64,000 nucleotides of DNA, from positions 620,001 to 684,000 of the forward strand of contig NZ_JALIQS010000001.1 of assembly GCF_024704725.1 (NCBI RefSeq), given 5' to 3'. Shown here piece after piece: positions 1 through 64,000 of the stretch (positions are counted from its first letter, which is position 1; each line of letters starts with the position of its first letter). Under the pieces are notes generated by a model that saw only the letters and a list, made by a program, of their open reading frames with translations, was not told the origin of the DNA and ran no database searches. Source of the DNA: Shinella sp. CPCC 101442 (lineage in GTDB: Bacteria > Pseudomonadota > Alphaproteobacteria > Rhizobiales > Rhizobiaceae). The translations under genes and the position numbers were made by a program.

Positions 1-311
1 TCACGCCGCATATCGTCGAGCGCACGCGGGATATGTCAGTCATGCGCGCCATGGTCGCCAATCGCTTCGGCTATTCCATCGCCAATATCCGCCCCGTCTC
101 CACCTATGCGCTGGATGGTGGCCGGCTCTCCTTCGTGCCGCTGACCGGCAACCTGCGCCCCATGCGCATGGGCATCCTCGCCATGGGCGGCGCCAGCCCG
201 GCGCTCACCGTGCGGCGCTTCATCGATTTCTGCGGCGAAAAGATCGGCGACATGGTCATGGACCTGCCGGTTTCCGTCGACGCCCATTCAGAACGGAAAG
301 GCAGTTCATGA
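1..311 (+). CDS. LysR-family transcriptional regulator, C-terminal part only
   Basis: The reading frame is open from base 3 to the stop at 309-311, so the gene starts before the window. The visible ~102 residues fit the end of a LysR effector-binding domain: an element reading MRAMVANRFGYSIANIRP, typical of the second half of that domain, then a beta strand and a closing helix. The DNA-binding N-terminus is not in view. Its stop overlaps the start of the next gene (ATGA at 308-311), so it is translationally coupled to the aldehyde dehydrogenase. It may control this amine operon, and an inverted repeat with LysR-box geometry lies at 1995-2013. Effector unknown. Confidence 0.75.
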   Translation, partial: TPHIVERTRDMSVMRAMVANRFGYSIANIRPVSTYALDGGRLSFVPLTGNLRPMRMGILAMGGASPALTVRRFIDFCGEKIGDMVMDLPVSVDAHSERKGSS

Positions 312-1789
312 CCACGACCATCGACTGGCGCGCCCGCGCCAAAAACCTGAAATTTCGCAGCGGCGTCTATATCGACGGCCGGTTCCGCGATGCGGCGAAG
401 GGCGGGCGGTTCGAAACCATCAACCCTGCCAATGCGCAGGTGTTGACGGACGTGGCCCGCGGCACCGCGGAAGACATCGACGCCGCCGTCGCCTCCGCCC
501 GCCGCGCCTTCAACGACGGCCGCTGGTCGGGCAAGTCACCGGCCGAACGCAAGGAGGTGCTGCTGCGCCTCGCAACCCTCATCCGCGAAAATATCCCGGA
601 ACTGGCGCTTCTCGAAACCCTCGACGTCGGCAAGCCGATCAGCGACAGCTCGACCATCGATGCGCCCGGCTCGGCCCACTTCTTCCAGTGGCATGCCGAG
701 GCGATCGACAAGCTCTATGACGAAATCGCCCCCACCGGGCGTGGTGACCTCGCCTTGATCCGCCGCGTGCCGCTCGGCGTCATCGGCGCCGTCGTGCCGT
801 GGAATTTCCCCCTCGACATGGCGACGTGGAAACTCGCACCGGCGCTCGCCACCGGCAATTCCGTCGTGCTGAAGCCGGCGGAGCAATCGCCGCTCTCCGC
901 CCTCATGCTGGCGGAACTCGCCTCCGAGGCCGGGCTGCCGGACGGTGTGCTCAACGTCGTGCCCGGCTTTGGCGAGGATGCCGGCCGGGCGCTCGGCCTG
1001 CATCCGGATGTCGATGCGCTGGTGTTTACCGGCTCGACCAAGGTCGGCAAACTCTTCATGACCTATGCTGGGCAGAGCAACATGAAGCAGGTTTGGCTGG
1101 AGACCGGCGGCAAGTCGCCGAGTCTCGTCTTTGCCGATGCCGACCTCGACAAGGCGGCCGAGATGGCGGCCTTCGGCATCCTGTTCAACTCCGGCGAGGT
1201 TTGTTCCGCCAATTCCCGCTTGCTCGTGCACCGCTCCGTGCAGGAGGAATTCACCGCAAAGCTGATCGCGGCAACGGCCGCCTGGCCGCTTGGCGATCCG
1301 CTCGACCCTGCCACCCGCATGGGTCCGCTGGTCGAGAAAGCGCATGCCGACCGCGTGGCTGATTACATCGAGATCGGCCGCTCGGAAGCCCGGCTGGCGC
1401 ATGGCGGCGCGCGCGAGACGCGGGACGGGTCGGATTGCTACATCCAGCCGACGATCTTCAACGAGGTCGCGCCGAATGCCCGCATCGCGCGGGAAGAGAT
1501 CTTCGGCCCCGTGCTCGCCATCACGCCGTTCGACAGCGACGAGGAGGCGTTGAGGATCGCCAATGACAGCGAATACGGCCTCGCCGCCTCGGTCTGGACG
1601 CGGGATCTGTCGCGGGCGCTCTCCGTTTCCGACCGGCTGAATGCCGGCACGGTCTCGGTCAACACGGTCGATGCGCTGTCGGCCATGACGCCATTCGGCG
1701 GCATGAAACAGTCCGGTTTCGGCCGCGACCTGTCGATTCACAGCTTCGACAAGTACTGCGCGCTCAAAACCGTGTGGGTGAAATACTAG
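308..1789 (+). CDS. NAD(P)+-dependent aldehyde dehydrogenase, PuuC-like
   Basis: A full-length (493 aa) cytosolic aldehyde dehydrogenase that should oxidise an aldehyde to the acid using NAD(P)+. The transition-state asparagine is Asn166 (VVPWNFP), the general base Glu265 (WLETGGKSP) and the nucleophile Cys299 (SGEVCSAN). The FTGSTKVGK element of the cofactor fold is also present. The whole sequence follows the pattern of E. coli PuuC, the gamma-glutamyl-gamma-aminobutyraldehyde dehydrogenase, including GNSVVLKP and the EEIFGPVL motif. Next to an amine dehydrogenase its natural job is removing the aldehyde that enzyme makes. It overlaps the LysR stop by four bases. The exact aldehyde cannot be read from sequence. 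Confidence 0.9.
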   Translation: MTTTIDWRARAKNLKFRSGVYIDGRFRDAAKGGRFETINPANAQVLTDVARGTAEDIDAAVASARRAFNDGRWSGKSPAERKEVLLRLATLIRENIPELALLETLDVGKPISDSSTIDAPGSAHFFQWHAEAIDKLYDEIAPTGRGDLALIRRVPLGVIGAVVPWNFPLDMATWKLAPALATGNSVVLKPAEQSPLSALMLAELASEAGLPDGVLNVVPGFGEDAGRALGLHPDVDALVFTGSTKVGKLFMTYAGQSNMKQVWLETGGKSPSLVFADADLDKAAEMAAFGILFNSGEVCSANSRLLVHRSVQEEFTAKLIAATAAWPLGDPLDPATRMGPLVEKAHADRVADYIEIGRSEARLAHGGARETRDGSDCYIQPTIFNEVAPNARIAREEIFGPVLAITPFDSDEEALRIANDSEYGLAASVWTRDLSRALSVSDRLNAGTVSVNTVDALSAMTPFGGMKQSGFGRDLSIHSFDKYCALKTVWVKY

Positions 1790-1994
1790 GCACCTGCCCG
1801 CTCCGGCGACACCGCATCGCCCGGATTTCGACCATCGACAGCGCCGGTCCCCTAATGCGTCCTCTTGCGCGAACGGGGATCGGTGTTTGACCCTTCACAA
1901 CCGGCTGAAAATAAACGAGAATTTCTCGACCGTCGGATGCCGGTCGCACCTTCGCGTCCAGATTGAAATCACGCGCCACCACACGGCGAACTCT

Positions 1995-2013
1995 GATTAG
2001 TCTGAACCTAATC
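1995..2013. promoter_or_regulatory. Inverted repeat, candidate LysR-type operator
   Basis: GATTAG, seven bases, then CTAATC form a perfect 6-bp inverted repeat with the T-N11-A geometry of LysR-type boxes. It lies about 75 bases before the ATG of the amine dehydrogenase, in the 298-base gap after the aldehyde dehydrogenase. The rest of that gap shows no gene. A promoter for the dehydrogenase-transporter operon is likely here. Binding by the truncated LysR protein is inferred. Confidence 0.45.
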
Positions 2014-2087
2014 CATGTTTCCGGAACGCGTCATTTACCGGAAGCCCGTTGCCCAATCCTATAGACCCAGAAACTCCGAGGACTGCC

Positions 2088-4169
2088 ATGCGTGACGCCA
2101 AATACGATATCCTGTTCGAACCCGTAGCGATCGGCCCGCACGTCGCGAAGAACCGGTTCTACCAGGTGCCGCATTGCAATGGCGGCGGCTATCGCGATCC
2201 ATCCGCGGCTGCCGCCATGCGCGGCATCAAGTCCGAAGGCGGCTGGGGGGTCATCTTTACCGAGCAGACCGAGATGCACCACACCTCGGAAATCACCCCC
2301 TTCATCGAGTTGCGCCTGTGGGAAGACAAGGACATTCCCGGCCTTCGCCGCATGTCTGATGCCATGAAGGTGCATGGCGCACTTGCCGGCATCCAGCTTG
2401 CCTACTCCGGCATCAACGGCCCGAACTTTTATACCAAGGAGGTGCCGCTCGCGCCCTCGGCGCTGCCGATCCGCACTTTCACCAACGATCCGGTGCAGGC
2501 CCGCGCGCTCGACAAGGCGGAGATCAAGGATCTGCGCCGCTGGTTCGTCAACGCGGCGAAACGCTCAAAGATCGCCGGCTTCGACCTGATCTGTCTTTAC
2601 GGCGCGCACGGGTTCGGGATCTTCCAGCACTTCCTGTCGCGCGCCACCAACCAGCGCACCGACGAATACGGTGGCAGCCTCGAAAACCGCTCGCGCTTCG
2701 CCCGTGAAGTCGTCGCCGATATCCGCGACGCCGTTGGCGACACGACGGCGATCACCATGCGCGTCAGCCTCGACGAGACGATCGGCGAACTCGGCTTCTC
2801 CAATGCCGAAGTGCGCGAATTCGTCGAGATGAACGCCGACCTGCCGGACCTCTGGGACCTGGCGCACGGCGCCTGGGAAGACTGTTCCGGCCCCTCGCGC
2901 TTCAAGGAGGAAGGCGCGCAGGAGCTGCTGGTCAAGGGTATCCGCGAACTCTCCACCCGGCCCGTCGTCGGCGTCGGCCGTTTCACCTCGCCGGACGTGA
3001 TGGCGCGCATGATCCGCCAGGGCGTGCTCGATTTCATCGGCTGCGCCCGCCCCTCGATTGCCGATCCCTTCCTGCCCAAGAAGATCGAGGAAGGCCGTAT
3101 CGAGGACATCCGCGAGTGCATCGGCTGCAACATGTGCATTACCGGCGACATGACGATGTCGATCAGCCGCTGCACGCAGAACCCAACCTTCATGGAAGAG
3201 TGGCGCAAGGGCTGGCACCCGGAACGCATGAATGCGAAGGGCGACAGCCAGACGGTTCTCGTCGTCGGCGCCGGTCCGGCCGGGCTGGAGGCCACCCGTG
3301 CGCTCTCCGTGCGTGGTTATGACGTGACGCTCGCCGAGGCCACCACGACGCTCGGCGGCCGCGTGGCGCGCGAACGCCTGCTGCCCGGTCTTTCGGCCTG
3401 GGGCCGCGTGGTCGATTACCGCCAGTACCAGATTTCCCAGCGCACCAATGTGGAAACCTATTTCGACAGCCGGCTGACCGCCGAAGACGTGCTGGCCTTC
3501 GGTTTCGAGCATGTCGCCATCGCCACCGGCTCGCACTGGCGCCGCGATGGCGTCGCCCGCCAGCATGTCGTGCCCATGCCGATCGATCCGACGATGACCG
3601 TCTTCACGCCGGACGACATCATGGCGAAGGCGCACGGCGAAACCCTCGCCGGCAAAACCGTCGTGGTCTATGACGACGACCACTATTACATGGGCGGCGT
3701 CATGGCCGAGGTGATGGCAAAAGCCGGCGCCAAGGTCATCCTCGTCACGCCATCGGCCTACGTGTCCGACTGGACGCGCAACACGCTGGAGCAGGGCGCG
3801 ATCCATGTGCGCCTCGACGATCTCGGCGTCGACATCCGCCTCAACCGCGGCGTCACCGCGATCCGCGCCGGCGAGGTCGAGACCAACTGCACCTATACCG
3901 GCCGCCGCAGCGCCATCGGCTGCGACGCGGTTGTCATGGTTGCCTCGCGCCTCTCCGAGGATGCGCTCTACAATGATCTTCTCGCCAGGCAGGCCGACTG
4001 GGCGGATGCGGGGATCAAAAGCGTAAAAATCATCGGCGATGCGGCAGCCCCCGCGCCGATCGCCTGGGCGACCTATGCCGGCCACCGCTACGCACGGGAA
4101 CTCGACACGCCGGATATCGGCGATGCCCTGCCCTTCCGCCGCGAAGTCACCCAACTCGAGCCGGCGTGA
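2088..4169 (+). CDS. Flavin/4Fe-4S amine dehydrogenase, histamine dehydrogenase-like (TMADH family)
   Basis: A 693-residue multidomain flavoprotein: an N-terminal old-yellow-enzyme barrel with FMN (about 1-340), a 4Fe-4S site with Cys344, Cys347, Cys350 and Cys362, and a C-terminal dinucleotide-binding part starting VLVVGAGPAG. RFYQVPHC places Cys30 where trimethylamine dehydrogenase attaches FMN covalently. The residues matching the TMADH substrate bowl (Tyr60, Trp264, Trp355) are Gln60, Trp263 and Asp354 here. Gln-Trp-Asp is the set known from histamine dehydrogenase, so a primary amine such as histamine or a diamine is favoured over trimethylamine (inference). It should deaminate the amine to an aldehyde and pass electrons to an ETF-type acceptor. 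I chose ATG 2088, which has GAGGA five bases upstream, over an in-frame TTG at 2049. Confidence 0.85.
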   Translation: MRDAKYDILFEPVAIGPHVAKNRFYQVPHCNGGGYRDPSAAAAMRGIKSEGGWGVIFTEQTEMHHTSEITPFIELRLWEDKDIPGLRRMSDAMKVHGALAGIQLAYSGINGPNFYTKEVPLAPSALPIRTFTNDPVQARALDKAEIKDLRRWFVNAAKRSKIAGFDLICLYGAHGFGIFQHFLSRATNQRTDEYGGSLENRSRFAREVVADIRDAVGDTTAITMRVSLDETIGELGFSNAEVREFVEMNADLPDLWDLAHGAWEDCSGPSRFKEEGAQELLVKGIRELSTRPVVGVGRFTSPDVMARMIRQGVLDFIGCARPSIADPFLPKKIEEGRIEDIRECIGCNMCITGDMTMSISRCTQNPTFMEEWRKGWHPERMNAKGDSQTVLVVGAGPAGLEATRALSVRGYDVTLAEATTTLGGRVARERLLPGLSAWGRVVDYRQYQISQRTNVETYFDSRLTAEDVLAFGFEHVAIATGSHWRRDGVARQHVVPMPIDPTMTVFTPDDIMAKAHGETLAGKTVVVYDDDHYYMGGVMAEVMAKAGAKVILVTPSAYVSDWTRNTLEQGAIHVRLDDLGVDIRLNRGVTAIRAGEVETNCTYTGRRSAIGCDAVVMVASRLSEDALYNDLLARQADWADAGIKSVKIIGDAAAPAPIAWATYAGHRYARELDTPDIGDALPFRREVTQLEPA

Positions 4170-4179
4170 GGAGAGACGG

Positions 4180-5255
<1,076 letters not shown>

Positions 5256-5259
<4 letters not shown>

Positions 5260-6185
5260 CGGAGAGCGCCCTCCCCACCACCGCCGAAACGGAGCGACGC
5301 CCGCGCACTCGCTTCTGGCATGACCTCGCCTTCTGGGGCCTGCTGCCGTCGCGGCTGCTGATGGGCTTCGCGCTGATCCTGCCGATCTTCATCATCGCCG
5401 CCGTCTCGGTGGCGACCCGCGGCGCTTACGGCGGTTTCACCTGGGATTTCAACCTCGCCGGCTACACCCAGATCCTCTTCAACGAGGGCTGGACGGGCGA
5501 GCTGGAGTTCACCCCGCAATATCTGCTGATCATCATCAGGACCTTCCTGCTTGCCGGCGCGACGACGCTGATCTGCCTCGCCTTCGCCGTACCGGTCGCC
5601 TATTTCATCTCCCGCCAGCCGCCGGGCCGCAAGGCGATCCTCGTCTATCTCGTAACGCTTCCCTTCTGGGTCTCGATGATCCTGCGTGTCTATGCCTGGA
5701 TGATCATTCTCGGCAAGGACGGCACCCTGCCGAACCTGCTGGAAATCCTCGGTTTTCAGCCTGGCATGAGCTTCATGTTCAACGACGGGGCGACGCTGAC
5801 GGCGATGGTCTATACCGCCATGCCGCTGATGGTGCTGCCGGTCTTCGCCTCCATCGAAAAGCTCGACGGCACGCTGATCGAAGCCTCGCACGATCTTTAC
5901 GGCAATCGGTGGGTAACGCTGCGCCGGGTCATCCTGCCGCTGACGGCGCCCGGCATCACCGCCGGCGCCATCCTCGTCTTCGTGCCGGCACTCGGCGCGG
6001 TGCTTGAGCCGACATTGATGGGCGGCGGCAAGCAGATGATGATGGGCTCGCTGATCCAGCTACAATTCGGCGGCGGCCGCAACTGGCCCTTCGGCGCAGC
6101 CATCGCCATGACTCTGATGGCGCTCGTCATGATCTTCCTGATCGCCACGGCACTGCGCGCCGCCCGCCGGGAGGCCATGTCATGA
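5256..6185 (+). CDS. ABC importer permease, PotB type
   Basis: A 309-residue inner-membrane permease with about six predicted transmembrane segments. The first begins near residue 30 (LLMGFALILPIFIIAAVS). The cytoplasmic coupling loop with the EAA-type pattern is near residues 205-225 (EASHDLYGNRWVTLRRVILP). It begins at the ATGA overlap with the ATPase and ends in an ATGA overlap with the second permease, so the three are co-translated. It forms the membrane channel with the 6182-6991 product. Substrate specificity would come from the binding protein at 7011. Confidence 0.92.
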
Positions 6186-6991
6186 GCATCCGCCACGACG
6201 TCAAGCGCTATCCGGGCCTCGGGCCGCTGACTGCCTTCTTCTTCCTCTATCTCTACGCACCGCTTGCCGTCATCGTCATCTATTCCTTCAACGCCAACCG
6301 GGTCGCGGGCGTCTGGACCGGCTTTTCGCTGAAATGGTACGGTTCGGCGCTGAACAATGCGGCGCTGATGAACGCGCTCGAGACGTCGCTGATCATCGCC
6401 GCGATCGCAACCACCGTCTCCACCCTCATCGCGCTCTCGGCCGCCCTTGCCATCATCCGCGGCAAGAATGTCCGCTTCCGCAAACTCTCCGAAACGGTGG
6501 TCAACCTGCCGCTGTTGCTGCCGGAGATCGTGCTGGCCGTGGCGACCCTCATCCTGTTCTCGCTCATCGACATCCAGAACGGCATGGTACGGCTCACCAT
6601 CGCCCATTCGGCCTTCTGCACACCCTTCGCCTTCCTGCCGATCCGTGCCCGTCTGCAGGGCATGTCGCTCGACCTCGAAGAGGCGAGTGCCGATCTCTAT
6701 GCCGACCGCTGGACGACGTTCCGCCGCGTGACATTGCCATTGATCTTCCCCGGCGTCTTCTCCGGCGCCATGCTCGCCTTCCTGATCTCGATGGACGACT
6801 TCATCACGTCGAATCTCCTGGCAACCGGCGGCTCGACGACGCTGCCCGTCTATATCTACTCGCTGATCCGCGCCGGCACCTCGCCAGAGCTGAACGCCAT
6901 CGCGACGCTGCTGATCCTTGCCTCGCTCGTCCTCGCCACCGCAGCATTGCTCGTTGCGGCGCGTGGCACCCGTGAAAATGCCGAACCATAA
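6182..6991 (+). CDS. ABC importer permease, PotC type
   Basis: A 269-residue inner-membrane permease, the second half of the channel. It starts with a short basic stretch followed by a membrane segment (LTAFFFLYLYAPLAVIVIYS), which is typical of PotC. The coupling-loop element EEASADLYADRWTTFRRVTLP is shortly after the middle. It overlaps the first permease by four bases and is followed after 19 bases by the binding protein, completing a PotABCD-style operon order of ATPase, permease, permease, binding protein. Confidence 0.92.
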   Translation: MSIRHDVKRYPGLGPLTAFFFLYLYAPLAVIVIYSFNANRVAGVWTGFSLKWYGSALNNAALMNALETSLIIAAIATTVSTLIALSAALAIIRGKNVRFRKLSETVVNLPLLLPEIVLAVATLILFSLIDIQNGMVRLTIAHSAFCTPFAFLPIRARLQGMSLDLEEASADLYADRWTTFRRVTLPLIFPGVFSGAMLAFLISMDDFITSNLLATGGSTTLPVYIYSLIRAGTSPELNAIATLLILASLVLATAALLVAARGTRENAEP

Positions 6992-7010
6992 TCAAAGAGA
7001 GGAACATAAA

Positions 7011-8027
7011 ATGAAGACGTATTTTGCAGCCACGGCCCTCGCACTCTGCTTCGCCACCGGGGCGCAGGCCGCGGGAGACCTGAATATCTACGCCTGGGCC
7101 GAATCCATCTCGCCCGCCCTCATCGAAAAGTTCTCCAAGGAGAACGACGTCAAGGTGAACGTCGACAGCTTCACCTCCAACGAGGACCTGCTGACCAAGC
7201 TGCAGGCCGGCTCCTCCGGCTATGACATCGCCACCCCCTCGCAGCACTTCCTGCGCGTGATGATCGACCAGGGCATCATCGAGAACTTCGGGGCCAGCAA
7301 GCTGAAGGCCTATGAAAACATCGAGGAGAAGTGGCGCAATCAGTGGTGGGACGAGACGCAGGACTATTCGATCCCGCTCGCCTATGGCACCGCCGGTTTC
7401 GTGGTGAACACCGACCAGTACAAGGGTCCGACCGACAGCTTCAAATATTTCTTCGAGCCGGAAGGCGAGCTGAAGGGCAAGATCGCTCTTCTCTCCTACC
7501 CCGACGAGGTGATCGGCGCCGCCCAGCTCTATCTCGGCGTGCCCTTCTGCTCGGAAGACCAGGCGGAGATGAAGAAGGTTCTGGACCTCCTGATGGCGCA
7601 GAAGCCGTCGGTTGCCGCCTATTCTTCCGACAATATCGCAAGCCGCCTCGCCTCCGGCGAGGTCTCGGCGCATTTCTGGTGGGACGGTGACTCGCTCAGG
7701 GCCCGCAAGGCCGGCTCCCCTGTCAGCCTCGCCATGACCAAGGAGGGTCTCGTCGGCTGGATGGACAGCTATGTCGTCCCGAAGGGCGCGCCGAACCGCG
7801 ACAATGCGGTGAAGTTCGTCGAGTTCATGTCGACGCTGGAAAACGCCACGGAACAGATGAACTTCTATTCCCACTCCTCGCCGATGAAGGTGATCCAGGA
7901 GAAGGTCGTCAACACCAAGGAAACGGCACCGGAACTCTACCCAGAGGTGCCGATCACCTTCTCGCGCACCTGCTCGGCCGCCGCACAGGATCTGGTGACC
8001 CGCGTCTGGACCCAGCTCCTGCAATAA
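7011..8027 (+). CDS. Periplasmic solute-binding protein, PotD/PotF type
   Basis: A 338-residue secreted binding protein. The N-terminus MKTYFAATALALCFATGAQA is a Sec signal peptide with an AQA-A cleavage site near residue 20. The mature start (DLNIYAWAESISPALIEKF) and the SGYDIATPSQHF element match spermidine/putrescine-type binding proteins. ATG 7011 is preceded by AGAGAGGAA and is the only start that gives a signal peptide; the frame upstream is not coding. A GC-rich hairpin follows the stop. The ligand is probably the amine oxidised by the upstream dehydrogenase (inference). Confidence 0.92.
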   Translation: MKTYFAATALALCFATGAQAAGDLNIYAWAESISPALIEKFSKENDVKVNVDSFTSNEDLLTKLQAGSSGYDIATPSQHFLRVMIDQGIIENFGASKLKAYENIEEKWRNQWWDETQDYSIPLAYGTAGFVVNTDQYKGPTDSFKYFFEPEGELKGKIALLSYPDEVIGAAQLYLGVPFCSEDQAEMKKVLDLLMAQKPSVAAYSSDNIASRLASGEVSAHFWWDGDSLRARKAGSPVSLAMTKEGLVGWMDSYVVPKGAPNRDNAVKFVEFMSTLENATEQMNFYSHSSPMKVIQEKVVNTKETAPELYPEVPITFSRTCSAAAQDLVTRVWTQLLQ

Positions 8028-8037
8028 TCGCACCTTT

Positions 8038-8059
8038 GCGCCGCGGGCGACCGCGGCGC
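8038..8059 (+). repeat. Intercistronic hairpin after binding-protein gene
   Basis: GCGCCGCGG, a GCGA loop and CCGCGGCGC form a perfect 9-bp stem 11 bases after the binding-protein stop. No T-run follows, so it is not a classical terminator. A 3' mRNA-stabilising or partial-attenuation role is more likely, raising the yield of the binding protein relative to the downstream genes. Confidence 0.6.
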
Positions 8060-8087
8060 TCACCCTACCGTCCTCAAGGAGACATCC

Positions 8088-8510
8088 ATGCCCGTGCACA
8101 CCCGCATCCGCCCCTTCAACACGAAGGAGACCTATCCCGAGCAAAAGCTGAACAACGACCTCTGCCAGGCGGTCGTCGCGCGGGGTGCCACGGTTTTCGT
8201 GCGCGGGCAGATAGCGCAGGACCTTGACACACGTGAGAGCGTGCATATCGGCGATGCCGGCGCGCAGGCGCGCAAGGCGATGGAAAACATCAAGATGCTT
8301 CTGGAAGAGGCCGGCTCGGACCTCAGCCATATCTGCCGCGTCGTCGTCTATCTCATCGACATCCGCTACCGCGAGGCCGTCTATACCGAGATGGGAAAAT
8401 ATCTCCAGGGCGTGTTCCCCGTCTCGACGGGTCTCGTCGTCTCCGCACTCGCCCGTCCGGAATGGCTGGTCGAGATCGAGGCGACCGCCGTCATCCCCGA
8501 CGAAGCCTGA
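8088..8510 (+). CDS. RidA/YjgF/UK114 family protein
   Basis: A 140-residue trimeric Rid-superfamily protein. The fold markers are FVRGQIAQD, a central ENIKMLLEEAGSDLSHI helix and a C-terminal VEIEATAVIP strand. Archetypal RidA deaminates reactive enamine/imine intermediates with an arginine in a PxRSC-like stretch. Here the matching segment reads FPVSTGLVVSAL with no arginine at that place, so it probably belongs to a divergent Rid subgroup and may act on another imine or not as a deaminase. It has AAGGAG upstream of ATG 8088. Imines are expected products of amine oxidation, which fits the operon. Confidence 0.88.
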   Translation: MPVHTRIRPFNTKETYPEQKLNNDLCQAVVARGATVFVRGQIAQDLDTRESVHIGDAGAQARKAMENIKMLLEEAGSDLSHICRVVVYLIDIRYREAVYTEMGKYLQGVFPVSTGLVVSALARPEWLVEIEATAVIPDEA

Positions 8511-8521
8511 AGGAGGACGGC

Positions 8522-9199
8522 ATGACCTTTTCCGTCTCCGGCCGCTGCGAAAAGACCGGCATGTTCGGCATCGCCGTCTCCTCCTCCTCGCCGAGTGTCG
8601 CGGCACGCTGCGCCCATGTGCGCGCCGGCGTCGGCGCCGTCTCGACGCAGAACGTCACCGACCCCCGTCTCGGCCCGAAAGGGCTGGACCTGATGGCCGG
8701 CGGCCTTTCGGCGGAGGCCGCGCTCAAGCGGCTGGTCGCGGAAGCGCCTGATATCGAATATCGCCAGCTCGCCCTCGTCGATGCCGCAGGCCGGACGGCC
8801 TCCTATTCCGGCGCCAGGACGCTGGGTACTCACGCCACCGCACGCGGCGACAACGTGGTCGCGGCCGGCAATATGCTGACGAGTACCGGCATCCCCCAGA
8901 AGATGGTGGAGGCCTTCGAGGCGGCGAAGGGCCAGCATCTCGGCGACCGGCTGATCGCCGCCATGCGCGCCGCCCTCGCGGCCGGCGGCGAGGAAGGTCC
9001 GGTGCATTCCATGGGCCTCGTCATGGTCGACAAGGTCTCCTGGAACGTCGCGGACCTGCGCATCGACTGGACGGATGGCGACCCGATCGAGGAATGCGCC
9101 GCGCTTTGGGAACGCTGGCGTGGCGAGATGGACGCCTATGTCACCCGCGCGCTCAACCCCTCGGGAGCGCCGAGCTACGGCGTGCCGGGCGATCTGTGA
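8522..9199 (+). CDS. DUF1028 family protein (Ntn-hydrolase-like fold)
   Basis: A 225-residue protein of the DUF1028 family. It opens MTFSVSGRCEKTGMFGIAVS, then has the family's GVGAVSTQNVTDPRLG segment and TRGDN-type glycine turns. The family resembles Ntn hydrolases but has no established reaction that I can name. GGAGG precedes ATG 8522. It sits between the Rid protein and an M20 deacylase, so a hydrolytic step on an N-acyl or amide intermediate is conceivable (inference only). Confidence 0.82.
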   Translation: MTFSVSGRCEKTGMFGIAVSSSSPSVAARCAHVRAGVGAVSTQNVTDPRLGPKGLDLMAGGLSAEAALKRLVAEAPDIEYRQLALVDAAGRTASYSGARTLGTHATARGDNVVAAGNMLTSTGIPQKMVEAFEAAKGQHLGDRLIAAMRAALAAGGEEGPVHSMGLVMVDKVSWNVADLRIDWTDGDPIEECAALWERWRGEMDAYVTRALNPSGAPSYGVPGDL

Positions 9200-9251
9200 C
9201 GGTGAAGGGGCGACCTTGCCCCTCGCCGCTTTTTCTTGAATGGACGGGCGC

Positions 9252-10408
9252 ATGATCCCCTCGACCCCGGAAATCCTCGCCCGCCTCATCGCTGAACCCA
9301 CCGTCTCGCGCATGTCCAACCTCGCGCTGCTCGACTATGTGGAAAGCCTGCTGCGCCCGGCCGGCGCGCGCATCGAGCGCTTCGTCCATCCGGATGGCAG
9401 CCGGGCCAATCTTTTCGCGACCATTGGTCCCGACGGACCTGATGGCGTGGTGCTGTCGGGCCATACGGATGTCGTGCCCGTCGAGGGACAGGCATGGAGC
9501 GGCGATCCCTTCGCATTGACCCTCCGGGACGGCCGTTTCTACGGGCGCGGCGCGGCCGACATGAAGGGTTTTGTCGCGTCGGCGCTTCGCGCAATCCTGC
9601 TCGCTTCCGAGCGCCCGTTGAAGCGTCCGCTGCATCTTGCTCTCTCCTATGACGAGGAAATCGGCTGTATCGGCGTGCGCGGCATGATCGAGGCGCTGGC
9701 GGTACGGCCGGAACGGCCGGCGCTCTGCATCGTGGGCGAGCCGACCGGCATGCGGATCGCCACCGGCCACAAGGGCAAGCTTGCGCTGCGCGCCTGCTGC
9801 CACGGGCAGGAGGGCCATTCGGCGCTGGCTCCGAACGCGCTGAACGCGCTGCATCTCGGCGCCGCCTTCATCCAGGCGCTTCAGGCGCGGCAGCAGGAGC
9901 TTGCCGACCACGGCGCGCGTGACGACGACTACGATATCCCCTACTCCACCATCCATGCCGGCATGATGCATGGCGGCACCGCGCTCAACATCGTGCCCAA
10001 CCGCTGCGAGATCGACTTCGAGATCCGCAACATCGCCGAGGACGATCCGAGCAGCATCCTCGCCGGCATCGAGGCGGATGCCGAAACCATTGCCAGACCC
10101 TATCGCAACCGCTTTCCCATGGCCTGTATCGAGATCGAACCCGTCTCCGGCTATCCCGGCCTCAACACCGGTGCAGATGCACCCGCCGTGCGTCTCCTGA
10201 AGAGGATCCTCGGCGACGACGCCACGCTCAAGGTCGCCTTCGGCACCGAAGGCGGGCTTTTCGACCGGGACCTCGGCATCTCCACCGCCGTCTGCGGCCC
10301 CGGTTTCATGGATCAGGGGCACAAGCCGGACGAGTTCGTCAGCGTCGAACAGCTTGCCCGCTGCGACACCATGCTCAGCCGTCTCGTCGAGGAGCTGGCG
10401 CCGGAGGA

Positions 10409-10412
<4 letters not shown>
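9252..10412 (+). CDS. M20 family metallohydrolase, ArgE/acetylornithine deacetylase-like
   Basis: A 386-residue zinc deacylase of the ArgE/DapE type. His71 and Asp73 lie in GHTDVVP, the bridging Asp104 in GRGAADMKG, and the general base/ligand pair Glu135-Glu136 in SYDEEIG. The lid/dimerisation domain follows (GKLALRACCHGQEGHSA) and the C-terminal metal histidine is in DQGHKPDEF. ATG 9252 has a purine-rich GGACGGG close upstream; ATG 9240 is an in-frame alternative with no visible ribosome site. It likely removes an acyl group from an amine or amino-acid intermediate of this operon. It converges with the ATPase gene on the other strand, overlapping it by four bases. Confidence 0.9.
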
Positions 10413-12081
<1,669 letters not shown>

Positions 12082-12085
<4 letters not shown>

Positions 12086-13026
12086 GCGAAGACGATCCTC
12101 GGGAAGTAGAAGGAGACAACCCAGTTCGGCATGTCGACGATCTCGCTGATCCGAAGATCGCCACAGACCGAGCAGAGCATGTAGGCATCGACGGGGCTGT
12201 AGCCGTGCTCGGCAACCAGAAGGTCGATCATGCGCATCAATGCTTCCCGAGCGCCCGTCATCAGGTCCGGACCGATACCGGTCGTCACCTCGTAGCCGGC
12301 GCCGTCGAGATGGCGTGTCACCGGCTCGGTCGTGGTGAAGCGTGGTGTCTGGAGATTGGCGCCCTTCACGAGGTCGAGGGTCAGCTCGACATTCATCTGG
12401 CTTTCGATGGCCGTGCCGCAGACCTCGCCGTCGCCCTGCGCGGCATGGGTATCGCCGACGGAAAATAGCGCGCCCTCCACCTCGATCGGCAGATAGAGCG
12501 TGACACCGGCCGTCAGGTCGCGGATGTCCAAGTTGCCGCCGACGCGGCGCGGCGGCACGACGGAATGCAGGCCGGGTTCGGCGGGTGCGACACCGATCGT
12601 GCCCGTAAAGGGTTTCAGCGGAACGCGGCCGCCGGGGCCGAAGGCCGAAGGCGCCATGGATGCCGTGTCATAGGACCAGATGTGCAGTGCCGGGTCCTTG
12701 AACTGATCGGCGAGCAGGCCGAAGCCGGGAATATTAGCCGTCCAGCCGTGGCCGGAGGGGTGGAACTTGCGGATCGTCACCTTCAGCGCATCGCCGGGTT
12801 CGGCACCCTCGACATAGACAGGGCCGGAGACCGGGTTCACCTTGCCGAAATCGAGCGCCGCCAGCGTTTCCAGCGTCGCATCCCTGCCAAGCTGGCCGCC
12901 GGAGGAATCCAGGCATTCGAAGAGGATGGTCTCGCCGGGCCGGGCGGTCAGCGCCGGCGGAAAATCGCGGTTCCAGCCGAAATTATGCTGCGCGCGGTGG
13001 ATGGTGTGGGTGCAGGCGACGCACAT
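12082..13026 (-). CDS. Formamidase/acetamidase family amidohydrolase (FmdA/AmdA)
   Basis: A 314-residue member of the FmdA/AmdA family, which hydrolyses formamide, acetamide or similar short amides to the acid and ammonia. Visible family markers are the N-terminal HTIHRAQHNFGWNRDFPP segment, the GPVYVEGAEPGDALKVTI strand and GDTHAAQGDGEVCGTAIES with its conserved histidine and acidic residues. Near the C-terminus is DAYMLCSVCGDLRISEIVD. It sits between the binding protein and the ATPase of an AmiC/AmiR-controlled operon, so it probably degrades the imported or sensed amide. Confidence 0.9.
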
Positions 13027-13061
13027 GAAAAGCCTCCCGGTCGTTTTATCGGTCTTGGAAA

Positions 13062-13087
13062 GCTCTCCCCGCCTGTGCGGGGAGAGC
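13062..13087 (-). repeat. Intercistronic hairpin after binding-protein gene
   Basis: GCTCTCCCCGC and GCGGGGAGAGC form a perfect 11-bp stem with a four-base loop in the gap between the upstream formamidase start and the binding-protein end. On the minus-strand transcript it follows the binding-protein stop and is trailed by only three U residues. It is therefore a stabiliser or leaky terminator inside the operon rather than its end. Confidence 0.6.
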
Positions 13088-13099
13088 GATATCGAAGGC

Positions 13100-14716
13100 T
13101 CAGGGCTTCACGAAGATCGCGTCGTAATTGATGACGCGCGTCGGATCGATGTAGATGTTGTCAGGCCCGCCCATGCGCAGGGACTTCGCGACGACGCGGC
13201 GCTCGTTGATGACGGGCACCCAGGGCGCATCCGCCATGACATCCGTGAAGATCTTGCTCCAGGCCGCCTGGCGCTCCGCCGCCTTGGCCGGATCGGACAT
13301 GGCATCCGCCTCGCCGGCACGCTTGTCGATCGCCTCGTTGCAATACCATGGCCAGTTCCAGCCGCCCGCGACAGCGCCGGAGCAGCCGAGGATCGGGCCG
13401 TAGAAGTTCGACGGATCCGGGAAGTCGGCGATCCAGCCCATGCCGCCGGACCAGATCATCGGCGCTTCGCCTTCCGTGCCGCCCGCGGCGATCACATTGC
13501 CCTGCGCCAGCGCCCGCACCTCGGCCTTGATGCCGATGGCGGCGAGATCCTGCTGGATCGCCTGGGCGATGCGCGGCTGCGGATCGGTGTTGGTCGAATA
13601 GAGCACCGTTTCGAAACCATCGGGGTGGCCGGCCTCGGCGAGCAGCGCCTTTGCCTTCTCCACGTCATAGGCATAGCCGGTGAAGGTCTTGTCATAGCCG
13701 GGCATCAGCGGCGGCAGGATCTGGTTTGCGGCGGTTGCGCGACCGTTCAGGAGGCGCGTGATGCGCTCCTTGTTGATCGCCATGTTGACGGCCTGGCGCA
13801 CCTTCACGTCGTCGAAGGGTTTCACCTTGGTGTTAAGCGTGATGTAGCCGGTATGCAGCTGCTCGCCATCGACGATCATCGCCGCCCCCTCGGGCGAGTT
13901 CTTGATCTCCAGGAACTTTGCCGGCGGAATGCCGTCGCCGGCAATGTCCACTTCGCCCTTCTGCAGGCGCAGGAGCGCCACGAGCGGCTCCTGGCCGACC
14001 TCGATCGTCACCTTGTCGACATGCGGCACGTCTTTCACGAAATAGTCGGGGTTGCGTTCGAAGACGAGCTTCTGGCCGATCGTCCAGTCCTTGAGGACCA
14101 GAGAACCGGAACCGACCGGCTTCTTGCCGAAATCGCCGGCAGCGGCTTCCACGGCTTCCTTCGGCACGACGGAGGCGAAGTTGATCGCCATGACATGCAG
14201 GAAGGTCGCATCCGGCCGCGAGAGGTGGAAGACGACGGTCTGGTCGTCGGGCGTCTCGATACCCGAGAGCAGTTCCGACTTGCCGCCCGTCAGGTCGTCA
14301 AAGCCCTTGATGGCGCCGAAGAAGCCGGCGCCCGGGCCTTGGGTCTTCGGATTGATGGCGCGTTCGATGGAGTATTTCACGTCACCGGCGACGATTTCAC
14401 GGCCATTGGTGAACTTAACGCCCTTGCGCAGCTTGAACGTATAGGTGAGGCCGTCAGGCGCGACCTCGAAACTCTCGGCGAGCGAAGGGACGAGGTTGGC
14501 GGTGCCCGGCTCGTAATCCATCAGGCGCGAGAACAGGCTCTTGATCATCGACCAGTTGACCCAGTCGTAGCCGATATGCGGGTCGAGCGTGGTGATGTCG
14601 TCCTTGTAGGTGACGACGATCTCGCCGCCCTGCGCCGGCGTTTCGGCATGCGCAAGGAGTGGAGAGAAGGCGAGCACGGCCGCCGTGGTTGTTGTCAAAA
14701 TCCAGCGATTGAACAT
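13100..14716 (-). CDS. Periplasmic binding protein, DppA/OppA family
   Basis: A 538-residue family 5 extracellular binding protein. A Sec signal peptide covers about the first 24 residues (hydrophobic core TTTAAVLAFSPLLAHA, cleavage after AHA). The mature protein starts with the usual GGEIVVTYKDDITTLDPHIG and contains the family's LRKGVKFTNGREIVAGDV segment. It delivers its ligand to the 14738-16506 permeases. With AmiC/AmiR and a formamidase in the same operon, the cargo may be an amide or amidated peptide rather than a plain dipeptide (inference). Confidence 0.92.
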   Translation of the reverse strand: MFNRWILTTTTAAVLAFSPLLAHAETPAQGGEIVVTYKDDITTLDPHIGYDWVNWSMIKSLFSRLMDYEPGTANLVPSLAESFEVAPDGLTYTFKLRKGVKFTNGREIVAGDVKYSIERAINPKTQGPGAGFFGAIKGFDDLTGGKSELLSGIETPDDQTVVFHLSRPDATFLHVMAINFASVVPKEAVEAAAGDFGKKPVGSGSLVLKDWTIGQKLVFERNPDYFVKDVPHVDKVTIEVGQEPLVALLRLQKGEVDIAGDGIPPAKFLEIKNSPEGAAMIVDGEQLHTGYITLNTKVKPFDDVKVRQAVNMAINKERITRLLNGRATAANQILPPLMPGYDKTFTGYAYDVEKAKALLAEAGHPDGFETVLYSTNTDPQPRIAQAIQQDLAAIGIKAEVRALAQGNVIAAGGTEGEAPMIWSGGMGWIADFPDPSNFYGPILGCSGAVAGGWNWPWYCNEAIDKRAGEADAMSDPAKAAERQAAWSKIFTDVMADAPWVPVINERRVVAKSLRMGGPDNIYIDPTRVINYDAIFVKP

Positions 14717-14737
14717 TTTTAAGTTCCCCTTTTGGTT

Positions 14738-15658
14738 TCAATGCGAACGGATGCGTGGATCGATCATCGGCGCGATGAGGTCGGCGACGAGGTTGCCGAC
14801 GATGATGGCGAAGGCGGAGGTGAGCGTGACGCCCATGATGATGGGAATATCGACCTGCTGGATCGCCTGCCAGGCAAGCTGCCCGATGCCCGGCCAGCCA
14901 TAAACCGCCTCGACCACGACGACACCGCCCATGAACTGGCCGATGTCGATACCGATCATCGCGACGATGGGCAGGATGGCGTTGGGAAGCGCATGGCGCA
15001 GCACGACGCGGCGGCCGGAAAGGCCCTTGGCACGGGCGGTGCGGATGAAATCCTGGTTGAGGACGTCGATCATCGCCGAGCGCGCCATGCGCGCATACCA
15101 GCCGGCGCCGAGAATGCCGAGCGTCATGGCGGGCAGCACGACATGGGCCAATGTCCCGTAGCCGCTCATCGGGAACCAGCCGAGCGTCGCGGCGAAGACG
15201 TAGAGCAGCAGGAGGGCGACGACGAATTGCGGGGCGGAGACACCGACGAAGGCGGAGGCCATGACGATGCGGTCGATGGCGCCGCCACGATTCAGCGCCG
15301 CGACGATCCCGAAGGTGAGACCGAACAGCACCTCGACGAAGATACCGGCCGCCATCAGCGTCAGCGTCGCCGGCAGGCGGGCCATGATGAGTGTCGCGAC
15401 CTCGGTCTTCTGCGCATAGGAACGGCCGAGATCGCCCTGAACGAGATTGCCGAGATAGTGCAGGAACTGGGTCAGCAACGGCTGGTCGAGGCCGAGTTCG
15501 CGGCGGATGTTCTCCACCGTCTGGGCCGTCGCGCTACGGCCGGCGAGCATGCGCGCGGGATCGGCCGGCAGCGCATAAAGCAGTATGAAGGTGATGGCCG
15601 CAACGCCGAGCAGGATGAGACAGGACTGGACGAGACGTTTTGCGAGCAGCATTGCCAT
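14738..15658 (-). CDS. Dipeptide-type ABC permease, DppB family
   Basis: A 306-residue inner-membrane permease with an N-terminal anchor (SCLILLGVAAITFILLY) and five further membrane segments. The DppB coupling loop is near residues 200-225 (FIRTARAKGLSGRRVVLRHAL). It overlaps the DppC-type gene by one base (TGATG). It is part of the amide operon transporter. Confidence 0.93.
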   Translation of the reverse strand: MAMLLAKRLVQSCLILLGVAAITFILLYALPADPARMLAGRSATAQTVENIRRELGLDQPLLTQFLHYLGNLVQGDLGRSYAQKTEVATLIMARLPATLTLMAAGIFVEVLFGLTFGIVAALNRGGAIDRIVMASAFVGVSAPQFVVALLLLYVFAATLGWFPMSGYGTLAHVVLPAMTLGILGAGWYARMARSAMIDVLNQDFIRTARAKGLSGRRVVLRHALPNAILPIVAMIGIDIGQFMGGVVVVEAVYGWPGIGQLAWQAIQQVDIPIIMGVTLTSAFAIIVGNLVADLIAPMIDPRIRSH

Positions 15659-16506
15659 CAGCCGCGACCCCGCTGGGTGGGGTCGAGGATGTCGCGCAAC
15701 GCGTCGCCGACGAGATTGAAGGCGAGCGCCGTGAGCAGGATCACCGCACCGGGGAAGAAGACGAGCCAGGGGGCGGCCTGGAAATAGCTCTGGCTCTCGA
15801 AGATGATGTTGCCCCAGGAGGGCTGTGGCGGCTGCACGCCGATGCCGAGGAAGGAAAGGGTCGCTTCGAGCAGCACGGTCGTCGCAATGCCGAGCGTGCC
15901 CCAGACGATGGCGGTCGGCACGAGATGCGGCAGGATATGCAAAAGCACGATGCGGGCGTTGCCGGCACCGAGCGCCCGCTCGGCCATGATGAAATCCCGC
16001 TCCACCAGTCCGCGCGTCTCCGTGTAGACGATGCGCGCCACCTGCACCCAGTTGACGAGCGCGATCACCATGGCGACGATCCAGAGGCTGGGCTTGAGGA
16101 TGGCGGCGAGCACGATGGCCAGCAGCAGCGCAGGAAAGGCCATCATCAGGTCGGTGAAGCGCATCAGCAGGCCGCCGACCCAGCCGCGCATGTAACCGGC
16201 CGTCACACCGACGAAGAGGCCGATCGTAACGGCGATGCCGTTGGCGACGAGGCCGATGATCAGCGAGGTGCGCGCGCCGTAGAGCAGGCGCGAGAGCAGG
16301 TCCCGGCCAAGCGTATCCGTGCCGAGCATGAACTGTTCACCCGGCGGGATGGGCGCACCCTCCAGCGTCAGGCCGTCGAACATCTGGTTGTCGGGCTCAT
16401 AGGGCGCAAGCCAGGGTGCAGCGATGGCCGCGAAGACCACGGCAAGGACGATGACGAGACCGAAGACCGCGGCGGGCTGGCGGCACAATTCCTTCAGGAC
16501 CCGCAT
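15658..16506 (-). CDS. Dipeptide-type ABC permease, DppC family
   Basis: A 282-residue permease with the N-terminal membrane anchor (VFGLVIVLAVVFAAIAAPWLAP, about residues 17-38). The periplasmic segment with LGTDTLGRDLLSRLLYGART follows, then the coupling loop RDFIMAERALGAGNARIVLL. ATG 16506 overlaps the AmiR stop (TGATG); a TTG one codon earlier is the only alternative. It pairs with the DppB-type product. Confidence 0.93.
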   Translation of the reverse strand: MRVLKELCRQPAAVFGLVIVLAVVFAAIAAPWLAPYEPDNQMFDGLTLEGAPIPPGEQFMLGTDTLGRDLLSRLLYGARTSLIIGLVANGIAVTIGLFVGVTAGYMRGWVGGLLMRFTDLMMAFPALLLAIVLAAILKPSLWIVAMVIALVNWVQVARIVYTETRGLVERDFIMAERALGAGNARIVLLHILPHLVPTAIVWGTLGIATTVLLEATLSFLGIGVQPPQPSWGNIIFESQSYFQAAPWLVFFPGAVILLTALAFNLVGDALRDILDPTQRGRG

Positions 16507-17090
16507 CAACCGACCTCGCGCAGGGTTTCGGAACCGCCGAGGAAAAAGGCGGCAAGCTGTTCGATGGGCATGCGGCGGCGCATGGCGCAGTCGCGCAGGA
16601 TCGCATAGGCGCGCTCCTCGTCGACATGTCGTTCGCCCGCGAGCCGTGCGACGGCGGCAAAGACGATCGGCCGCAGTTTCAGCCGCTCCTCGAGATGGGC
16701 GATGCGGCGGCGCGCTTCCACGCGCTCCGCATGAACGGATGCGGCGAGCACCAGCGCGGGATAGACGGCGGAGGCGGCAACCGGCTTCGGAATGATCGCA
16801 CCGGCGCCGTGGCGCAGCGCGAAGGCGATGCGACCCGGCGCTTCCGAACCGAGCAGCGCCACGACCGGGCAGGCCGGCGCAATATCGGAGATGGGCAACA
16901 GCTCGTCCCAGCCACGGTCGGCGTCGATGAGCACGAGATCAGGCAGGTCGGCGACGGCGAGCGGCGTCCACTGAAGGGAAGCCGAAATGCCGAGCAGGCC
17001 GAACTGGCGGCGCAGGCGATCCGTATTGCCATCCTCCTCGCTGAGGATGACGGCACGCCAGCCGGTGAAATTCGGCGTCCTCGTCGTCAT
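16506..17090 (-). CDS. amiR: AmiR-like ANTAR-domain antitermination regulator
   Basis: A 194-residue protein with an N-terminal pseudo-receiver fold (about 12-120, VLIDADRGWDELL at the place of the phospho-acceptor strand) and a coiled-coil helix. The C-terminal ANTAR domain spans about 135-185 (LEERLKLRPIVFAAVARLAG, then RAYAILRDCAMRRRMPIEQL). AmiR of Pseudomonas is an RNA-binding antiterminator held inactive by AmiC. The same gene pair here, and the strong terminator before amiC, support that role. It overlaps amiC by four bases. Confidence 0.88.
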   Translation of the reverse strand: MTTRTPNFTGWRAVILSEEDGNTDRLRRQFGLLGISASLQWTPLAVADLPDLVLIDADRGWDELLPISDIAPACPVVALLGSEAPGRIAFALRHGAGAIIPKPVAASAVYPALVLAASVHAERVEARRRIAHLEERLKLRPIVFAAVARLAGERHVDEERAYAILRDCAMRRRMPIEQLAAFFLGGSETLREVG

Positions 17091-18223
17091 GACACGACCC
17101 TCAGGCGCGGGGCGCGCTTCGTCGGAGCCCCGGTGAGGTACGGATCGGCCGCAAGTGCGGGGGCGGACGCGATGACGTCGAAACCATGCCGGTCGTTGAT
17201 GCGACCGAGCAGAAAGGGAAGCGCTGCATGGTTGGTTGCCGCGTCCACCCGCATGTCGCCGAAAAGCGACGGCCAGGCGCGGGCCAGTACCTCACCGCGC
17301 ACGCGCTCGGGCGCATCGGAACCAGCCGCCTCGATCGCCGCGATGCAAAGGCTGACGGCGGTATAGGCGCTGGCAAAGAGGCTGGAGACGATACGCTCGC
17401 CGCCGCTCCAGCCGGCAAGCCGCGCCTTGAAGGCCCGGTTGTCGGGCGTGTCCAGCGTATCGAAATAGGAAGCCGCGCAGAGCTGGCCGAGGGCCGCCCC
17501 CTCGCCGATATCCCCAAGTTCGCATTCCTGCAGATCGCAGCTGGCAACCGGGCAGTTTTCCGGCAGGAAGGCCGGGTCGCGCTCGCCGAGTTTTCGCATC
17601 GCGGCGAGGAAAGCATAACTCGACGGCCCCACGAGATTGTTCAGCACGAAGCTCGGCCGCTTCTCGGCGATATCGGCGACGATGCGTTCGACGGCGGTCT
17701 CCTCCAGCGGCAAGTAGCGTTCGCCGAGCACCGTGCCGCCGGCATTGTGGATCAGCTCGCGTGCCAGCCGGTTCATCTCCCAACCCCAGACATAGTTCGC
17801 GCCGACGAGATAGGGCCGCACGCCGTGGCGGGGCAGCAGGTAGTCGAAAAGCGGGATCAGGTGCTGGTTCGGGCAGCCGCCGATATAGATGACGTTCTCG
17901 TTCGCCTCGAACCCCTCATAGGGGCACATATACCAGAGCAGGCCGTCATGTTTTTCGACCAGCGGAATGACCTCTTTCCGCGCAGAAGACGTGATGGTGC
18001 CGACGATGTGGCGGCAGCCATGATCGCGGATGAGGCTGCGCGCGCCCTCCAGATAGGCCGAGAGATCGGCGCGCGGATCGAAAAAGACGGGCTCGATGAG
18101 CGAGCCGCCCCGCGCGCGATAATCGTGAAAGGCGAATTCGGCGCCCGCATGCGCATCCCGCCCCATCGCCCCATAGGGACCGGAGGTCGAATAGAGGATG
18201 CCGATCTTCACGCTTTCCTGCAT
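17087..18223 (-). CDS. amiC: AmiC-like amide-sensing protein (ABC binding-protein fold)
   Basis: A 378-residue cytoplasmic sensor of the AmiC/UrtA type. It has no signal peptide, which fits a negative regulator that holds AmiR until an amide binds. It starts MQESVKIGILYSTSGPYGAM and contains the family elements GTITSSARKEVIPLVEK, GANYVWGWEMNR and NLVGPSSYAFLAAMRK. I placed the start at 18223, right after the leader terminator; the frame stays open upstream but that part is not family-like. It is the first gene of the amide operon, followed by amiR with a four-base overlap. The nature of the amide is unknown. Confidence 0.87.
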   Translation of the reverse strand: MQESVKIGILYSTSGPYGAMGRDAHAGAEFAFHDYRARGGSLIEPVFFDPRADLSAYLEGARSLIRDHGCRHIVGTITSSARKEVIPLVEKHDGLLWYMCPYEGFEANENVIYIGGCPNQHLIPLFDYLLPRHGVRPYLVGANYVWGWEMNRLARELIHNAGGTVLGERYLPLEETAVERIVADIAEKRPSFVLNNLVGPSSYAFLAAMRKLGERDPAFLPENCPVASCDLQECELGDIGEGAALGQLCAASYFDTLDTPDNRAFKARLAGWSGGERIVSSLFASAYTAVSLCIAAIEAAGSDAPERVRGEVLARAWPSLFGDMRVDAATNHAALPFLLGRINDRHGFDVIASAPALAADPYLTGAPTKRAPRLRVVS

Positions 18224-18236
18224 CAGCCACCAATAC

Positions 18237-18281
18237 GAAAAGCCCACAGCGGGAAGCCCCGGAGACCGGGCCGCTGTGGGC
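18237..18281 (-). terminator. Leader terminator/attenuator upstream of amiC
   Basis: On the minus-strand RNA, GCCCACAGCGG and CCGCTGTGGGC form a perfect 11-bp stem, with an inner CCCGG-TCT-CCGGG hairpin, followed directly by TTTT at 18241-18238. It ends about 15 bases before the amiC ATG, so without antitermination the operon would be cut off before translation begins. It is the probable target of the ANTAR protein encoded two genes downstream. Confidence 0.75.
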
Positions 18282-18291
18282 GCTATTGCCC
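18278..18291 (-). promoter_or_regulatory. Candidate antiterminator hairpin overlapping the terminator arm
   Basis: On the minus-strand RNA, GGGC, a six-base loop AATAGC and GCCC form a short hairpin whose 3' arm is the first four bases of the terminator stem, so the two are mutually exclusive. ANTAR proteins bind paired hairpins with six-base loops. The loop starts with A as in that consensus, but its fourth base is A rather than G, so the match is partial. Confidence 0.4.
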
Positions 18292-18337
18292 TTCGACAAA
18301 CGAAGTCATGTGAGAACGGCGGGAGAACCGCTCCCGC
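18291..18337 (-). promoter_or_regulatory. Two further hairpins in the amiC leader
   Basis: GCGGGAG-CGGTT-CTCCCGC (18337-18319) and CTTCG-TTTGT-CGAAG (18305-18291) are perfect stems of 7 and 5 bp, each with a five-base loop, upstream of the terminator on the same RNA. They make a structured leader of about 125 bases. Loop size differs from the six-base ANTAR consensus, so their role is unproven. Confidence 0.45.
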
Positions 18338-18351
18338 TTGTTGGAAACGAT

Positions 18352-18379
18352 TGAAATACGCTCGGTTGGTCTTTGTCAA
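18352..18379 (-). promoter_or_regulatory. Probable sigma70 promoter of the amide operon
   Basis: A perfect TTGACA (18379-18374) is followed after 15-17 bases by an AT-rich TATTTCAA stretch that can serve as the -10 region. Transcription would run to a leader with three hairpins and the terminator before amiC. The -35 box lies just before the 3' end of the MerR gene, which points the same way. Confidence 0.5.
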
Positions 18380-18398
18380 GCACCCCGGCCGGATGCCG

Positions 18399-18803
18399 TC
18401 AGGCCTCGAAGGACTTGAGGATCGGGCATGGCCCCGTCTTTCCGACGGCACATTCGGAAACGAGTTTCTGCAACGACGCTCTGGCGCGCTGCAGCTCCTC
18501 CATGCGCGCATCGAGCTCGGCCAGACGCTTGGCCGCCATGGCGCGCGCCGCCGCGCGGTCCTCACCGGAATCGAGCGCCAGCAGCTGGCGGATTTCCTCC
18601 AGCGTGAAGCCCGCAGCCTGCGCCTGGCGGATGAAACGCAGTCGGCTGAGATCGGTATCGTCGTAGCGGCGGATACCGTCTATGCGCTTCGGCGTCGAAA
18701 GCAGGCCGCGGCGCTGGTAGAAACGCACCGTCTCGACGCCGACATCCGCCGCCGCCGCAAATTTTCCGATTGTCAGGTCTTTTGGCTGTTGACTCCGTAC
18801 CAT
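18399..18803 (-). CDS. MerR-family transcriptional regulator, thiol type
   Basis: A 134-residue MerR protein. The winged helix lies at the N-terminus (LTIGKFAAAADVGVETVRFY), then the dimerisation helix, and a C-terminal loop with Cys118 and Cys126 (ECAVGKTGPCPIL) as in mercury/thiol-sensing relatives. The third metal cysteine of MerR, near position 82, is Asp here, so classical Hg(II) three-thiolate sensing is unlikely. Its ATG lies inside the palindrome between the divergent genes, with only nine bases to a TATAGG -10-like box, which suggests a nearly leaderless mRNA. It should regulate the glutaredoxin-MauE gene and itself. Confidence 0.88.
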   Translation of the reverse strand: MVRSQQPKDLTIGKFAAAADVGVETVRFYQRRGLLSTPKRIDGIRRYDDTDLSRLRFIRQAQAAGFTLEEIRQLLALDSGEDRAAARAMAAKRLAELDARMEELQRARASLQKLVSECAVGKTGPCPILKSFEA

Positions 18804-18820
18804 GGTACGGAACCTATAGT
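18789..18820 (+). promoter_or_regulatory. MerR-type promoter with operator palindrome
   Basis: TTGACT (18789-18794) and TATAGT (18815-18820) are separated by 20 bases, the overlong spacing that MerR activators correct by twisting DNA. The spacer holds the perfect palindrome CCGTACCATGGTACGG (18795-18810). The palindrome also contains the start codon of the MerR gene on the other strand. It drives the glutaredoxin-MauE gene 34 bases downstream. Confidence 0.8.
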
Positions 18821-18853
18821 CCTGCCAACGATTTCACAAGACAGGAGAGTGAG

Positions 18854-19636
18854 ATGTTGGATAGCAACAATCTGAATACGAAGAAGGCCGTTCTCTACCG
18901 CATGGTGATGGAGAGCCACACCTGCCCTTACGGCCTGAAGGCCAAGGATCTGCTAAAGCGCTCGGGCTATGAGATCGAGGATCGCCACCTGACGACCCGC
19001 GAAGCCACCGACACCTTCAAGGCGGAGCATGATGTCGCCACCACCCCGCAGGTCTTCATCGGCGGAACGCGTGTCGGCGGTTACGACGACCTGCGCCGCT
19101 ACCTCGGCAAGCCCGTCGCCGATCCCAAGGCGACCACCTACCGGCCGGTCATCGTGCTTTTCGCGCTGACGGCGCTGACCGCGATGGCCGCAAGCTACGC
19201 CGTCAGCGGTTCGCCCTTCACGCTGCGCGCAGCCGAATGGTTCATCGCCTTCTCGATGGTGGTTCTGGCGATGCTCAAGCTGCAGAATGTCGAAGCCTTC
19301 GCCACGATGTTCCTCAACTATGACCTGCTCGCCAAGCGCTGGGTGCCCTACAGCTACATCTACCCCTATGCGGAGGGCCTGGCCGGCGTGCTGATGGTGG
19401 CGGGCGCGCTGACCTGGCTGTCCGTCCCGATCGCGCTCTTCATCGGCACGATCGGCGCGGCCTCGGTGTTCAAGGCCGTCTATATCGACAGGCGCGAACT
19501 GAAATGCGCCTGCGTCGGCGGTGCGAGCAACGTTCCTCTCGGCTTCATCTCGCTGACCGAGAACCTGATGATGATCGCCATGGCGCTCTGGATGGCAGCC
19601 GCTTCGCTCGGCTATATCGCCGCCCACACCATGTAA
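18854..19636 (+). CDS. Glutaredoxin-MauE/DoxX-like membrane fusion protein
   Basis: 260 residues in two parts. Residues ~10-90 are a glutaredoxin domain with CPYG at the active site and the TTPQVFIGGTRVGGYDDL motif that binds glutathione. Residues ~100-260 carry about four membrane helices of the MauE/DoxX redox-membrane type, with a cysteine pair in ELKCACVGGASNVPLG. The protein may pass reducing equivalents from the glutathione system to a membrane or periplasmic thiol. ATG 18854 has AGGAGAG upstream. Divergence from a thiol MerR regulator suggests control by a metal or thiol stress. A terminator follows, so it is monocistronic. Confidence 0.85.
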   Translation: MLDSNNLNTKKAVLYRMVMESHTCPYGLKAKDLLKRSGYEIEDRHLTTREATDTFKAEHDVATTPQVFIGGTRVGGYDDLRRYLGKPVADPKATTYRPVIVLFALTALTAMAASYAVSGSPFTLRAAEWFIAFSMVVLAMLKLQNVEAFATMFLNYDLLAKRWVPYSYIYPYAEGLAGVLMVAGALTWLSVPIALFIGTIGAASVFKAVYIDRRELKCACVGGASNVPLGFISLTENLMMIAMALWMAAASLGYIAAHTM

Positions 19637-19644
19637 AACACACC

Positions 19645-19671
19645 GGCGCCGCCCCAAGCGGCGCCGCTTTT
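19645..19671 (+). terminator. Rho-independent terminator
   Basis: GGCGCCGC, a CCCAA loop and GCGGCGCC, then GC and TTTT. It lies nine bases after the glutaredoxin-MauE stop. The stem is perfect over 8 bp. Confidence 0.85.
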
Positions 19672-19744
19672 CCATTCTTGACCACCCTCTTCCTCGACGG
19701 CGACAGCCGTATCAAGGCCTGCACGCTCCCGGGGCGTATCGCTG

Positions 19745-20548
19745 CTACCGGTGGATCGGCAGAACACCCTCGACCAGCCGACGCGTCGCCTCGTGGCGCC
19801 CTGCCCGGCCGAGTTCAGCCGATGCGAAACTGTCCACCAAACGCCCTTCCTCCATGACCAGAATACGCTCGCAGAAGGACTGGATGACGCCGAGATTGTG
19901 GCCGATGAACAGGTAGGTCAGGCCGAACTCGCGCTTGAGTTCGCGCAGCAGATCGAGGATCTGCGCCTGGATCGAGACGTCAAGCGCGGATGTCGGTTCA
20001 TCGAGAATGACAAACCGGGCCTTGACGCCCAGCGTCCGAGCAATGTTGATGCGCTGTCTCTGCCCGCCCGAAAACGCATGCGGAAAACGTCTGGCATCCT
20101 CACCGCGAAGCCCCACCCTTTCGAGGAGGTGCAATGTCTCCTGCTCGGCTTCCTGCCGCGACGTCACGATCCCGAGATTGAGCATCGGTTCGGCGATCTG
20201 GGCGCCAATTCGGCGACGCGGATTCAACGACGCGGACGTGTCCTGCGGCACGAGCTGTATGTGGCGGCGGTAGGCCAGCCGATCTTTTTCCGCAAGCCCC
20301 GACAGATCGACGCCGTCGAAGGAAACGCTGCCGGCATCCGCCCGCTCCAATCCGGTCAGGATGCGGGCAATCGTAGACTTGCCGGAACCGGAACCGCCGA
20401 TTAGGCCTACGGTTTCGCCATCGCGGATCGAGAAGGCAACATCGTCGACGGCGGCCACCCTGCGGGATATGCGCCGAAACAGTCCGTGCCCGATTTCGAA
20501 TGTCCGGCGGAGGTTGCGCACATCGACCAGGGGGGATTCAACGGCCAT
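19745..20548 (-). CDS. Oligopeptide-type ABC ATP-binding protein, OppF family
   Basis: A 267-residue single-domain ATPase with Walker A GGSGSGKSTIARIL, signature FSGGQRQRINIARTL and Walker B VILDEPTSALDVS. It has the OppF/DppF element LVPQDTSASLNPRR. I chose ATG 20548; the open frame upstream has no family resemblance and overlaps the OppD gene. Last gene of the 24797-19745 transporter operon. Confidence 0.9.
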   Translation of the reverse strand: MAVESPLVDVRNLRRTFEIGHGLFRRISRRVAAVDDVAFSIRDGETVGLIGGSGSGKSTIARILTGLERADAGSVSFDGVDLSGLAEKDRLAYRRHIQLVPQDTSASLNPRRRIGAQIAEPMLNLGIVTSRQEAEQETLHLLERVGLRGEDARRFPHAFSGGQRQRINIARTLGVKARFVILDEPTSALDVSIQAQILDLLRELKREFGLTYLFIGHNLGVIQSFCERILVMEEGRLVDSFASAELGRAGRHEATRRLVEGVLPIHR

Positions 20549-20570
20549 TCTATCAGGATCCTCGCGGGTT

Positions 20571-21386
20571 TCAGGAGGTAAGATCGAGCTGCGGGACAGC
20601 GGCAATGAGGCTGCGGCTATAGACCTCCGTCGGCGCCTCGAGCACGCGGCGTGTCGGCCCCTCCTCCACGATGCGCCCCCTGTGCATGACCGCAACCCGC
20701 TTGCTGAGATACGACACCACTCCGAAGTCATGCGTGATGACGATGATGGCCGTGCCGAACTCTGTGTTGATGTCGCGGAGCAGGTTCAACACCTGCAACT
20801 GCGTTATCGTATCGAGGGCCGTCGTCGGCTCGTCGGCAATGAGGAGGCGCGGCCGGCTGCTGATCGCCATGGCGATGATCACCCGCTGGCGCATGCCGCC
20901 GCTGAGACTATGCGGATAGGATGAGAGCACACGCTCGACGTCAGCGATGCCCACCTTGACCAGCCATTCGCCGGCATCGACCAGCGCCTGCCGGCGCCCC
21001 ACGCCGTTGCGAAAGGCGATCATGTCCGAAAGCTGGTTGCCGATCGTATGGACCGGGTTGAGCGAGGTCAGCGAGTTCTGTGTGATGAACGCGATATCCT
21101 TTCGCAGGATACGGCGCCTTGTTTCACGCGAATGCAGAAGATCCTCGGCATCGAAACGAATGCTTCCGGCCGATACGCGCATGATGTTGGCAGGCAGGAG
21201 GCCGAGCACGGCGGATACCGTCACGCTCTTGCCGCTGCCGGATTCTCCAACGATGGCCAGGATATCGGCGGGCTGAACGCTGAGATCGATCGTGTCCAGA
21301 ATGCGCCGGCTGCCGGAGCGGCCCGACAGTTCGACGCTCAGTCCCGCAATGTCGAGCAACGGCTTGGCGGTGGGATCTGTGCTCAT
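20571..21386 (-). CDS. Oligopeptide-type ABC ATP-binding protein, OppD family
   Basis: A 271-residue ATPase with Walker A GESGSGKSVTVSAVL, signature LSGGMRQRVIIAMAI and Walker B LIADEPTTALDTI. The element ITQNSLTSLNPVHTIG is typical of OppD/DppD. ATG 21386 lies four bases after the DppC-type stop. It works as a heterodimer with the OppF-type protein. Confidence 0.9.
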   Translation of the reverse strand: MSTDPTAKPLLDIAGLSVELSGRSGSRRILDTIDLSVQPADILAIVGESGSGKSVTVSAVLGLLPANIMRVSAGSIRFDAEDLLHSRETRRRILRKDIAFITQNSLTSLNPVHTIGNQLSDMIAFRNGVGRRQALVDAGEWLVKVGIADVERVLSSYPHSLSGGMRQRVIIAMAISSRPRLLIADEPTTALDTITQLQVLNLLRDINTEFGTAIIVITHDFGVVSYLSKRVAVMHRGRIVEEGPTRRVLEAPTEVYSRSLIAAVPQLDLTS

Positions 21387-21390
21387 GCGG

Positions 21391-22260
21391 TCAGCCCTGC
21401 TGCGGATCGAGGATGTCGCGCAGTCCGCTGCCAAGCCAGTTGAAGGCAAGGGACGTCACGATGATAGCGATGCCGGCCGCGAGCACGACATGGGGCGCAC
21501 CCTGCGCAAACACTTCGACGCCCTCGACCGTCATCCGCCCCCAGTCGGCATTGGGCGGCTGGATGCCGAGGCCGAGAAAACTCAATCCCGAGGAAAAACC
21601 GATCATCGGTCCAATCAGGGTCGTGGCGTAGACGATCGATGGCGAGACGACATTGGGTAGGAGTTCCTTGAAGAGAACCTGGCTGCGGCTTGCCCCGAGC
21701 AGCCGCGCCGTCTCCAGATAACCCTTGCCGATCTCCCCGACGACGGCACCGTAGACGATGCGCGTCATGTAAGGCACGAGCGAAACGGTGATCGTCACGA
21801 TGATCGTCGTGAGCCCCGGGCCGAGCAGAGAGACGGTGGCGATTGCAAAAAGGATCATCGGAAAGGCAAACAGCGCATCGATCACCCGCATGATCAGTCC
21901 GCCCAGAAAAGACGACGCATAGCCAGCGAGAAGGCCAAGGACCAGGCTGATGGCGAGTGCTGCAGCGACAGGCACTAGGCCGGCGATCAGGGAAGGACGC
22001 GCCCCCCAGAGGAGACGGCTCAAAACGTCTCGGCCCTGCGCGTCCAGACCCAGCAAATGGCCTTCCGTTCCCGGTGGCAGCAAGCGCAGCGCACCGTCTC
22101 CGGATAGCGGATCGAAGGGCGCAAGCAACGGCGCCAGAAGGGCGGCTGCAACGACAACCACAATCACCACAAGCGCAACCGCAGTACGGCCGAGCCGGAA
22201 GCCGGCGCCGAAAGCCGGACGGCGATTGGGCGCCGGCAGCGGCGAAGCGGTCATTGTCAT
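21391..22260 (-). CDS. Oligopeptide-type ABC permease, DppC/OppC family
   Basis: A 289-residue permease with the N-terminal membrane anchor (VALVVIVVVVAAALLAPLLAP), the periplasmic LGLDAQGRDVLSRLLWGARP segment and the coupling loop EIGKGYLETARLLGASRSQV. It overlaps the DppB-type gene by four bases. Confidence 0.92.
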   Translation of the reverse strand: MTMTASPLPAPNRRPAFGAGFRLGRTAVALVVIVVVVAAALLAPLLAPFDPLSGDGALRLLPPGTEGHLLGLDAQGRDVLSRLLWGARPSLIAGLVPVAAALAISLVLGLLAGYASSFLGGLIMRVIDALFAFPMILFAIATVSLLGPGLTTIIVTITVSLVPYMTRIVYGAVVGEIGKGYLETARLLGASRSQVLFKELLPNVVSPSIVYATTLIGPMIGFSSGLSFLGLGIQPPNADWGRMTVEGVEVFAQGAPHVVLAAGIAIIVTSLAFNWLGSGLRDILDPQQG

Positions 22261-23207
22261 GACAGTGCCCTCCGCGGATTGAGCCAGACAAGCACCATGT
22301 CCACGACAAGGTTGATCGCGACGAATGTCGCGGCGATCATCAGGACGCCCGCCTGGATGACGGCGACGTCGCCGGCCGTAATGGCATTGAAGAGCTGCGC
22401 GCTGATGCCCGGCCAGGCAAAGACCGCCTCGACGAAGATGACACCGCCGAACAGCGTGCCGAACTGCAGGCCACCGACGCTGATGATCGGCGGGAGGATG
22501 TTGCGCCAGACCTGCTTGCGGAAGATGCGGAACGAGGACATGCCCGCCGCCTGGGCGATCTTCACATAATCGGACGCCAGCACGTCGATCACCGCACCGC
22601 GTACCAGCCGGGCTATGATGGAAATCGCCAGTACCGAGGCCGCAATCGACGGCAGGACAAGATGCGCCAGAAGATCGAGGCTGGAGCCCCGCGCCCGCAT
22701 GTTGCGCATCCCGGAGGACGGAAGCCAGCCGAGTTCGCGGGCGAAGATCCAGATCAGGATGAGACCAAGCCAGAAGACCGGCGTTGCCGCCAGAACTTCC
22801 GTGAAGAACATGAGAACCTTGTCGAGCAGACGCCCCGCCCGAAAACCGGAGGTGACGCCGATGGCAATACCGAACAGAAGCGAGAGGAAGAGGCTGGACA
22901 GGGCGAGGATCAGCGTATTGCCGAAGGCGGGAAGCAGGATCGACATCGCCGGAACCTGCGTGCTGATCGAACGGCCGAAATCACCGTGAGCCACACGCCA
23001 CAGCCAGGCGCCGTACTGCTCGTGGAACGGCAGATCAAGGCCAAGCCTTGCCCGCATGCCCGCGATCTGCTCGGCCGTCGCCGACTGGCCGAGCAGCGTC
23101 TTCACCGGATCGCCCGGGGAGAGATAGACGATCAGGAAGACCACGAAGGTGACAGCCGCCAGCACAAGAATGGCGGCCGTCAGTCTTCTGAGGAAAAAAG
23201 CAATCAT
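22257..23207 (-). CDS. Oligopeptide-type ABC permease, DppB/OppB family
   Basis: A 316-residue permease. It has an N-terminal anchor, the family motif GDPVKTLLGQSATAEQI in the first periplasmic loop, and the coupling loop ASDYVKIAQAAGMSSFRIF. It follows the binding-protein gene after 18 bases. Confidence 0.92.
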   Translation of the reverse strand: MIAFFLRRLTAAILVLAAVTFVVFLIVYLSPGDPVKTLLGQSATAEQIAGMRARLGLDLPFHEQYGAWLWRVAHGDFGRSISTQVPAMSILLPAFGNTLILALSSLFLSLLFGIAIGVTSGFRAGRLLDKVLMFFTEVLAATPVFWLGLILIWIFARELGWLPSSGMRNMRARGSSLDLLAHLVLPSIAASVLAISIIARLVRGAVIDVLASDYVKIAQAAGMSSFRIFRKQVWRNILPPIISVGGLQFGTLFGGVIFVEAVFAWPGISAQLFNAITAGDVAVIQAGVLMIAATFVAINLVVDMVLVWLNPRRALS

Positions 23208-23225
23208 TGTCTGTCCGGACAGCCG

Positions 23226-24797
23226 TTACTTTTCTGCCAGCCAGACCTTTTTCAGGTCGTACCAGGCCTGGGCGGGTGACGCGAAGTCGCGAACGTTTTT
23301 ACCGACCGCGTAGTGTGTGCGCTCGAGGAAGAGCGGTATCTTGCCGACATCCTCGGCAATGATGCGGTTCGCTTCCCGCCAGTTGGCAACCTCCTGGGCT
23401 GGATCGGTTGCGGCAATCGCCTTCGAAACGGCGGCGTCGAACGCCTCGCTCTTGTAGCCGCCGGTGTTCGAGCCGCTGTTGCTGTTGCCGACGATCGAGA
23501 GCCAATAGGGTGTCAGGAAACCCCATTCCATCGAGCTGAAGCCGACATCGGCACCCGGCGTGCGTTCCTGCGCCAGGAAGCTGTTCCAGTCATAGGAACG
23601 GATGTTAAGATTGATACCGACCTTGGCCGCATCGCGCTGAACCCATTCGGCAACAGCTTCGCCACCGGCATAGATGCTGATCGTTGCGCTCACGCCCTTC
23701 TCAAGTCCGGCTTCCTTCAGAAGCGCCTTCGATTTTTCCGGATCGAAATTGTAGTCTCGGAACGCGGGATCGAAAGCCGCACTACCGGGAACGAGTACGC
23801 TGTATCCCGGGCTGGCCGTGCCCTTCAGGAGGTCACGGGCCAGCGCCTCGCGGTCGATGGCATGGACAAGTGCCTGACGAACCCGGACATCCTTGAAGGC
23901 TTCGTTGGCGAAATTGACGTTGTAATAGTAGATCGAGGGGATGCTGACGTTCGGAACGTCGAAGCCTTCGCCCTTCAGGCGCTCCACGGCGTCACGCGGC
24001 GGCCAGGAGATGAGATCCACCTCACCGGTCTCGAGTGCCGCAACACGTGCATTGCCGTCCGGAATGGGGCGAAAGACGATGCGGTCGAGATAAGGCTTCT
24101 CACCCCAGTAATCGTCGAAACGCTCGATCTCGACCGACTGGCCGCGAATGCGCTCGACGAACTTGTACGGCCCCGTCCCGGTCGGATGCTCCACCACGCC
24201 GTCATTTCCGTACTTGCGGATCGATTCCGGGCTCGCGATGAGGCCCGTGCCGCCGGAGCCCTGCGCAAGAAGCCGCAGAAGTGGGCTGAAGGGCTGCTTG
24301 AATGTCAGGACGACGGTGGATGCGTCCGGCGTCTCCACCTTGTCGAGATAGATGTAGGTGTTGCGGACATTGACCGCGGTCACTTCGTCGTAGAATTCGA
24401 AGGAAGGATCCCATGCGCGGCGGATGTTGAAGGCTACGGCTTCGGCATTGAAGTCCGTGCCGTCATGAAATTTTACGCCCTGGCGAAGCTTGAAGGTATA
24501 GACCTTGCCATCGGGCGAGACCGCCCACGACTCGGCCAGCGCCGGGATGATGGCTGGGGAAGGCTCATCATTGCCAGATTTCGAGAGATCTTCGGAAACG
24601 AGCGCATCGAAAATGTGGCGCGTGATCCGGAACGTCTCCCAACCCAACTGTCGGCCGGGGTCAAGCTGCGTGATCTCCGCGTTCTGGGCAACGACCAGCG
24701 TCCCGCCATATTTGTCATCCTCGCCGGCATGAGCGGCATATGAATAAGTGGCGGCGACCAGAGATACGCCTGCGGCTAGAGTTGGAAATAATTTCAT
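23226..24797 (-). CDS. Periplasmic binding protein, DppA/OppA family
   Basis: A 523-residue family 5 binding protein. ATG 24797 gives a Sec signal peptide (FPTLAAGVSLVAATYSYAAHA), while the frame upstream starts only with TTG. The mature part begins YGGTLVVAQNAEITQLDPGR and contains LRQGVKFHDGTDFNAEAVAF. It is the first gene of an importer operon that lies downstream of three flavoenzyme genes on the same strand. The shared operator upstream suggests co-regulation with the second importer at 28.7-34 kb. Ligand unknown; organosulfur compounds are one possibility from context. Confidence 0.9.
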   Translation of the reverse strand: MKLFPTLAAGVSLVAATYSYAAHAGEDDKYGGTLVVAQNAEITQLDPGRQLGWETFRITRHIFDALVSEDLSKSGNDEPSPAIIPALAESWAVSPDGKVYTFKLRQGVKFHDGTDFNAEAVAFNIRRAWDPSFEFYDEVTAVNVRNTYIYLDKVETPDASTVVLTFKQPFSPLLRLLAQGSGGTGLIASPESIRKYGNDGVVEHPTGTGPYKFVERIRGQSVEIERFDDYWGEKPYLDRIVFRPIPDGNARVAALETGEVDLISWPPRDAVERLKGEGFDVPNVSIPSIYYYNVNFANEAFKDVRVRQALVHAIDREALARDLLKGTASPGYSVLVPGSAAFDPAFRDYNFDPEKSKALLKEAGLEKGVSATISIYAGGEAVAEWVQRDAAKVGINLNIRSYDWNSFLAQERTPGADVGFSSMEWGFLTPYWLSIVGNSNSGSNTGGYKSEAFDAAVSKAIAATDPAQEVANWREANRIIAEDVGKIPLFLERTHYAVGKNVRDFASPAQAWYDLKKVWLAEK

Positions 24798-25102
24798 GAT
24801 GATAAGCCCTCTCAACGAATTATGCGCACCGCGTCGCCTGCGATGGCATCAAGTTGGTGGCCACTGTAGCGACCCGATCGAGGCATGCCAGAAAATATAT
24901 TACTAAATCTATCTTTTTTATAGATTATTGTGTCGATACGCCCGGATTTTTCGGGCCGAGAAAGCGGTTGGCGAGGCACGGCGACAGCGGAACTCGCCGC
25001 GATATCGCATGACCTCAACGCCCGAATGAAGAGGCGCTGCCACGCCAAACGCGCACAAGATCCCGAAGGGACGCGAATTCGCGTCCCTCCTGTTGCGAGA
25101 TC
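24798..25102. other. 305-base intergenic region with promoter and operator
   Basis: The region lies between the luciferase-like monooxygenase end and the binding-protein start, both on the minus strand. It holds an AT-rich core (24890-24930) with a TAATAT -10-like box reading toward the binding-protein gene and the palindrome listed separately. No coding frame is convincing, and no terminator hairpin for the upstream gene was seen. Confidence 0.6.
24908..24924. promoter_or_regulatory. Palindromic operator TCTAT-N7-ATAGA, copy 1
   Basis: TCTAT and ATAGA arms with a seven-base T-rich centre. The symmetry extends one base outward on each side to AATCTAT / ATAGATT. It sits upstream of a TAATAT box that reads toward the 24797 binding-protein gene. 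The same arms and spacing recur at 34360-34376. The geometry fits a LysR-type box (inference). Confidence 0.6.
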
Positions 25103-26392
25103 CTAGAAGGCAGGCGTGGGTGAGGCCGCCTGGAAATGCTCGCGGAGCGTCTGCGTTTCGTATTGATGCCGGTAGAGGCCGCGCTTGCGCAGGATCGGCA
25201 CGAGTTCATCGACGATGACATCGAGCCCGTCGATGAGGCGATCCGGCTGCAAATTGAAGCCGTCGATGGCTCCGGCATGAAACCAGTCCTCGATGTGATC
25301 GGCCAGCTGTTCGGGCGTCCCGACAAATCCGGCATGGCCCGAGCCGGTGTAACGGGTCTGCTTGAGATAGTCGCGCACTGTGGGATTGGTCTTGCGGATC
25401 TGCGTAATGATCGATTCGCGAAAGCCGATACTTCCGAGGAAGGTCTGGGTGTCGTCCAGCGGGCCGAGAACCTCTTCTGGAAACGGCTCATCGAGTTCGA
25501 GCTTCGAGGCATCGACGCCGATCGCCTGTGAAAGCCAGCCGATGGAGTATGACGCCGGACCTGCGTCGTGGAGTTCATCGCTGCGGCGTCGCGCCTCCTC
25601 CTCGGTGCTGCCCAAGCTTAACAGCAGGCCGGGAAGAATCTTGATCTCATCAGGTGAGCGGCCATTGCTCCGTGCGAAACCCTTGACCAGACGGTAGTGC
25701 TCGATGGCCTGATTTTTCGTGAGCTCGGCAGCAAAGACACCCTCAGCCGCGCGCCCGGCCAATTCGCGCCCCTGCGGCGAGCCCCCGGCCTGAAAGATGA
25801 TCGGACGGCCTTGTTTTGACGGCGGCACCCGCAAGCGCCCATCGATGTCGAAGAAGTCGCCGTGGAAATGCACGTCCCTGCCCGTGGCGGCCGACTCCCA
25901 CAATGCCCGAACGACGTCGACAAACTCGTTTGCACGTTCGTAGCGATCATCCCGCAACGGGACATCGGGTATCCCGAAGTTGCGTGCTGCGGGAACGCCG
26001 CGGGTTGTCACGACATTCCATGCGGCACGGCCGCCTGTCTGATGATCGAACGACAGAAATCGCTCGGCGAGTTCGAAGGGGTCATTGAAGGTGGACGAGG
26101 CCGTGGCCACCAGGCCCACATGCGACGTCTCCGCGGCCACGTGACCCCAGTTTACCGTGGGCTCGAGTCGGATCGGATTGGCATCGTATGCTGGATCGCC
26201 AAGCAGCGGGCCATCAGCCAGAAAGATGGCATCAAGCGTGCCGCGTTCGGCGGCCTTGCCAATATTTGCCCAGTAATCCGGGTCAATGAACGCATCCTTT
26301 TTGAGAAGCGGTGTCTTCCACGCCGCTGGAAGATATCCCAGCACCAACGCGTTGATACCGAGGAGAACGTGGCCAGTTCGTTTGTTTGTCAC
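25103..26392 (-). CDS. FMN-dependent luciferase-like monooxygenase (NtaA/SnaA/DszA family)
   Basis: A 429-residue bacterial-luciferase-fold monooxygenase of the NtaA/SnaA/DszA group, which uses reduced FMN from a partner reductase to oxidise C-S or C-N bonds. Markers are the N-terminal HVLLGINALVLGYLPAAWKT, DAIFLADGPLL, the TGGRAAWNVVTTRGVPAARN loop and QAGGSPQGRELAGRAAEGVF. The annotated start is a GTG (26392) with a purine-rich stretch upstream. It is the third of three flavoenzyme-type genes in a row. Substrate not determinable; a sulfur compound delivered by the adjacent importers is likely. Confidence 0.88.
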   Translation of the reverse strand: MTNKRTGHVLLGINALVLGYLPAAWKTPLLKKDAFIDPDYWANIGKAAERGTLDAIFLADGPLLGDPAYDANPIRLEPTVNWGHVAAETSHVGLVATASSTFNDPFELAERFLSFDHQTGGRAAWNVVTTRGVPAARNFGIPDVPLRDDRYERANEFVDVVRALWESAATGRDVHFHGDFFDIDGRLRVPPSKQGRPIIFQAGGSPQGRELAGRAAEGVFAAELTKNQAIEHYRLVKGFARSNGRSPDEIKILPGLLLSLGSTEEEARRRSDELHDAGPASYSIGWLSQAIGVDASKLELDEPFPEEVLGPLDDTQTFLGSIGFRESIITQIRKTNPTVRDYLKQTRYTGSGHAGFVGTPEQLADHIEDWFHAGAIDGFNLQPDRLIDGLDVIVDELVPILRKRGLYRHQYETQTLREHFQAASPTPAF

Positions 26393-26413
26393 GGGGAATG
26401 TCTCCGTTGTTGT

Positions 26414-27337
26414 CTACAAAGAGACATGAGGTTGCGGCACAGGGAACGCGGGCCGCGCGGTTGACGGCAGCGGCTCCGGTGCAGGCAGATTGAGTGCTGC
26501 TCGCAGTGGTCCACCCAGTGATGTGGGAGCAAAACCATCGGCAAGCCACCGTTCTGCGGCGCTGAGCAGGTCATTCACAGACTGTTCAATTCCCGCGCGC
26601 AGCACGACGCCTGCAAATGCACCTGCGGGCGGCTCGTCGCCCAGCACGACGATAGGCACGGAGCCAGAGCCGCCCAGAACAAGGTCGATCGGGTTGTTGT
26701 CATCGACGGGCGGGGCGTCCGCCGGTGCTTCGGCATACCAAGCGATCACCGACGCACCTGTTTCCGGTTCGGGCGCGTTCAACGGCCCTGCGATGGAGAA
26801 GCTGTTGTCGATATCGACATGCACGATACGGTTCGCTTCCACCAGGATGCCGGTCTCGCGGTTGCCGATGATCGAATCGTAGGGCCAGCTCTGCTCGAGT
26901 GCGCGCACGGCACGCGCCGTATCGTAGGCTGTCTGAGCATTGAGCGGCGCTCCCCCGCCGAGGCCGGCGCCACCCCAGGCCGGGGCGTCCTTCGGGCCTT
27001 CGGGTGCGTAGGCATCCCGAACGCCGATCAGCAGTCCGCTACGACCGCCCGACAGATGGGAAAGCGAGGCGACACGGCGCGCGATGTTATACGGGTGGTC
27101 GCGCTGCGGTGTCGCGGCGATGAGGAACCGTCCATGCTTCGTGGAACCCGCAAGGGTCGCGCCGGCGGCACTGCTTGCAAGCGTAACCGGCGCAGGCGCG
27201 CTACCATCGATGCGGTCGATCCCGAGCACGCTGAACGCAAGCGGCAGTGCATCCCAGCGGGATAGCAGTGATGGGCTTGTGGTGAGCTCCACCAGATGCG
27301 GGCCGGCAAGACCAAGGGCTAGATAGGGTTTCGTCAT
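26414..27337 (-). CDS. Short luciferase-like (LLM) flavoprotein, divergent
   Basis: 307 residues, shorter than the ~400-450 usual for this group. The first half resembles luciferase-like proteins (SLLSRWDALPLAFSVLGIDR, then RRVASLSHLSGGRSGLLIGV and ALEQSWPYDSIIGN). The second half is weakly conserved and rich in Pro and Ala. It may be a truncated or accessory subunit of the neighbouring monooxygenase. It lies 12 bases after the acyl-CoA-dehydrogenase-like gene and 21 before the full-length monooxygenase, so they are co-transcribed. Confidence 0.65.
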   Translation of the reverse strand: MTKPYLALGLAGPHLVELTTSPSLLSRWDALPLAFSVLGIDRIDGSAPAPVTLASSAAGATLAGSTKHGRFLIAATPQRDHPYNIARRVASLSHLSGGRSGLLIGVRDAYAPEGPKDAPAWGGAGLGGGAPLNAQTAYDTARAVRALEQSWPYDSIIGNRETGILVEANRIVHVDIDNSFSIAGPLNAPEPETGASVIAWYAEAPADAPPVDDNNPIDLVLGGSGSVPIVVLGDEPPAGAFAGVVLRAGIEQSVNDLLSAAERWLADGFAPTSLGGPLRAALNLPAPEPLPSTARPAFPVPQPHVSL

Positions 27338-27349
27338 GGTGCCGTCTCC

Positions 27350-28600
27350 TCAGTTGCCTTGGCCGCCGCGACCCAGGCGGTCGATGCTGGATGCCGGAGA
27401 ATTGTCGTTGACCAGATAGTCACCGAGGATGCGGGCCTTGTAGGCGACCGGGTTATGCGACGCGAGCGTACGCGCGTTGCGCCAATGGCGGTCAAGCGCC
27501 GTCTCCTCGGAGGTTGCGGAGGCACCGAGAGCACCGAAAATATGCGTTGCGGAATAGAGCACACCGTCGATGATCGCGAGCTGCGCCTGTGCCACGGCCA
27601 CCTCTCCCGCGACGACCCGCTTGTCGCGCAAGGCGACGTCGCCGTCCGCATGGGCGGCGGCGATCAGGTCCAGTGCGTTGGCGGCGCGACGCAATGCAGC
27701 CTCTGTCGAGAAGACCCGCACCGATACTTCGCCGATCACCTGCAGCAATTGCGGATCGAGCGCCGGCACCGGGTTCAGGCCTTGCGGATAGTTGCGCCCA
27801 CGCGCCTTCAGCGCCTTGGTCCCGTCACGCAGGATCGCACGCGTGATGCCGGTGAGGACGGCGAGCAACGCCGTTTGATAGAAGTGACCCTGATAAACGA
27901 CACGTTCGCTCGCCGGAAAGACATCCCCCTCATGGGCGATCGCATCCTGATAGGTGGCGCTGCCGCTTGCCGTGGTGCTCTGGCCAAACCCCGGCCAGTC
28001 GTCGGCAAGCACGACACCCGGCTGGTGGCGGCTGACCAAGGTGGTGATGAGTGAGCCGTCTTCTCCCTTGCCGATCACGTCGAGCCAATCGGCATAGAGG
28101 CTGCCGGTGGCATAGAATTTCGCGCCGGTCACTTTGTAGGTGTCGCCTTCGCGGGTCACCGTCGTCTTGATGTTGGCGTATGTGCCGTTGTTTGCTTCCG
28201 TCCACCCGCCACCGATGAACTCGCGATCCCGGAAGCGTTGCAGCCAGCGGTCGTTGGCCTGCGAAGGCCGCGCGTTGAGGCGGTCTTCGATGAAGGCCAA
28301 ATGATTGCGCCATACGTGAGCGACATTCGCGTCAGCCTCCGCCAGCAAAGCCAGCAGATAGTATGTCTGTTCTAGCGAGGCGCCCCACCCACCGAACTCT
28401 TCCGGTACGCGCACGAGGGAAAAATCCGCGTCCTTCAGCCACTGCACCTGCTCGAAAGGAAATGTACGATTGCGCTCACGCTCGACATTACCCTCGGCAA
28501 TACGGTCGAAAATCGGCTGAAACCGCTCCACGAGAGCTTCTTCCTTCGCTGTGGCGGAGCGCAGATAAGTCAGCGAAGTCGGCGCGTCTACAGTGGTCAT
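27350..28600 (-). CDS. Acyl-CoA dehydrogenase-fold flavin monooxygenase (SfnB/DszC-like)
   Basis: 416 residues with the acyl-CoA dehydrogenase fold but without an evident catalytic base. It resembles SfnB and DszC, which use reduced flavin to oxygenate sulfur compounds. Markers are SLVRVPEEFGGWGASLEQT near the N-terminus, WTEANNGTYANIKTTVTREG, VTGAKFYATGS in the flavin-binding sheet and a C-terminal helical part with ALDRHWRNARTLASHNP. AGGAGA precedes ATG 28600. It is likely to work with the two luciferase-like proteins downstream. Confidence 0.85.
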   Translation of the reverse strand: MTTVDAPTSLTYLRSATAKEEALVERFQPIFDRIAEGNVERERNRTFPFEQVQWLKDADFSLVRVPEEFGGWGASLEQTYYLLALLAEADANVAHVWRNHLAFIEDRLNARPSQANDRWLQRFRDREFIGGGWTEANNGTYANIKTTVTREGDTYKVTGAKFYATGSLYADWLDVIGKGEDGSLITTLVSRHQPGVVLADDWPGFGQSTTASGSATYQDAIAHEGDVFPASERVVYQGHFYQTALLAVLTGITRAILRDGTKALKARGRNYPQGLNPVPALDPQLLQVIGEVSVRVFSTEAALRRAANALDLIAAAHADGDVALRDKRVVAGEVAVAQAQLAIIDGVLYSATHIFGALGASATSEETALDRHWRNARTLASHNPVAYKARILGDYLVNDNSPASSIDRLGRGGQGN

Positions 28601-28728
28601 TTTGTTCTCCTGAATGCTGGTACGTCAACAATTGCGGGACAGATGTGATCGGGGCTTGTTCGACCGCGGTGGCGCGGCATGCCTGGTTTTCTGTCCGATG
28701 AAAGGGATGGTCGGAGTGCGTGAATTGT

Positions 28729-29721
28729 TCAGTTTCGATTGGCTGGATCACGCCACTGCGCGACGAGATCGACGGCGAGGGTCGTGGTGATGAAGGCGGA
28801 GGCGGCGAAGATGGTCGTACCGATGACGACAGGGAAATCCCCCTCCAGCGCGGCGGCGATCGCCATGCGGCCGACCCCGTCCAGCCCGAAGATCGTCTCC
28901 GTCACGATTGCCCCGCCCATGATGGCTGCAAGCTCCAGCCCGCCGAGCGTCAGTATCGGATTCAACGCCGATTTCAGGGCATGGGAGAAGTAGACCCGGC
29001 CTTCGGGTACGCCCTTGGCGCGTGCCGTGCGGATGAAATCGTGCCCCAACACGTCGAGCATGCTGGCCCTGACCATGCGCTGAAATAGGCCGATTTCGGC
29101 AATCGCGAGCGTCGCCCAAGGAAGCGCTAGATGTCGGGCCCATTGCAGCGGGTCCTCGCTCAAGGGGACATAGCCGCTGCTCGGGAACCAGTGGATGCCC
29201 TGGTTCGAAAGCTGGAAGAACAGGAAATAGGAAATGAGGATTCCACTCAGGAAAGTGGGAACCGAGAGGCCGACATAGGCGAAGAAGGCGAGCACATGAT
29301 CGATGAGCCGCCCTTGCCAGCGCGCTGCGGCAACGCCGGAAAAGATGGCAATCGTCATCCAGATCACCAGGGCGCCGATTGCCAGCGAAAGGGTCACTGG
29401 AGCCTTCGCCAGAATGAGATCCGTAACCGGCGCCTGCTTGCGGAAGGAATATCCAAGAGCTGGCGGCCAATGCATCAATCCCATCGGCGCGCCCTGGATA
29501 TCCGGACCGCGGAACAGGTAGTACCACAGCTGCAAATACCAGGGGTCATCGAGGCGAAGCGCGCGCGCAACGGCATCGATCGACTCCTGTGTCGCATTGC
29601 GCGGTGCGAGCATCGCCGCGGGGTTGCGATAGGCGATCCGGGTGATGAAGAACGACAGGATGAGAACGATCACCAGCGTCGAGATCGAGCGCAAGACAAC
29701 GGAGGAAAACTGTTTCACCAT
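28729..29721 (-). CDS. Dipeptide-type ABC permease, DppB family
   Basis: A 330-residue permease with an N-terminal membrane anchor (STLVIVLILSFFITRIAY), a long first periplasmic loop with a WYLQLWYYLFRG segment, and the coupling loop GHDFIRTARAKGVPEGRVYF. It lies four bases after the DppC-type stop and is the last transporter gene of the 34050-28729 operon. A 128-base gap without a gene separates it from the flavoenzymes. Confidence 0.92.
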   Translation of the reverse strand: MVKQFSSVVLRSISTLVIVLILSFFITRIAYRNPAAMLAPRNATQESIDAVARALRLDDPWYLQLWYYLFRGPDIQGAPMGLMHWPPALGYSFRKQAPVTDLILAKAPVTLSLAIGALVIWMTIAIFSGVAAARWQGRLIDHVLAFFAYVGLSVPTFLSGILISYFLFFQLSNQGIHWFPSSGYVPLSEDPLQWARHLALPWATLAIAEIGLFQRMVRASMLDVLGHDFIRTARAKGVPEGRVYFSHALKSALNPILTLGGLELAAIMGGAIVTETIFGLDGVGRMAIAAALEGDFPVVIGTTIFAASAFITTTLAVDLVAQWRDPANRN

Positions 29722-29725
29722 GATC

Positions 29726-30676
29726 TCAGGCCCGTCTGCGATTTGGGTCGAGCACGTTTCTCAAGCCTGCACTCAACGTATTGAAGCCTACGACCGTCAG
29801 GAACAAGGCGAGCCCGGGGCCGGCCAGAAACCACGGCTGCTCCTGATAGAGAGAGGTCCGCTGCGCTTCGGCGATCATGTTGCCCCAGCTTGGCATCGGC
29901 GCCTGAATGCCGACGCCCAGGAAGGAAAGCGTCGCTTCCGCGACGATATTGGCGGGCAGCTGCACGGCCCAATAGACAAAAACCGTCGGCAGGATGTTCG
30001 GAAGAATGTCGAACCAGATGATCCGCGCCCATGACGCGCCGATGGTGCGCGAAGCCTCCACCATCGGGCTGGTGCGCAATTCGAGAACGAGCCCGCGCGC
30101 AAGGCGCGCGAAATAGGCCCAGGAAAACAGGGCGATGATGGTGATGACCACGACCATGGGCGGCACGATCGGCTGGCCGGTGCCGCCGCGATTGAGCGCC
30201 AGAAGGCTGAGCGCCGTCACGACGAAGGGAAAAGACAGGGCAACGTCGATCGCCTGTGAGATGATGCGATCCGTCCGGCCAGCAAAAAAGCCGCTGACCA
30301 GACCGATGGCCGTACCGATGATCATCGCGATCGTTGTTGCGGGTACGCCGACGAGCAGCGAAACCTGCGCGCCATAGAGCGTTCTGACAAGAACGTCGCG
30401 GCCGTTGCCATCCGCGCCCAGCGGGAACTCTAGCGTCGGACCGATTGGCAAGCCCATTTCGTCAAGCGCGGTCCCCTCGAACTGCTCCATGGGGCCGTGC
30501 CCCAAGAGATGGCTCACCACCGGCGCTGACAGGGCCGCCAACAGCACGATACCGACAATGACGGCCCCCGTGCGCACTGCTCTCTCGCGCCAAAGGCGCT
30601 TCAGAAGCAGAATGCCCGGTGACGGCGATGCTCTGGGAACTATCAGCGCGACCGGCGAGTGAATGGTGTCAGCCAT
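29726..30676 (-). CDS. Dipeptide-type ABC permease, DppC family
   Basis: A 316-residue permease with the anchor VRTGAVIVGIVLLAALSAPV, the periplasmic LGADGNGRDVLVRTLYGAQV segment and the coupling loop RTSPMVEASRTIGASWARII. ATG 30676 has GAGG nine bases upstream; an ATG three codons earlier has that site too close. It overlaps the ATPase gene end by eight bases. Confidence 0.9.
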   Translation of the reverse strand: MADTIHSPVALIVPRASPSPGILLLKRLWRERAVRTGAVIVGIVLLAALSAPVVSHLLGHGPMEQFEGTALDEMGLPIGPTLEFPLGADGNGRDVLVRTLYGAQVSLLVGVPATTIAMIIGTAIGLVSGFFAGRTDRIISQAIDVALSFPFVVTALSLLALNRGGTGQPIVPPMVVVITIIALFSWAYFARLARGLVLELRTSPMVEASRTIGASWARIIWFDILPNILPTVFVYWAVQLPANIVAEATLSFLGVGIQAPMPSWGNMIAEAQRTSLYQEQPWFLAGPGLALFLTVVGFNTLSAGLRNVLDPNRRRA

Positions 30677-32276
30677 AGATGACATCCTCAAGTTCCGCCT
30701 CTGCGGGCGGACGTTTACGTCCTGGAATGGATGCGAGCAGCCGCCGGGTGTAGGCATGCGCGGGGCGCTCGAAGACCTGTTGTGTTTGGCCGACCTCGAC
30801 GATCTGTCCCTTTTCCAGCACGATCACCCGGTCGCACAGCTCGCCGATGACGCCGAGATCGTGCGAAATGAACAGAAACGATACGCCGAGCTTGTCGCGA
30901 AGACGGGCGAGCAGCCTGATGACCTTCGCTTGGGTGGTGATGTCGAGGGCGGAAACCGGTTCGTCGGCAACGATCAGCGAAGGGCGAAGCGCGATCGCCC
31001 GCGCGATGGCGACACGCTGCCGTTGACCGCCGGACAATTGCGACGGCAAGCGTTCCAGGACGTCATGCGACAACTCCACGTCGGTGACGAGTTGTTTCAC
31101 TTTCTCGCGCAGCTCCGCCTTGTCGACCGTGCCGTGAATGACGAAAGGGTCCGCGAGGATGGCCTCGATCCGCCGTCTCGGATTGAGGCTGGCATAGGGA
31201 TCCTGAAAGACCACCTGGATCGATCTGCGAAGGTCGCCCGGCAGCACGCCACCGGAACCGGGTTGGGAATAATCCCTTCCCTTCAGGCTGATGCGCCCCG
31301 CGTTCGGCCGGTCCAGACCGGCGATCAACCGCCCTATGGTGGATTTCCCCGAACCGGATTCGCCGACGAGACCGAGGATTTCTGCTTCTCCAATGGTGAA
31401 GGAGACGTCATCGAGTACGGGGCGCGATGCGAAGGAACGGGCGACGGCCTGCACGTCGAGCAGAGGGCGCGTAGCCTGTCGATCTCTTTGCACGGCATAA
31501 GATTTGGGACCGCCGAGGCGCGCTGCGCCGAGCAGTTCCCGGGTATAGTCCTGACGCGGCCGGAGATAGATGTCATCCGCGGGCGCTTGTTCGACGACGA
31601 GACCATCGCGCATGACGACCACATCGTCGGCAATGTCGGACACGACGGCGAGATCGTGGCTCACGAAAATCAAAGCCGTTCCATGCTCTTCCTGCAGGCG
31701 CTTGAGAAGATCGAGGATTGCCGCCTGGACGGTGACATCAAGGGCAGTCGTCGGCTCGTCTGCTATGATCAGTCCCGGATCGAGCGCGATGGCGATGGCA
31801 ATCATCACCCGCTGGCGCATACCGCCCGAGAGGTGGCGCGGATAATCGGAGAACCGGGCCTGCGGGTCGGCGATACCGACATCGTCAAGCAGAGCCAGCA
31901 CGCGCTCGTGCTTTTGCCGTCGTGTTATTCTCTGATGGACCGAGATCGCCTCACCGATCTGATCACCGATGGTCTTCAGGGGATGGAGGTTGCTGAGCGG
32001 GTCCTGAAAGACGAACCCGATCTGCGGGCCGCGAAGCCTGCGCAGATCCCTGTCGGGCAGGCCAAGTATTTCTTGGCCACGGTGCAGAACGTTGCCCTCC
32101 ACCGAGGCGGAACCGGGCAGAAGCCCGGTTGCACCCAGAAGGCTTGCGCTCTTTCCCGATCCCGACTCGCCGACAATGGCAAGTGTCCTGCCGGATTCGA
32201 CGCCGAAGGAAACGCCCCTCACCGCCTGGACACCGCCAAATCGAACGCGCAGATGATCTACGGAGAAGACGGACAT
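30669..32276 (-). CDS. Dipeptide-type ABC importer, fused double ATP-binding protein
   Basis: 535 residues with two ABC ATPase domains. The first has Walker A GESGSGKSASLL and LSGGMRQRVMIAIAI. The second, from about residue 280, has GESGSGKSTIGRL, LSGGQRQRVAIARAI and Walker B IVADEPVSALDIT. It follows the binding-protein gene by four bases and energises the 28729-30676 permeases. Confidence 0.93.
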   Translation of the reverse strand: MSVFSVDHLRVRFGGVQAVRGVSFGVESGRTLAIVGESGSGKSASLLGATGLLPGSASVEGNVLHRGQEILGLPDRDLRRLRGPQIGFVFQDPLSNLHPLKTIGDQIGEAISVHQRITRRQKHERVLALLDDVGIADPQARFSDYPRHLSGGMRQRVMIAIAIALDPGLIIADEPTTALDVTVQAAILDLLKRLQEEHGTALIFVSHDLAVVSDIADDVVVMRDGLVVEQAPADDIYLRPRQDYTRELLGAARLGGPKSYAVQRDRQATRPLLDVQAVARSFASRPVLDDVSFTIGEAEILGLVGESGSGKSTIGRLIAGLDRPNAGRISLKGRDYSQPGSGGVLPGDLRRSIQVVFQDPYASLNPRRRIEAILADPFVIHGTVDKAELREKVKQLVTDVELSHDVLERLPSQLSGGQRQRVAIARAIALRPSLIVADEPVSALDITTQAKVIRLLARLRDKLGVSFLFISHDLGVIGELCDRVIVLEKGQIVEVGQTQQVFERPAHAYTRRLLASIPGRKRPPAEAELEDVIYG

Positions 32277-32280
32277 TCCG

Positions 32281-34050
32281 CTATGAACCCGAGTTCTTCA
32301 GCGCGATGTTGGTGATGTCAGCCTGCACCGCGAGCGAAGACCATACCCAATGGCTGATGCGATCCGAGGTGATGGCGATCTTGCGCTTTTCGAAGAGCGG
32401 GATCCAAGGCAAGTCCGTCGAGACGATCTTGTCGGCCTTCGTCCAAAGGGGCGTGGGATTGTCCGAAGGATAGGCTTCCGCCGCAAGCTTGTTCAGTTCG
32501 GGATTGCTGTAGCAAATCGCATAGACGTTTCCGGGGCCGCAAGGCGACGCATCCGAGTTGAGCCAGCCGCCGAGCAGCATTCGCGTGCTCGGGCCCTGCC
32601 AATCCGGCGAGAAGGTCGCGTTCAGGAAGATATCCCAGCGCGATTTGGGATCTTGAACATAGGCTCGCCATTCGCTGGCGGGCGCCGGGATCAAGTTCAG
32701 CGTGATACCGGCAGCCGCGAGGTCCTCCTTGAGCGTTACGGCGATCGTTTCGTTTTGGGCGTTGGTACGATAGAGTGCATCGAGCGTGATGCCGTCGGGA
32801 TAACCAGCCTTCGCCAGGAGTTCCCTGGCTTTTTCCGGGTTCCCCTTGTTGCCTTCAGTCGGATAGGGATCGAACTGCTCGTAGCCCGAAATCGTCGAGG
32901 TGATGATCTGCGACAGGGGCACGGCGGCAATAGACCCGCCGAGCGTTTGCACCAGATGGGCGCGATTGACTGCGTAGGACAAGGCTTGACGCACTTCGGG
33001 CTTGCGCAGCGCCTCGATCCCTTCACTCGTCGCACTTTTCTGCGCATTTATGGTGATGAAGTTGGCCGAGCCGCTGTTGGTCGCGTGCAGATAGGGGCTG
33101 TCCTTCGACACATACTGCCGGATGGTGCCGCGTGGCGGCGTGTCGAGATAGAGCGACAGATCTGCCTCGCCAGCCTGAATCTTCTGAACGACCGCGTCTT
33201 CGCTGTTGGCGGTGAAGTCGACATGAATCTCGTCGACATAGGCCTTGCGGGCTTCGTCCGACTCCGCTTTGAAATTCTTGGCCTTCTTGAGAACCAGCTT
33301 TTGCCCCTGGTCGTAGGAGACGACATAATACGGTCCGCTAGAAGGAAGGTTCTTGCGGGATTCCAGCGAGTCCGGGAAGTATTTCGATGCGATTTCGGAA
33401 GCGACCGGCGATACGAAATTCATCGAGAGAATATTGAGGAAGTCGTAGTTCTTGGTGTCGGAATGGATCACCAAAGTCTTGTCATCCGGAGCAGACACAC
33501 CGGAAATTTCGTGGCTATCGATGAAGGCCTTGCTCGCCGCCAGATCGCCGGTCGGCACTTTCGAAAACTCCTTGCAGTAGTCGACGAAGCCCGAAAACAC
33601 GAGGTTGAAATAGTTGATGGCCGCGACCTGCTTGTTGGGGTCGCAGAAGCGCTTGATGCCGTAGACGAAATCGCCGGCGACGATCTTGCGTTCGGTCGAG
33701 CCCGAGAAGAAAATATCGTCCTTCAAGTGGAAGGTGTACGTCTTGCCGTCCGGGCTGACATCCCAGGACTTGGCGAGATCGGGCACCAACGTCGTGTCCT
33801 CCTTGAGACCGACCGGGGAACCCGGATAGGTGACGAGCTGGCGTGTCGTCGCGCGCAGGATCTCCCAGGACTCGACGCTGTAACCGGTCAGCGGATCGAA
33901 GGCGTCGAGATCGGCTTCAAGCGAGGCGATGCGCAGCGTACCACCGAACTTCGGCTCATCGGCGAGTGCCGGGGCGCACAGGGCGGTGTAAGCGGCAAGA
34001 AGCGGAACGGCGGCCCGCTTGGCGGAGCGCAAAAGAACGTTAGCATGCAT
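32281..34050 (-). CDS. Periplasmic binding protein, DppA/OppA family
   Basis: A 589-residue family 5 binding protein with a Sec signal peptide (AAVPLLAAYTALCAPALA, cleavage after ALA). The mature start is KFGGTLRIASLEADLDAFDP, followed by LKDDIFFSGSTERKIVAGD. ATG 34050 has GAGG 11-15 bases upstream; an in-frame start at 34083 would add residues before the signal and is less likely. It is the first gene of its importer operon, divergent from the SsuD-like monooxygenase. No hairpin follows, as the ATPase gene begins four bases later. Confidence 0.9.
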   Translation of the reverse strand: MHANVLLRSAKRAAVPLLAAYTALCAPALADEPKFGGTLRIASLEADLDAFDPLTGYSVESWEILRATTRQLVTYPGSPVGLKEDTTLVPDLAKSWDVSPDGKTYTFHLKDDIFFSGSTERKIVAGDFVYGIKRFCDPNKQVAAINYFNLVFSGFVDYCKEFSKVPTGDLAASKAFIDSHEISGVSAPDDKTLVIHSDTKNYDFLNILSMNFVSPVASEIASKYFPDSLESRKNLPSSGPYYVVSYDQGQKLVLKKAKNFKAESDEARKAYVDEIHVDFTANSEDAVVQKIQAGEADLSLYLDTPPRGTIRQYVSKDSPYLHATNSGSANFITINAQKSATSEGIEALRKPEVRQALSYAVNRAHLVQTLGGSIAAVPLSQIITSTISGYEQFDPYPTEGNKGNPEKARELLAKAGYPDGITLDALYRTNAQNETIAVTLKEDLAAAGITLNLIPAPASEWRAYVQDPKSRWDIFLNATFSPDWQGPSTRMLLGGWLNSDASPCGPGNVYAICYSNPELNKLAAEAYPSDNPTPLWTKADKIVSTDLPWIPLFEKRKIAITSDRISHWVWSSLAVQADITNIALKNSGS

Positions 34051-34490
34051 GGGGTGGATCGCCTCGGTTTGAATTGAATACATTATTTCTATAGTTTTTA
34101 TGCATTATTGAAACGAAGCGACGTTCCAATTTCAGCCCCCGCCGGAAAAATAAGATGCAGATAAGCGGGTTTCGCCAGAAAATCAGTGTCGCGTCGAAGC
34201 GTTTCGTTCTGTCCACGCGACACCGCCCGCACCGATGACGGCCAACGTTGCCCAAACCGTTGCCACCGTCTCTACCGCGAAAATTGGGAACGATTTTCCC
34301 TCAGGTGGCCGTATTTAGAACAGATTGCCCACGCCAAGCGTCAAATCCCGTAGCATAAATCTATAAAATTTATAGACTATAGGCTGCCCCCAATGGCTTC
34401 GAGCGAGCATCAAAACCATCCTCCCTTGCTAATTTTAAACGCTTTGCCCGGCCGAGCGCGCTCGCTCTGCGCTCGTGGGGAGCGTTCGGC
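34051..34490. other. 440-base divergent intergenic region
   Basis: The gap separates the binding-protein gene (-) and the SsuD-like gene (+). It is AT-rich at both ends, with a degenerate TCTAT-N7-ATGCA element at 34088-34104 about 38 bases before the minus-strand ATG and the perfect palindrome at 34360-34376 before the plus-strand gene. No convincing coding frame was found. Confidence 0.6.
34360..34376. promoter_or_regulatory. Palindromic operator TCTAT-N7-ATAGA, copy 2
   Basis: TCTATAAA-A-TTTATAGA is a perfect 8-bp inverted repeat. Its outer arms and seven-base spacing equal those at 24908-24924. It is 114 bases upstream of the SsuD-like gene and about 310 bases from the divergent binding-protein gene. 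It overlaps a TATAGACTATAGG stretch that may hold a -10 box. Confidence 0.65.
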
Positions 34491-35636
34491 ATGAGCGGCA
34501 ATATCCATCTTCACTGGTATCTACCGACGAATGGCGACAGCCGGGGCCTGACGGGCTCGGGAAACGATAGTCACGTTGTCGAGGTTTCCGGCGGCTTCCG
34601 TGCACCGACACTTTCATATCTTGGAGAAGTCGCACGCGCCGCCGAACAACAGCATTTCCATGCGGTTTTGACCCCGACCGGCACATGGTGTGAAGACGCC
34701 TGGATCACCACCGCGGCCCTCGCCCGGGAAACAAGCCGACTGAAATTCCTCGTCGCGTTCAGACCCGGGCTCATATCGCCGACGCTCGTTGCCCATCAGG
34801 CGGCAACCTTCCAGAGAATGACCGGCGGGCGGCTGCTTCTCAATGTCGTTACAGGCGGCGATCGTTTCGAACAGGCACGCTTTGGCGATCATCTCGACCA
34901 TGACGCACGCTATGAACGGACGGAGGAATTCCTTTCTGTCGTGCGTGGGGTGACGTCCGCACCAGCGGAGCGACCCTTCTCCTTCACGGGAAAGCATTAC
35001 GACATCCGGGAAGCGCGCATCGATCCTGCGCCCTACGGCCTCCCTCAGATCTTCTTCGGCGGCGCCAGCCCGGCCGCTCTGGACGTGGCAACCGCACAGG
35101 CCGACGTCTATCTGGTTTGGGGGCGCCCGCCGGAACTCGAGGCGGAAAACATCGCGCAGCTGAAAGCGCGTGCTGCCGCAAAAGGCCGCTCGTTGCGCTT
35201 CGGCGTGCGCCTGCATGTCATTTCACGCGATACGGAAGACGAAGCCTGGGCCGTGGCCGACAAGCTGCTGACATGGCTCTCGCCGGATCGTGTCCGAAAG
35301 GCGCGCGACCTGCTCGCCAAATCCGAATCCGTAGCCCAGAGCCAGATGTCGGCGCTGCACACGCATAGGGAAGGCCTGCCGGCTTCAGCGCGCGAACTGG
35401 AAATCTACCCTGGCCTCTGGTCGGGCTATGGGCTCGTGCGCGGCGGAGCGGGCACGGCCCTCGTCGGCAGCCATGCGCAGGTCGCCGACCTGATCGAAGC
35501 CTATCACGACGTCGGTTTCGATCACTTCATCCTCTCAGGCCAGCCTCATCTTGAAGAAGCCTGGCATTTCGGCGAGGGCGCCGCTGCCCTTCTCAAGGCG
35601 CGGGGCCGTCTCGCTCCGTTAACACCGCAGTCATAA
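34491..35636 (+). CDS. SsuD-like FMN-dependent alkanesulfonate monooxygenase
   Basis: A 381-residue luciferase-fold monooxygenase close to SsuD, which releases sulfite from alkanesulfonates using FMNH2 and O2. Family markers are HWYLPTNGDSRGL near the start, HFHAVLTPTGTWCEDAWITT, SRLKFLVAFRPGLISPTLVA and RLLLNVVTGGDRFEQARFGD. Later comes FFGGASPAALDVATAQADVYL. No SsuE reductase gene is in view. It is followed after 10 bases by an acetyltransferase. Confidence 0.9.
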   Translation: MSGNIHLHWYLPTNGDSRGLTGSGNDSHVVEVSGGFRAPTLSYLGEVARAAEQQHFHAVLTPTGTWCEDAWITTAALARETSRLKFLVAFRPGLISPTLVAHQAATFQRMTGGRLLLNVVTGGDRFEQARFGDHLDHDARYERTEEFLSVVRGVTSAPAERPFSFTGKHYDIREARIDPAPYGLPQIFFGGASPAALDVATAQADVYLVWGRPPELEAENIAQLKARAAAKGRSLRFGVRLHVISRDTEDEAWAVADKLLTWLSPDRVRKARDLLAKSESVAQSQMSALHTHREGLPASARELEIYPGLWSGYGLVRGGAGTALVGSHAQVADLIEAYHDVGFDHFILSGQPHLEEAWHFGEGAAALLKARGRLAPLTPQS

Positions 35637-35646
35637 GGAGAGGCAC

Positions 35647-36897
35647 ATGCCATCGCTCTCGATAGTCTCATCTTCGGGCAGCCCAAGCCTGGATATCCGA
35701 TCGCTGAATGGTAACGAGGACCGCCGGAAGGCCTTTGCGGTCTTTCGGCAGGCATTGCTGGGAATCGGAGATTTCGGCCGTACAAATCCAGAAACCGAAA
35801 CGCGGTTTCTCGCTGAAGGCCAATCGCTTGGAGGCTTCGAGGGAGATATCCTGCGGGGCGTCGTGAACGGCTATGATTCGTCGATCACCCTCCCCGGTGG
35901 CAGGCATGTGCGCCACCTGGCGGTTACGCATGTCGGTGTGTCTCCGGATGCGACGCGTCGGGGCATCGCCCGCCAGCTCATTGTCGAGCAGCTTCGGCGC
36001 GCCCGCGCGGAAGGCTATGTCGTCGCAGGTCTGCGGGCGTCCGATACTGGAATTTACGGGCGATACGGGTATGGGATCGCGTCATGGTCGGTTCGACATG
36101 ACCTCGACCTCACCCACGCCCAACTTGTCGCTGCCACGCCACGCGAAGAGCTTCGCATTGTCGATGCGCGCGACAGTTTTCCCCTGTTTCGACAGATTGT
36201 CGATTCCGATCCGACGCCGCGCGCGACGACCCTGTCGCGCTGGGATGGCTGGTGGGCCATGCAGGAGTATCGCACGACCCACGGCACGACACCCCACCAC
36301 GCTGTCGTCTTCGGCTCCGAAGGCAACGAGCGCGGCTACCTGCGCTTCCATATCGAATCCTCTGACAACTGGTTCACATCATCGCAACGGACGGTGATCG
36401 TCGATGATCTCATCGCCCATGACGATGAGGCGTGGCGAGGCCTGATCGGCCATCTCTTCACGCAGGATATCCTGCATCGCGCGATTTTCCCGTCCCGACC
36501 GGTCGATGACCCGTTGCCCCTGCTTTTGCGCAATCCTCGGACATTGGAAATCTCCGGTCAGCGTGACGAAAGCTGGATACGCCCCCTCAACCTCGCGGCT
36601 TTGCTCTCCGCCCGCCGCCTTGGCGGGACGCGGCAGGTAACGCTCGCCGTCGAAGACGATCTGTTCCCCGACAATGGCGGTCTCTGGTCTCTCGGCCCGG
36701 AGGGTGCGGCACGCAGCACCGAAAGGCCGGAGGCCCGGATCGCAATCGCGGAATTGGCCGCCCTGATATTCGGCGCACACCAAGCGTCGTCTCTCGCAGC
36801 GTCGGGCCGTCTTTGGACGGCTTCCGGCGAGGTTGCGGAGGAACTGGATCTGATCTTCGCCTCCAGCCGCCGCCCCCACTCTGGCATATCATTCTGA
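35647..36897 (+). CDS. Eis-like GNAT acetyltransferase
   Basis: A 416-residue protein with the three-part build of the Eis family: an N-terminal GNAT domain (about 15-150), a second GNAT-like domain, and a C-terminal SCP2-like domain. The acetyl-CoA loop is VGVSPDATRRGIARQLIVEQ, followed by GIYGRYGYGIAS, which closes the first domain. AGGAG lies before ATG 35647. Eis proteins acetylate amines, often with broad specificity. Coupled to a monooxygenase it may N-acetylate a sulfur-containing amino compound before oxidation (inference). Confidence 0.85.
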   Translation: MPSLSIVSSSGSPSLDIRSLNGNEDRRKAFAVFRQALLGIGDFGRTNPETETRFLAEGQSLGGFEGDILRGVVNGYDSSITLPGGRHVRHLAVTHVGVSPDATRRGIARQLIVEQLRRARAEGYVVAGLRASDTGIYGRYGYGIASWSVRHDLDLTHAQLVAATPREELRIVDARDSFPLFRQIVDSDPTPRATTLSRWDGWWAMQEYRTTHGTTPHHAVVFGSEGNERGYLRFHIESSDNWFTSSQRTVIVDDLIAHDDEAWRGLIGHLFTQDILHRAIFPSRPVDDPLPLLLRNPRTLEISGQRDESWIRPLNLAALLSARRLGGTRQVTLAVEDDLFPDNGGLWSLGPEGAARSTERPEARIAIAELAALIFGAHQASSLAASGRLWTASGEVAEELDLIFASSRRPHSGISF

Positions 36898-36960
36898 AGG
36901 CGTTGTAGCCGGCCGGTCAACTGACGCAGCAAAGCACGTGCGAGCACAGCGGGACTGTAA

Positions 36961-36994
36961 CGACGAAAGGCACCCCTACGGGCGCCTTTCGTCG
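36961..36994. terminator. Hairpin between convergent genes
   Basis: CGACGAAAGGC and GCCTTTCGTCG form a perfect 11-bp stem with a 12-base loop that can pair further. It lies between the acetyltransferase stop and the convergent alcohol dehydrogenase stop. No strong T-run on either side, so termination would be weak or factor-assisted. Confidence 0.55.
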
Positions 36995-37080
36995 CCCACG
37001 CTTTGTTAGGCAAAGCGGTCAAATAGCCTGCGCCTTGGAGAACATGCCGACGCGCATTTGCTGCGTGCGAGAGGATACAA

Positions 37081-38244
37081 TCACAGCGCTTCGGACAGAA
37101 GCTGCCGGACGTTTCTCTCGTCCAGCTTGACGGGATTGCCGCCAGCGCAGGGGTCGAGCAGGCTCATCTCCGCAACCTTCTCGACATCGACATTTGTCAC
37201 GCCCATTCCGGAAAGCTTTTCGGGGATAGAGAGATCGCGGCGAAGGTCGATGATCCAGTCCACGACCCCTTGTGCATCCTTGCGCGGTAGGTCGATGACA
37301 CGGGCCAGCAATTCCAGCTTGTCCGCGATGACCGGCGCGTTGAACTCGACGACGTAGGGCATGAGCACAGCGTTCAGAAGACCATGATGGGCATCGTGGA
37401 GCGCGCCGAGCGGATGGGCAAGCGCGTGGATGGCGCCCAGTCCCTTCTGCAGGGCAACGCAGCCCATTCCCGAGGCGATCAGCATCTGGCCGCGCGCTTC
37501 GAGATTGCCGCCGTCGTGGGTGGCGATCGGCAGCCATTTGTGGATCAGCCGCAGCGCATTGAGCGCGATACCCTCCGCCATCGGATGGAAGGATGGGGCG
37601 CTCAGCGCCTCCAGCGCATGCGACAGCGCATCCATGCCTGTGGCGGCGGTGATATGTGCCGGCAGGCCGGTGGTGAGCTCTGGATCCATGATCACGATAT
37701 CAGGCATCATGCACGGATGAAAAACGATGACTTTGCGCTTTTCGATTTCATGCGTGATCACCGAGGAGCGCCCGAGTTCGGAGCCGGTGCCAGCCGTGGT
37801 GGGGACGGCGATGACCGGCACGAGGCCGATGGTATTGGCGCGCGTCCAGTTGTCGCCGATATCCTCCAGCTCCCACATGGGGATCGTCTGGCGTGCCATG
37901 AAGGCGATCGCTTTCGCCGCATCCAGCGCGCTGCCCCCGCCGATCGCCACGACCAGATCGTGGTTTCCGGCGTGGAATGCATCGACGCCATCGGCGACGT
38001 TGCCGCCGGTGGGATTGGGTTTCACGCTCGAATACAGGCCGGCTGCGAGGCCCGCGCGCTTCAGCGCTTCAAGCGTGCGCTGCACCGGATAGAGATCCTT
38101 CAACCCCGCATCGGTGACGACGAGCGGGCGGCTGGCGCCGAGCTCCCGCACCATGTCGCCGATACCGGCAATGCGGCCATTGCCGAAGCGCACGGCGGTA
38201 GGGAAGCTCCAGTTGCTGGTGACGGCAGGCGTGTCGATGGGCAT
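37081..38244 (-). CDS. Iron-containing alcohol dehydrogenase (group III)
   Basis: A 387-residue Fe-dependent NAD(P)H alcohol dehydrogenase. The cofactor stretch IGGGSALDAAKAIAFMA is near residue 95-115. The metal ligands are in GMDALSHALEALSAP and in ALAHPLGALHDAHHGLLNAVL-like helices, with the Asp-His-His-His pattern. It is the last gene of the operon with a polyamine-type importer and a glutamine-synthetase-like ligase. It could oxidise the hydroxyl of a gamma-glutamylated amino alcohol, or reduce an aldehyde. Confidence 0.9.
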   Translation of the reverse strand: MPIDTPAVTSNWSFPTAVRFGNGRIAGIGDMVRELGASRPLVVTDAGLKDLYPVQRTLEALKRAGLAAGLYSSVKPNPTGGNVADGVDAFHAGNHDLVVAIGGGSALDAAKAIAFMARQTIPMWELEDIGDNWTRANTIGLVPVIAVPTTAGTGSELGRSSVITHEIEKRKVIVFHPCMMPDIVIMDPELTTGLPAHITAATGMDALSHALEALSAPSFHPMAEGIALNALRLIHKWLPIATHDGGNLEARGQMLIASGMGCVALQKGLGAIHALAHPLGALHDAHHGLLNAVLMPYVVEFNAPVIADKLELLARVIDLPRKDAQGVVDWIIDLRRDLSIPEKLSGMGVTNVDVEKVAEMSLLDPCAGGNPVKLDERNVRQLLSEAL

Positions 38245-38260
38245 GGTGCGGACCTTGCTG

Positions 38261-39097
38261 TTAGGATTCGGAAATGCCGGAAGCCTGTCGCTTCAGCGCC
38301 CGGCGGCGCAGCACTTCGGCGATGATGACCAGAAGAAGTGCCGGTACGAGATTGACGGTGGCGAGCGCCGGATAGATCGGCGAGGAGCCGACGGCGATGC
38401 CGCTATAGACGAAGATCGGCAGCGTGCGCGCCGTGCCAGCAAGTGAGTAGGAAACATAGAAATTTCCCCAGGAGAGCAGGAAGGAGAAAATGGCGGCGGA
38501 GAAGATGCCGGGCCAGAGCAGCGGGAAGGTGACCTCGCGAAACACCTCCCATCCGCTTGCGCCCGCATCACGCGCGGCATCCTCCAGCGTTTCGTCGAAG
38601 CCGTAGACCTGCACGGCGACGACGACGAGCGCGAAAGGCGTGATGTAGACGACATGGCCGACGATGACGGTGGCGAGGCCCGTCGAGAACCCGAGCCAGC
38701 TGCCGAGCACCGAGAACCACAACAGCATGACCACGCCGAGCAGCAATTGCGGAAACAGCAGCGGCGCGAAGGTGAGCGCACGGAACGTCCCCTGCAAGCG
38801 GAAGCGATACCGGATCCAGGCGACGGCACCCGCGGTGCCGAGCACAGTCGCGAAGATGGTCGAGACCGTTGCCACGGCCGCGGAATTTCGAACGGCGGGC
38901 CAAAAGTCCGGCTTGTCGAACAGTTCGCCATACCACTGCAGGGAAAAGCCTTCGATCGGCAGCGTCAGCACGCGGCTCGATGTGAAGGAAAAGGCCACCA
39001 GCGTGGCGATCGGCGCATAGAAGAACACCAGGAGAAGGACGACCGTGCCGACCAGCATCGTATCGACGAGCGCGTTGCGCATGCGTTGCGACATCAT
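38261..39097 (-). CDS. ABC importer permease, PotC type
   Basis: A 278-residue permease. The start is at MMSQRMRN, overlapping the upstream stop by four bases (ATGA); a much longer open frame upstream is a shadow of the neighbouring gene. Membrane segments begin with VDTMLVGTVVLLLVFFYAP, and the coupling loop is DETLEDAARDAGASGWEVF. It pairs with the 39094-39969 permease. Confidence 0.9.
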   Translation of the reverse strand: MMSQRMRNALVDTMLVGTVVLLLVFFYAPIATLVAFSFTSSRVLTLPIEGFSLQWYGELFDKPDFWPAVRNSAAVATVSTIFATVLGTAGAVAWIRYRFRLQGTFRALTFAPLLFPQLLLGVVMLLWFSVLGSWLGFSTGLATVIVGHVVYITPFALVVVAVQVYGFDETLEDAARDAGASGWEVFREVTFPLLWPGIFSAAIFSFLLSWGNFYVSYSLAGTARTLPIFVYSGIAVGSSPIYPALATVNLVPALLLVIIAEVLRRRALKRQASGISES

Positions 39098-39969
39098 GCA
39101 GGCCTCCCCGTGCTGGACGTGCGGCGAAGGGCGAAGGCCGCGCAGGCAGCAAGCATCAGCGCGCCGATCGCAATCAGCACCACGGTAAGGGCAGCACCGA
39201 GCGGCCAGTTCACGCGTGTCTCGAAACTCTGGCGGATCAGTTCGGAGGCGAGTGGAGACGTTCCGCCGCCGAGCACCTTGGGCTCGAGGAAGGCACCGAG
39301 GCTGAGCACGAAGACCAGCACCGCGCCCGAGTAAAGCCCCGGCCGCGAAAGCGGCAGCGTGACCTCGAAGAAGGTCCGGATGCGCGAAGCGCCGGCATCG
39401 TATGCGGCAAGGATCAGATCGCGATCGATGCGCACCAGAGAGAGATAGATGGTGAACATCGGATAGGCCACGAGATTGTAGACCATGCCGATCATGGTGC
39501 CGGCGGGCGTGAACAGCAGGTTCAGCATTTCCGGCGGAAAGCCGACATGCATCAGCAGCCAGTTGGCAACGCCGTTCTTGTCGAGGATGAGGATCCAGCC
39601 GAAGGTCTTGAGCACCGCATCGGTCAGGAAGGCAAAGATGATAAGGATCTGGATCTGCGTCTTGAAGGTCTTCAGCCGGGTCGCCAGCGCATAGGCGGCC
39701 GGAAAGGCGATCAGCACGGTCAGCACGACGCAGACGAGCGCCATCGTCACCGTGCGCATCATGATCGTCCAGTAGTGCGGCTTGGAGAAAACCTCGGTCC
39801 AGATTTTCAGATCCCAGGTCCAGACGAGGCGGTAATATTGCGTCGTCTGGAAGGTCAACACGGCCGTCATCAGGAGCGGTATGAGGAAGAACGCCACCAT
39901 GGCCAGCGCCAGCGGCGCGACAGTGGCGACGAGAACCGGATCGTTCCAGGATTTGTGTTCGATCCTCAT
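39094..39969 (-). CDS. ABC importer permease, PotB type
   Basis: A 291-residue permease with a first membrane segment LVATVAPLALAMVAFFLIPL and coupling loop LILAAYDAGASRIRTFFEV. ATG 39969 is two bases after the ATPase stop; the open frame upstream overlaps the ATPase gene and is not real. Confidence 0.9.
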   Translation of the reverse strand: MRIEHKSWNDPVLVATVAPLALAMVAFFLIPLLMTAVLTFQTTQYYRLVWTWDLKIWTEVFSKPHYWTIMMRTVTMALVCVVLTVLIAFPAAYALATRLKTFKTQIQILIIFAFLTDAVLKTFGWILILDKNGVANWLLMHVGFPPEMLNLLFTPAGTMIGMVYNLVAYPMFTIYLSLVRIDRDLILAAYDAGASRIRTFFEVTLPLSRPGLYSGAVLVFVLSLGAFLEPKVLGGGTSPLASELIRQSFETRVNWPLGAALTVVLIAIGALMLAACAAFALRRTSSTGRPA

Positions 39970-39971
39970 GC

Positions 39972-41066
39972 TCACTCCGACAGCAGGAAGGCTTGGGCCG
40001 GGTCGAAACCGATGCGCACCGCTTCGCCGACGACCGCCGGCAGCACGATCGATCCGGGAAGGTCCATGATGACCGCAGCATCGAGCCCGCGAATGCGGAT
40101 GCGGTATTGCGTGGACGCACCCTTGATGAAGTATTCCTCCACCTGCCCATCGAGCAGCCATTCGCCAGGGGCGGCGTCTCCCTTCACAAAGCGGATGGTT
40201 TCGGGGCGCACGAGAAGCGCCGTGCCGTTTGCGGAGAGCGATGGCGAGACATGTTCGGGCGCAATGCTCGTTTTCCCGGCGGCGACCAGCGGCGACACGA
40301 CGTCCATACCGACGCTTGAAGCGGTTGCGGTCACAGGCAGAAAATTGGTCTCGCCGATGAAGCCCGCGACAAACATATTGGCCGGGCGATAGTAGATATC
40401 GGTGGGCGTTCCGACCTGAACGACATGTCCCGATCGCATCACGCAGATACGATCGGCCAGCATCATCGCCTCTTCGAGGTCATGCGTGACAAGGACGAAG
40501 CTCGTGCCAAGCTCGCGGTGCAGTTTCTTGAGCTCCGCCTGAAGGGATTTCTTCAGCTTGGCGTCGAGCGCGCTCATGGGCTCGTCCAGCAGAAGCACGC
40601 CCGGCTGGGACACCAGCGCGCGAGCCAGCGCCACGCGCTGCTGTTCGCCGCCGGAAAGCTGGGCCGGATAACGCTCGAGATAGTCGGGCTTGAGATGCAT
40701 CAGGTCGAGCATCGCGCGAATGCGGCTGTCGGCCTGCCCTTTCTCGACCTTCTGAAGCTTCAGGGAAAAACCGATATTCTCGGCAACCGTCTTGTGCGGA
40801 AAGAGCGCGAGCTTCTGGAAAACCATGCGCGTGGGACGACTTGCCGCCGGCACGCCGCGCATGTCCACGCCCTGAATTTCAAGCCGCCCATCGGTCGGTT
40901 CCTCGAACCCTGCGAGGATTTTCAGGAGCGTCGTCTTTCCGCAACCGGAAGGACCGACAAGCGCGACGAATTCGCCGGTGCCGATCTGCAGCGAAACGCC
41001 GTGGAGCGCACGCGCCGCTCCATAATCCTTCACAATGCCGGACGCGTCGATGATGGGGCTGGTCAA
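39972..41066 (-). CDS. ABC importer ATP-binding protein, PotA type
   Basis: A 364-residue ATPase with Walker [15 protein letters not shown], signature [15 protein letters not shown], Walker [15 protein letters not shown] and a C-terminal TOBE region. The only start that keeps the N-terminal strand ([20 protein letters not shown]) is a TTG at 41066 with AAGGAA at a suitable distance, so a TTG start is proposed. It sits between a hairpin-flanked binding-protein gene and two permeases. Confidence 0.9.
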
Positions 41067-41097
41067 GCGCTATTCCTTGATGTCTGCAATGGGAACG

Positions 41098-41126
41098 GAC
41101 AGGCCTGCCCCTTCGGGCGGCCTGTC
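41098..41126 (-). repeat. Intercistronic hairpin after binding-protein gene
   Basis: GACAGGCC and GGCCTGTC form an 8-bp stem enclosing a second GCCC-CTTC-GGGC hairpin separated by one G-T pair, for a total of about 13 bp. It lies between the binding-protein stop and the ATPase start on the minus transcript. A T-run follows only on the plus strand, so on the operon RNA it acts as a barrier or stabiliser rather than a terminator. Confidence 0.6.
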
Positions 41127-41145
41127 GTTTTGCTTTCGCGCGAAA

Positions 41146-42303
41146 TCAGCGCGCGGCGAGTTCTTCCTGCCAGATCGCCAGCATGTCATCGATGTTGGGC
41201 GCCACGGTGTGGAACTGGCTGTTGTCCCAGGCCGTCCACATGTAGTCCATCTGGAGCGCCTTCTTCTCCGCCTCGGAGAACAGGGCTTCCGCCTTGCTGT
41301 TCGGCACCAGGTTGCAGGTCGCATCGGTGATTGCAAGTTGCTTGGCCACTTCAGGCGAGACGATGTACTTCAGGAAGTCGGCCGCGATCTGCGAGTTCTT
41401 GCCATTGTCGATCAGGCCGGTCGCTTCCATCCAGATGATGCCCTGCTTCAGGCCGTTCTTAGGCTCGGGCACGATGGACTGGATGTAGTCGTGCCCCTTC
41501 ATGCGAAGGGCCGAGGTCGCATAGGTGCCACCGCCGATGAGGGCGCGGAAGGAGCCGTCGATCAGGCCCTTCTGGGCTACGGCCAGATCGGCGACGATGG
41601 CGCGCGTGTTCTTGAAGGCAGCACGCAGGACTTTGCGGACCTCTTCGAGTGCGGCCGCGTCCAGTTCCTCATAGGGGTTGACGCCGGCATAGAGCGCGAG
41701 CGGCATGATCGGCCAGTCACCCCAGTCGAGAAGGCAGATCTTGTCCTTGTAGGCGCTGTCGAACACCGGCGCGTAGCTCGACCATGTCTCAAGCTTGTCG
41801 AACTTGGTGTTGACGGTCGGGCCAACCCAGCCCCAGCGGGTCGGAAGGCCGGTTGCCTTGCCCTCGAAGGCCAGCGGCTCGAACGGAGCACGGAACTGCG
41901 GGTAGAATTCGGCGAACTGATCGGCGAAATCGGCCTCTTCGATATAGCGGCAGAACCCTGCCGGCCCCATGCGCTGGATCCAGGGGCTGTCGGAGGAGAC
42001 GAGGTCGAAATCACGCGATGCACCGGCCGCGAGCTTGGCAAAGCCCCCGGCGGAGTCGGTGATCAGGTCGATGGAAACCGTTACGTCCTTCGCCTTCTGG
42101 AAGGGCTCGATAATGTTCGGCGCGTTGTAACCTTCCCAGCACATGTAGTTGAGGCTTTCGGCCGCCGCCGCACCGCGCCGCGATGCGAGGAAGCCGCTGC
42201 TTGCGGCGGCAAGGCCGAGGCCCAGGCCACCCATGCCCTTGAGCACGGACCGGCGCTTCATGGCGCCGATGTTTGAGCTGATATCTGCTGTTCCCTTTTT
42301 CAT
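41146..42303 (-). CDS. Periplasmic binding protein, PotD/PotF type, with twin-arginine-like signal
   Basis: A 385-residue binding protein. The N-terminus has a basic stretch then KRRSVLKGMGGLGLGLAAA, a twin-arginine-like signal, and a cleavage region near GAAAAESL. The mature start SLNYMCWEGYNAPNIIEPFQ and the DLVSSDSPWIQRM element match polyamine-type binding proteins. AAAGGAAGA precedes ATG 42303. An in-frame ATG at 42261 would also retain the arginine pair. Candidate ligands are polyamines or amino alcohols. Confidence 0.9.
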   Translation of the reverse strand: MKKGTADISSNIGAMKRRSVLKGMGGLGLGLAAASSGFLASRRGAAAAESLNYMCWEGYNAPNIIEPFQKAKDVTVSIDLITDSAGGFAKLAAGASRDFDLVSSDSPWIQRMGPAGFCRYIEEADFADQFAEFYPQFRAPFEPLAFEGKATGLPTRWGWVGPTVNTKFDKLETWSSYAPVFDSAYKDKICLLDWGDWPIMPLALYAGVNPYEELDAAALEEVRKVLRAAFKNTRAIVADLAVAQKGLIDGSFRALIGGGTYATSALRMKGHDYIQSIVPEPKNGLKQGIIWMEATGLIDNGKNSQIAADFLKYIVSPEVAKQLAITDATCNLVPNSKAEALFSEAEKKALQMDYMWTAWDNSQFHTVAPNIDDMLAIWQEELAAR

Positions 42304-42342
42304 TTTTCTTCCTTTCTTTAAGTCATTAAATAAGGCGCGGCA

Positions 42343-43686
42343 TCACACCACGCCCAGATAGCGCCTGATCTCCCACTCGCTGACCTGTCTCTGATATTCG
42401 GCATGCTCCACCGCGCGGCTTTCGGCAAAGCTGTCGATGAAGTCGCTGCCAAAGAGTTCCCTTGCCTTGTCGCTCCCGCGCAAGCGGGCGGCAGCCTCGT
42501 GGAGATCCCGCGGGAAGATCGCCTCCGGCGCCGGTTTGGACGCATAAAAGTCTTCCCCGCTGCCCGCCGGCGGTTCGATGGCCTCGCGAATGCCGGCAAG
42601 GCCCGCGCCCAGCATCATCGACAATGCCAGATAGGGATTGGTATCCGCAGACGGCACGCGGAACTCGATGCGGGTGCTCGCCGGCTGGTCATTGACGACA
42701 CGCACGGCCGCGGTGCGGTTCTGCACACCCCAGTTGGCCGCCGTCGGCGCCCAGGCACCCGGCACCAGACGCTTGTATGCGTTGACGGTGGACGAGCACA
42801 TGGCCAGCAGTTCCGGCATAAGCTTCAGCAGGCCACCGAGGAAATGCCGCGCCGTGCGGCTGAGGCCGTCAGGCGCGGAGGTGTCGGAGAAAACGGGATT
42901 GCCCTGGCGGTCGCGCAGCGACAGATGCAGATGACCCGATTGCCCTGAAAGCTTCGGCGAAAGCTTCGACATGAAGCTCACCGTCTTGCCGTTGCGGGCG
43001 AAATAGGCACGCCCGAAATTCTTGAAGAGCATCGCGTCGTCGGCCGCCTTGATGCCCTTTGCATGATAGAGCGGTGCCTCGAAGCAGCCGGGACCGAGTT
43101 CGGTATGGATGGCATCGAGCTTCACGCCCAAGGTTTCCATCGTCGATTCCAGGCCTGCCAGAAGATCGCCGTGAAGCGCCGACGTCTGGAGCGAATAAGT
43201 GCGGTTTCCCTGCGCGAAATGCGTCAGGTCGCGATACTGTTTCGCGCGCATGCTTTCCGCCGTCTCATCGAAGACGAAGAACTCGAACTCGAAGGCGGCA
43301 TGCACGCTGAAGCCGAGTTCCGCGGCCTTTTCGATCTGCGCGAGGCAGATATTGCGCGGAGAACGGCGCCCGAAGTCACCTTCGAAATCGGCAAGGCAGA
43401 GCGCCATGTCGTCGGCAAAGGGATATTTGCGGATCGTATCCGCGTGGAGCTTCGCCGGCCGGTCAACGAACGAGCCGTCGCGATAGGTCTTTTCCGCGAT
43501 GTCCCAGAAATAGAGCACCTCGCAAAACGGATAACCGTCCTCGGCAAGCTTCACCGCCTTCTCGGCGGAGACCAGCTTGTCGCGGAACTCACCTTCCGGA
43601 TCCACCATGCCGATATGCACCGAGCGGGCACCGATCTCCTGCAGTTTGGTTTCGAAGGTTTTGTTCTTTTCTTGTGATTTCGACAT
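42343..43686 (-). CDS. Glutamine-synthetase-family gamma-glutamyl ligase (PuuA/GlnA-like)
   Basis: A 447-residue glutamine-synthetase-fold enzyme. Metal and substrate residues are visible as FEFEFFVFDE (Glu pair), ELGPGCFEAPLYH, the GQSGHLHLSLRD histidine motif and RIEFRVPSADTNPYLALSM. It lacks the long N-terminal region and adenylylation features of housekeeping GlnA. Its operon mates (polyamine-type importer, Fe-alcohol dehydrogenase) indicate ATP-dependent gamma-glutamylation of an imported amine, as in PuuA or the GlnA3/GlnA4 enzymes. First gene of its operon, divergent from a LuxR-type regulator. Confidence 0.88.
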   Translation of the reverse strand: MSKSQEKNKTFETKLQEIGARSVHIGMVDPEGEFRDKLVSAEKAVKLAEDGYPFCEVLYFWDIAEKTYRDGSFVDRPAKLHADTIRKYPFADDMALCLADFEGDFGRRSPRNICLAQIEKAAELGFSVHAAFEFEFFVFDETAESMRAKQYRDLTHFAQGNRTYSLQTSALHGDLLAGLESTMETLGVKLDAIHTELGPGCFEAPLYHAKGIKAADDAMLFKNFGRAYFARNGKTVSFMSKLSPKLSGQSGHLHLSLRDRQGNPVFSDTSAPDGLSRTARHFLGGLLKLMPELLAMCSSTVNAYKRLVPGAWAPTAANWGVQNRTAAVRVVNDQPASTRIEFRVPSADTNPYLALSMMLGAGLAGIREAIEPPAGSGEDFYASKPAPEAIFPRDLHEAAARLRGSDKARELFGSDFIDSFAESRAVEHAEYQRQVSEWEIRRYLGVV

Positions 43687-43739
43687 GACTTGTTCCCAGC
43701 ATTGAGGTTAGCCTAGGGCCGGGTGCTGTGGCATGAAAA

Positions 43740-43755
43740 TATCCCCGTGGGGATA
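43740..43755. promoter_or_regulatory. Inverted repeat in divergent promoter, candidate LuxR-type operator
   Basis: TATCCCC-GT-GGGGATA has perfect 7-bp arms. It lies between the glutamine-synthetase-like operon (-) and the LuxR-type gene (+), four bases before the GTG at 43760. Depending on the true start it is an operator or could also mask the ribosome site as an RNA hairpin. Confidence 0.5.
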
Positions 43756-43759
43756 GAGG

Positions 43760-44605
43760 GTGACCGTCGGGCTCCGCCTGCGGATTTCGACGGAACGGTT
43801 GAAAGGGAAAGTGTTGGAGCAAGGATTTGCGGCGTGGAACACCGCGGCCGCTGCGGCCGTGGATGCCGTCGGCACGAACACGTTCGGCAAGCGCCTCAAT
43901 GCCGCGCTCGCGTCCGTTCTCGACTTCGATATCGTGATGGTCTTCGGCTATCGCGGCGCCGAGAAACCGGTGTGCTGCTATCACAACATCGACCCGCATC
44001 GCGCGCAGACGATCGTCGACGCCTATGTCGCCGGCCCCTACCTGCTCGATCCATTCTACGGTGCCGCCATGGACACCAGGGGCTCGGCGATACGCCGGCT
44101 GAAGGACATGGCGCCCGACCATTTCTACAGTTCGGAATACTACCGGCAGCACTATGTCCTGACCGGCATCCGGGACGAGATCGGCATCGTGTGCCGCCCG
44201 GCAAACTGGACGGGTGTCGTCATCAGCATCACGCGCCCGGTCACCGCGCCAGCCTTCGGGCGGCGGGACCTCTCGCTGATCCGCGGTGCGGAACCGCTGC
44301 TGCGCATCATCGGCGAAAAACATTGGGGCGGCGCCAACAGCGATCCGGCCGCTGCCGGTCCCGTGCCCGGGCACGACCCGATCAACGATTCCCTCAACAG
44401 GATGACGGACGGCGTACTGACCCCGCGCGAGGTCGAGATCACCTCCCTCGTGCTGCGCGGCCACTCCAATTCATCGATTGCCGCAGCGCTCAAGATCACG
44501 CCCGGCACCGTGAAAATTCACCGCAAGAACATCCATCACAAGCTCAGGATTTCCAGCCAGGCAGAATTGTTCGGCCTGTTCATACGGCATCTGTCCGCAA
44601 GCTGA
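43760..44605 (+). CDS. LuxR-family transcriptional regulator
   Basis: 281 residues from GTG 43760. An in-frame GTG at 43811, with GAAAGGG before it, gives 264 residues and may be the true start, since the first ~17 residues have no family resemblance. The N-terminal half is a sensor domain (FGKRLNAALASVLDFDIVMV, YVAGPYLLDPFY). The C-terminal HTH is clear: LTPREVEITSLVLRGHSNSSIAAAL and TVKIHRKNIHHKLRI. It is probably the activator of the divergent ligase-importer-dehydrogenase operon. It converges with the LivH gene nine bases away. Confidence 0.85.
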   Translation: MTVGLRLRISTERLKGKVLEQGFAAWNTAAAAAVDAVGTNTFGKRLNAALASVLDFDIVMVFGYRGAEKPVCCYHNIDPHRAQTIVDAYVAGPYLLDPFYGAAMDTRGSAIRRLKDMAPDHFYSSEYYRQHYVLTGIRDEIGIVCRPANWTGVVISITRPVTAPAFGRRDLSLIRGAEPLLRIIGEKHWGGANSDPAAAGPVPGHDPINDSLNRMTDGVLTPREVEITSLVLRGHSNSSIAAALKITPGTVKIHRKNIHHKLRISSQAELFGLFIRHLSAS

Positions 44606-44614
44606 ACGGTTGCC

Positions 44615-45502
44615 TCAGAGCTTCACCGTCGTCTTCCGCGCCAGCAAGCCTTGCGGCGCGAAGAGGAGCACGACGATGACGAGGAGGATGGTGAAGGCAT
44701 CGCGGTAGCTGAGCAGGTTTTCCGGCAGGTAGGCCTGCAGGAAGATTTCGATGAAGCCCAGCAGGAAACCGCCGGCCACCGCCCCCGAGAGACTGCCGAG
44801 GCCGCCGATGATGGCCGCGATGAAGGCCTTCAGCACCGGCAGGAAGCCCATCAGCGGATCGACGCTGCCGCGCTGCGCCACCCACAGGATGCCCGCAACC
44901 CCGGCCATCAGGCCGGAGATTGCGAAAGCCGTGGCGACGACCGCATTGGCACGGATCCCCATCAGGCGAACGATGGCGAAATCTTCGGACGCGGCCCGCA
45001 TGGCGCGACCGAGCACGGTGGTGCGCAGGAAGAGGTTCAGCCCGACCAGCATGATGACGGTGACGAAAATGGAGATCGCCTGGATGACGCCGATGTGCAG
45101 GCCGCCGATCTCGATCGTTCCGGAAAGGCTCATCGGCATCGGCACCGGCTTGGGACGGGCCGAGATGAAATTCTGGAACAGCACGCGCAGGATGGCGCTG
45201 ACGGCAAAACTCGTCAGAAGCAGCGTCGTGCCGCTTGCCCCGCGCACCGGCCGGAAGGCGGTGCGCTCCATTAGCAGCACCAGCACGATCGCGACGGCAA
45301 GGGCAAAGACGATGGCAAGGCCGAAGGGCAGGCCGAAAAGGAGCGCGAAACACAGGCCGTAGCCGGCGGCCGTCATCAGCTCGCCATGGGCGAAATTGAT
45401 GAGGCCCATGATCGAGAAGACCACGGCGAGGCCGAGCGCGAGCAGCGCATAGGTGCCGCCGAGGCTCAGCGCGTTGACCAGTTGCTGCAGGAACATGTCC
45501 AT
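44615..45502 (-). CDS. Branched-chain-type ABC permease, LivH family
   Basis: A 295-residue permease. The family start LQQLVNALSLGGTYALLALG and INFAHGELMTAAGYG are followed by membrane segments and the coupling loop VLGRAMRAASEDFAIVRLMG. ATG 45502 has AAGGAAAA upstream; the open frame before it overlaps LivF. Last gene of the operon that starts at 49396. Confidence 0.93.
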   Translation of the reverse strand: MDMFLQQLVNALSLGGTYALLALGLAVVFSIMGLINFAHGELMTAAGYGLCFALLFGLPFGLAIVFALAVAIVLVLLMERTAFRPVRGASGTTLLLTSFAVSAILRVLFQNFISARPKPVPMPMSLSGTIEIGGLHIGVIQAISIFVTVIMLVGLNLFLRTTVLGRAMRAASEDFAIVRLMGIRANAVVATAFAISGLMAGVAGILWVAQRGSVDPLMGFLPVLKAFIAAIIGGLGSLSGAVAGGFLLGFIEIFLQAYLPENLLSYRDAFTILLVIVVLLFAPQGLLARKTTVKL

Positions 45503-45524
45503 GGATGGTTTTCCTTCTTGCCGG

Positions 45525-46259
45525 TCACGCGCCGAGATAGGCGCCCTGGATTTCGGTGGAGTTGCGCAGATCGGCTGCCGGGCCTGACAGCACGACGCGG
45601 CCGTTCGCCATGACATAGCCGGCGTCGGCGATCTCCAGCGACAGCGAGACGTTCTGCTCGACGAGCAGGATTGTCAGCCCGCGCTGGCGCAGACCGGCGA
45701 TCAGCTCGAAAATCTGGTCGACGATCTGCGGGGCGAGGCCGAGCGAGGGTTCGTCGAGCAGCAGGAGATCGGGCGACGACATCATGGAACGGGCAATCGC
45801 CAGCATCTGCTGTTCGCCGCCCGAGAGCGAACCGGCCTTCTGGTGCAGCCGCTCCTTGAGGATGGGGAAGCGCGACAGCATGTCCTCGCGCACCACATCG
45901 ATCTGCCCCCTGCCCTTGTGCATGGCGCCGCCGAGGAGAAGATGTTCGTCGACGGTCAATGTCGGGAAGATGCGGCGCCCTTCCGGAGTCAATGTCATGC
46001 CCATGCGCACGATCATCTCTGGCGGCAATGCGGAAATATCCTTGCCCGCGAAGGTTACGCGGCCCGCTTTCTTGGCGGCGAGGCCGACGAGCGCATTGAG
46101 CGTCGAGCTCTTGCCCGCACCGTTGGCGCCGAGCAGGGTTACGATCTCGCCCTTGCGGACCTTGAGATCGACGCCTTTCAGCGCCTCGACCGGCCCATAG
46201 GCAACCTTGAGGCCACTGACCTCGAGCAAGGGGGGCTCATCGGGGATATCACGCGTCAT
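45525..46259 (-). CDS. Branched-chain-type ABC ATP-binding protein, LivF family
   Basis: A 244-residue ATPase with Walker A GANGAGKSSTLNAL, signature LSGGEQQMLAIARSM and Walker B LLLLDEPSLGLAPQ. It has the LivF-typical PEGRRIFPTLTVDEHLLLG. ATG 46259 is preferred; the longer open frame upstream is non-coding. It pairs with the LivG half of the fusion protein. Confidence 0.92.
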   Translation of the reverse strand: MTRDIPDEPPLLEVSGLKVAYGPVEALKGVDLKVRKGEIVTLLGANGAGKSSTLNALVGLAAKKAGRVTFAGKDISALPPEMIVRMGMTLTPEGRRIFPTLTVDEHLLLGGAMHKGRGQIDVVREDMLSRFPILKERLHQKAGSLSGGEQQMLAIARSMMSSPDLLLLDEPSLGLAPQIVDQIFELIAGLRQRGLTILLVEQNVSLSLEIADAGYVMANGRVVLSGPAADLRNSTEIQGAYLGA

Positions 46260-46310
46260 CGGGCAGATCCTCGCCGTGGCATGTCCGCCCCGGCCAACAG
46301 CAGGAAGACC

Positions 46311-46334
46311 GCCCTCCGGCCAAGGCCGGAGGGC
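46311..46334 (-). repeat. Intercistronic hairpin after binding-protein gene
   Basis: GCCCTCCGGCC and GGCCGGAGGGC are perfectly complementary over 11 bases with a two-base centre (AA), so the RNA folds with a loop of about four. It sits between the LivK-type stop and the LivF start. Confidence 0.6.
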
Positions 46335-46347
46335 ATCGCTTGGGAGA

Positions 46348-47502
46348 TCACGGTGCGGGAACGTCCTCGGCAGCCGGCACGCCCTGGCTGACCAGCGAAC
46401 GGTTGCCGCCCTCGATGCGCACCAGCGAGACGGAGCGCAACGGCATGCCCTGCGTTCCGACATAGCTGATCTTGCCGGTCACACCCTCGACGCCGTCGAG
46501 CGAGGCGATGGCCTCACGGATGGCGGTCGGCTCGACGGTGTCGGCCTTGGTGACGGCGGCTTCGATGACCTTGCCGAGATCGTAGCCGTTGGCGATGTAG
46601 ACCGTATCAGGGTCCTGGCCGAACTTTGCCTTGTACTTCGCGTTGAAGGCGGCGAGCGGGCTACCCTCCGTCGCAAAGCCGGCCGTGGTGAAGACCACGC
46701 CATCGACCAGCGGACCGAGGCCGAAGGTCGTCGGGGAATCGATGCCGTCGCTGCCGAGGATCGGCGTCGCGACGCCCGCACCGCGCAGCTGGCGGATGAA
46801 GGCCGGGAAATCGGGCTCGTAGGCGGCGGTCATGATGACGTCAGGCGCCGGATTCAGCGCCTTGATCTTGGTGACTTCAGCGCTGAAGTCCTGCTGGCCC
46901 ATGCTGTAGGTGCCCTCGCCGATCACCTCGCCGCCTTTGCCCTTGAAGCTGGTGGCGAAATATTCCGGCAGCTTCAGCGTATAGGCGGTATCCGGCGACT
47001 TCAGCACATAGGCCGTCTTGAAGCCCTTCTCCTTGGCGTAGTTCGCCAGCACGGCGGCCTGCACGTTGTCGGCCGGGTAGTTGCCGAACATGTAGTCGCC
47101 GACGGCAAGCGGCATGGTCGGCGTCGTGGCGCAGAAGGAGAAGGCCGGGATCTGCGCGGCCTGGGTGATCTGGCCGGCTGCGATCGACGGGTCGGCGTCG
47201 CAGGGCGTGATCAGGATCTTGATGCCTTCATCGACCAGTTCCTGTGCGACAAGCGCGGTCTGCGCGGCATCCGAGCGGGTGTCCTTGGTAATGAGCTTGA
47301 TCGGGAACTTGCCCGCAACGCCGCCGGCCGCGTTGATTTCGTCGACGGCCATTTGCAGGCCCTTCAGCGAGGGCTGGTCATAGGGGGCGAGACCGCCGGT
47401 CTGAGCGGTCGCAAGGCCGACGACGAGGTCTTCGGCGAGGGCGGGGAATGCAAGCGCCCCAAGAGCGGTGGACAGGAACAAGGCCTTCAATGTCGTTTTC
47501 AT
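46348..47502 (-). CDS. Branched-chain-type periplasmic binding protein, LivK family
   Basis: A 384-residue binding protein. It has a Sec signal (KTTLKALFLSTALGALAFP, cleavage after ALA), then EDLVVGLATAQTGGLAPYD, GLQMAVDEINAAGGVAG, which is the family's first lobe, and later YEPDFPAFIRQLRGAG. ATG 47502 has AGGAG eight bases upstream; the frame before it lacks family features. The ligand is probably the compound processed by the divergent catabolic genes (50.5-54.7 kb) rather than leucine. Confidence 0.92.
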   Translation of the reverse strand: MKTTLKALFLSTALGALAFPALAEDLVVGLATAQTGGLAPYDQPSLKGLQMAVDEINAAGGVAGKFPIKLITKDTRSDAAQTALVAQELVDEGIKILITPCDADPSIAAGQITQAAQIPAFSFCATTPTMPLAVGDYMFGNYPADNVQAAVLANYAKEKGFKTAYVLKSPDTAYTLKLPEYFATSFKGKGGEVIGEGTYSMGQQDFSAEVTKIKALNPAPDVIMTAAYEPDFPAFIRQLRGAGVATPILGSDGIDSPTTFGLGPLVDGVVFTTAGFATEGSPLAAFNAKYKAKFGQDPDTVYIANGYDLGKVIEAAVTKADTVEPTAIREAIASLDGVEGVTGKISYVGTQGMPLRSVSLVRIEGGNRSLVSQGVPAAEDVPAP

Positions 47503-47521
47503 TTTTATACTCCTCTGGTGG

Positions 47522-49396
47522 TTATGCGGGCTTGCCGGCGGCATGCGGATCGAGATCCGGCAAGGTGGCGTCGATTGCGGGTCTGGTCTGCTGGGCGGCC
47601 GAGCGGCGGCGGCCGATATAGGCCTCGATCACGGCGGGATTGGCCTGGATTTCCGCCGGTGTACCGATGGCGATCTGCTGGCCCTTGTTGAGCACCACGA
47701 CCACGTCGCAGAGCCGCATGATGAGCTTCAGGTCGTGCTCCACGACTAGGAGGCCCAGGCGGTGCTTCGTGCGGATGCGGTCGAGCACGGCCATCAACTC
47801 CTGCGTCTCGGCCGGGTTCATGCCGGCGGCCGGCTCGTCGAGCAGCAGGTAGCGGGGTTTCAGGGCGAGCGCTCGGGCGATTTCCAGCCGCCGTTGCGCA
47901 CCGTAGGACAGCGTGCCGGCGAGCTGGCCGGCAACATCGCCGAGACCGACCTCGGCAAGCGCTTCCCGAGCCAGATCGACCGGATCACGCTCGCCCGCGA
48001 CGGCGCTTGCGGCGACGGTGACGTTTTCCAGAACGGTAAGGTTCTTGAAGAGGCGGATGTTCTGGAAAGTACGCGCAAGGCCCGTGACCGGCACCCGATG
48101 GACCGGAAGGGAGGCGACGTCGGTGCCGTCGATCATCACCCGGCCGGTCGATGGCGGCACAACGCCGGAGACGCTGTTGATGAGCGTAGACTTGCCGGCA
48201 CCGTTCGGGCCGATCAGGCCGGTGACGAGGCCGGGGCGGATTTCGAAATCGGCCTTTTCCAGCGCGACCAGCCCCGAAAAGCGCTTGCCGACATTTTCGA
48301 CGCGCAGCGTACCGGTTTCCCCGGCCGTGGTTTGCGCCGGCTGCTCGACCACCGGCTTTGCGGCACCGGCGGCAAGGCGCTTGAGGAAGGGCACCTGCTC
48401 ATCGACCTCGCGCACGCCGAGCAGCCCGTCCTGCAAGCGATACATGACGAGCAGGATGGCAAGGCCGATGCCGATATCGGTGAGGCCGAACACCGTCGGC
48501 AGCGAAAGGAAGCCGAGGTCGACGCCGCCCTCAAGTTTGCGCAGCAGTTCCACGATCACCATGATCATCGCCGAACCGAGCACTGCGCCGGACACGGTGG
48601 TGATGCCGCCGAGGATCAGCATGGCCAACAGCATGAAGGTGAAGTTGAAATAGAAGTCCTTCGGCGAAAATGCGCCGATGAAATGGGCAAACAGCACGCC
48701 GGCGACACCGGACAGGATCGCCCCCAGCACCCAGGCGAGGAAGCGGTGCAGGCGCACATTGACGCCCACCGCGGTCGAGGCGATCTCGTCCTCCCGCGAG
48801 GCGCGCAGCTTCATGCCGGAGGCGCTGTCGCGATAGATGCGGGCGATGGCGACAGCGAGAATGGCGAAAGGCAACGCGATCCAGATGTTCACCGCGCGCG
48901 GAATGCCGAAGAAGGTCTGGCTGCCGCGGGTGAAGTCGCTGGATGCGACCAGCACGACATGCACGATGACGAGAAAGCCGAGCGTGCAGATCGAGGCGGA
49001 GGAGCCACCGAGCCGGGCGACCGGAATACCGATGGCGACCGCGACCAGGGCGACGACAACGAGCGCGACGAGAAGTGCGGGCAGGAAGGACATGCCCCAG
49101 CCCATCAGCCAGTCCGGCAGATGCGGCAGCGCCGTCTTCTGCACGATGGGATTGATGGTCAAAAGGCCGGACGCATAGGCGCCGACGGCCATGAAGCCGA
49201 CATTGCCGAAGGAGATGATGCCGGAATTGCCGCTGTAGACACCGATGCCGATGACGGCGATCACGTTGATCAGAAACAGCGTGATCAGCCGCTCCCCCGC
49301 CCCCGGAAAGAAGCCTTTCGCCACAAGCGCGGCGATCACCAGGGGGAGCACCGTCGCGACGATCCCGACGACGGTTCCGCGCCTTATGCGCACCAT
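47522..49396 (-). CDS. Fused branched-chain-type permease-ATPase (LivM-LivG)
   Basis: 624 residues combining two importer parts that are usually separate. The LivM-type permease occupies about 1-320 (INVIAVIGIGVYSGNSGIIS, SFGNVGFMAVGAYASG, coupling loop around REDEIASTAVGVNVRLHRFL). A Pro/Ala-rich linker around 330-355 leads to a LivG ATPase (Walker [15 protein letters not shown], signature LSYGAQRRLEIARAL, Walker B LLLDEPAAGMNPAET). ATG 49396 has GGGAGA six bases upstream; ATG 49402 two codons before has it too close. Confidence 0.92.
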   Translation of the reverse strand: MVRIRRGTVVGIVATVLPLVIAALVAKGFFPGAGERLITLFLINVIAVIGIGVYSGNSGIISFGNVGFMAVGAYASGLLTINPIVQKTALPHLPDWLMGWGMSFLPALLVALVVVALVAVAIGIPVARLGGSSASICTLGFLVIVHVVLVASSDFTRGSQTFFGIPRAVNIWIALPFAILAVAIARIYRDSASGMKLRASREDEIASTAVGVNVRLHRFLAWVLGAILSGVAGVLFAHFIGAFSPKDFYFNFTFMLLAMLILGGITTVSGAVLGSAMIMVIVELLRKLEGGVDLGFLSLPTVFGLTDIGIGLAILLVMYRLQDGLLGVREVDEQVPFLKRLAAGAAKPVVEQPAQTTAGETGTLRVENVGKRFSGLVALEKADFEIRPGLVTGLIGPNGAGKSTLINSVSGVVPPSTGRVMIDGTDVASLPVHRVPVTGLARTFQNIRLFKNLTVLENVTVAASAVAGERDPVDLAREALAEVGLGDVAGQLAGTLSYGAQRRLEIARALALKPRYLLLDEPAAGMNPAETQELMAVLDRIRTKHRLGLLVVEHDLKLIMRLCDVVVVLNKGQQIAIGTPAEIQANPAVIEAYIGRRRSAAQQTRPAIDATLPDLDPHAAGKPA

Positions 49397-49478
49397 CAGC
49401 ATTCTCCCGATTTATGGCTTCGTTTTGTCGAGCCCGTTCCCGCAACAAACGTTAATCGAGAAAACGCATATGTCAATC

Positions 49479-49518
49479 TTGTTTCATTTTTTATTGTCTG
49501 CTAGCAAGAATGTAACAA
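49479..49518. promoter_or_regulatory. Inverted repeat in divergent promoter region
   Basis: TTGTTTCATT (49479-49488) and AATGTAACAA (49509-49518) are complementary with one mismatch, 20 bases apart, in an AT-rich stretch between LivMG (-) and the RpiR-type gene (+). Candidate operator for the RpiR protein and site of the divergent promoters. Confidence 0.45.
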
Positions 49519-49564
49519 AATTAAAATCGCGCCACGAACGCCGATCACGAGGGGGAGGCAAGGA

Positions 49565-50446
49565 ATGGCCATTCGAGACCGCCTGACGGACGGGGAAATC
49601 ACCTTCACTCGCGCAGAGTTGAAGATCGTCCGGCAATTGCTGTCGAACTATCCGGCCGCCGGCCTCAACACGGTCGCGCACCTCGCCAGCGCCGCCGGCG
49701 TCAGCAATCCGACGGTCGTGCGTTTCGCCAACAAACTCGGCTTCGAGGGCTATCCGGAATTTCAGGCGGCCCTTCTGGGCGAGGTGCAGGAGCGGATGAG
49801 TTCGCCGCTCTCCATGCTCGATACGCGCAAGCCCTCGCTGGAACAGGAGAATTTCTACCAGTACTTTTTGCGCGCCAGCATTCATGCGCTGGAATCGTCG
49901 ATGCAAATGCTGCCACCCGATGATTTCGAGGCCGCCATCGATGCCGCGGCCGATCTCAGCATGCGCGTCCATTGTCTCGGCGGACGCTTCAGCGGTTTTC
50001 TCGCCGGTCTTCTCTGGTCGCATATGAAGCAGCTGCGTGGCGAAACGCGCTGGATCAACGGCTCGCAGGCCGACCAGGTCGACCAGCTGGTCGATCTTGG
50101 CAAGCGCGACGTGCTCTTCGTCTACGACTATCGCCGCTACCAGATCGACACGATCCGCTTCGCGCGGCAGGCGGCCAAGCAGGGCTCGCGCATTGTGCTC
50201 TTTACCGACCGCTGGGTCTCGCCGATCGCGGAGTTCGCCTCGGTCACGCTGATGGCACCCGTCGATACGGTCTCGCCCTACGACACGATGGTGCCCGCCA
50301 TCGCCCAGACCGAGGCGCTGATCGCCGGCCTCACCGCCCGCCTCGCCAACCAGTCGCGCAGCCGCATCGAACGCATGGAAGAGCTGCGCCGAAGCTACGG
50401 CATCACCGAAGACGCTTACAGCCCGCCGGTCGACAACAACAAATGA
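49565..50446 (+). CDS. RpiR/MurR-family transcriptional regulator
   Basis: 293 residues: an N-terminal RpiR-type HTH (about 1-80, TVAHLASAAGVSNPTVVRFA, then NKLGFEGYPEFQAAL) and a SIS ligand-binding domain (about 125-265, VHCLGGRFSGFLAGLLWSHM). SIS domains usually bind phosphosugars, but relatives in amine clusters respond to other metabolites. GGAGG precedes ATG 49565. It sits between the importer and the catabolic genes and probably controls both. Confidence 0.9.
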   Translation: MAIRDRLTDGEITFTRAELKIVRQLLSNYPAAGLNTVAHLASAAGVSNPTVVRFANKLGFEGYPEFQAALLGEVQERMSSPLSMLDTRKPSLEQENFYQYFLRASIHALESSMQMLPPDDFEAAIDAAADLSMRVHCLGGRFSGFLAGLLWSHMKQLRGETRWINGSQADQVDQLVDLGKRDVLFVYDYRRYQIDTIRFARQAAKQGSRIVLFTDRWVSPIAEFASVTLMAPVDTVSPYDTMVPAIAQTEALIAGLTARLANQSRSRIERMEELRRSYGITEDAYSPPVDNNK

Positions 50447-50491
50447 TCATCGCGCCGGCACCGGCGAACAGACACCCATTGGAGGACAAAG

Positions 50492-51154
50492 ATGACTGCG
50501 ATTGAAGTGCAATACGGCAAGGACCTGCTGCGGCGCGACAGCGCCTATGAGGCCGGCATGACGGCCCTGCTCTATGTCGACATGCAGCGCATCTGGTGCG
50601 AGCCGAACCTCGATCCGACCCATCCGCAGGACGCCGACAGCTACTACCACCGCCGCCTGCGCGATAAGGTCATCCCCAATCAGGTCCGCATTCTCGAAGC
50701 GGGCCGCAAGGCCGGCTGCAACGTGCTGCACACGATCATCGAAAGCCTGACGCTGGATGGTCGCGACCGCTCGCTCGATCACAAGCTCTCCGACATGCAT
50801 GTGCCGAAGGGCTCGCCCGAAGGGCAGGTCATCCCGGCGCTTGCGCCCATCGACAACGAGATCGTGCTGCCGAAGACCTCGTCCGGCGTGTTCAATTCGA
50901 CGAACATCGACTACGTGCTGCGCAATCTCAGTACACGCTACCTGATCATTGCCGGCGTCGTCACCGACCAGTGCGTCGACATGGCCGTGCGCGATGCCGC
51001 AGACCGTGGCTATCTCGTGACCGTCGTCGAGGATGCCTGCGCCACCTACAGCCAGGAACGCCACGACGCGGCGATGCGCGCCTATTCCGGCTACTGCTGG
51101 ATCACCGACACCGAGACCGTCGTCAGCCGTCTTGCCGCACTCGGCCGCGCCTGA
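50492..51154 (+). CDS. Isochorismatase-family cysteine hydrolase
   Basis: A 220-residue amidohydrolase-type enzyme with the Asp30-Lys128-Cys161 triad (LLYVDMQ, VLPKTSSG, GVVTDQCVD). The cis-peptide region before the cysteine is also conserved. The family includes nicotinamidase, RutB and N-carbamoyl hydrolases, all acting on amide or ureido bonds; the precise substrate is not apparent. GGAGG lies upstream of ATG 50492. It is followed after 21 bases by a ligase of the glutamine-synthetase fold. Confidence 0.88.
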   Translation: MTAIEVQYGKDLLRRDSAYEAGMTALLYVDMQRIWCEPNLDPTHPQDADSYYHRRLRDKVIPNQVRILEAGRKAGCNVLHTIIESLTLDGRDRSLDHKLSDMHVPKGSPEGQVIPALAPIDNEIVLPKTSSGVFNSTNIDYVLRNLSTRYLIIAGVVTDQCVDMAVRDAADRGYLVTVVEDACATYSQERHDAAMRAYSGYCWITDTETVVSRLAALGRA

Positions 51155-51175
51155 TCGGATCACAAGGGGATCATC

Positions 51176-52522
51176 ATGAACGAGAGCAGCAACGGCAAGG
51201 CCTTCGCCGACCTGACGGAACTTGCGACCTTCGTCACGACCGACATTGCCGGCATCACCCGCGGCCGCAGCTTCGCGGCCTCCGAAATCGACGACTATCT
51301 GCGCAAGGGCGTCGGCTGGGTGCCGGCGAACCTTGCCTTGACGCCGTTCGACCTTATCGCAGATCCGAACCCCTGGGGTTCGGCCGGCGACCTGCGCCTG
51401 ATGGCCGATCCCGCCAGCAAGGCCCGCGTCGCCTGCCTGCCGGACGAGACGCCGCTGCATTTTTACCATTCCGACATCACCGACCTCACGGGCGAACCGT
51501 GGGATTGCTGCGTGCGCAGCTTCCTGAAGGCGACGCTGGTGCAGTTCGAAAAGGAAGCCGGCCTCAAGGTCATCAGCGCTGTCGAGCAGGAATTCCAGAT
51601 ACTCGGCGCGGACTGGCCCGCCGCGCCTGCCTTCGGCCTGCGCGCCCAGCGCCGCGCCGAACCCTTCGGCTCGCTGCTGATGACAGCGTTGAAGGAAGCT
51701 GGCGCCGAGCCGGAAATGTTCCTGCCGGAATACGGCAAGGACCAGTTCGAAGTCACCTGCCGGCCGGCACCCGCCCTTGTCGCCGCCGATCGCGGCGCGA
51801 CGATCCGCGCCGTCACAAGGGAAGTCGCCGCCCTCTTCGGCTGGACCGCCAGCTTCGCCCCGAAGACCGATCCCAACGGCGTCGGCAACGGCGTTCACCT
51901 GCATGTCAGCTTCACCGACCTCGACGGCAACCCCGTCACCTTCGATGCGTCGCGTCCCGGTCGGCTTTCCAAGGTCGCCGGATCCTTCGCGGCCGGTGTC
52001 ATCAAGCACCTGCCGGCGCTCGCCGCCTTCACCGCGCCCTCCGTGCTCTCCTATATGCGCCTCGTGCCGCACCATTGGAGTGCCGCCTATACCTGCCTTG
52101 GCGAAAAGAACCGCGAGGCGACGCTGCGCATCTGCCCGACGCTCGACCTGCCCGGCAGCAATCCGGCAAAGCAGTTCAACATGGAATATCGCGCAGCGGA
52201 TGCCTGCGCGAGCCCGCACCTGTCGCTCGCCGTCGTGCTGCGCGCCGGTCTGGAGGGCATCCGGGCCGGGTTGGAACAACCGCCGCTGATCAATTCCGAT
52301 CCCTCGGAATTCTCGGCCGAAGAGCAGGCCAGGCTCGGCATCCGCCGCCTTCCCTCAAGCCTCTCCGAAGCGCTCGACACACTTGCCGCGGACCCGGTGG
52401 TGACGGGCTGGTTCTCGAAGGATTTCCTCGACTGCTACTTCGCCATGAAGCGCAAGGAGATCGAGATCGTCGGGGACCTTTCGCCCGAAGCCCTCTGCGC
52501 GCGTTACGCGACCGTCTACTGA
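51176..52522 (+). CDS. Glutamine-synthetase-family gamma-glutamyl ligase, second copy
   Basis: A 448-residue glutamine-synthetase-fold enzyme: N-terminal small domain (about 1-110) and a catalytic barrel with EQEFQILG, YGKDQFEVTCRP, GNGVHLHVSFTDL and NMEYRAADACASPHLSLAV. Sequence differs strongly from the ligase at 42343-43686, so it is not a recent duplicate. It likely activates glutamate or a related carboxylate and couples it to an amine. Its neighbours are a formylglutamate-amidohydrolase-like protein and an aminotransferase. Confidence 0.86.
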   Translation: MNESSNGKAFADLTELATFVTTDIAGITRGRSFAASEIDDYLRKGVGWVPANLALTPFDLIADPNPWGSAGDLRLMADPASKARVACLPDETPLHFYHSDITDLTGEPWDCCVRSFLKATLVQFEKEAGLKVISAVEQEFQILGADWPAAPAFGLRAQRRAEPFGSLLMTALKEAGAEPEMFLPEYGKDQFEVTCRPAPALVAADRGATIRAVTREVAALFGWTASFAPKTDPNGVGNGVHLHVSFTDLDGNPVTFDASRPGRLSKVAGSFAAGVIKHLPALAAFTAPSVLSYMRLVPHHWSAAYTCLGEKNREATLRICPTLDLPGSNPAKQFNMEYRAADACASPHLSLAVVLRAGLEGIRAGLEQPPLINSDPSEFSAEEQARLGIRRLPSSLSEALDTLAADPVVTGWFSKDFLDCYFAMKRKEIEIVGDLSPEALCARYATVY

Positions 52523-52533
52523 GCACGCATATC

Positions 52534-53349
52534 ATGACGACAAGCAAAGTCATCCCGCGCACAGAGAACCGATGGCGGCACGATCCCGCCCAGCCGCTGC
52601 TCGCCATCGACGAGCCGCCGCCCTACGCCGTCATCAATCCTGACGGTGCCTCACCCTATCTGCTGCTTTGCGAGCACGCGTCCAACCGCATTCCCCGGGC
52701 GCTCGGCGATCTCGGCCTGCCCGAGGCCGAGCGCGGGCGCCACATCGCCTGGGACATCGGCGTCAGCGCGCTGTCCCAGCACTTGAGCCGCACCCTCGAC
52801 GCGCCTCTGTTCATGACCAACTATTCGCGCCTCGTCATCGATTGCAACCGGCCGCTCGGCGTGCCCTCGGCTATCCCTGAAATCAGCGAGACGACGGAAA
52901 TCCCTGGCAATCTCGACCTGACGGTGGCAGAAAGGCAGCAGCGCATCGACACGCTGTTCACGCCATACGCGGATGCCGTCGCACGGCGGCTCGACCTGTT
53001 GCAAGAACAGGGCAAGCGTCCGATCGTCGTCGGCATCCACTCCTTCACACCGGTCTATTTCGGCAGGCAGCGCCCGTGGCATGCCGGCATCCTCTATGGC
53101 GAGGCGACCGGCTTCGGCCGGGCACTGATCGGTGAGTTGCAAGCAGACGCTGCCCTCACCATCGGGGATAACGAGCCCTACACCATCCATCGGGACGAGG
53201 ACTATACGGTACCCGTGCATGCGGATGCCCGCGGCCTGCCGGGTGCCTTGATCGAGGTGCGCCACGATCTCATCGGCACAATTGCCGGCATCGACGAATG
53301 GGGTGCCCGCCTGACCCGCTGTTTCGAAAACACCTTGAAGGAGCATTGA
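52534..53349 (+). CDS. N-formylglutamate amidohydrolase family protein
   Basis: A 271-residue zinc hydrolase of the HutG/FGase fold. The metal-binding region is LLLCEHASNRIP, then HIAWDIGVSALSQHLSRTLD, NYSRLVIDCNRP and GIHSFTPVYFGRQRP. Family members cleave N-formyl- or N-acyl-glutamate. Here it could release glutamate or an acyl group from a glutamylated intermediate. ATG 52534 is preferred; the long frame upstream is a shadow of the ligase gene. It is two bases before the aminotransferase. Confidence 0.88.
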   Translation: MTTSKVIPRTENRWRHDPAQPLLAIDEPPPYAVINPDGASPYLLLCEHASNRIPRALGDLGLPEAERGRHIAWDIGVSALSQHLSRTLDAPLFMTNYSRLVIDCNRPLGVPSAIPEISETTEIPGNLDLTVAERQQRIDTLFTPYADAVARRLDLLQEQGKRPIVVGIHSFTPVYFGRQRPWHAGILYGEATGFGRALIGELQADAALTIGDNEPYTIHRDEDYTVPVHADARGLPGALIEVRHDLIGTIAGIDEWGARLTRCFENTLKEH

Positions 53350-53351
53350 CG

Positions 53352-54662
53352 ATGGCGGACGACCTCTACAGTCGCGATGCGGCAGCAATCGGCAATCTGC
53401 AGAAATTGCGGTTTTTTCCGCTTGCCATTGCCGGCGGAAAGGGCGCGCGACTTGTGGAGGAGGACGGCCGCGAACTCCTTGACCTCTCCGGCGCCTGGGG
53501 TGCGGCAAGCCTCGGCTATGGCCATCCGGCCGTTGTCGAGGCCGTTTCCCGCGCCGTCGCCAATCCGGCCGGCGCGAGCATCCTTTCAGCCTCGAACGGG
53601 CCCGCGGTCGCCTTGGCCGAGAGACTGCTGGCGACATTTCCCGGCCGGGACACACACAAGGTCTGGTTCGGCCATTCCGGCTCCGACGCCAACGAGGCAG
53701 CCTATCGGGCCATCACCAAAGCGACCGGCCGCACCGGCGTCGTCGCCTTCGTCGGCGCCTATCACGGATGCACGGTCGGCTCGATGGCCTTTTCCGGCCA
53801 CAGCGTGCAGGCGGACGCGGCCAAGGCGGACGGCCTGATCCTCCTGCCCTACCCCGATCCCTATCGCCCCCATGACGGCGACCCTACCGGCGACACCATC
53901 CTGACGCTCTTCAAGGAGAAACTGGCGGCCGTGGCGGCCGGTTCAATCGGTGCGGCTTTCATCGAACCGATCCAGTCCGACGGGGGATTGATCGTGCCGC
54001 CGGACGGCTTCCTGCGGAAATTTGCCGATATCTGCCGTGCCCATGGCATTCTCGTCGTCTGCGACGAGGTGAAGGTAGGACTTGCCCGCAGCGGCCGTCT
54101 GCATTGCTTCGAACACGAGGGCTTTGTCCCTGACATTCTGGTGCTGGGCAAAGGGCTGGGTGGCGGCCTGCCGCTCTCCGCCGTCATTGCGCCGGCCGAA
54201 ATCCTCGATTGCGCAAGCGCCTTCGCCATGCAGACCCTGCACGGCAACCCGATCTCCGCCGCCGCCGGACTTGCCGTGCTTCAGACCATCCACGTGGAAG
54301 GCCTCGCCGCGGCGGCTGAGCGCAAGGGCCAGCTTCTGCGTGAACGGCTTGCAGGTCTTGCGGAACGGCATGACCTGATCGGCGACATTCGCGGCCGGGG
54401 TCTTGCTTGCGGCGTGGAACTTGTTCGCGACCGGAAAACCCGTGAACCAGCGCGGATCGAGACGGCGAAGCTGATTTATCGCGCCTACGAACTCGGCCTC
54501 GTCCTCTACTATGTCGGCATGAACGGCAATGTCCTCGAAATTACGCCACCCCTAACCATGTCGGAAGACGAAATTCACCAGGCGGTCGATTTGCTCGACA
54601 AAGCATTCTCCGAAAGCGCCACGGTCTCTGACGAGGTCGTTTCAGGGTTTGCCGGCTGGTGA
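53352..54662 (+). CDS. Class III pyridoxal-phosphate aminotransferase
   Basis: A 436-residue PLP enzyme that moves an omega-amino group to a keto acid. GHSGSDANEAAYRAI and FVGAYHGCTVGSMAFSG form the cofactor pocket. CDEVKVGLARSG holds the cofactor aspartate, and LGKGLGGGLPLSAVI holds the Schiff-base lysine. The GABA/beta-alanine aminotransferase group is the best fit. It ends in convergent overlap (21 bases) with the ArsR gene. It fits degradation of an amine whose carbon skeleton is being glutamylated. Confidence 0.9.
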   Translation: MADDLYSRDAAAIGNLQKLRFFPLAIAGGKGARLVEEDGRELLDLSGAWGAASLGYGHPAVVEAVSRAVANPAGASILSASNGPAVALAERLLATFPGRDTHKVWFGHSGSDANEAAYRAITKATGRTGVVAFVGAYHGCTVGSMAFSGHSVQADAAKADGLILLPYPDPYRPHDGDPTGDTILTLFKEKLAAVAAGSIGAAFIEPIQSDGGLIVPPDGFLRKFADICRAHGILVVCDEVKVGLARSGRLHCFEHEGFVPDILVLGKGLGGGLPLSAVIAPAEILDCASAFAMQTLHGNPISAAAGLAVLQTIHVEGLAAAAERKGQLLRERLAGLAERHDLIGDIRGRGLACGVELVRDRKTREPARIETAKLIYRAYELGLVLYYVGMNGNVLEITPPLTMSEDEIHQAVDLLDKAFSESATVSDEVVSGFAGW

Positions 54663-55013
54663 CCCTGCTCGACTGGCGCCCTTCGCAGCGTCGCCGTCGC
54701 AAGCGGACAATACGGAGTCGATCAAGCCTGGAAACCGTGCGTCCAGGTCGTGCTGTCGCAGGCTAAGGCGGCGGCCGCGTCCGAACGGCTCGTTGCGGAT
54801 GATGCCGGCCTCGCGCAGTACCTTCATAAGATGCGACTTGGTCGATTTCGGTATCGAGGGGTCCGAGAGATGGCATTGCGCCATTTCGAGCGGGCCGCCG
54901 GCGAGTTGACGCACGATGGCCAGGCGCTCGGGATCGCTCAACGCGAAAAGCACGTCGGTCAGCCGCAGGTCGCTGCGCGCGGGATGGGGAAGTTCCAGGA
55001 TCTCGGTCGCCAT
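54642..55013 (-). CDS. ArsR-family transcriptional repressor
   Basis: A 123-residue winged-helix regulator with DVLFALSDPERLAIVRQL as helix 2-3 and KSTKSHLMKVLREAGIIR as the recognition helix. No metal-binding cysteine pair (ELCVCDL type) is present; the one motif cysteine is in MAQCHLSD. It may be redox- or ligand-sensing. It is divergent from an MFS transporter whose promoter holds twin palindromes; one begins at its own start codon, which suggests autorepression. Confidence 0.87.
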   Translation of the reverse strand: MATEILELPHPARSDLRLTDVLFALSDPERLAIVRQLAGGPLEMAQCHLSDPSIPKSTKSHLMKVLREAGIIRNEPFGRGRRLSLRQHDLDARFPGLIDSVLSACDGDAAKGASRAGSPAGKP

Positions 55014-55033
55014 GGTTCGAATTTAGTTGAACC
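55014..55033. promoter_or_regulatory. ArsR operator, copy 1 (imperfect)
   Basis: GGTTCGAA-TTTA-GTTGAACC is the same 20-base pattern as copy 2, with the right arm imperfect. It begins at the base next to the ArsR start codon. Confidence 0.65.
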
Positions 55034-55057
55034 GTCACAGGAATGATAGTAGAGATT

Positions 55058-55077
55058 GGTTCGAAATTATTCGAACC
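55058..55077. promoter_or_regulatory. ArsR operator, copy 2 (perfect)
   Basis: GGTTCGAA-ATTA-TTCGAACC is a perfect 8-bp inverted repeat, 44 bases centre to centre from copy 1 and 13 bases before the MFS start codon. The spacing is about four helical turns, so both sites face the same side. Confidence 0.75.
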
Positions 55078-55089
55078 ATCAGGTGCACC

Positions 55090-56286
55090 GTGACCGATAC
55101 GACGCTCTCCATGCCGCTGCGCAGCCTTGCAGGTTTCCGTATCACCCTTGCGGGCATGGCAGTGATGATGGCTGGCGCCAGCGCGCCCTCGCCGTTCTAT
55201 CCATCGCTGCAACACGAGATCGGCTTCTCGGCGGCGACGCTGACGGGTATCTTCGCGGTCTATACCGTTGCGCTGCTGGCCTCCCTGCTCGTCATGGGCT
55301 CGCTGTCGGACCATGTCGGCCGGCGGCCGGTGATCTCGGCGGGCTTTGGCCTGATGGCATTGAGCCTGCTGCTGTTCTGGCAGGCGGGTGACGTGACGGG
55401 ATTGATGATCGCGCGCGCGTTGCAAGGTGTTGCGGCCGGCCTGCTTCTCTCCGCGCTGTCGGCGACCGTGGTCGATCTCGAGCCGAAGGAGAGACCCGGC
55501 AGCGCTTCGGTCTGGAACTCGGTCATTCCGCTGGGTGGGCTTGCCGCGGGTGCTCTCGTGGCGGGCATATTGATGGACATCACCGACATGGCGGAAGCCG
55601 ATGTGTTTGGCACGCTTGTCGCCGCCTATGCACTGTTTGCCGCCGTGATCTGGCTCATTCCCGAGACCGCGCCGCGGCATGAGGGTGTCTGGGCCTCGCT
55701 TAAACCGCGGATCGGCGTCCCCGCCACCGCCGCCAAAGCCTTCTGGCGCAGCGCTCCGGCGGTCATCGCAGGCTGGGCGACGGGTGGTCTCTATCTCTCG
55801 CTCGGCGCGCCGATCGTCCGTCACGTGTTCGGCGCGCAGGATCATCTGACGCAGGCCGGCGTGATCGCGCTGCTGTGTGCTCCGGGTGCGCTCGCCTGCT
55901 ATATCGCACGCGGGCATACGTCGCGGCAGGTAACGCTCTACGGAACATCGGCGCTTTCCATCGGCACCGCGCTCACGCTTGTCGCGATCGCGTGGCAATC
56001 GCTTCCCGCCTATCTCGCCGCGCTCGCGATTGCCGGAACGGGTTTTGGAACCTGCTTCTACGGCGTGCTGCGTTCGATCGTTCCGACGGTGCGCCCCGAC
56101 GAGCGCGGCGAACTCTTCGCCGCGCTGTTCACGCTGAGCTATCTCGCCTTCGGTCTACCCGCCCTGTTGGCCGGCATGGCCGTCGGCGCCTTTGGCCTGA
56201 CGACAACAGCGCTGGCTTACGGCACGCTGATCGTTCTGTTCTCGGCAGCCGCAGGCTTGCTGCGGAGGTTCGGAACGGCGGATTGA
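55090..56286 (+). CDS. Major facilitator superfamily transporter
   Basis: A 398-residue membrane transporter with about 12 segments and MFS motif A as GSLSDHVGRRPV in the 2-3 loop. GTG 55090 with AGGTG just upstream is proposed; ATG 55111 is an in-frame alternative without a ribosome site. Under an ArsR repressor it most likely exports a toxic compound, but the substrate is unknown. Intergenic sequence after it (131 bases) shows no gene. Confidence 0.87.
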   Translation: MTDTTLSMPLRSLAGFRITLAGMAVMMAGASAPSPFYPSLQHEIGFSAATLTGIFAVYTVALLASLLVMGSLSDHVGRRPVISAGFGLMALSLLLFWQAGDVTGLMIARALQGVAAGLLLSALSATVVDLEPKERPGSASVWNSVIPLGGLAAGALVAGILMDITDMAEADVFGTLVAAYALFAAVIWLIPETAPRHEGVWASLKPRIGVPATAAKAFWRSAPAVIAGWATGGLYLSLGAPIVRHVFGAQDHLTQAGVIALLCAPGALACYIARGHTSRQVTLYGTSALSIGTALTLVAIAWQSLPAYLAALAIAGTGFGTCFYGVLRSIVPTVRPDERGELFAALFTLSYLAFGLPALLAGMAVGAFGLTTTALAYGTLIVLFSAAAGLLRRFGTAD

Positions 56287-56417
56287 CGAGGCGCCTCACT
56301 CGTGAGCCCTGCCCGGGCTGAAAGTTCCATGAGTACGGTCGGCAACCCTCATCGCGATGGCAGGCGGACAGCGGAGGGCTGGGACCGCCGACCATCCTAT
56401 CTCCGTCTTCCCATCCG

Positions 56418-57314
56418 CTAGACAGGAAGGTGGGCTTGACGAACGAGCTCCCCCTTGAGACGAGCCGTCTCCAGACCCAATTCGATGAACCGGTTGGCGT
56501 GGCTGGCGAGCGCGATGTTGTCGTCCCATAGATTGCGCCAGATCGCCGTCTTCAGCGACAGGTCCTTGTCGACGATCGTCGTGGAGAAGGATTCGAAGGT
56601 GACATAGTCGTCCCAGCCGATCGCCACCAGCGCATCGAAGATCGCGGCGAAATCGACGGTGCCGGTGCCAAGGTAACCACGGTGGCTTTCACCGATATGG
56701 ATGTAGCCGATCTTGCCGGCTGCATGACGGATGGCAAGGCCAACATCAGCCTCCTCGATATTCATGTGGAACGTATCGAGGTGGAGCAGCACGTTCGGCG
56801 CGCCCGTATCGCGGATATAGGCCATGCCCTGCGCGGCGGTGTTGAGCATATTGCTTTCGAAGCGGTTGACGATCTCCAGATTGAGCGTGACGCCGGCGGC
56901 CCTGGCGCGGTCCGCCACCTTGGAGAGGGCTGAAACGCTGGTGTCCCAGCTTTTACGGGTCAGCGCATGTTCCTGCTTGCCGTGTGCGGAACTCAGGATG
57001 CCGGCGAGCTTCGTGCCGCCGAGATCACGCACCAGCGCCACCGCCTTGTCGAGAATATCCGTGCCGTTGGCGACCACCGAGGCGTCATCGCTCGAAATAT
57101 CGCCTTCCGGCGGAAGCCCCATGCTGATCGCCACGTCGAGGCCGAGTTCCCGGATGCGGCCGGCAAGCCATTTCACATCGACCTGCTGCGGATCGAGATA
57201 GGAAAACTCAATGAGCTTGTAGCCCAGCCGGTGCGTGTTCTCGAGCGCCTTTTCAAGCTCCTCGCGCGAAGAGCCTGCGCTCCAGACAAAGGAATGGACA
57301 CCGATTTTCGACAT
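56418..57314 (-). CDS. Ketose 3-epimerase-like TIM-barrel protein
   Basis: A 298-residue xylose-isomerase-like TIM barrel of the tagatose/allulose 3-epimerase type. The metal residues fit the family order: Glu in LEIVNRFESN, Asp in LHLDTFHMNIEE, His in YIHIGESHRGYLGTG and Glu in VTFESFST. ATG 57314 is chosen by the MSKIGVHSFVW start; upstream frame is not conserved. It would interconvert ketoses feeding the kinase upstream in the operon. Confidence 0.85.
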   Translation of the reverse strand: MSKIGVHSFVWSAGSSREELEKALENTHRLGYKLIEFSYLDPQQVDVKWLAGRIRELGLDVAISMGLPPEGDISSDDASVVANGTDILDKAVALVRDLGGTKLAGILSSAHGKQEHALTRKSWDTSVSALSKVADRARAAGVTLNLEIVNRFESNMLNTAAQGMAYIRDTGAPNVLLHLDTFHMNIEEADVGLAIRHAAGKIGYIHIGESHRGYLGTGTVDFAAIFDALVAIGWDDYVTFESFSTTIVDKDLSLKTAIWRNLWDDNIALASHANRFIELGLETARLKGELVRQAHLPV

Positions 57315-57352
57315 GATCCCGGCTGCTTTCTGAAATGGATTGAAACAAGGTC

Positions 57353-57387
57353 GGCCGGGCACGCCGCTTTCGCCTGCGTGCCCGGCC
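57353..57387 (-). repeat. Intercistronic hairpin after binding-protein gene
   Basis: GGCCGGGCACGC and GCGTGCCCGGCC form a perfect 12-bp stem around an 11-base loop, between the RbsB-type stop and the epimerase start. No T-run follows on the operon RNA. Confidence 0.6.
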
Positions 57388-57402
57388 GTCTGGGAGGAAG
57401 GG

Positions 57403-58341
57403 TTAGCGGGCTGCGGTCCAGCCCTTGTAATCCTTGACGTTATCAGCCGTGATCAGCTGCGGATCGAGCAGAACGACCGGCTCAGCCGGCTTGGTGCCGT
57501 TCAGAACCTCGACGCCGAGCTTCAGTGCCTGGCCGGCCATGACATAGGGATCCTGCGATGCCGATGCCTTGATCATCGAATTGCCGCTGGCAAGCGACGT
57601 TTCGATATCCGGCGCGCCATCCACGGCGGTGAAGAAGAACTCGCTGCGGTTCAGCTGCTTGGCGGCGAGTTCGGCGCCGATCGCGGTCGGATCGTTGATC
57701 GCGAAGACGGCGTCGATCTTGTCGAAGCGGGTGAGCAGGCCCTGCATCACGGCAAGGCCGCCGTCGCGCGAGCCCTGGCCGTTCTGGTCGTCGGAGAGGA
57801 TCTTGATGTCGGCATGCTTGCCGAGCGCATCCTTGCAGCCCTGAACGCGTTCGAGGATCGAGGAGGAGGCCGGGCCGTTGATGATGACGACGTCACCCTT
57901 GTTGCCGAGCTTGTCGGCGATGTAGTTGCAGGCTTCTTCGCCGGCCTTGACGTTGTTGGTCATGACGGTGACGTCGGCGCCGGGGGCGGAGACGTCGAAC
58001 GCGGCGACCACGATGCCGGCGGCCTGCGCCTTCTTCACAGCGGGCGTAATGGCCTTTGCATCGACGGCATTCAGCATGATGATGTCGACACCCGCGGCAA
58101 TGAAGTTATCGACCTGCGAGACCTGCTTGTTGAGGTCATAGTCGGCCGAGACCGAGATGACTTCGACATTCGGATTGATTTCCTTGGCGCGATCCTCGAT
58201 GCCCTTGATGGTGGCGACGAAGAACGGGTTGCCGAGAAGACCGACCGAAATGCCGATCTTGTTGAGGTCCTTGGCGGCTGCGGGCATGGCGAGCGCGGCA
58301 GCCATGGCGGTGCCGACGAGCAACGTGGACATAAGACGCAT
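57403..58341 (-). CDS. Sugar-binding protein, RbsB type
   Basis: A 312-residue periplasmic binding protein. The Sec signal is MSTLLVGTAMAAALAMPAAA, cleaved after AAA. It has the LGNPFFVATIKGIEDRA first lobe, INGPASSSILERVQGCKDAL and INDPTAIGAELAAKQL. Operon partner of the RbsC- and RbsA-type genes. GGAGGA precedes the ATG on the minus strand. Confidence 0.93.
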   Translation of the reverse strand: MRLMSTLLVGTAMAAALAMPAAAKDLNKIGISVGLLGNPFFVATIKGIEDRAKEINPNVEVISVSADYDLNKQVSQVDNFIAAGVDIIMLNAVDAKAITPAVKKAQAAGIVVAAFDVSAPGADVTVMTNNVKAGEEACNYIADKLGNKGDVVIINGPASSSILERVQGCKDALGKHADIKILSDDQNGQGSRDGGLAVMQGLLTRFDKIDAVFAINDPTAIGAELAAKQLNRSEFFFTAVDGAPDIETSLASGNSMIKASASQDPYVMAGQALKLGVEVLNGTKPAEPVVLLDPQLITADNVKDYKGWTAAR

Positions 58342-58409
58342 GTTTTCCTCCTTTGGTGGCGCTTGTCGCGCCGTTGTCTCCGGTTGCGACCGGTTCGTTC
58401 AGCCAGACC

Positions 58410-59393
58410 TCACGTCCGGCCAAGCCCTTTGAGCCTGTAGCGATCGAGGCCGACGGCGACGATGATGACGAGGCCCTTGATGATGTACTGCCAGATGTCC
58501 GAAACCCCGACGAGGATGAGGCCGTTGGAGAGGACGGCGATGATCAGCGCGCCGATGAGCGTGCCCCAGATGGAGCCGACACCGCCGACGAAGCTGGTGC
58601 CGCCGAGGATGACCGCGGCGATCGCGTCGAGTTCGTAGGCCTGTCCGAGCTGGAGGCCGTTGGCCGCATAGAGGCGGGCTGCCGACATGGCGCCGCCAAG
58701 GCCGGAAAGCAGGCCCGACATCGAGTAGACGAAGAGCAGCACCAGAGGCACCTTGATGCCGGTAAGGCGTGCCGCCTCGGAATTGCCGCCGACGGCATAA
58801 ATCCAGGTGCCCAGCACCGTGCGCTTCAGAATGAACCAGGACGCGATGATCGTTGCGATCGCGATCACCGCGAGCCACGGCACGCCGAACAGCGAGCCGT
58901 TGCCGATGAAGTCGAACGGCAGGTCCGGGTTGAAGACGGTCGTATCGCCACCGAGCAGGCGTGCCACGCCGCGAATGGCGGTCAGCGAGCCGAGCGTCAC
59001 GATGAAGGGCGGCAGCTTCAGCCAGGCGATGATCGCGCCGTTGAGGAAGCCGCAGGCAAGGCCGGCCGCGATCGCCGCGGGAATGCCGAGCATGCCGAGA
59101 TCCGGCACCAGAGAAACCATGACCGCGACCATGGCCGAGGCCGCGAGAATCGAGCCGACGGAAAGGTCGATGCCGCCCGTCAGGATGACGAAGGTCATGC
59201 CGGCCGCCAGCACCGTGTTGATCGATGCCTGCTGCATGACGATCGACAGGTTGTTGACGGAGAGGAACCGGCCGCTGAGCAGATGGAAGCCAATGGCCAG
59301 AAGCACGAGGACCGGCAGCATGCCGAGCGCCGTCAGCGTCGAGCGCAGTTTCAGCTTTTCCATCCGGCCCTGTTCGGTTTCGCTTGCACTCAT
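58410..59393 (-). CDS. Sugar ABC permease, RbsC type
   Basis: A 327-residue permease with about ten membrane segments. GMTFVILTGGIDLSVGSILA is the family motif, followed by AIAAGLACGFLNGAIIAWL and GGNSEAARLTGIKV. The start MSASETEQGRM at 59393 is preferred. Only one permease gene is present, so a homodimer is expected, as in RbsC. Confidence 0.92.
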   Translation of the reverse strand: MSASETEQGRMEKLKLRSTLTALGMLPVLVLLAIGFHLLSGRFLSVNNLSIVMQQASINTVLAAGMTFVILTGGIDLSVGSILAASAMVAVMVSLVPDLGMLGIPAAIAAGLACGFLNGAIIAWLKLPPFIVTLGSLTAIRGVARLLGGDTTVFNPDLPFDFIGNGSLFGVPWLAVIAIATIIASWFILKRTVLGTWIYAVGGNSEAARLTGIKVPLVLLFVYSMSGLLSGLGGAMSAARLYAANGLQLGQAYELDAIAAVILGGTSFVGGVGSIWGTLIGALIIAVLSNGLILVGVSDIWQYIIKGLVIIVAVGLDRYRLKGLGRT

Positions 59394-59429
59394 GGTTTCG
59401 TCCCGTCTTCTTCGTTTCTGTCTTCGCAA

Positions 59430-60971
59430 TCAGGCCGCATGGCCGGCTGAGCCGGTCGCAAGCGCCATGATCGCTTCCTGCTCGATCGGCGCTTCCGCCG
59501 ACCCTGTCACTTCACCGGCGATCCGCCCCTCGCGCATGACAAGCACCCGGTCGGCAATGCCGAGGATTTCCGGCAGATCGCTGGAGATGACGACGATGGC
59601 GATGCCGTTCTGGGCGAGTTCGTCGATGATCCGGTAGATTTCCGACTTGGCGCCGACATCGACGCCGCGTGTCGGTTCGTCGAGAATGATGGCCTTGGGC
59701 TTCGTCTCGAGCAGGCGTGCAAGCAGCACTTTCTGCTGGTTTCCCCCGGACAGCGCACCGACATTGATTTGCGTGCCTGCGGTGCGGATCGAGAGCGACT
59801 TCACCGAATGCGACGCCCGCTCTTGCGCTCGCGCGAAGTTGCGCATACCGGCCGCCTTCGCATCATCGGCGATCACGCCGATATTGATGTTGTCGCTGAT
59901 CGACATGTCGAGGAACAGGCCGAGCGCCTTGCGATCCTCGGTGAGGTAGGCGATACCCGCGTCCAGCGCGTCACGTGGCGAGCTGATCGCAAGCGCCCTG
60001 CCGTTCAGCATCACGTCACCGGAGGTCCGGTTGTCGGCGCCGTAGACGAGGCGTGCCAGTTCCGTGCGCCCCGAGCCGACGAGACCCGCAATGCCGAGCA
60101 CTTCGCCGGCGCGCACCTCGAACGAGCAATCGTGCACCTTGATACCGTCGCCGATCTTTTCGACCGAAAGCACCGCCGCGCGTTCGCCTGCGACCTGCCG
60201 GTGCTCCTTCTTGTAGAAGGACGAGAGATCGCGGCCGACCATCATCGAGACGAGCTTGCTGGCGGAAAGATCCGCGCGGTCGAGGGTGCCGACATAGGCG
60301 CCGTCGCGCAACACGCTCACCCGGTCGGAGAGCTGGTAGACCTCCTCCATGCGGTGGCTGATATAGATGATGGCAATGCCATCGGCCTTGAGACGGGCAA
60401 TGACGTCGAACAGCCTGTCGGTCTCGCGGCTCGTCAGCGACGTCGTCGGCTCGTCCATGACGATGATGCGGGCATTGGTGGTCAGCGCCCGGGCGATTTC
60501 CACCATCTGCCGCTCGCCCAGCGACAATTCAGCAACGCGACGGGAGGCGTCGAAACCGATGCCGAGCTGCTTGAGAATAGGTTCTGCCCGGCGGCGCATT
60601 TCCGCGCGATCGGCAACGCCGAAACGCGACGGCTCGTTTCCGAGAAACATGTTCTGCGCCACCGTCAGGTTGGGCGCGAGCGAAAGTTCCTGATAGATGA
60701 CCGCAATGCCATAGGCCTTGGCCTTCAACGGGTCGCCGAGCGTCACTGTCTCGCCGTCGATCAGCACCGAGCCGCCCGGATCGGCCGTGTAGGCGCCTGA
60801 CAGGATCTTCATCAGCGTCGACTTGCCCGCGCCGTTCTCGCCCATCAACGCGTGCACTTCACCGGAATGGACCGCAAGGCTCACCTGCGACAAGGCTTTC
60901 GACGCACCGAAGGTCTTGCTGATATCGCGCATTTCCAGGAGCGCGCGCTGCCCGTTCGTCGTTGCCGTCAT
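59430..60971 (-). CDS. Sugar ABC ATP-binding protein, RbsA type
   Basis: A 513-residue double ATPase: first Walker [30 protein letters not shown] and [14 protein letters not shown]. The second half, from about 250, has [16 protein letters not shown], a degenerate Walker A as usual in this family, and [15 protein letters not shown]. It overlaps the FGGY kinase stop by four bases. Confidence 0.93.
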
Positions 60972-62371
60972 GCGCGCTTCTCCCTTCGCGAGGCCGGTTC
61001 ACCCGATGTCATGGCATCGACATGGTGCCGCCATTCCCGCCGGTATTCGTCGAGGCCGGGAATCAGAGCAGGTTCGGCGACCACGCAATCGTTGACGAAG
61101 GGATTGCGACCAATCGCGTCGAAGACGAGTGCAGCGGCACCAAAGGCGCTACCCTCCGGATTGGCGCTCGTGTGCACGGTTTGCAGCGAGCGAAGCGTCG
61201 CCAGAACGGAGGCATAAAGTCCCGTCTTCACAAGGCCGCCATCGATGACGATCGCATTGGCCGAGCCGATGAGGTCGAGAGACAGATCCGTCATCAGCGC
61301 GACATAGAGCATGGCGACAGCCGCCTGTTCCTCGCCTTCGACCGCCGGACCGACGAAACGCCCTTCATGGCCCGGCATCGGCCCACCGGGCGCGAAGGAT
61401 GGCAGGGCAAAAGCGCGCTTGGCGATCACTGCCGCCACTGCCTCCGGAGAAACCGGCTGTGTCCAGCCCCCGCTCGCAACATCATATTCCCGACCGCCCA
61501 TGAAGCGGATGGTCGCGACCGGCTGATGGTCGACCGTGACGTTGGCCAGCATGTCGCGCGCGGCGTCGAGCTTTTCAAGCGCACTTGCCGGATTGAAGAT
61601 GATGACCCAGGTGCCGGTCGATACCAGCGTGAAATCCGAGAAGCCGAGCGAGCGGTAGAAGTAGAGCGCGGCATTGCTGTCATGCACGCCGTTATGCACC
61701 GCGACCTTCGTGCTGCGCCCGTCGTCGAGCGTCACCGTATGCGTGCCAATGACGCTGCCGGCGCGCGAGAATTCCGGCATCTGGCCGCGCCAGCCCATGC
61801 GATCGACGAGGCTGCTGAAATCGTCCTGCAGCGGCGCCCAAAGATTGGAATGGCAGCCGAGATAGGAAACCTCCGAGACAAGCCGGTCGGAAAACTTCCA
61901 GGTCCAGAACTGCGGATAGGCGAGGATGGCATCAGCCTTGGCGATGAGGCCCGGGTCGCGCTCGTTCAGCCACAGCAGATGCCGTCCATAGTTGAACCCC
62001 AGCGGCAGCGGCGGCGAATAGGTTTCGTTGAATTCGGGCGCCATCGCGTCGATACGGCTGGCGATGTCAGCGGGTGGCTCCTGCTCGTAGTCCAGGATTG
62101 CGTGAACGAGCGCATCGCCCGCAACAAGCGCAAAGGTGCAGCCATGCCCCGAGAAGATCATGCGATCGACCCCGTACGTCGCAACGGCCCGCGCCAGCTC
62201 GTCCTCCATCCAGCGAAAGAGAGCCGCATCATCCAGAACGCGCAGATCCGCGTGCTCGTGCCAGACGGGGCGGGTCCGCGCCTCGTCGATCACCCGGCCC
62301 TCGGCCGAAACGACGAACAGCTTGGAGTTTGTCTTGCCGAGATCAAAGACGGCGATGGGGGACTGGCTCAA
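60968..62371 (-). CDS. FGGY-family carbohydrate kinase
   Basis: A 467-residue sugar kinase with the phosphate loops [16 protein letters not shown] and [13 protein letters not shown], the catalytic Asp in [15 protein letters not shown], and the adenosine region [17 protein letters not shown]. The start is a TTG (62371) that overlaps the DeoR stop as TTGA, with a GGGGGG run upstream. It probably phosphorylates the imported or epimerised ketose before aldol cleavage. Exact sugar unknown. Confidence 0.88.
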
Positions 62372-63147
62372 TTTGCCCCCCCGGTGGTTGCGATCGCGAT
62401 GCTGACGCCGGCATCTTCCATCATCTTGGCGGCGGCATCGGTCAGGCCGTCATCCGTGATGATCGTTCCGATACGCGACAGAGGCAGGGCAACGTTGCGC
62501 GGCTGGATCGAGAACTTACGGCTGTCGGCCAGCAGAACGATCTCATCCGCGCAGGCCGCAAGTTCGCCGATGACCTTGACGAGCAACGGATGGGACTCGA
62601 GCAGCCCCTTGCTGCTGATGCCCTGCGTGCCGACAAAGAACCGCGAGGCGAAGAAGCCCGGGGATCCCGCCGAAGGGTCGTGAATAATGCCCGGCTCACG
62701 GTAGAGCTCGCCGCCGGCGACCGACAGCTGGCAAGTGCCATGCTCGCCAAGATGAGCGGCAAGCGGCATCGAATTGGTCCAGACACGAAGATTGCGCCGC
62801 GCCAGGAGGGTGCCCAGTTGATAGCAGGTCGAGCCGGCATGCACGATGATGGAGTCGCCGTCGCGCACGAGATCCGCAGCGGCGGCGGCGATTGCCCGCT
62901 TTGCCTCGACCGCGATGTCGCGGTTCTCGTCGTAGGGCCTTGCCGAAAGGCGACCACTGTCGCCCGCCTCGCTGGCGGAAATCCCGCCATAGACCTTCCG
63001 GGCCCGGCCCAATTCATGAAGCTTGTCGATATCGCGACGGATCGTGGCGGGCGATGCGCCGAGACGCTCCTGAAGATCGCGCACCGAAGCAAAGGGCGTT
63101 TCCCGCAAAAGGTCGATGATAGCCTTATGGCGCTCGGTGTCGTTCAC
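62368..63147 (-). CDS. DeoR-family transcriptional regulator
   Basis: A 259-residue DeoR repressor. The HTH is near the N-terminus (RHKAIIDLLRETPFASVRDL, ATIRRDIDKLHELGRARKVY) and the sensor domain follows (IIVHAGSTCYQLGTLLARR, VWTNSMPLAAHLG, LLADSRKFS). GTG 63147 has GAGGAG six bases upstream; the longer open frame starts in non-conserved sequence. First gene of the sugar operon, divergent from the aldolase, and probably the local repressor of both. Confidence 0.9.
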   Translation of the reverse strand: MNDTERHKAIIDLLRETPFASVRDLQERLGASPATIRRDIDKLHELGRARKVYGGISASEAGDSGRLSARPYDENRDIAVEAKRAIAAAAADLVRDGDSIIVHAGSTCYQLGTLLARRNLRVWTNSMPLAAHLGEHGTCQLSVAGGELYREPGIIHDPSAGSPGFFASRFFVGTQGISSKGLLESHPLLVKVIGELAACADEIVLLADSRKFSIQPRNVALPLSRIGTIITDDGLTDAAAKMMEDAGVSIAIATTGGAN

Positions 63148-63198
63148 GGGTGCTCCTCTCCGGCGTCTCCCTCGCCGATGAACGAAGATAATCACACT

Positions 63199-63268
63199 AA
63201 TACGATGCGATCAAGATATGTGACGTATTTTCTTCACTATTGACGACATTCAATCATATCAATACGAT
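63199..63268. repeat. Direct repeat AATACGAT in divergent promoter
   Basis: AATACGAT occurs at 63199-63206 and again at 63261-63268, 62 bases apart, between DeoR (-) and the aldolase gene (+). It may be the DeoR operator, as these repressors often bind spaced direct repeats. Confidence 0.35.
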
Positions 63269-63343
63269 CTACAGAAAAGTTTGCTCATCATGGTGCGAAT
63301 TGCCGACGATGGCTGACAGGTTTTTCTAGAGGAGGAGGCCAGC

Positions 63344-64000
63344 ATGGCTTCGGGCATTCGGGCGGAAGACATTCCGGCCTTCGACGCATTTCTCGGTCTT
63401 TCGAGGGAAATCGGCAGTGACGTTCTGAAGACGCAAGGTGCTGGCGGCAACACCTCGTTCAAGCGCGATGGCATGATGTGGGTAAAGGCGTCCGGCACCT
63501 GGCTTGCCCATGCCGGTGAGCGCAACATCATGGTGCCCGTAGCCGTGGCGCCATTGGTGGCGGCGCTCCGGGCCGGCGACCCAAGCGCCGAAAAGGCAAC
63601 CGACTTCATCGTTTCGGCACTGAATGCCTCCGGTCTGCGCCCCTCGATCGAGACCAGTTTTCACGCCGCCCTGCCACAGGCGGTCGTTGCCCACTATCAC
63701 TGCGTCAACGCGATTGCGCTCTCGGTGCTCGAAAACCGCGAAGCCGTCATTGCGGGACATATGGCGAAACTTCCCGACCTGACCTGGGCGACCATCCCAT
63801 ACCGTCGTCCGGGTACGCCACTCGCTTACGAGATCGACCGCGTTGCCGATAATCGACCGGACGTGCTGATCCTCTACAACCACGGCATCATCGTAACGGG
63901 CGAGACGGTGGAGGAGGTGCGTGAGCGCATCGCCCGCGTTACCGCCGCCCTGTCCGTCGACCAGCGCGCGGCCGCGCAGGCAGACCCTGTTGCGCTGAAA
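63344..64000 (+). CDS. Class II aldolase/adducin family protein, 5' part
   Basis: The gene runs off the window end, so only 219 residues are seen. QGAGGNTSFKRDGMMWVKAS gives the phosphate-binding part. The zinc ligands are expected at HYHCVNAIAL (His pair) and YNHGIIVTGETVEEV (third His). GAGGAGGAGG precedes ATG 63344. It likely splits the phosphorylated ketose into DHAP and an aldehyde, completing the pathway that starts with the Rbs-type importer. A C-terminal fusion partner cannot be excluded. Confidence 0.87.
   Translation, partial: MASGIRAEDIPAFDAFLGLSREIGSDVLKTQGAGGNTSFKRDGMMWVKASGTWLAHAGERNIMVPVAVAPLVAALRAGDPSAEKATDFIVSALNASGLRPSIETSFHAALPQAVVAHYHCVNAIALSVLENREAVIAGHMAKLPDLTWATIPYRRPGTPLAYEIDRVADNRPDVLILYNHGIIVTGETVEEVRERIARVTAALSVDQRAAAQADPVALK

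Follow-up and report, generated by a model that had tools for sequence, protein, structure and literature searches.

A probable AmiR-antiterminated leader with an off-consensus ANTAR loop ahead of the amiC operon in Shinella and its relatives

The operon that opens with amiC in the window (the whole 64,000-nucleotide stretch of the Shinella sp. CPCC 101442 genome analysed here, with positions counted from its first letter) is probably controlled by AmiR-driven antitermination, through a leader RNA that is read by an off-consensus loop code. The operon comprises amiC, amiR, opp-type transporter genes and an amidase gene, and the circuit would be autogenous because amiC and amiR themselves lie in the controlled operon. 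The evidence consists of the anatomy of the leader, its conservation and covariation among relatives, its genomic linkage to AmiR, and a parallel change in the RNA loop and in the protein. An earlier note on this DNA had proposed an autogenous, ANTAR-antiterminated leader, and at the level of sequence this proposal is supported by leader conservation, by covariation and by the linkage to one clade of AmiR proteins.

All features of the operon and leader lie on the minus strand. The first gene, amiC (17087–18223), encodes an AmiC-like amide receptor (Peripla_BP_5) with no signal-peptide-like start on inspection and 96% identity to the AmiC of Shinella curvata. The second, amiR (16506–17090), encodes an AmiR-like protein with a receiver-like and an ANTAR domain and with valine at the position of EutV Lys149 (PF03861, alignment and structure model). 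The two genes stand directly downstream of the leader, as the earlier note had said, and an AmiC-type receptor adjoining an AmiR-type receiver–ANTAR protein identifies them as an AmiC–AmiR pair. Domain searches placed behind them an oppC-type permease (15658–16509), an oppB-type permease (14738–15658), a family-5 extracellular solute-binding protein (13100–14716), an acetamidase/formamidase family enzyme (12082–13026; PF03069, 217.7 bits) and a two-domain ABC ATPase of the OppDF type (10409–12085). For comparison, the loci of the best 80 of 155 amiC relatives were fetched with their flanks (upstream 3 kb or less); amiR, oppC and oppB follow amiC in all of these 80 and the family-5 binding protein in 78. 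On the other side of the leader, positions 18399–19636 of the window hold a MerR-like regulator, and the gene divergent from it has glutaredoxin and MauE domains.

Three short hairpins (P0, P1 and P2) and a terminator lie between the promoter and amiC. The TTGACA promoter that had been noticed ahead of amiC is present, with its −35 element at 18374–18379 and, after an 18-nt spacer, a −10-like TTCAAT (18350–18355), and the leader transcript would start near 18343. P0, proximal to this start site, reads GCGGGAG-CGGTT-CTCCCGC (18319–18337), and P1 reads GAC-UUCGUUU-GUC (18295–18307), with CUUCG-UUUGU-CGAAG (18291–18305) as an alternative pairing of the same region. The two perfect hairpins described in the earlier note therefore both exist in the sequence, but the sequence of the first (18319–18337) is not conserved outside Shinella on inspection of the relatives' leaders, and for the second the pairing GAC-UUCGUUU-GUC given above is the form common to most relatives. 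P2, GGGC-AAUAGC-GCCC (18278–18291), is the predicted antiterminator mini-hairpin; as had been suggested from its shared arm, its GCCC is also part of the 5′ arm of the terminator stem-loop (18242–18281), so that P2 and the terminator are mutually exclusive. The terminator has the 11-bp outer stem and T-run expected of it (18238–18281 in all, and kept in relatives), although the run in the window is only four U long (TTTT, 18238–18241); the amiC ATG (18223) follows 14 nt past it. A generic terminator and promoter scanner reported neither the leader terminator nor the leader promoter, because the terminator loop is longer than the 8 that the scanner allows and the A that it requires at position 2 of the −10 is missing.

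Two adjacent stem-loops of at least 3 bp, the second overlapping and excluding an intrinsic terminator, are what a canonical dual-hexaloop ANTAR target would present, and both features are found here. Because P1 has neither a six-base loop nor A1 and P2 has no G4 (loop positions are numbered from the 5′ side), we class the leader as a variant and not as an ordinary ANTAR target. Rfam returned no match at gathering score in the whole window, and a relaxed search of 18190–18400 gave five weak matches, all far under their gathering scores.

None of 200 dinucleotide shuffles folds as well as the 129-nt leader (z −3.58), and the same holds for the terminator alone (−30.5 kcal/mol, z −4.89, again ahead of 200/200). 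In a truncated P1–P2 transcript both hairpins form (−9.1 kcal/mol), in a fold that is modestly beyond chance (z −1.76, with 9 of 200 shuffles as good), and in the full leader the terminator outcompetes them (−38.1 kcal/mol). Conservation is stronger evidence for the leader than these folding statistics. A TTGAC occurs at the matching place in every one of the best 80 of 155 relatives, where the best −10 is TTTAAT or TTCAAT at a spacing of 18 in 43 and TATTTT at a spacing of 15 in 26. The earlier note had named two findings that would overturn its reading, one of them a failure of relatives with this operon to keep the hairpins; a P2 hairpin with a six-base loop was found in all 80 (with the A-starting loop chosen where several matched, which affected three loci), and the reading was not refuted on this count. 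Among 66 distinct P1–P2 rows, P2 is paired in 100% of cells; its outer pair is G-C (56), G-U (7) or A-U (3) and the other three of its four pairs are invariant, so that its covariation comes from a single pair. In the same rows 87.5% of P1 cells are paired, with changes on both sides in three of the five P1 pairs. Across 70 aligned leaders, the 19 pairs of P1 and the terminator are paired in 95.8% of cells and 11 of them have changes on both sides (117 such cells, where shuffles give 32); the outer helix of the terminator reaches 98.1% of cells, with both-side changes in 6 of 10 pairs, and the T-run stands at the matching place in these rows, interrupted in one (L016). The covariation that the earlier note had called for is thus seen in P1 and the terminator, and in P2 through the single pair. 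As a separate observation, many Rhizobium leaders (many of L023–L083) carry a GCCU-GCGGAUU-AGGC-like hairpin shortly after the −10, which Shinella does not have.

To trace the leader across the family, its covariance model was searched against 297 family genomes with strict filters. Matches at E < 1e-6 occurred in 25 genomes, one copy each and upstream of amiC, and these are exactly the genomes whose AmiR match falls below E 1e-60; the other 272 have none. In the 25, the amiR match lies about 1.2 kb from the leader match on the same strand. Some of these genomes correspond to loci used in building the model, so that recovery of those loci is partly by construction; absence of the leader elsewhere and its single copy are not. 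The window genome itself has only one match, so that no wider regulon of this leader type is seen in it. Weak matches arose in seven further genomes (E 1.7e-5 to 0.042), of which two (G057 and G161) are homologous leaders of more distant AmiC–AmiR pairs. Four others (G070, G203, G265 and G131) score 21–33 bits, against 39–90 for the 25; the match in G070 looks spurious, having no P2 loop and lying between two converging frames, as does that in G203, which sits inside a reading frame.

The loop of P2 departs from the six-base ANTAR consensus throughout the clade, as the earlier note had noticed in the single sequence. In the window it reads AAUAGC, with A1, A4 and G5. In the best 80 of 155 relatives, A1 is present in all, position 2 is A or G, position 3 is U or C and position 4 is U in 47 and A in 33, and thus never G. 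More distant AmiC–AmiR pairs were collected by searches of the family, class and phylum, and in a tree of their AmiR proteins the window clade comprises 67 sampled tips, 52 of them distant (support 0.93). On these distant leaders an automatic P2 search by folding energy gave noisy results, and it was replaced by a pattern, [AG]GC-N6-GC[CT] at the 5′ edge of the terminator, which demands neither A1 nor G4. The same GGC-A(N5)-GCC hairpin was found there in 48 of the 52 distant leaders, with A1 in 48 of 48 loops, G4 in a single one (L115) and a purine at position 5 in 47 (G in 38). The neutral pattern finds no P2 in the remaining four (L163, L170, L117 and L162); in a listing of hairpins with A1 demanded, which includes L163 and L170 but not L117 or L162, the first two show an A1, non-G4 hairpin. 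A purine at position 5 is not a rule for the whole clade: it fails in much of Rhizobium, given that 58 of the best 80 of 155 loops have U there.

P1 likewise lacks the canonical loop. With three pairs, it was found in 75 of the best 80 of 155 relatives and not in the other five, and its loop has seven bases in 60 of the 75, six in 13 and eight in 2 (the extraction favoured seven). The 23 unique seven-base loops start with U, G or C, and so have no A1; a G at position 4 is common in them, which is only suggestive given that the extraction preferred seven bases and that the rows are related. The best P1 hairpin was never an A1..G4 hexaloop, either in the 80 close leaders or among the 47 of 50 distant leaders that yielded a hairpin. 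A wider check for A1..G4 hexaloop hairpins anywhere in the leaders, with a stem of at least four pairs, found them in 1 of the best 80 of 155 close leaders, against 2.8 expected from shuffles, and in 5 of the 52 distant clade leaders, against 4.5; the window leader has none even at three pairs. The same check recovered such hairpins in 10 of 16 leaders of a sister clade (RRK), against 1.7 expected.

The change in the loop is accompanied by changes in the protein. The ANTAR domain of the window AmiR scores 40.8 bits (PF03861, cut-off 27.3), its AmiR_N match stands just under the cut-off (26.0 bits against 27), and its structure model (mean pLDDT 88.9) best matches Pseudomonas aeruginosa AmiR (1qo0, the top match) and RNA-bound EutV. 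In the EutV–RNA structure, as described in PMC8934654, G4 is held by stacking on Tyr164 and by bonds to Arg142, Lys149 and Glu160, the loop is plugged by Met172 and A1 is uncontacted; G4 is there termed obligatory, its contact being the sole base-specific one. Aligned to 6wsh, the window AmiR (row L114) keeps the equivalents of R142, E160, Y164, R168, M172 and R175, and differs from EutV in K143→P, K147→A, K149→V, N173→R and R177→P. The Lys149 equivalent is absent from all of the best 80 of 155 close relatives and from 52 of 52 distant members, which have V, I, L, M or T instead, and NasR K347, at the 149 position as judged by its spacing from R340, is reported to matter for binding (PMC7496416). 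R168 and M172 are kept in all 132 proteins and R142 in 131 (79 of the 80 close and 52 of 52 distant). Of the 80 close relatives, 79 retain Tyr164 and all have an acid at 160, a retention that counts against the main reading; position 143 is P throughout these 80. Of the 52 distant members, 21 have replaced Tyr164 and 12 the acid at 160, and 48 have neither K nor R at 143. The variant recognition code that had been raised as a possibility is thus supported by sequence comparison, in that the deviation of the loop goes with changed RNA-contact residues.

Residue 149 does not by itself account for the loop. The RRK sister clade (16 members) has V or I at 149, yet 10 of 14 P1 loops are A1..G4 and no fewer than 6 of 16 leaders carry an A1..G4 P2 candidate, and G4 occurs together with V149 in L115 and L206; a rule that K149 predicts G4 was therefore rejected. 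A basic residue at 143 is kept in 16 of 16 RRK proteins and mostly lost in the window clade. Because the RRK clade lacks the lysine but has G4 loops, the loss of G4 goes with a combined residue change and not with 149 alone. Among 20 rows of leaders with a K149 protein (L125 and L239 being the same locus), the pattern finds P2 in five, all with G4, which is a thin set, as four are AGGGCA from one genus and the fifth (L232) has both G1 and G4. On inspection, leaders of the sister clade (L187, L191, L192, L194–L198, L207 and L216–L219) carry an A1..G4 hexaloop hairpin tens of bases upstream of P2; this distance exceeds the eut linker range of 5–12 nt and may represent a second ANTAR leader geometry.

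The window genome also encodes two further ANTAR proteins, both of which keep lysine 149. One (L159, G000:C1) is NasT-like, named by inspection of its neighbours, and belongs to a NasS–NasT-like pair beside an MFS transporter gene; the leader before the transporter gene carries GGUGUCC-AACGAC-GGGCACC, CAGC-AAAGCC-GCUG and a terminator, with canonical A1 and G4. The other (L144, G000:C16; AmiR2) is part of a second AmiC–AmiR pair beside what on inspection resembles an ABC transporter of the urea/amide type. In its leader, GGCGGC-AAGGUU-GCCGCC and, picked out by eye, a bulged GAG(C)GC-AAUGUC-GC-CUC precede a terminator, again with canonical A1 and G4.

From these observations we infer AmiR binding, an amide signal, antitermination and the loop bases that would be read. 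RNA polymerase would stop at the terminator by default, as in the established model for AmiR, NasR and EutV, in which termination is the default and the ANTAR protein antiterminates (reported in PMC3369931). An amide or similar ligand would bind AmiC and AmiR would be released; the ANTAR domain of the freed AmiR would then hold P2, which takes up the first four bases of the terminator 5′ arm, and with the terminator blocked transcription would run into amiC and the downstream genes. Recognition would be off-consensus: P2 retains the six-base loop with its A1, G4 is absent, and nearly all distant relatives have a purine at position 5, while P1 would act as a supporting hairpin without an A1..G4 hexaloop.

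This arrangement shares with the P. aeruginosa AmiC–AmiR/amiE system a co-encoded receptor and ANTAR protein and a terminator overlapped by a mini-hairpin. It differs in three respects: the Shinella leader precedes amiC itself and the transporter, unlike that of amiE; the amiE target is reported to have A1 and G4 in both loops (PMC3369931), whereas the Shinella P2 has no G4; and P. aeruginosa AmiR has K at the 149 position, where the window AmiR has V. With the EutV-controlled eutP leader of Enterococcus faecalis it has in common the P1–P2 tandem, P2 in the terminator 5′ arm and an A1 hexaloop in P2, but the Shinella leader has no G4, no A1 hexaloop in P1 and a linker of only 3 nt (0 in the alternative pairing), and the window AmiR has replaced the equivalents of Lys143, Lys147, Lys149 and Arg177. 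NasT/NasR nitrate antitermination likewise joins an ANTAR protein to a leader terminator, although the signal differs and the NasT-like leader of the same genome has the canonical AACGAC and AAAGCC loops. Actinobacterial ANTAR-target RNAs are also diverged members of the dual stem-loop family; a survey of them is reported to have required dual hexanucleotide loops with one point variation allowed, and to have found few beside terminators (PMC8164766).

It is unlikely, but the strongest of the alternatives, that the leader is a classical ANTAR target which AmiR reads canonically, with only the fold and A1 mattering and the loop differences neutral. A single hexaloop is reported to be the minimal binding motif (Walshe et al., PMC8934654), the residues that touch or place the loop, M172 and R168, never vary in the clade, and position 4 of P2 is freely U, C or A, all of which would fit. 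However, in the eut system a G56A change in P2, the native state in the Shinella leader, is reported to reduce induction by EutV, and a 3-nt linker to cut it drastically (PMC3369931), so that either the window AmiR reads the loop differently or the leader would work poorly; selection with NasR is reported to favour A1 and G4 (PMC7496416); and position 5 is a purine in 47 of 48 distant loops, so that the loop is not free.

Other explanations would remove AmiR from the leader altogether. That the hairpins and terminator are a constitutive attenuator, or the transcript end of the merR-like gene, with AmiR acting elsewhere or not at all, is improbable: a merR-like gene does end at 18399, on the same strand and just upstream, and intergenic terminators are common, but of the best 80 of 155 relatives only one (L004) has the merR pair within the upstream flank (3 kb or less), whereas all 80 have the TTGAC element before the terminator, and P2, for which a plain terminator has no use, is paired in each of the 66 distinct rows. 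A mere merR terminator was rejected on the first two counts. We find it scarcely credible that a leader peptide, starting at an ATG in P1, controls termination through ribosome stalling. In 67 of the best 80 of 155 relatives an ATG stands no more than 26 nt upstream of P2, and that of the window opens an 8-codon frame, as in L004, but only 1 of the 67 has a Shine–Dalgarno-like sequence, 13 of the 80 have no ATG, the peptide lengths are scattered, and the P1 loop differs by single bases between leaders, which shifts the frame. A riboswitch that senses an amide or nitrogen compound directly would suit a conserved leader ahead of a transport operon, and it deserves equally little credence, given that no Rfam family reaches threshold, that the conserved core is two mini-hairpins with no aptamer-sized fold, and that amiR follows amiC in all 80.

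Control by AmiR through an off-consensus loop would have a wider counterpart in an alphaproteobacterial AmiR clade with its own ANTAR code, for and against which the balance seems to us about even. In this clade P2 would be read as A1-N-N-H4-R5-N in place of A1-N-N-G4-N-N, with R5 lost again in part of Rhizobium, and P1 would have a seven-base loop, often with G4 and without A1; the system would be insulated from the canonical NasT and second AmiR of the same cell. The literature matches listed, which gave titles and abstract openings and mostly left subscription papers uncovered, include no description of an ANTAR clade without G4. With a natural clade that lacks the supposedly obligatory G4 and has several contact residues changed, swaps of loops and residues become a way to test the recognition code. 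Leaders of this kind may escape searches seeded with A1/G4 alignments, and the clade suggests a way in which one cell could run several ANTAR systems without cross-talk. In the receiver-like half of the window AmiR, D55 (in 'LIDADRG'), S81 and K101-P102 are invariant in 40 aligned sequences; P. aeruginosa AmiR is described as a pseudo-receiver without phosphorylation residues (PMC8934654), and, judging from these residues, the receiver-like half of the window AmiR may be phosphorylated.
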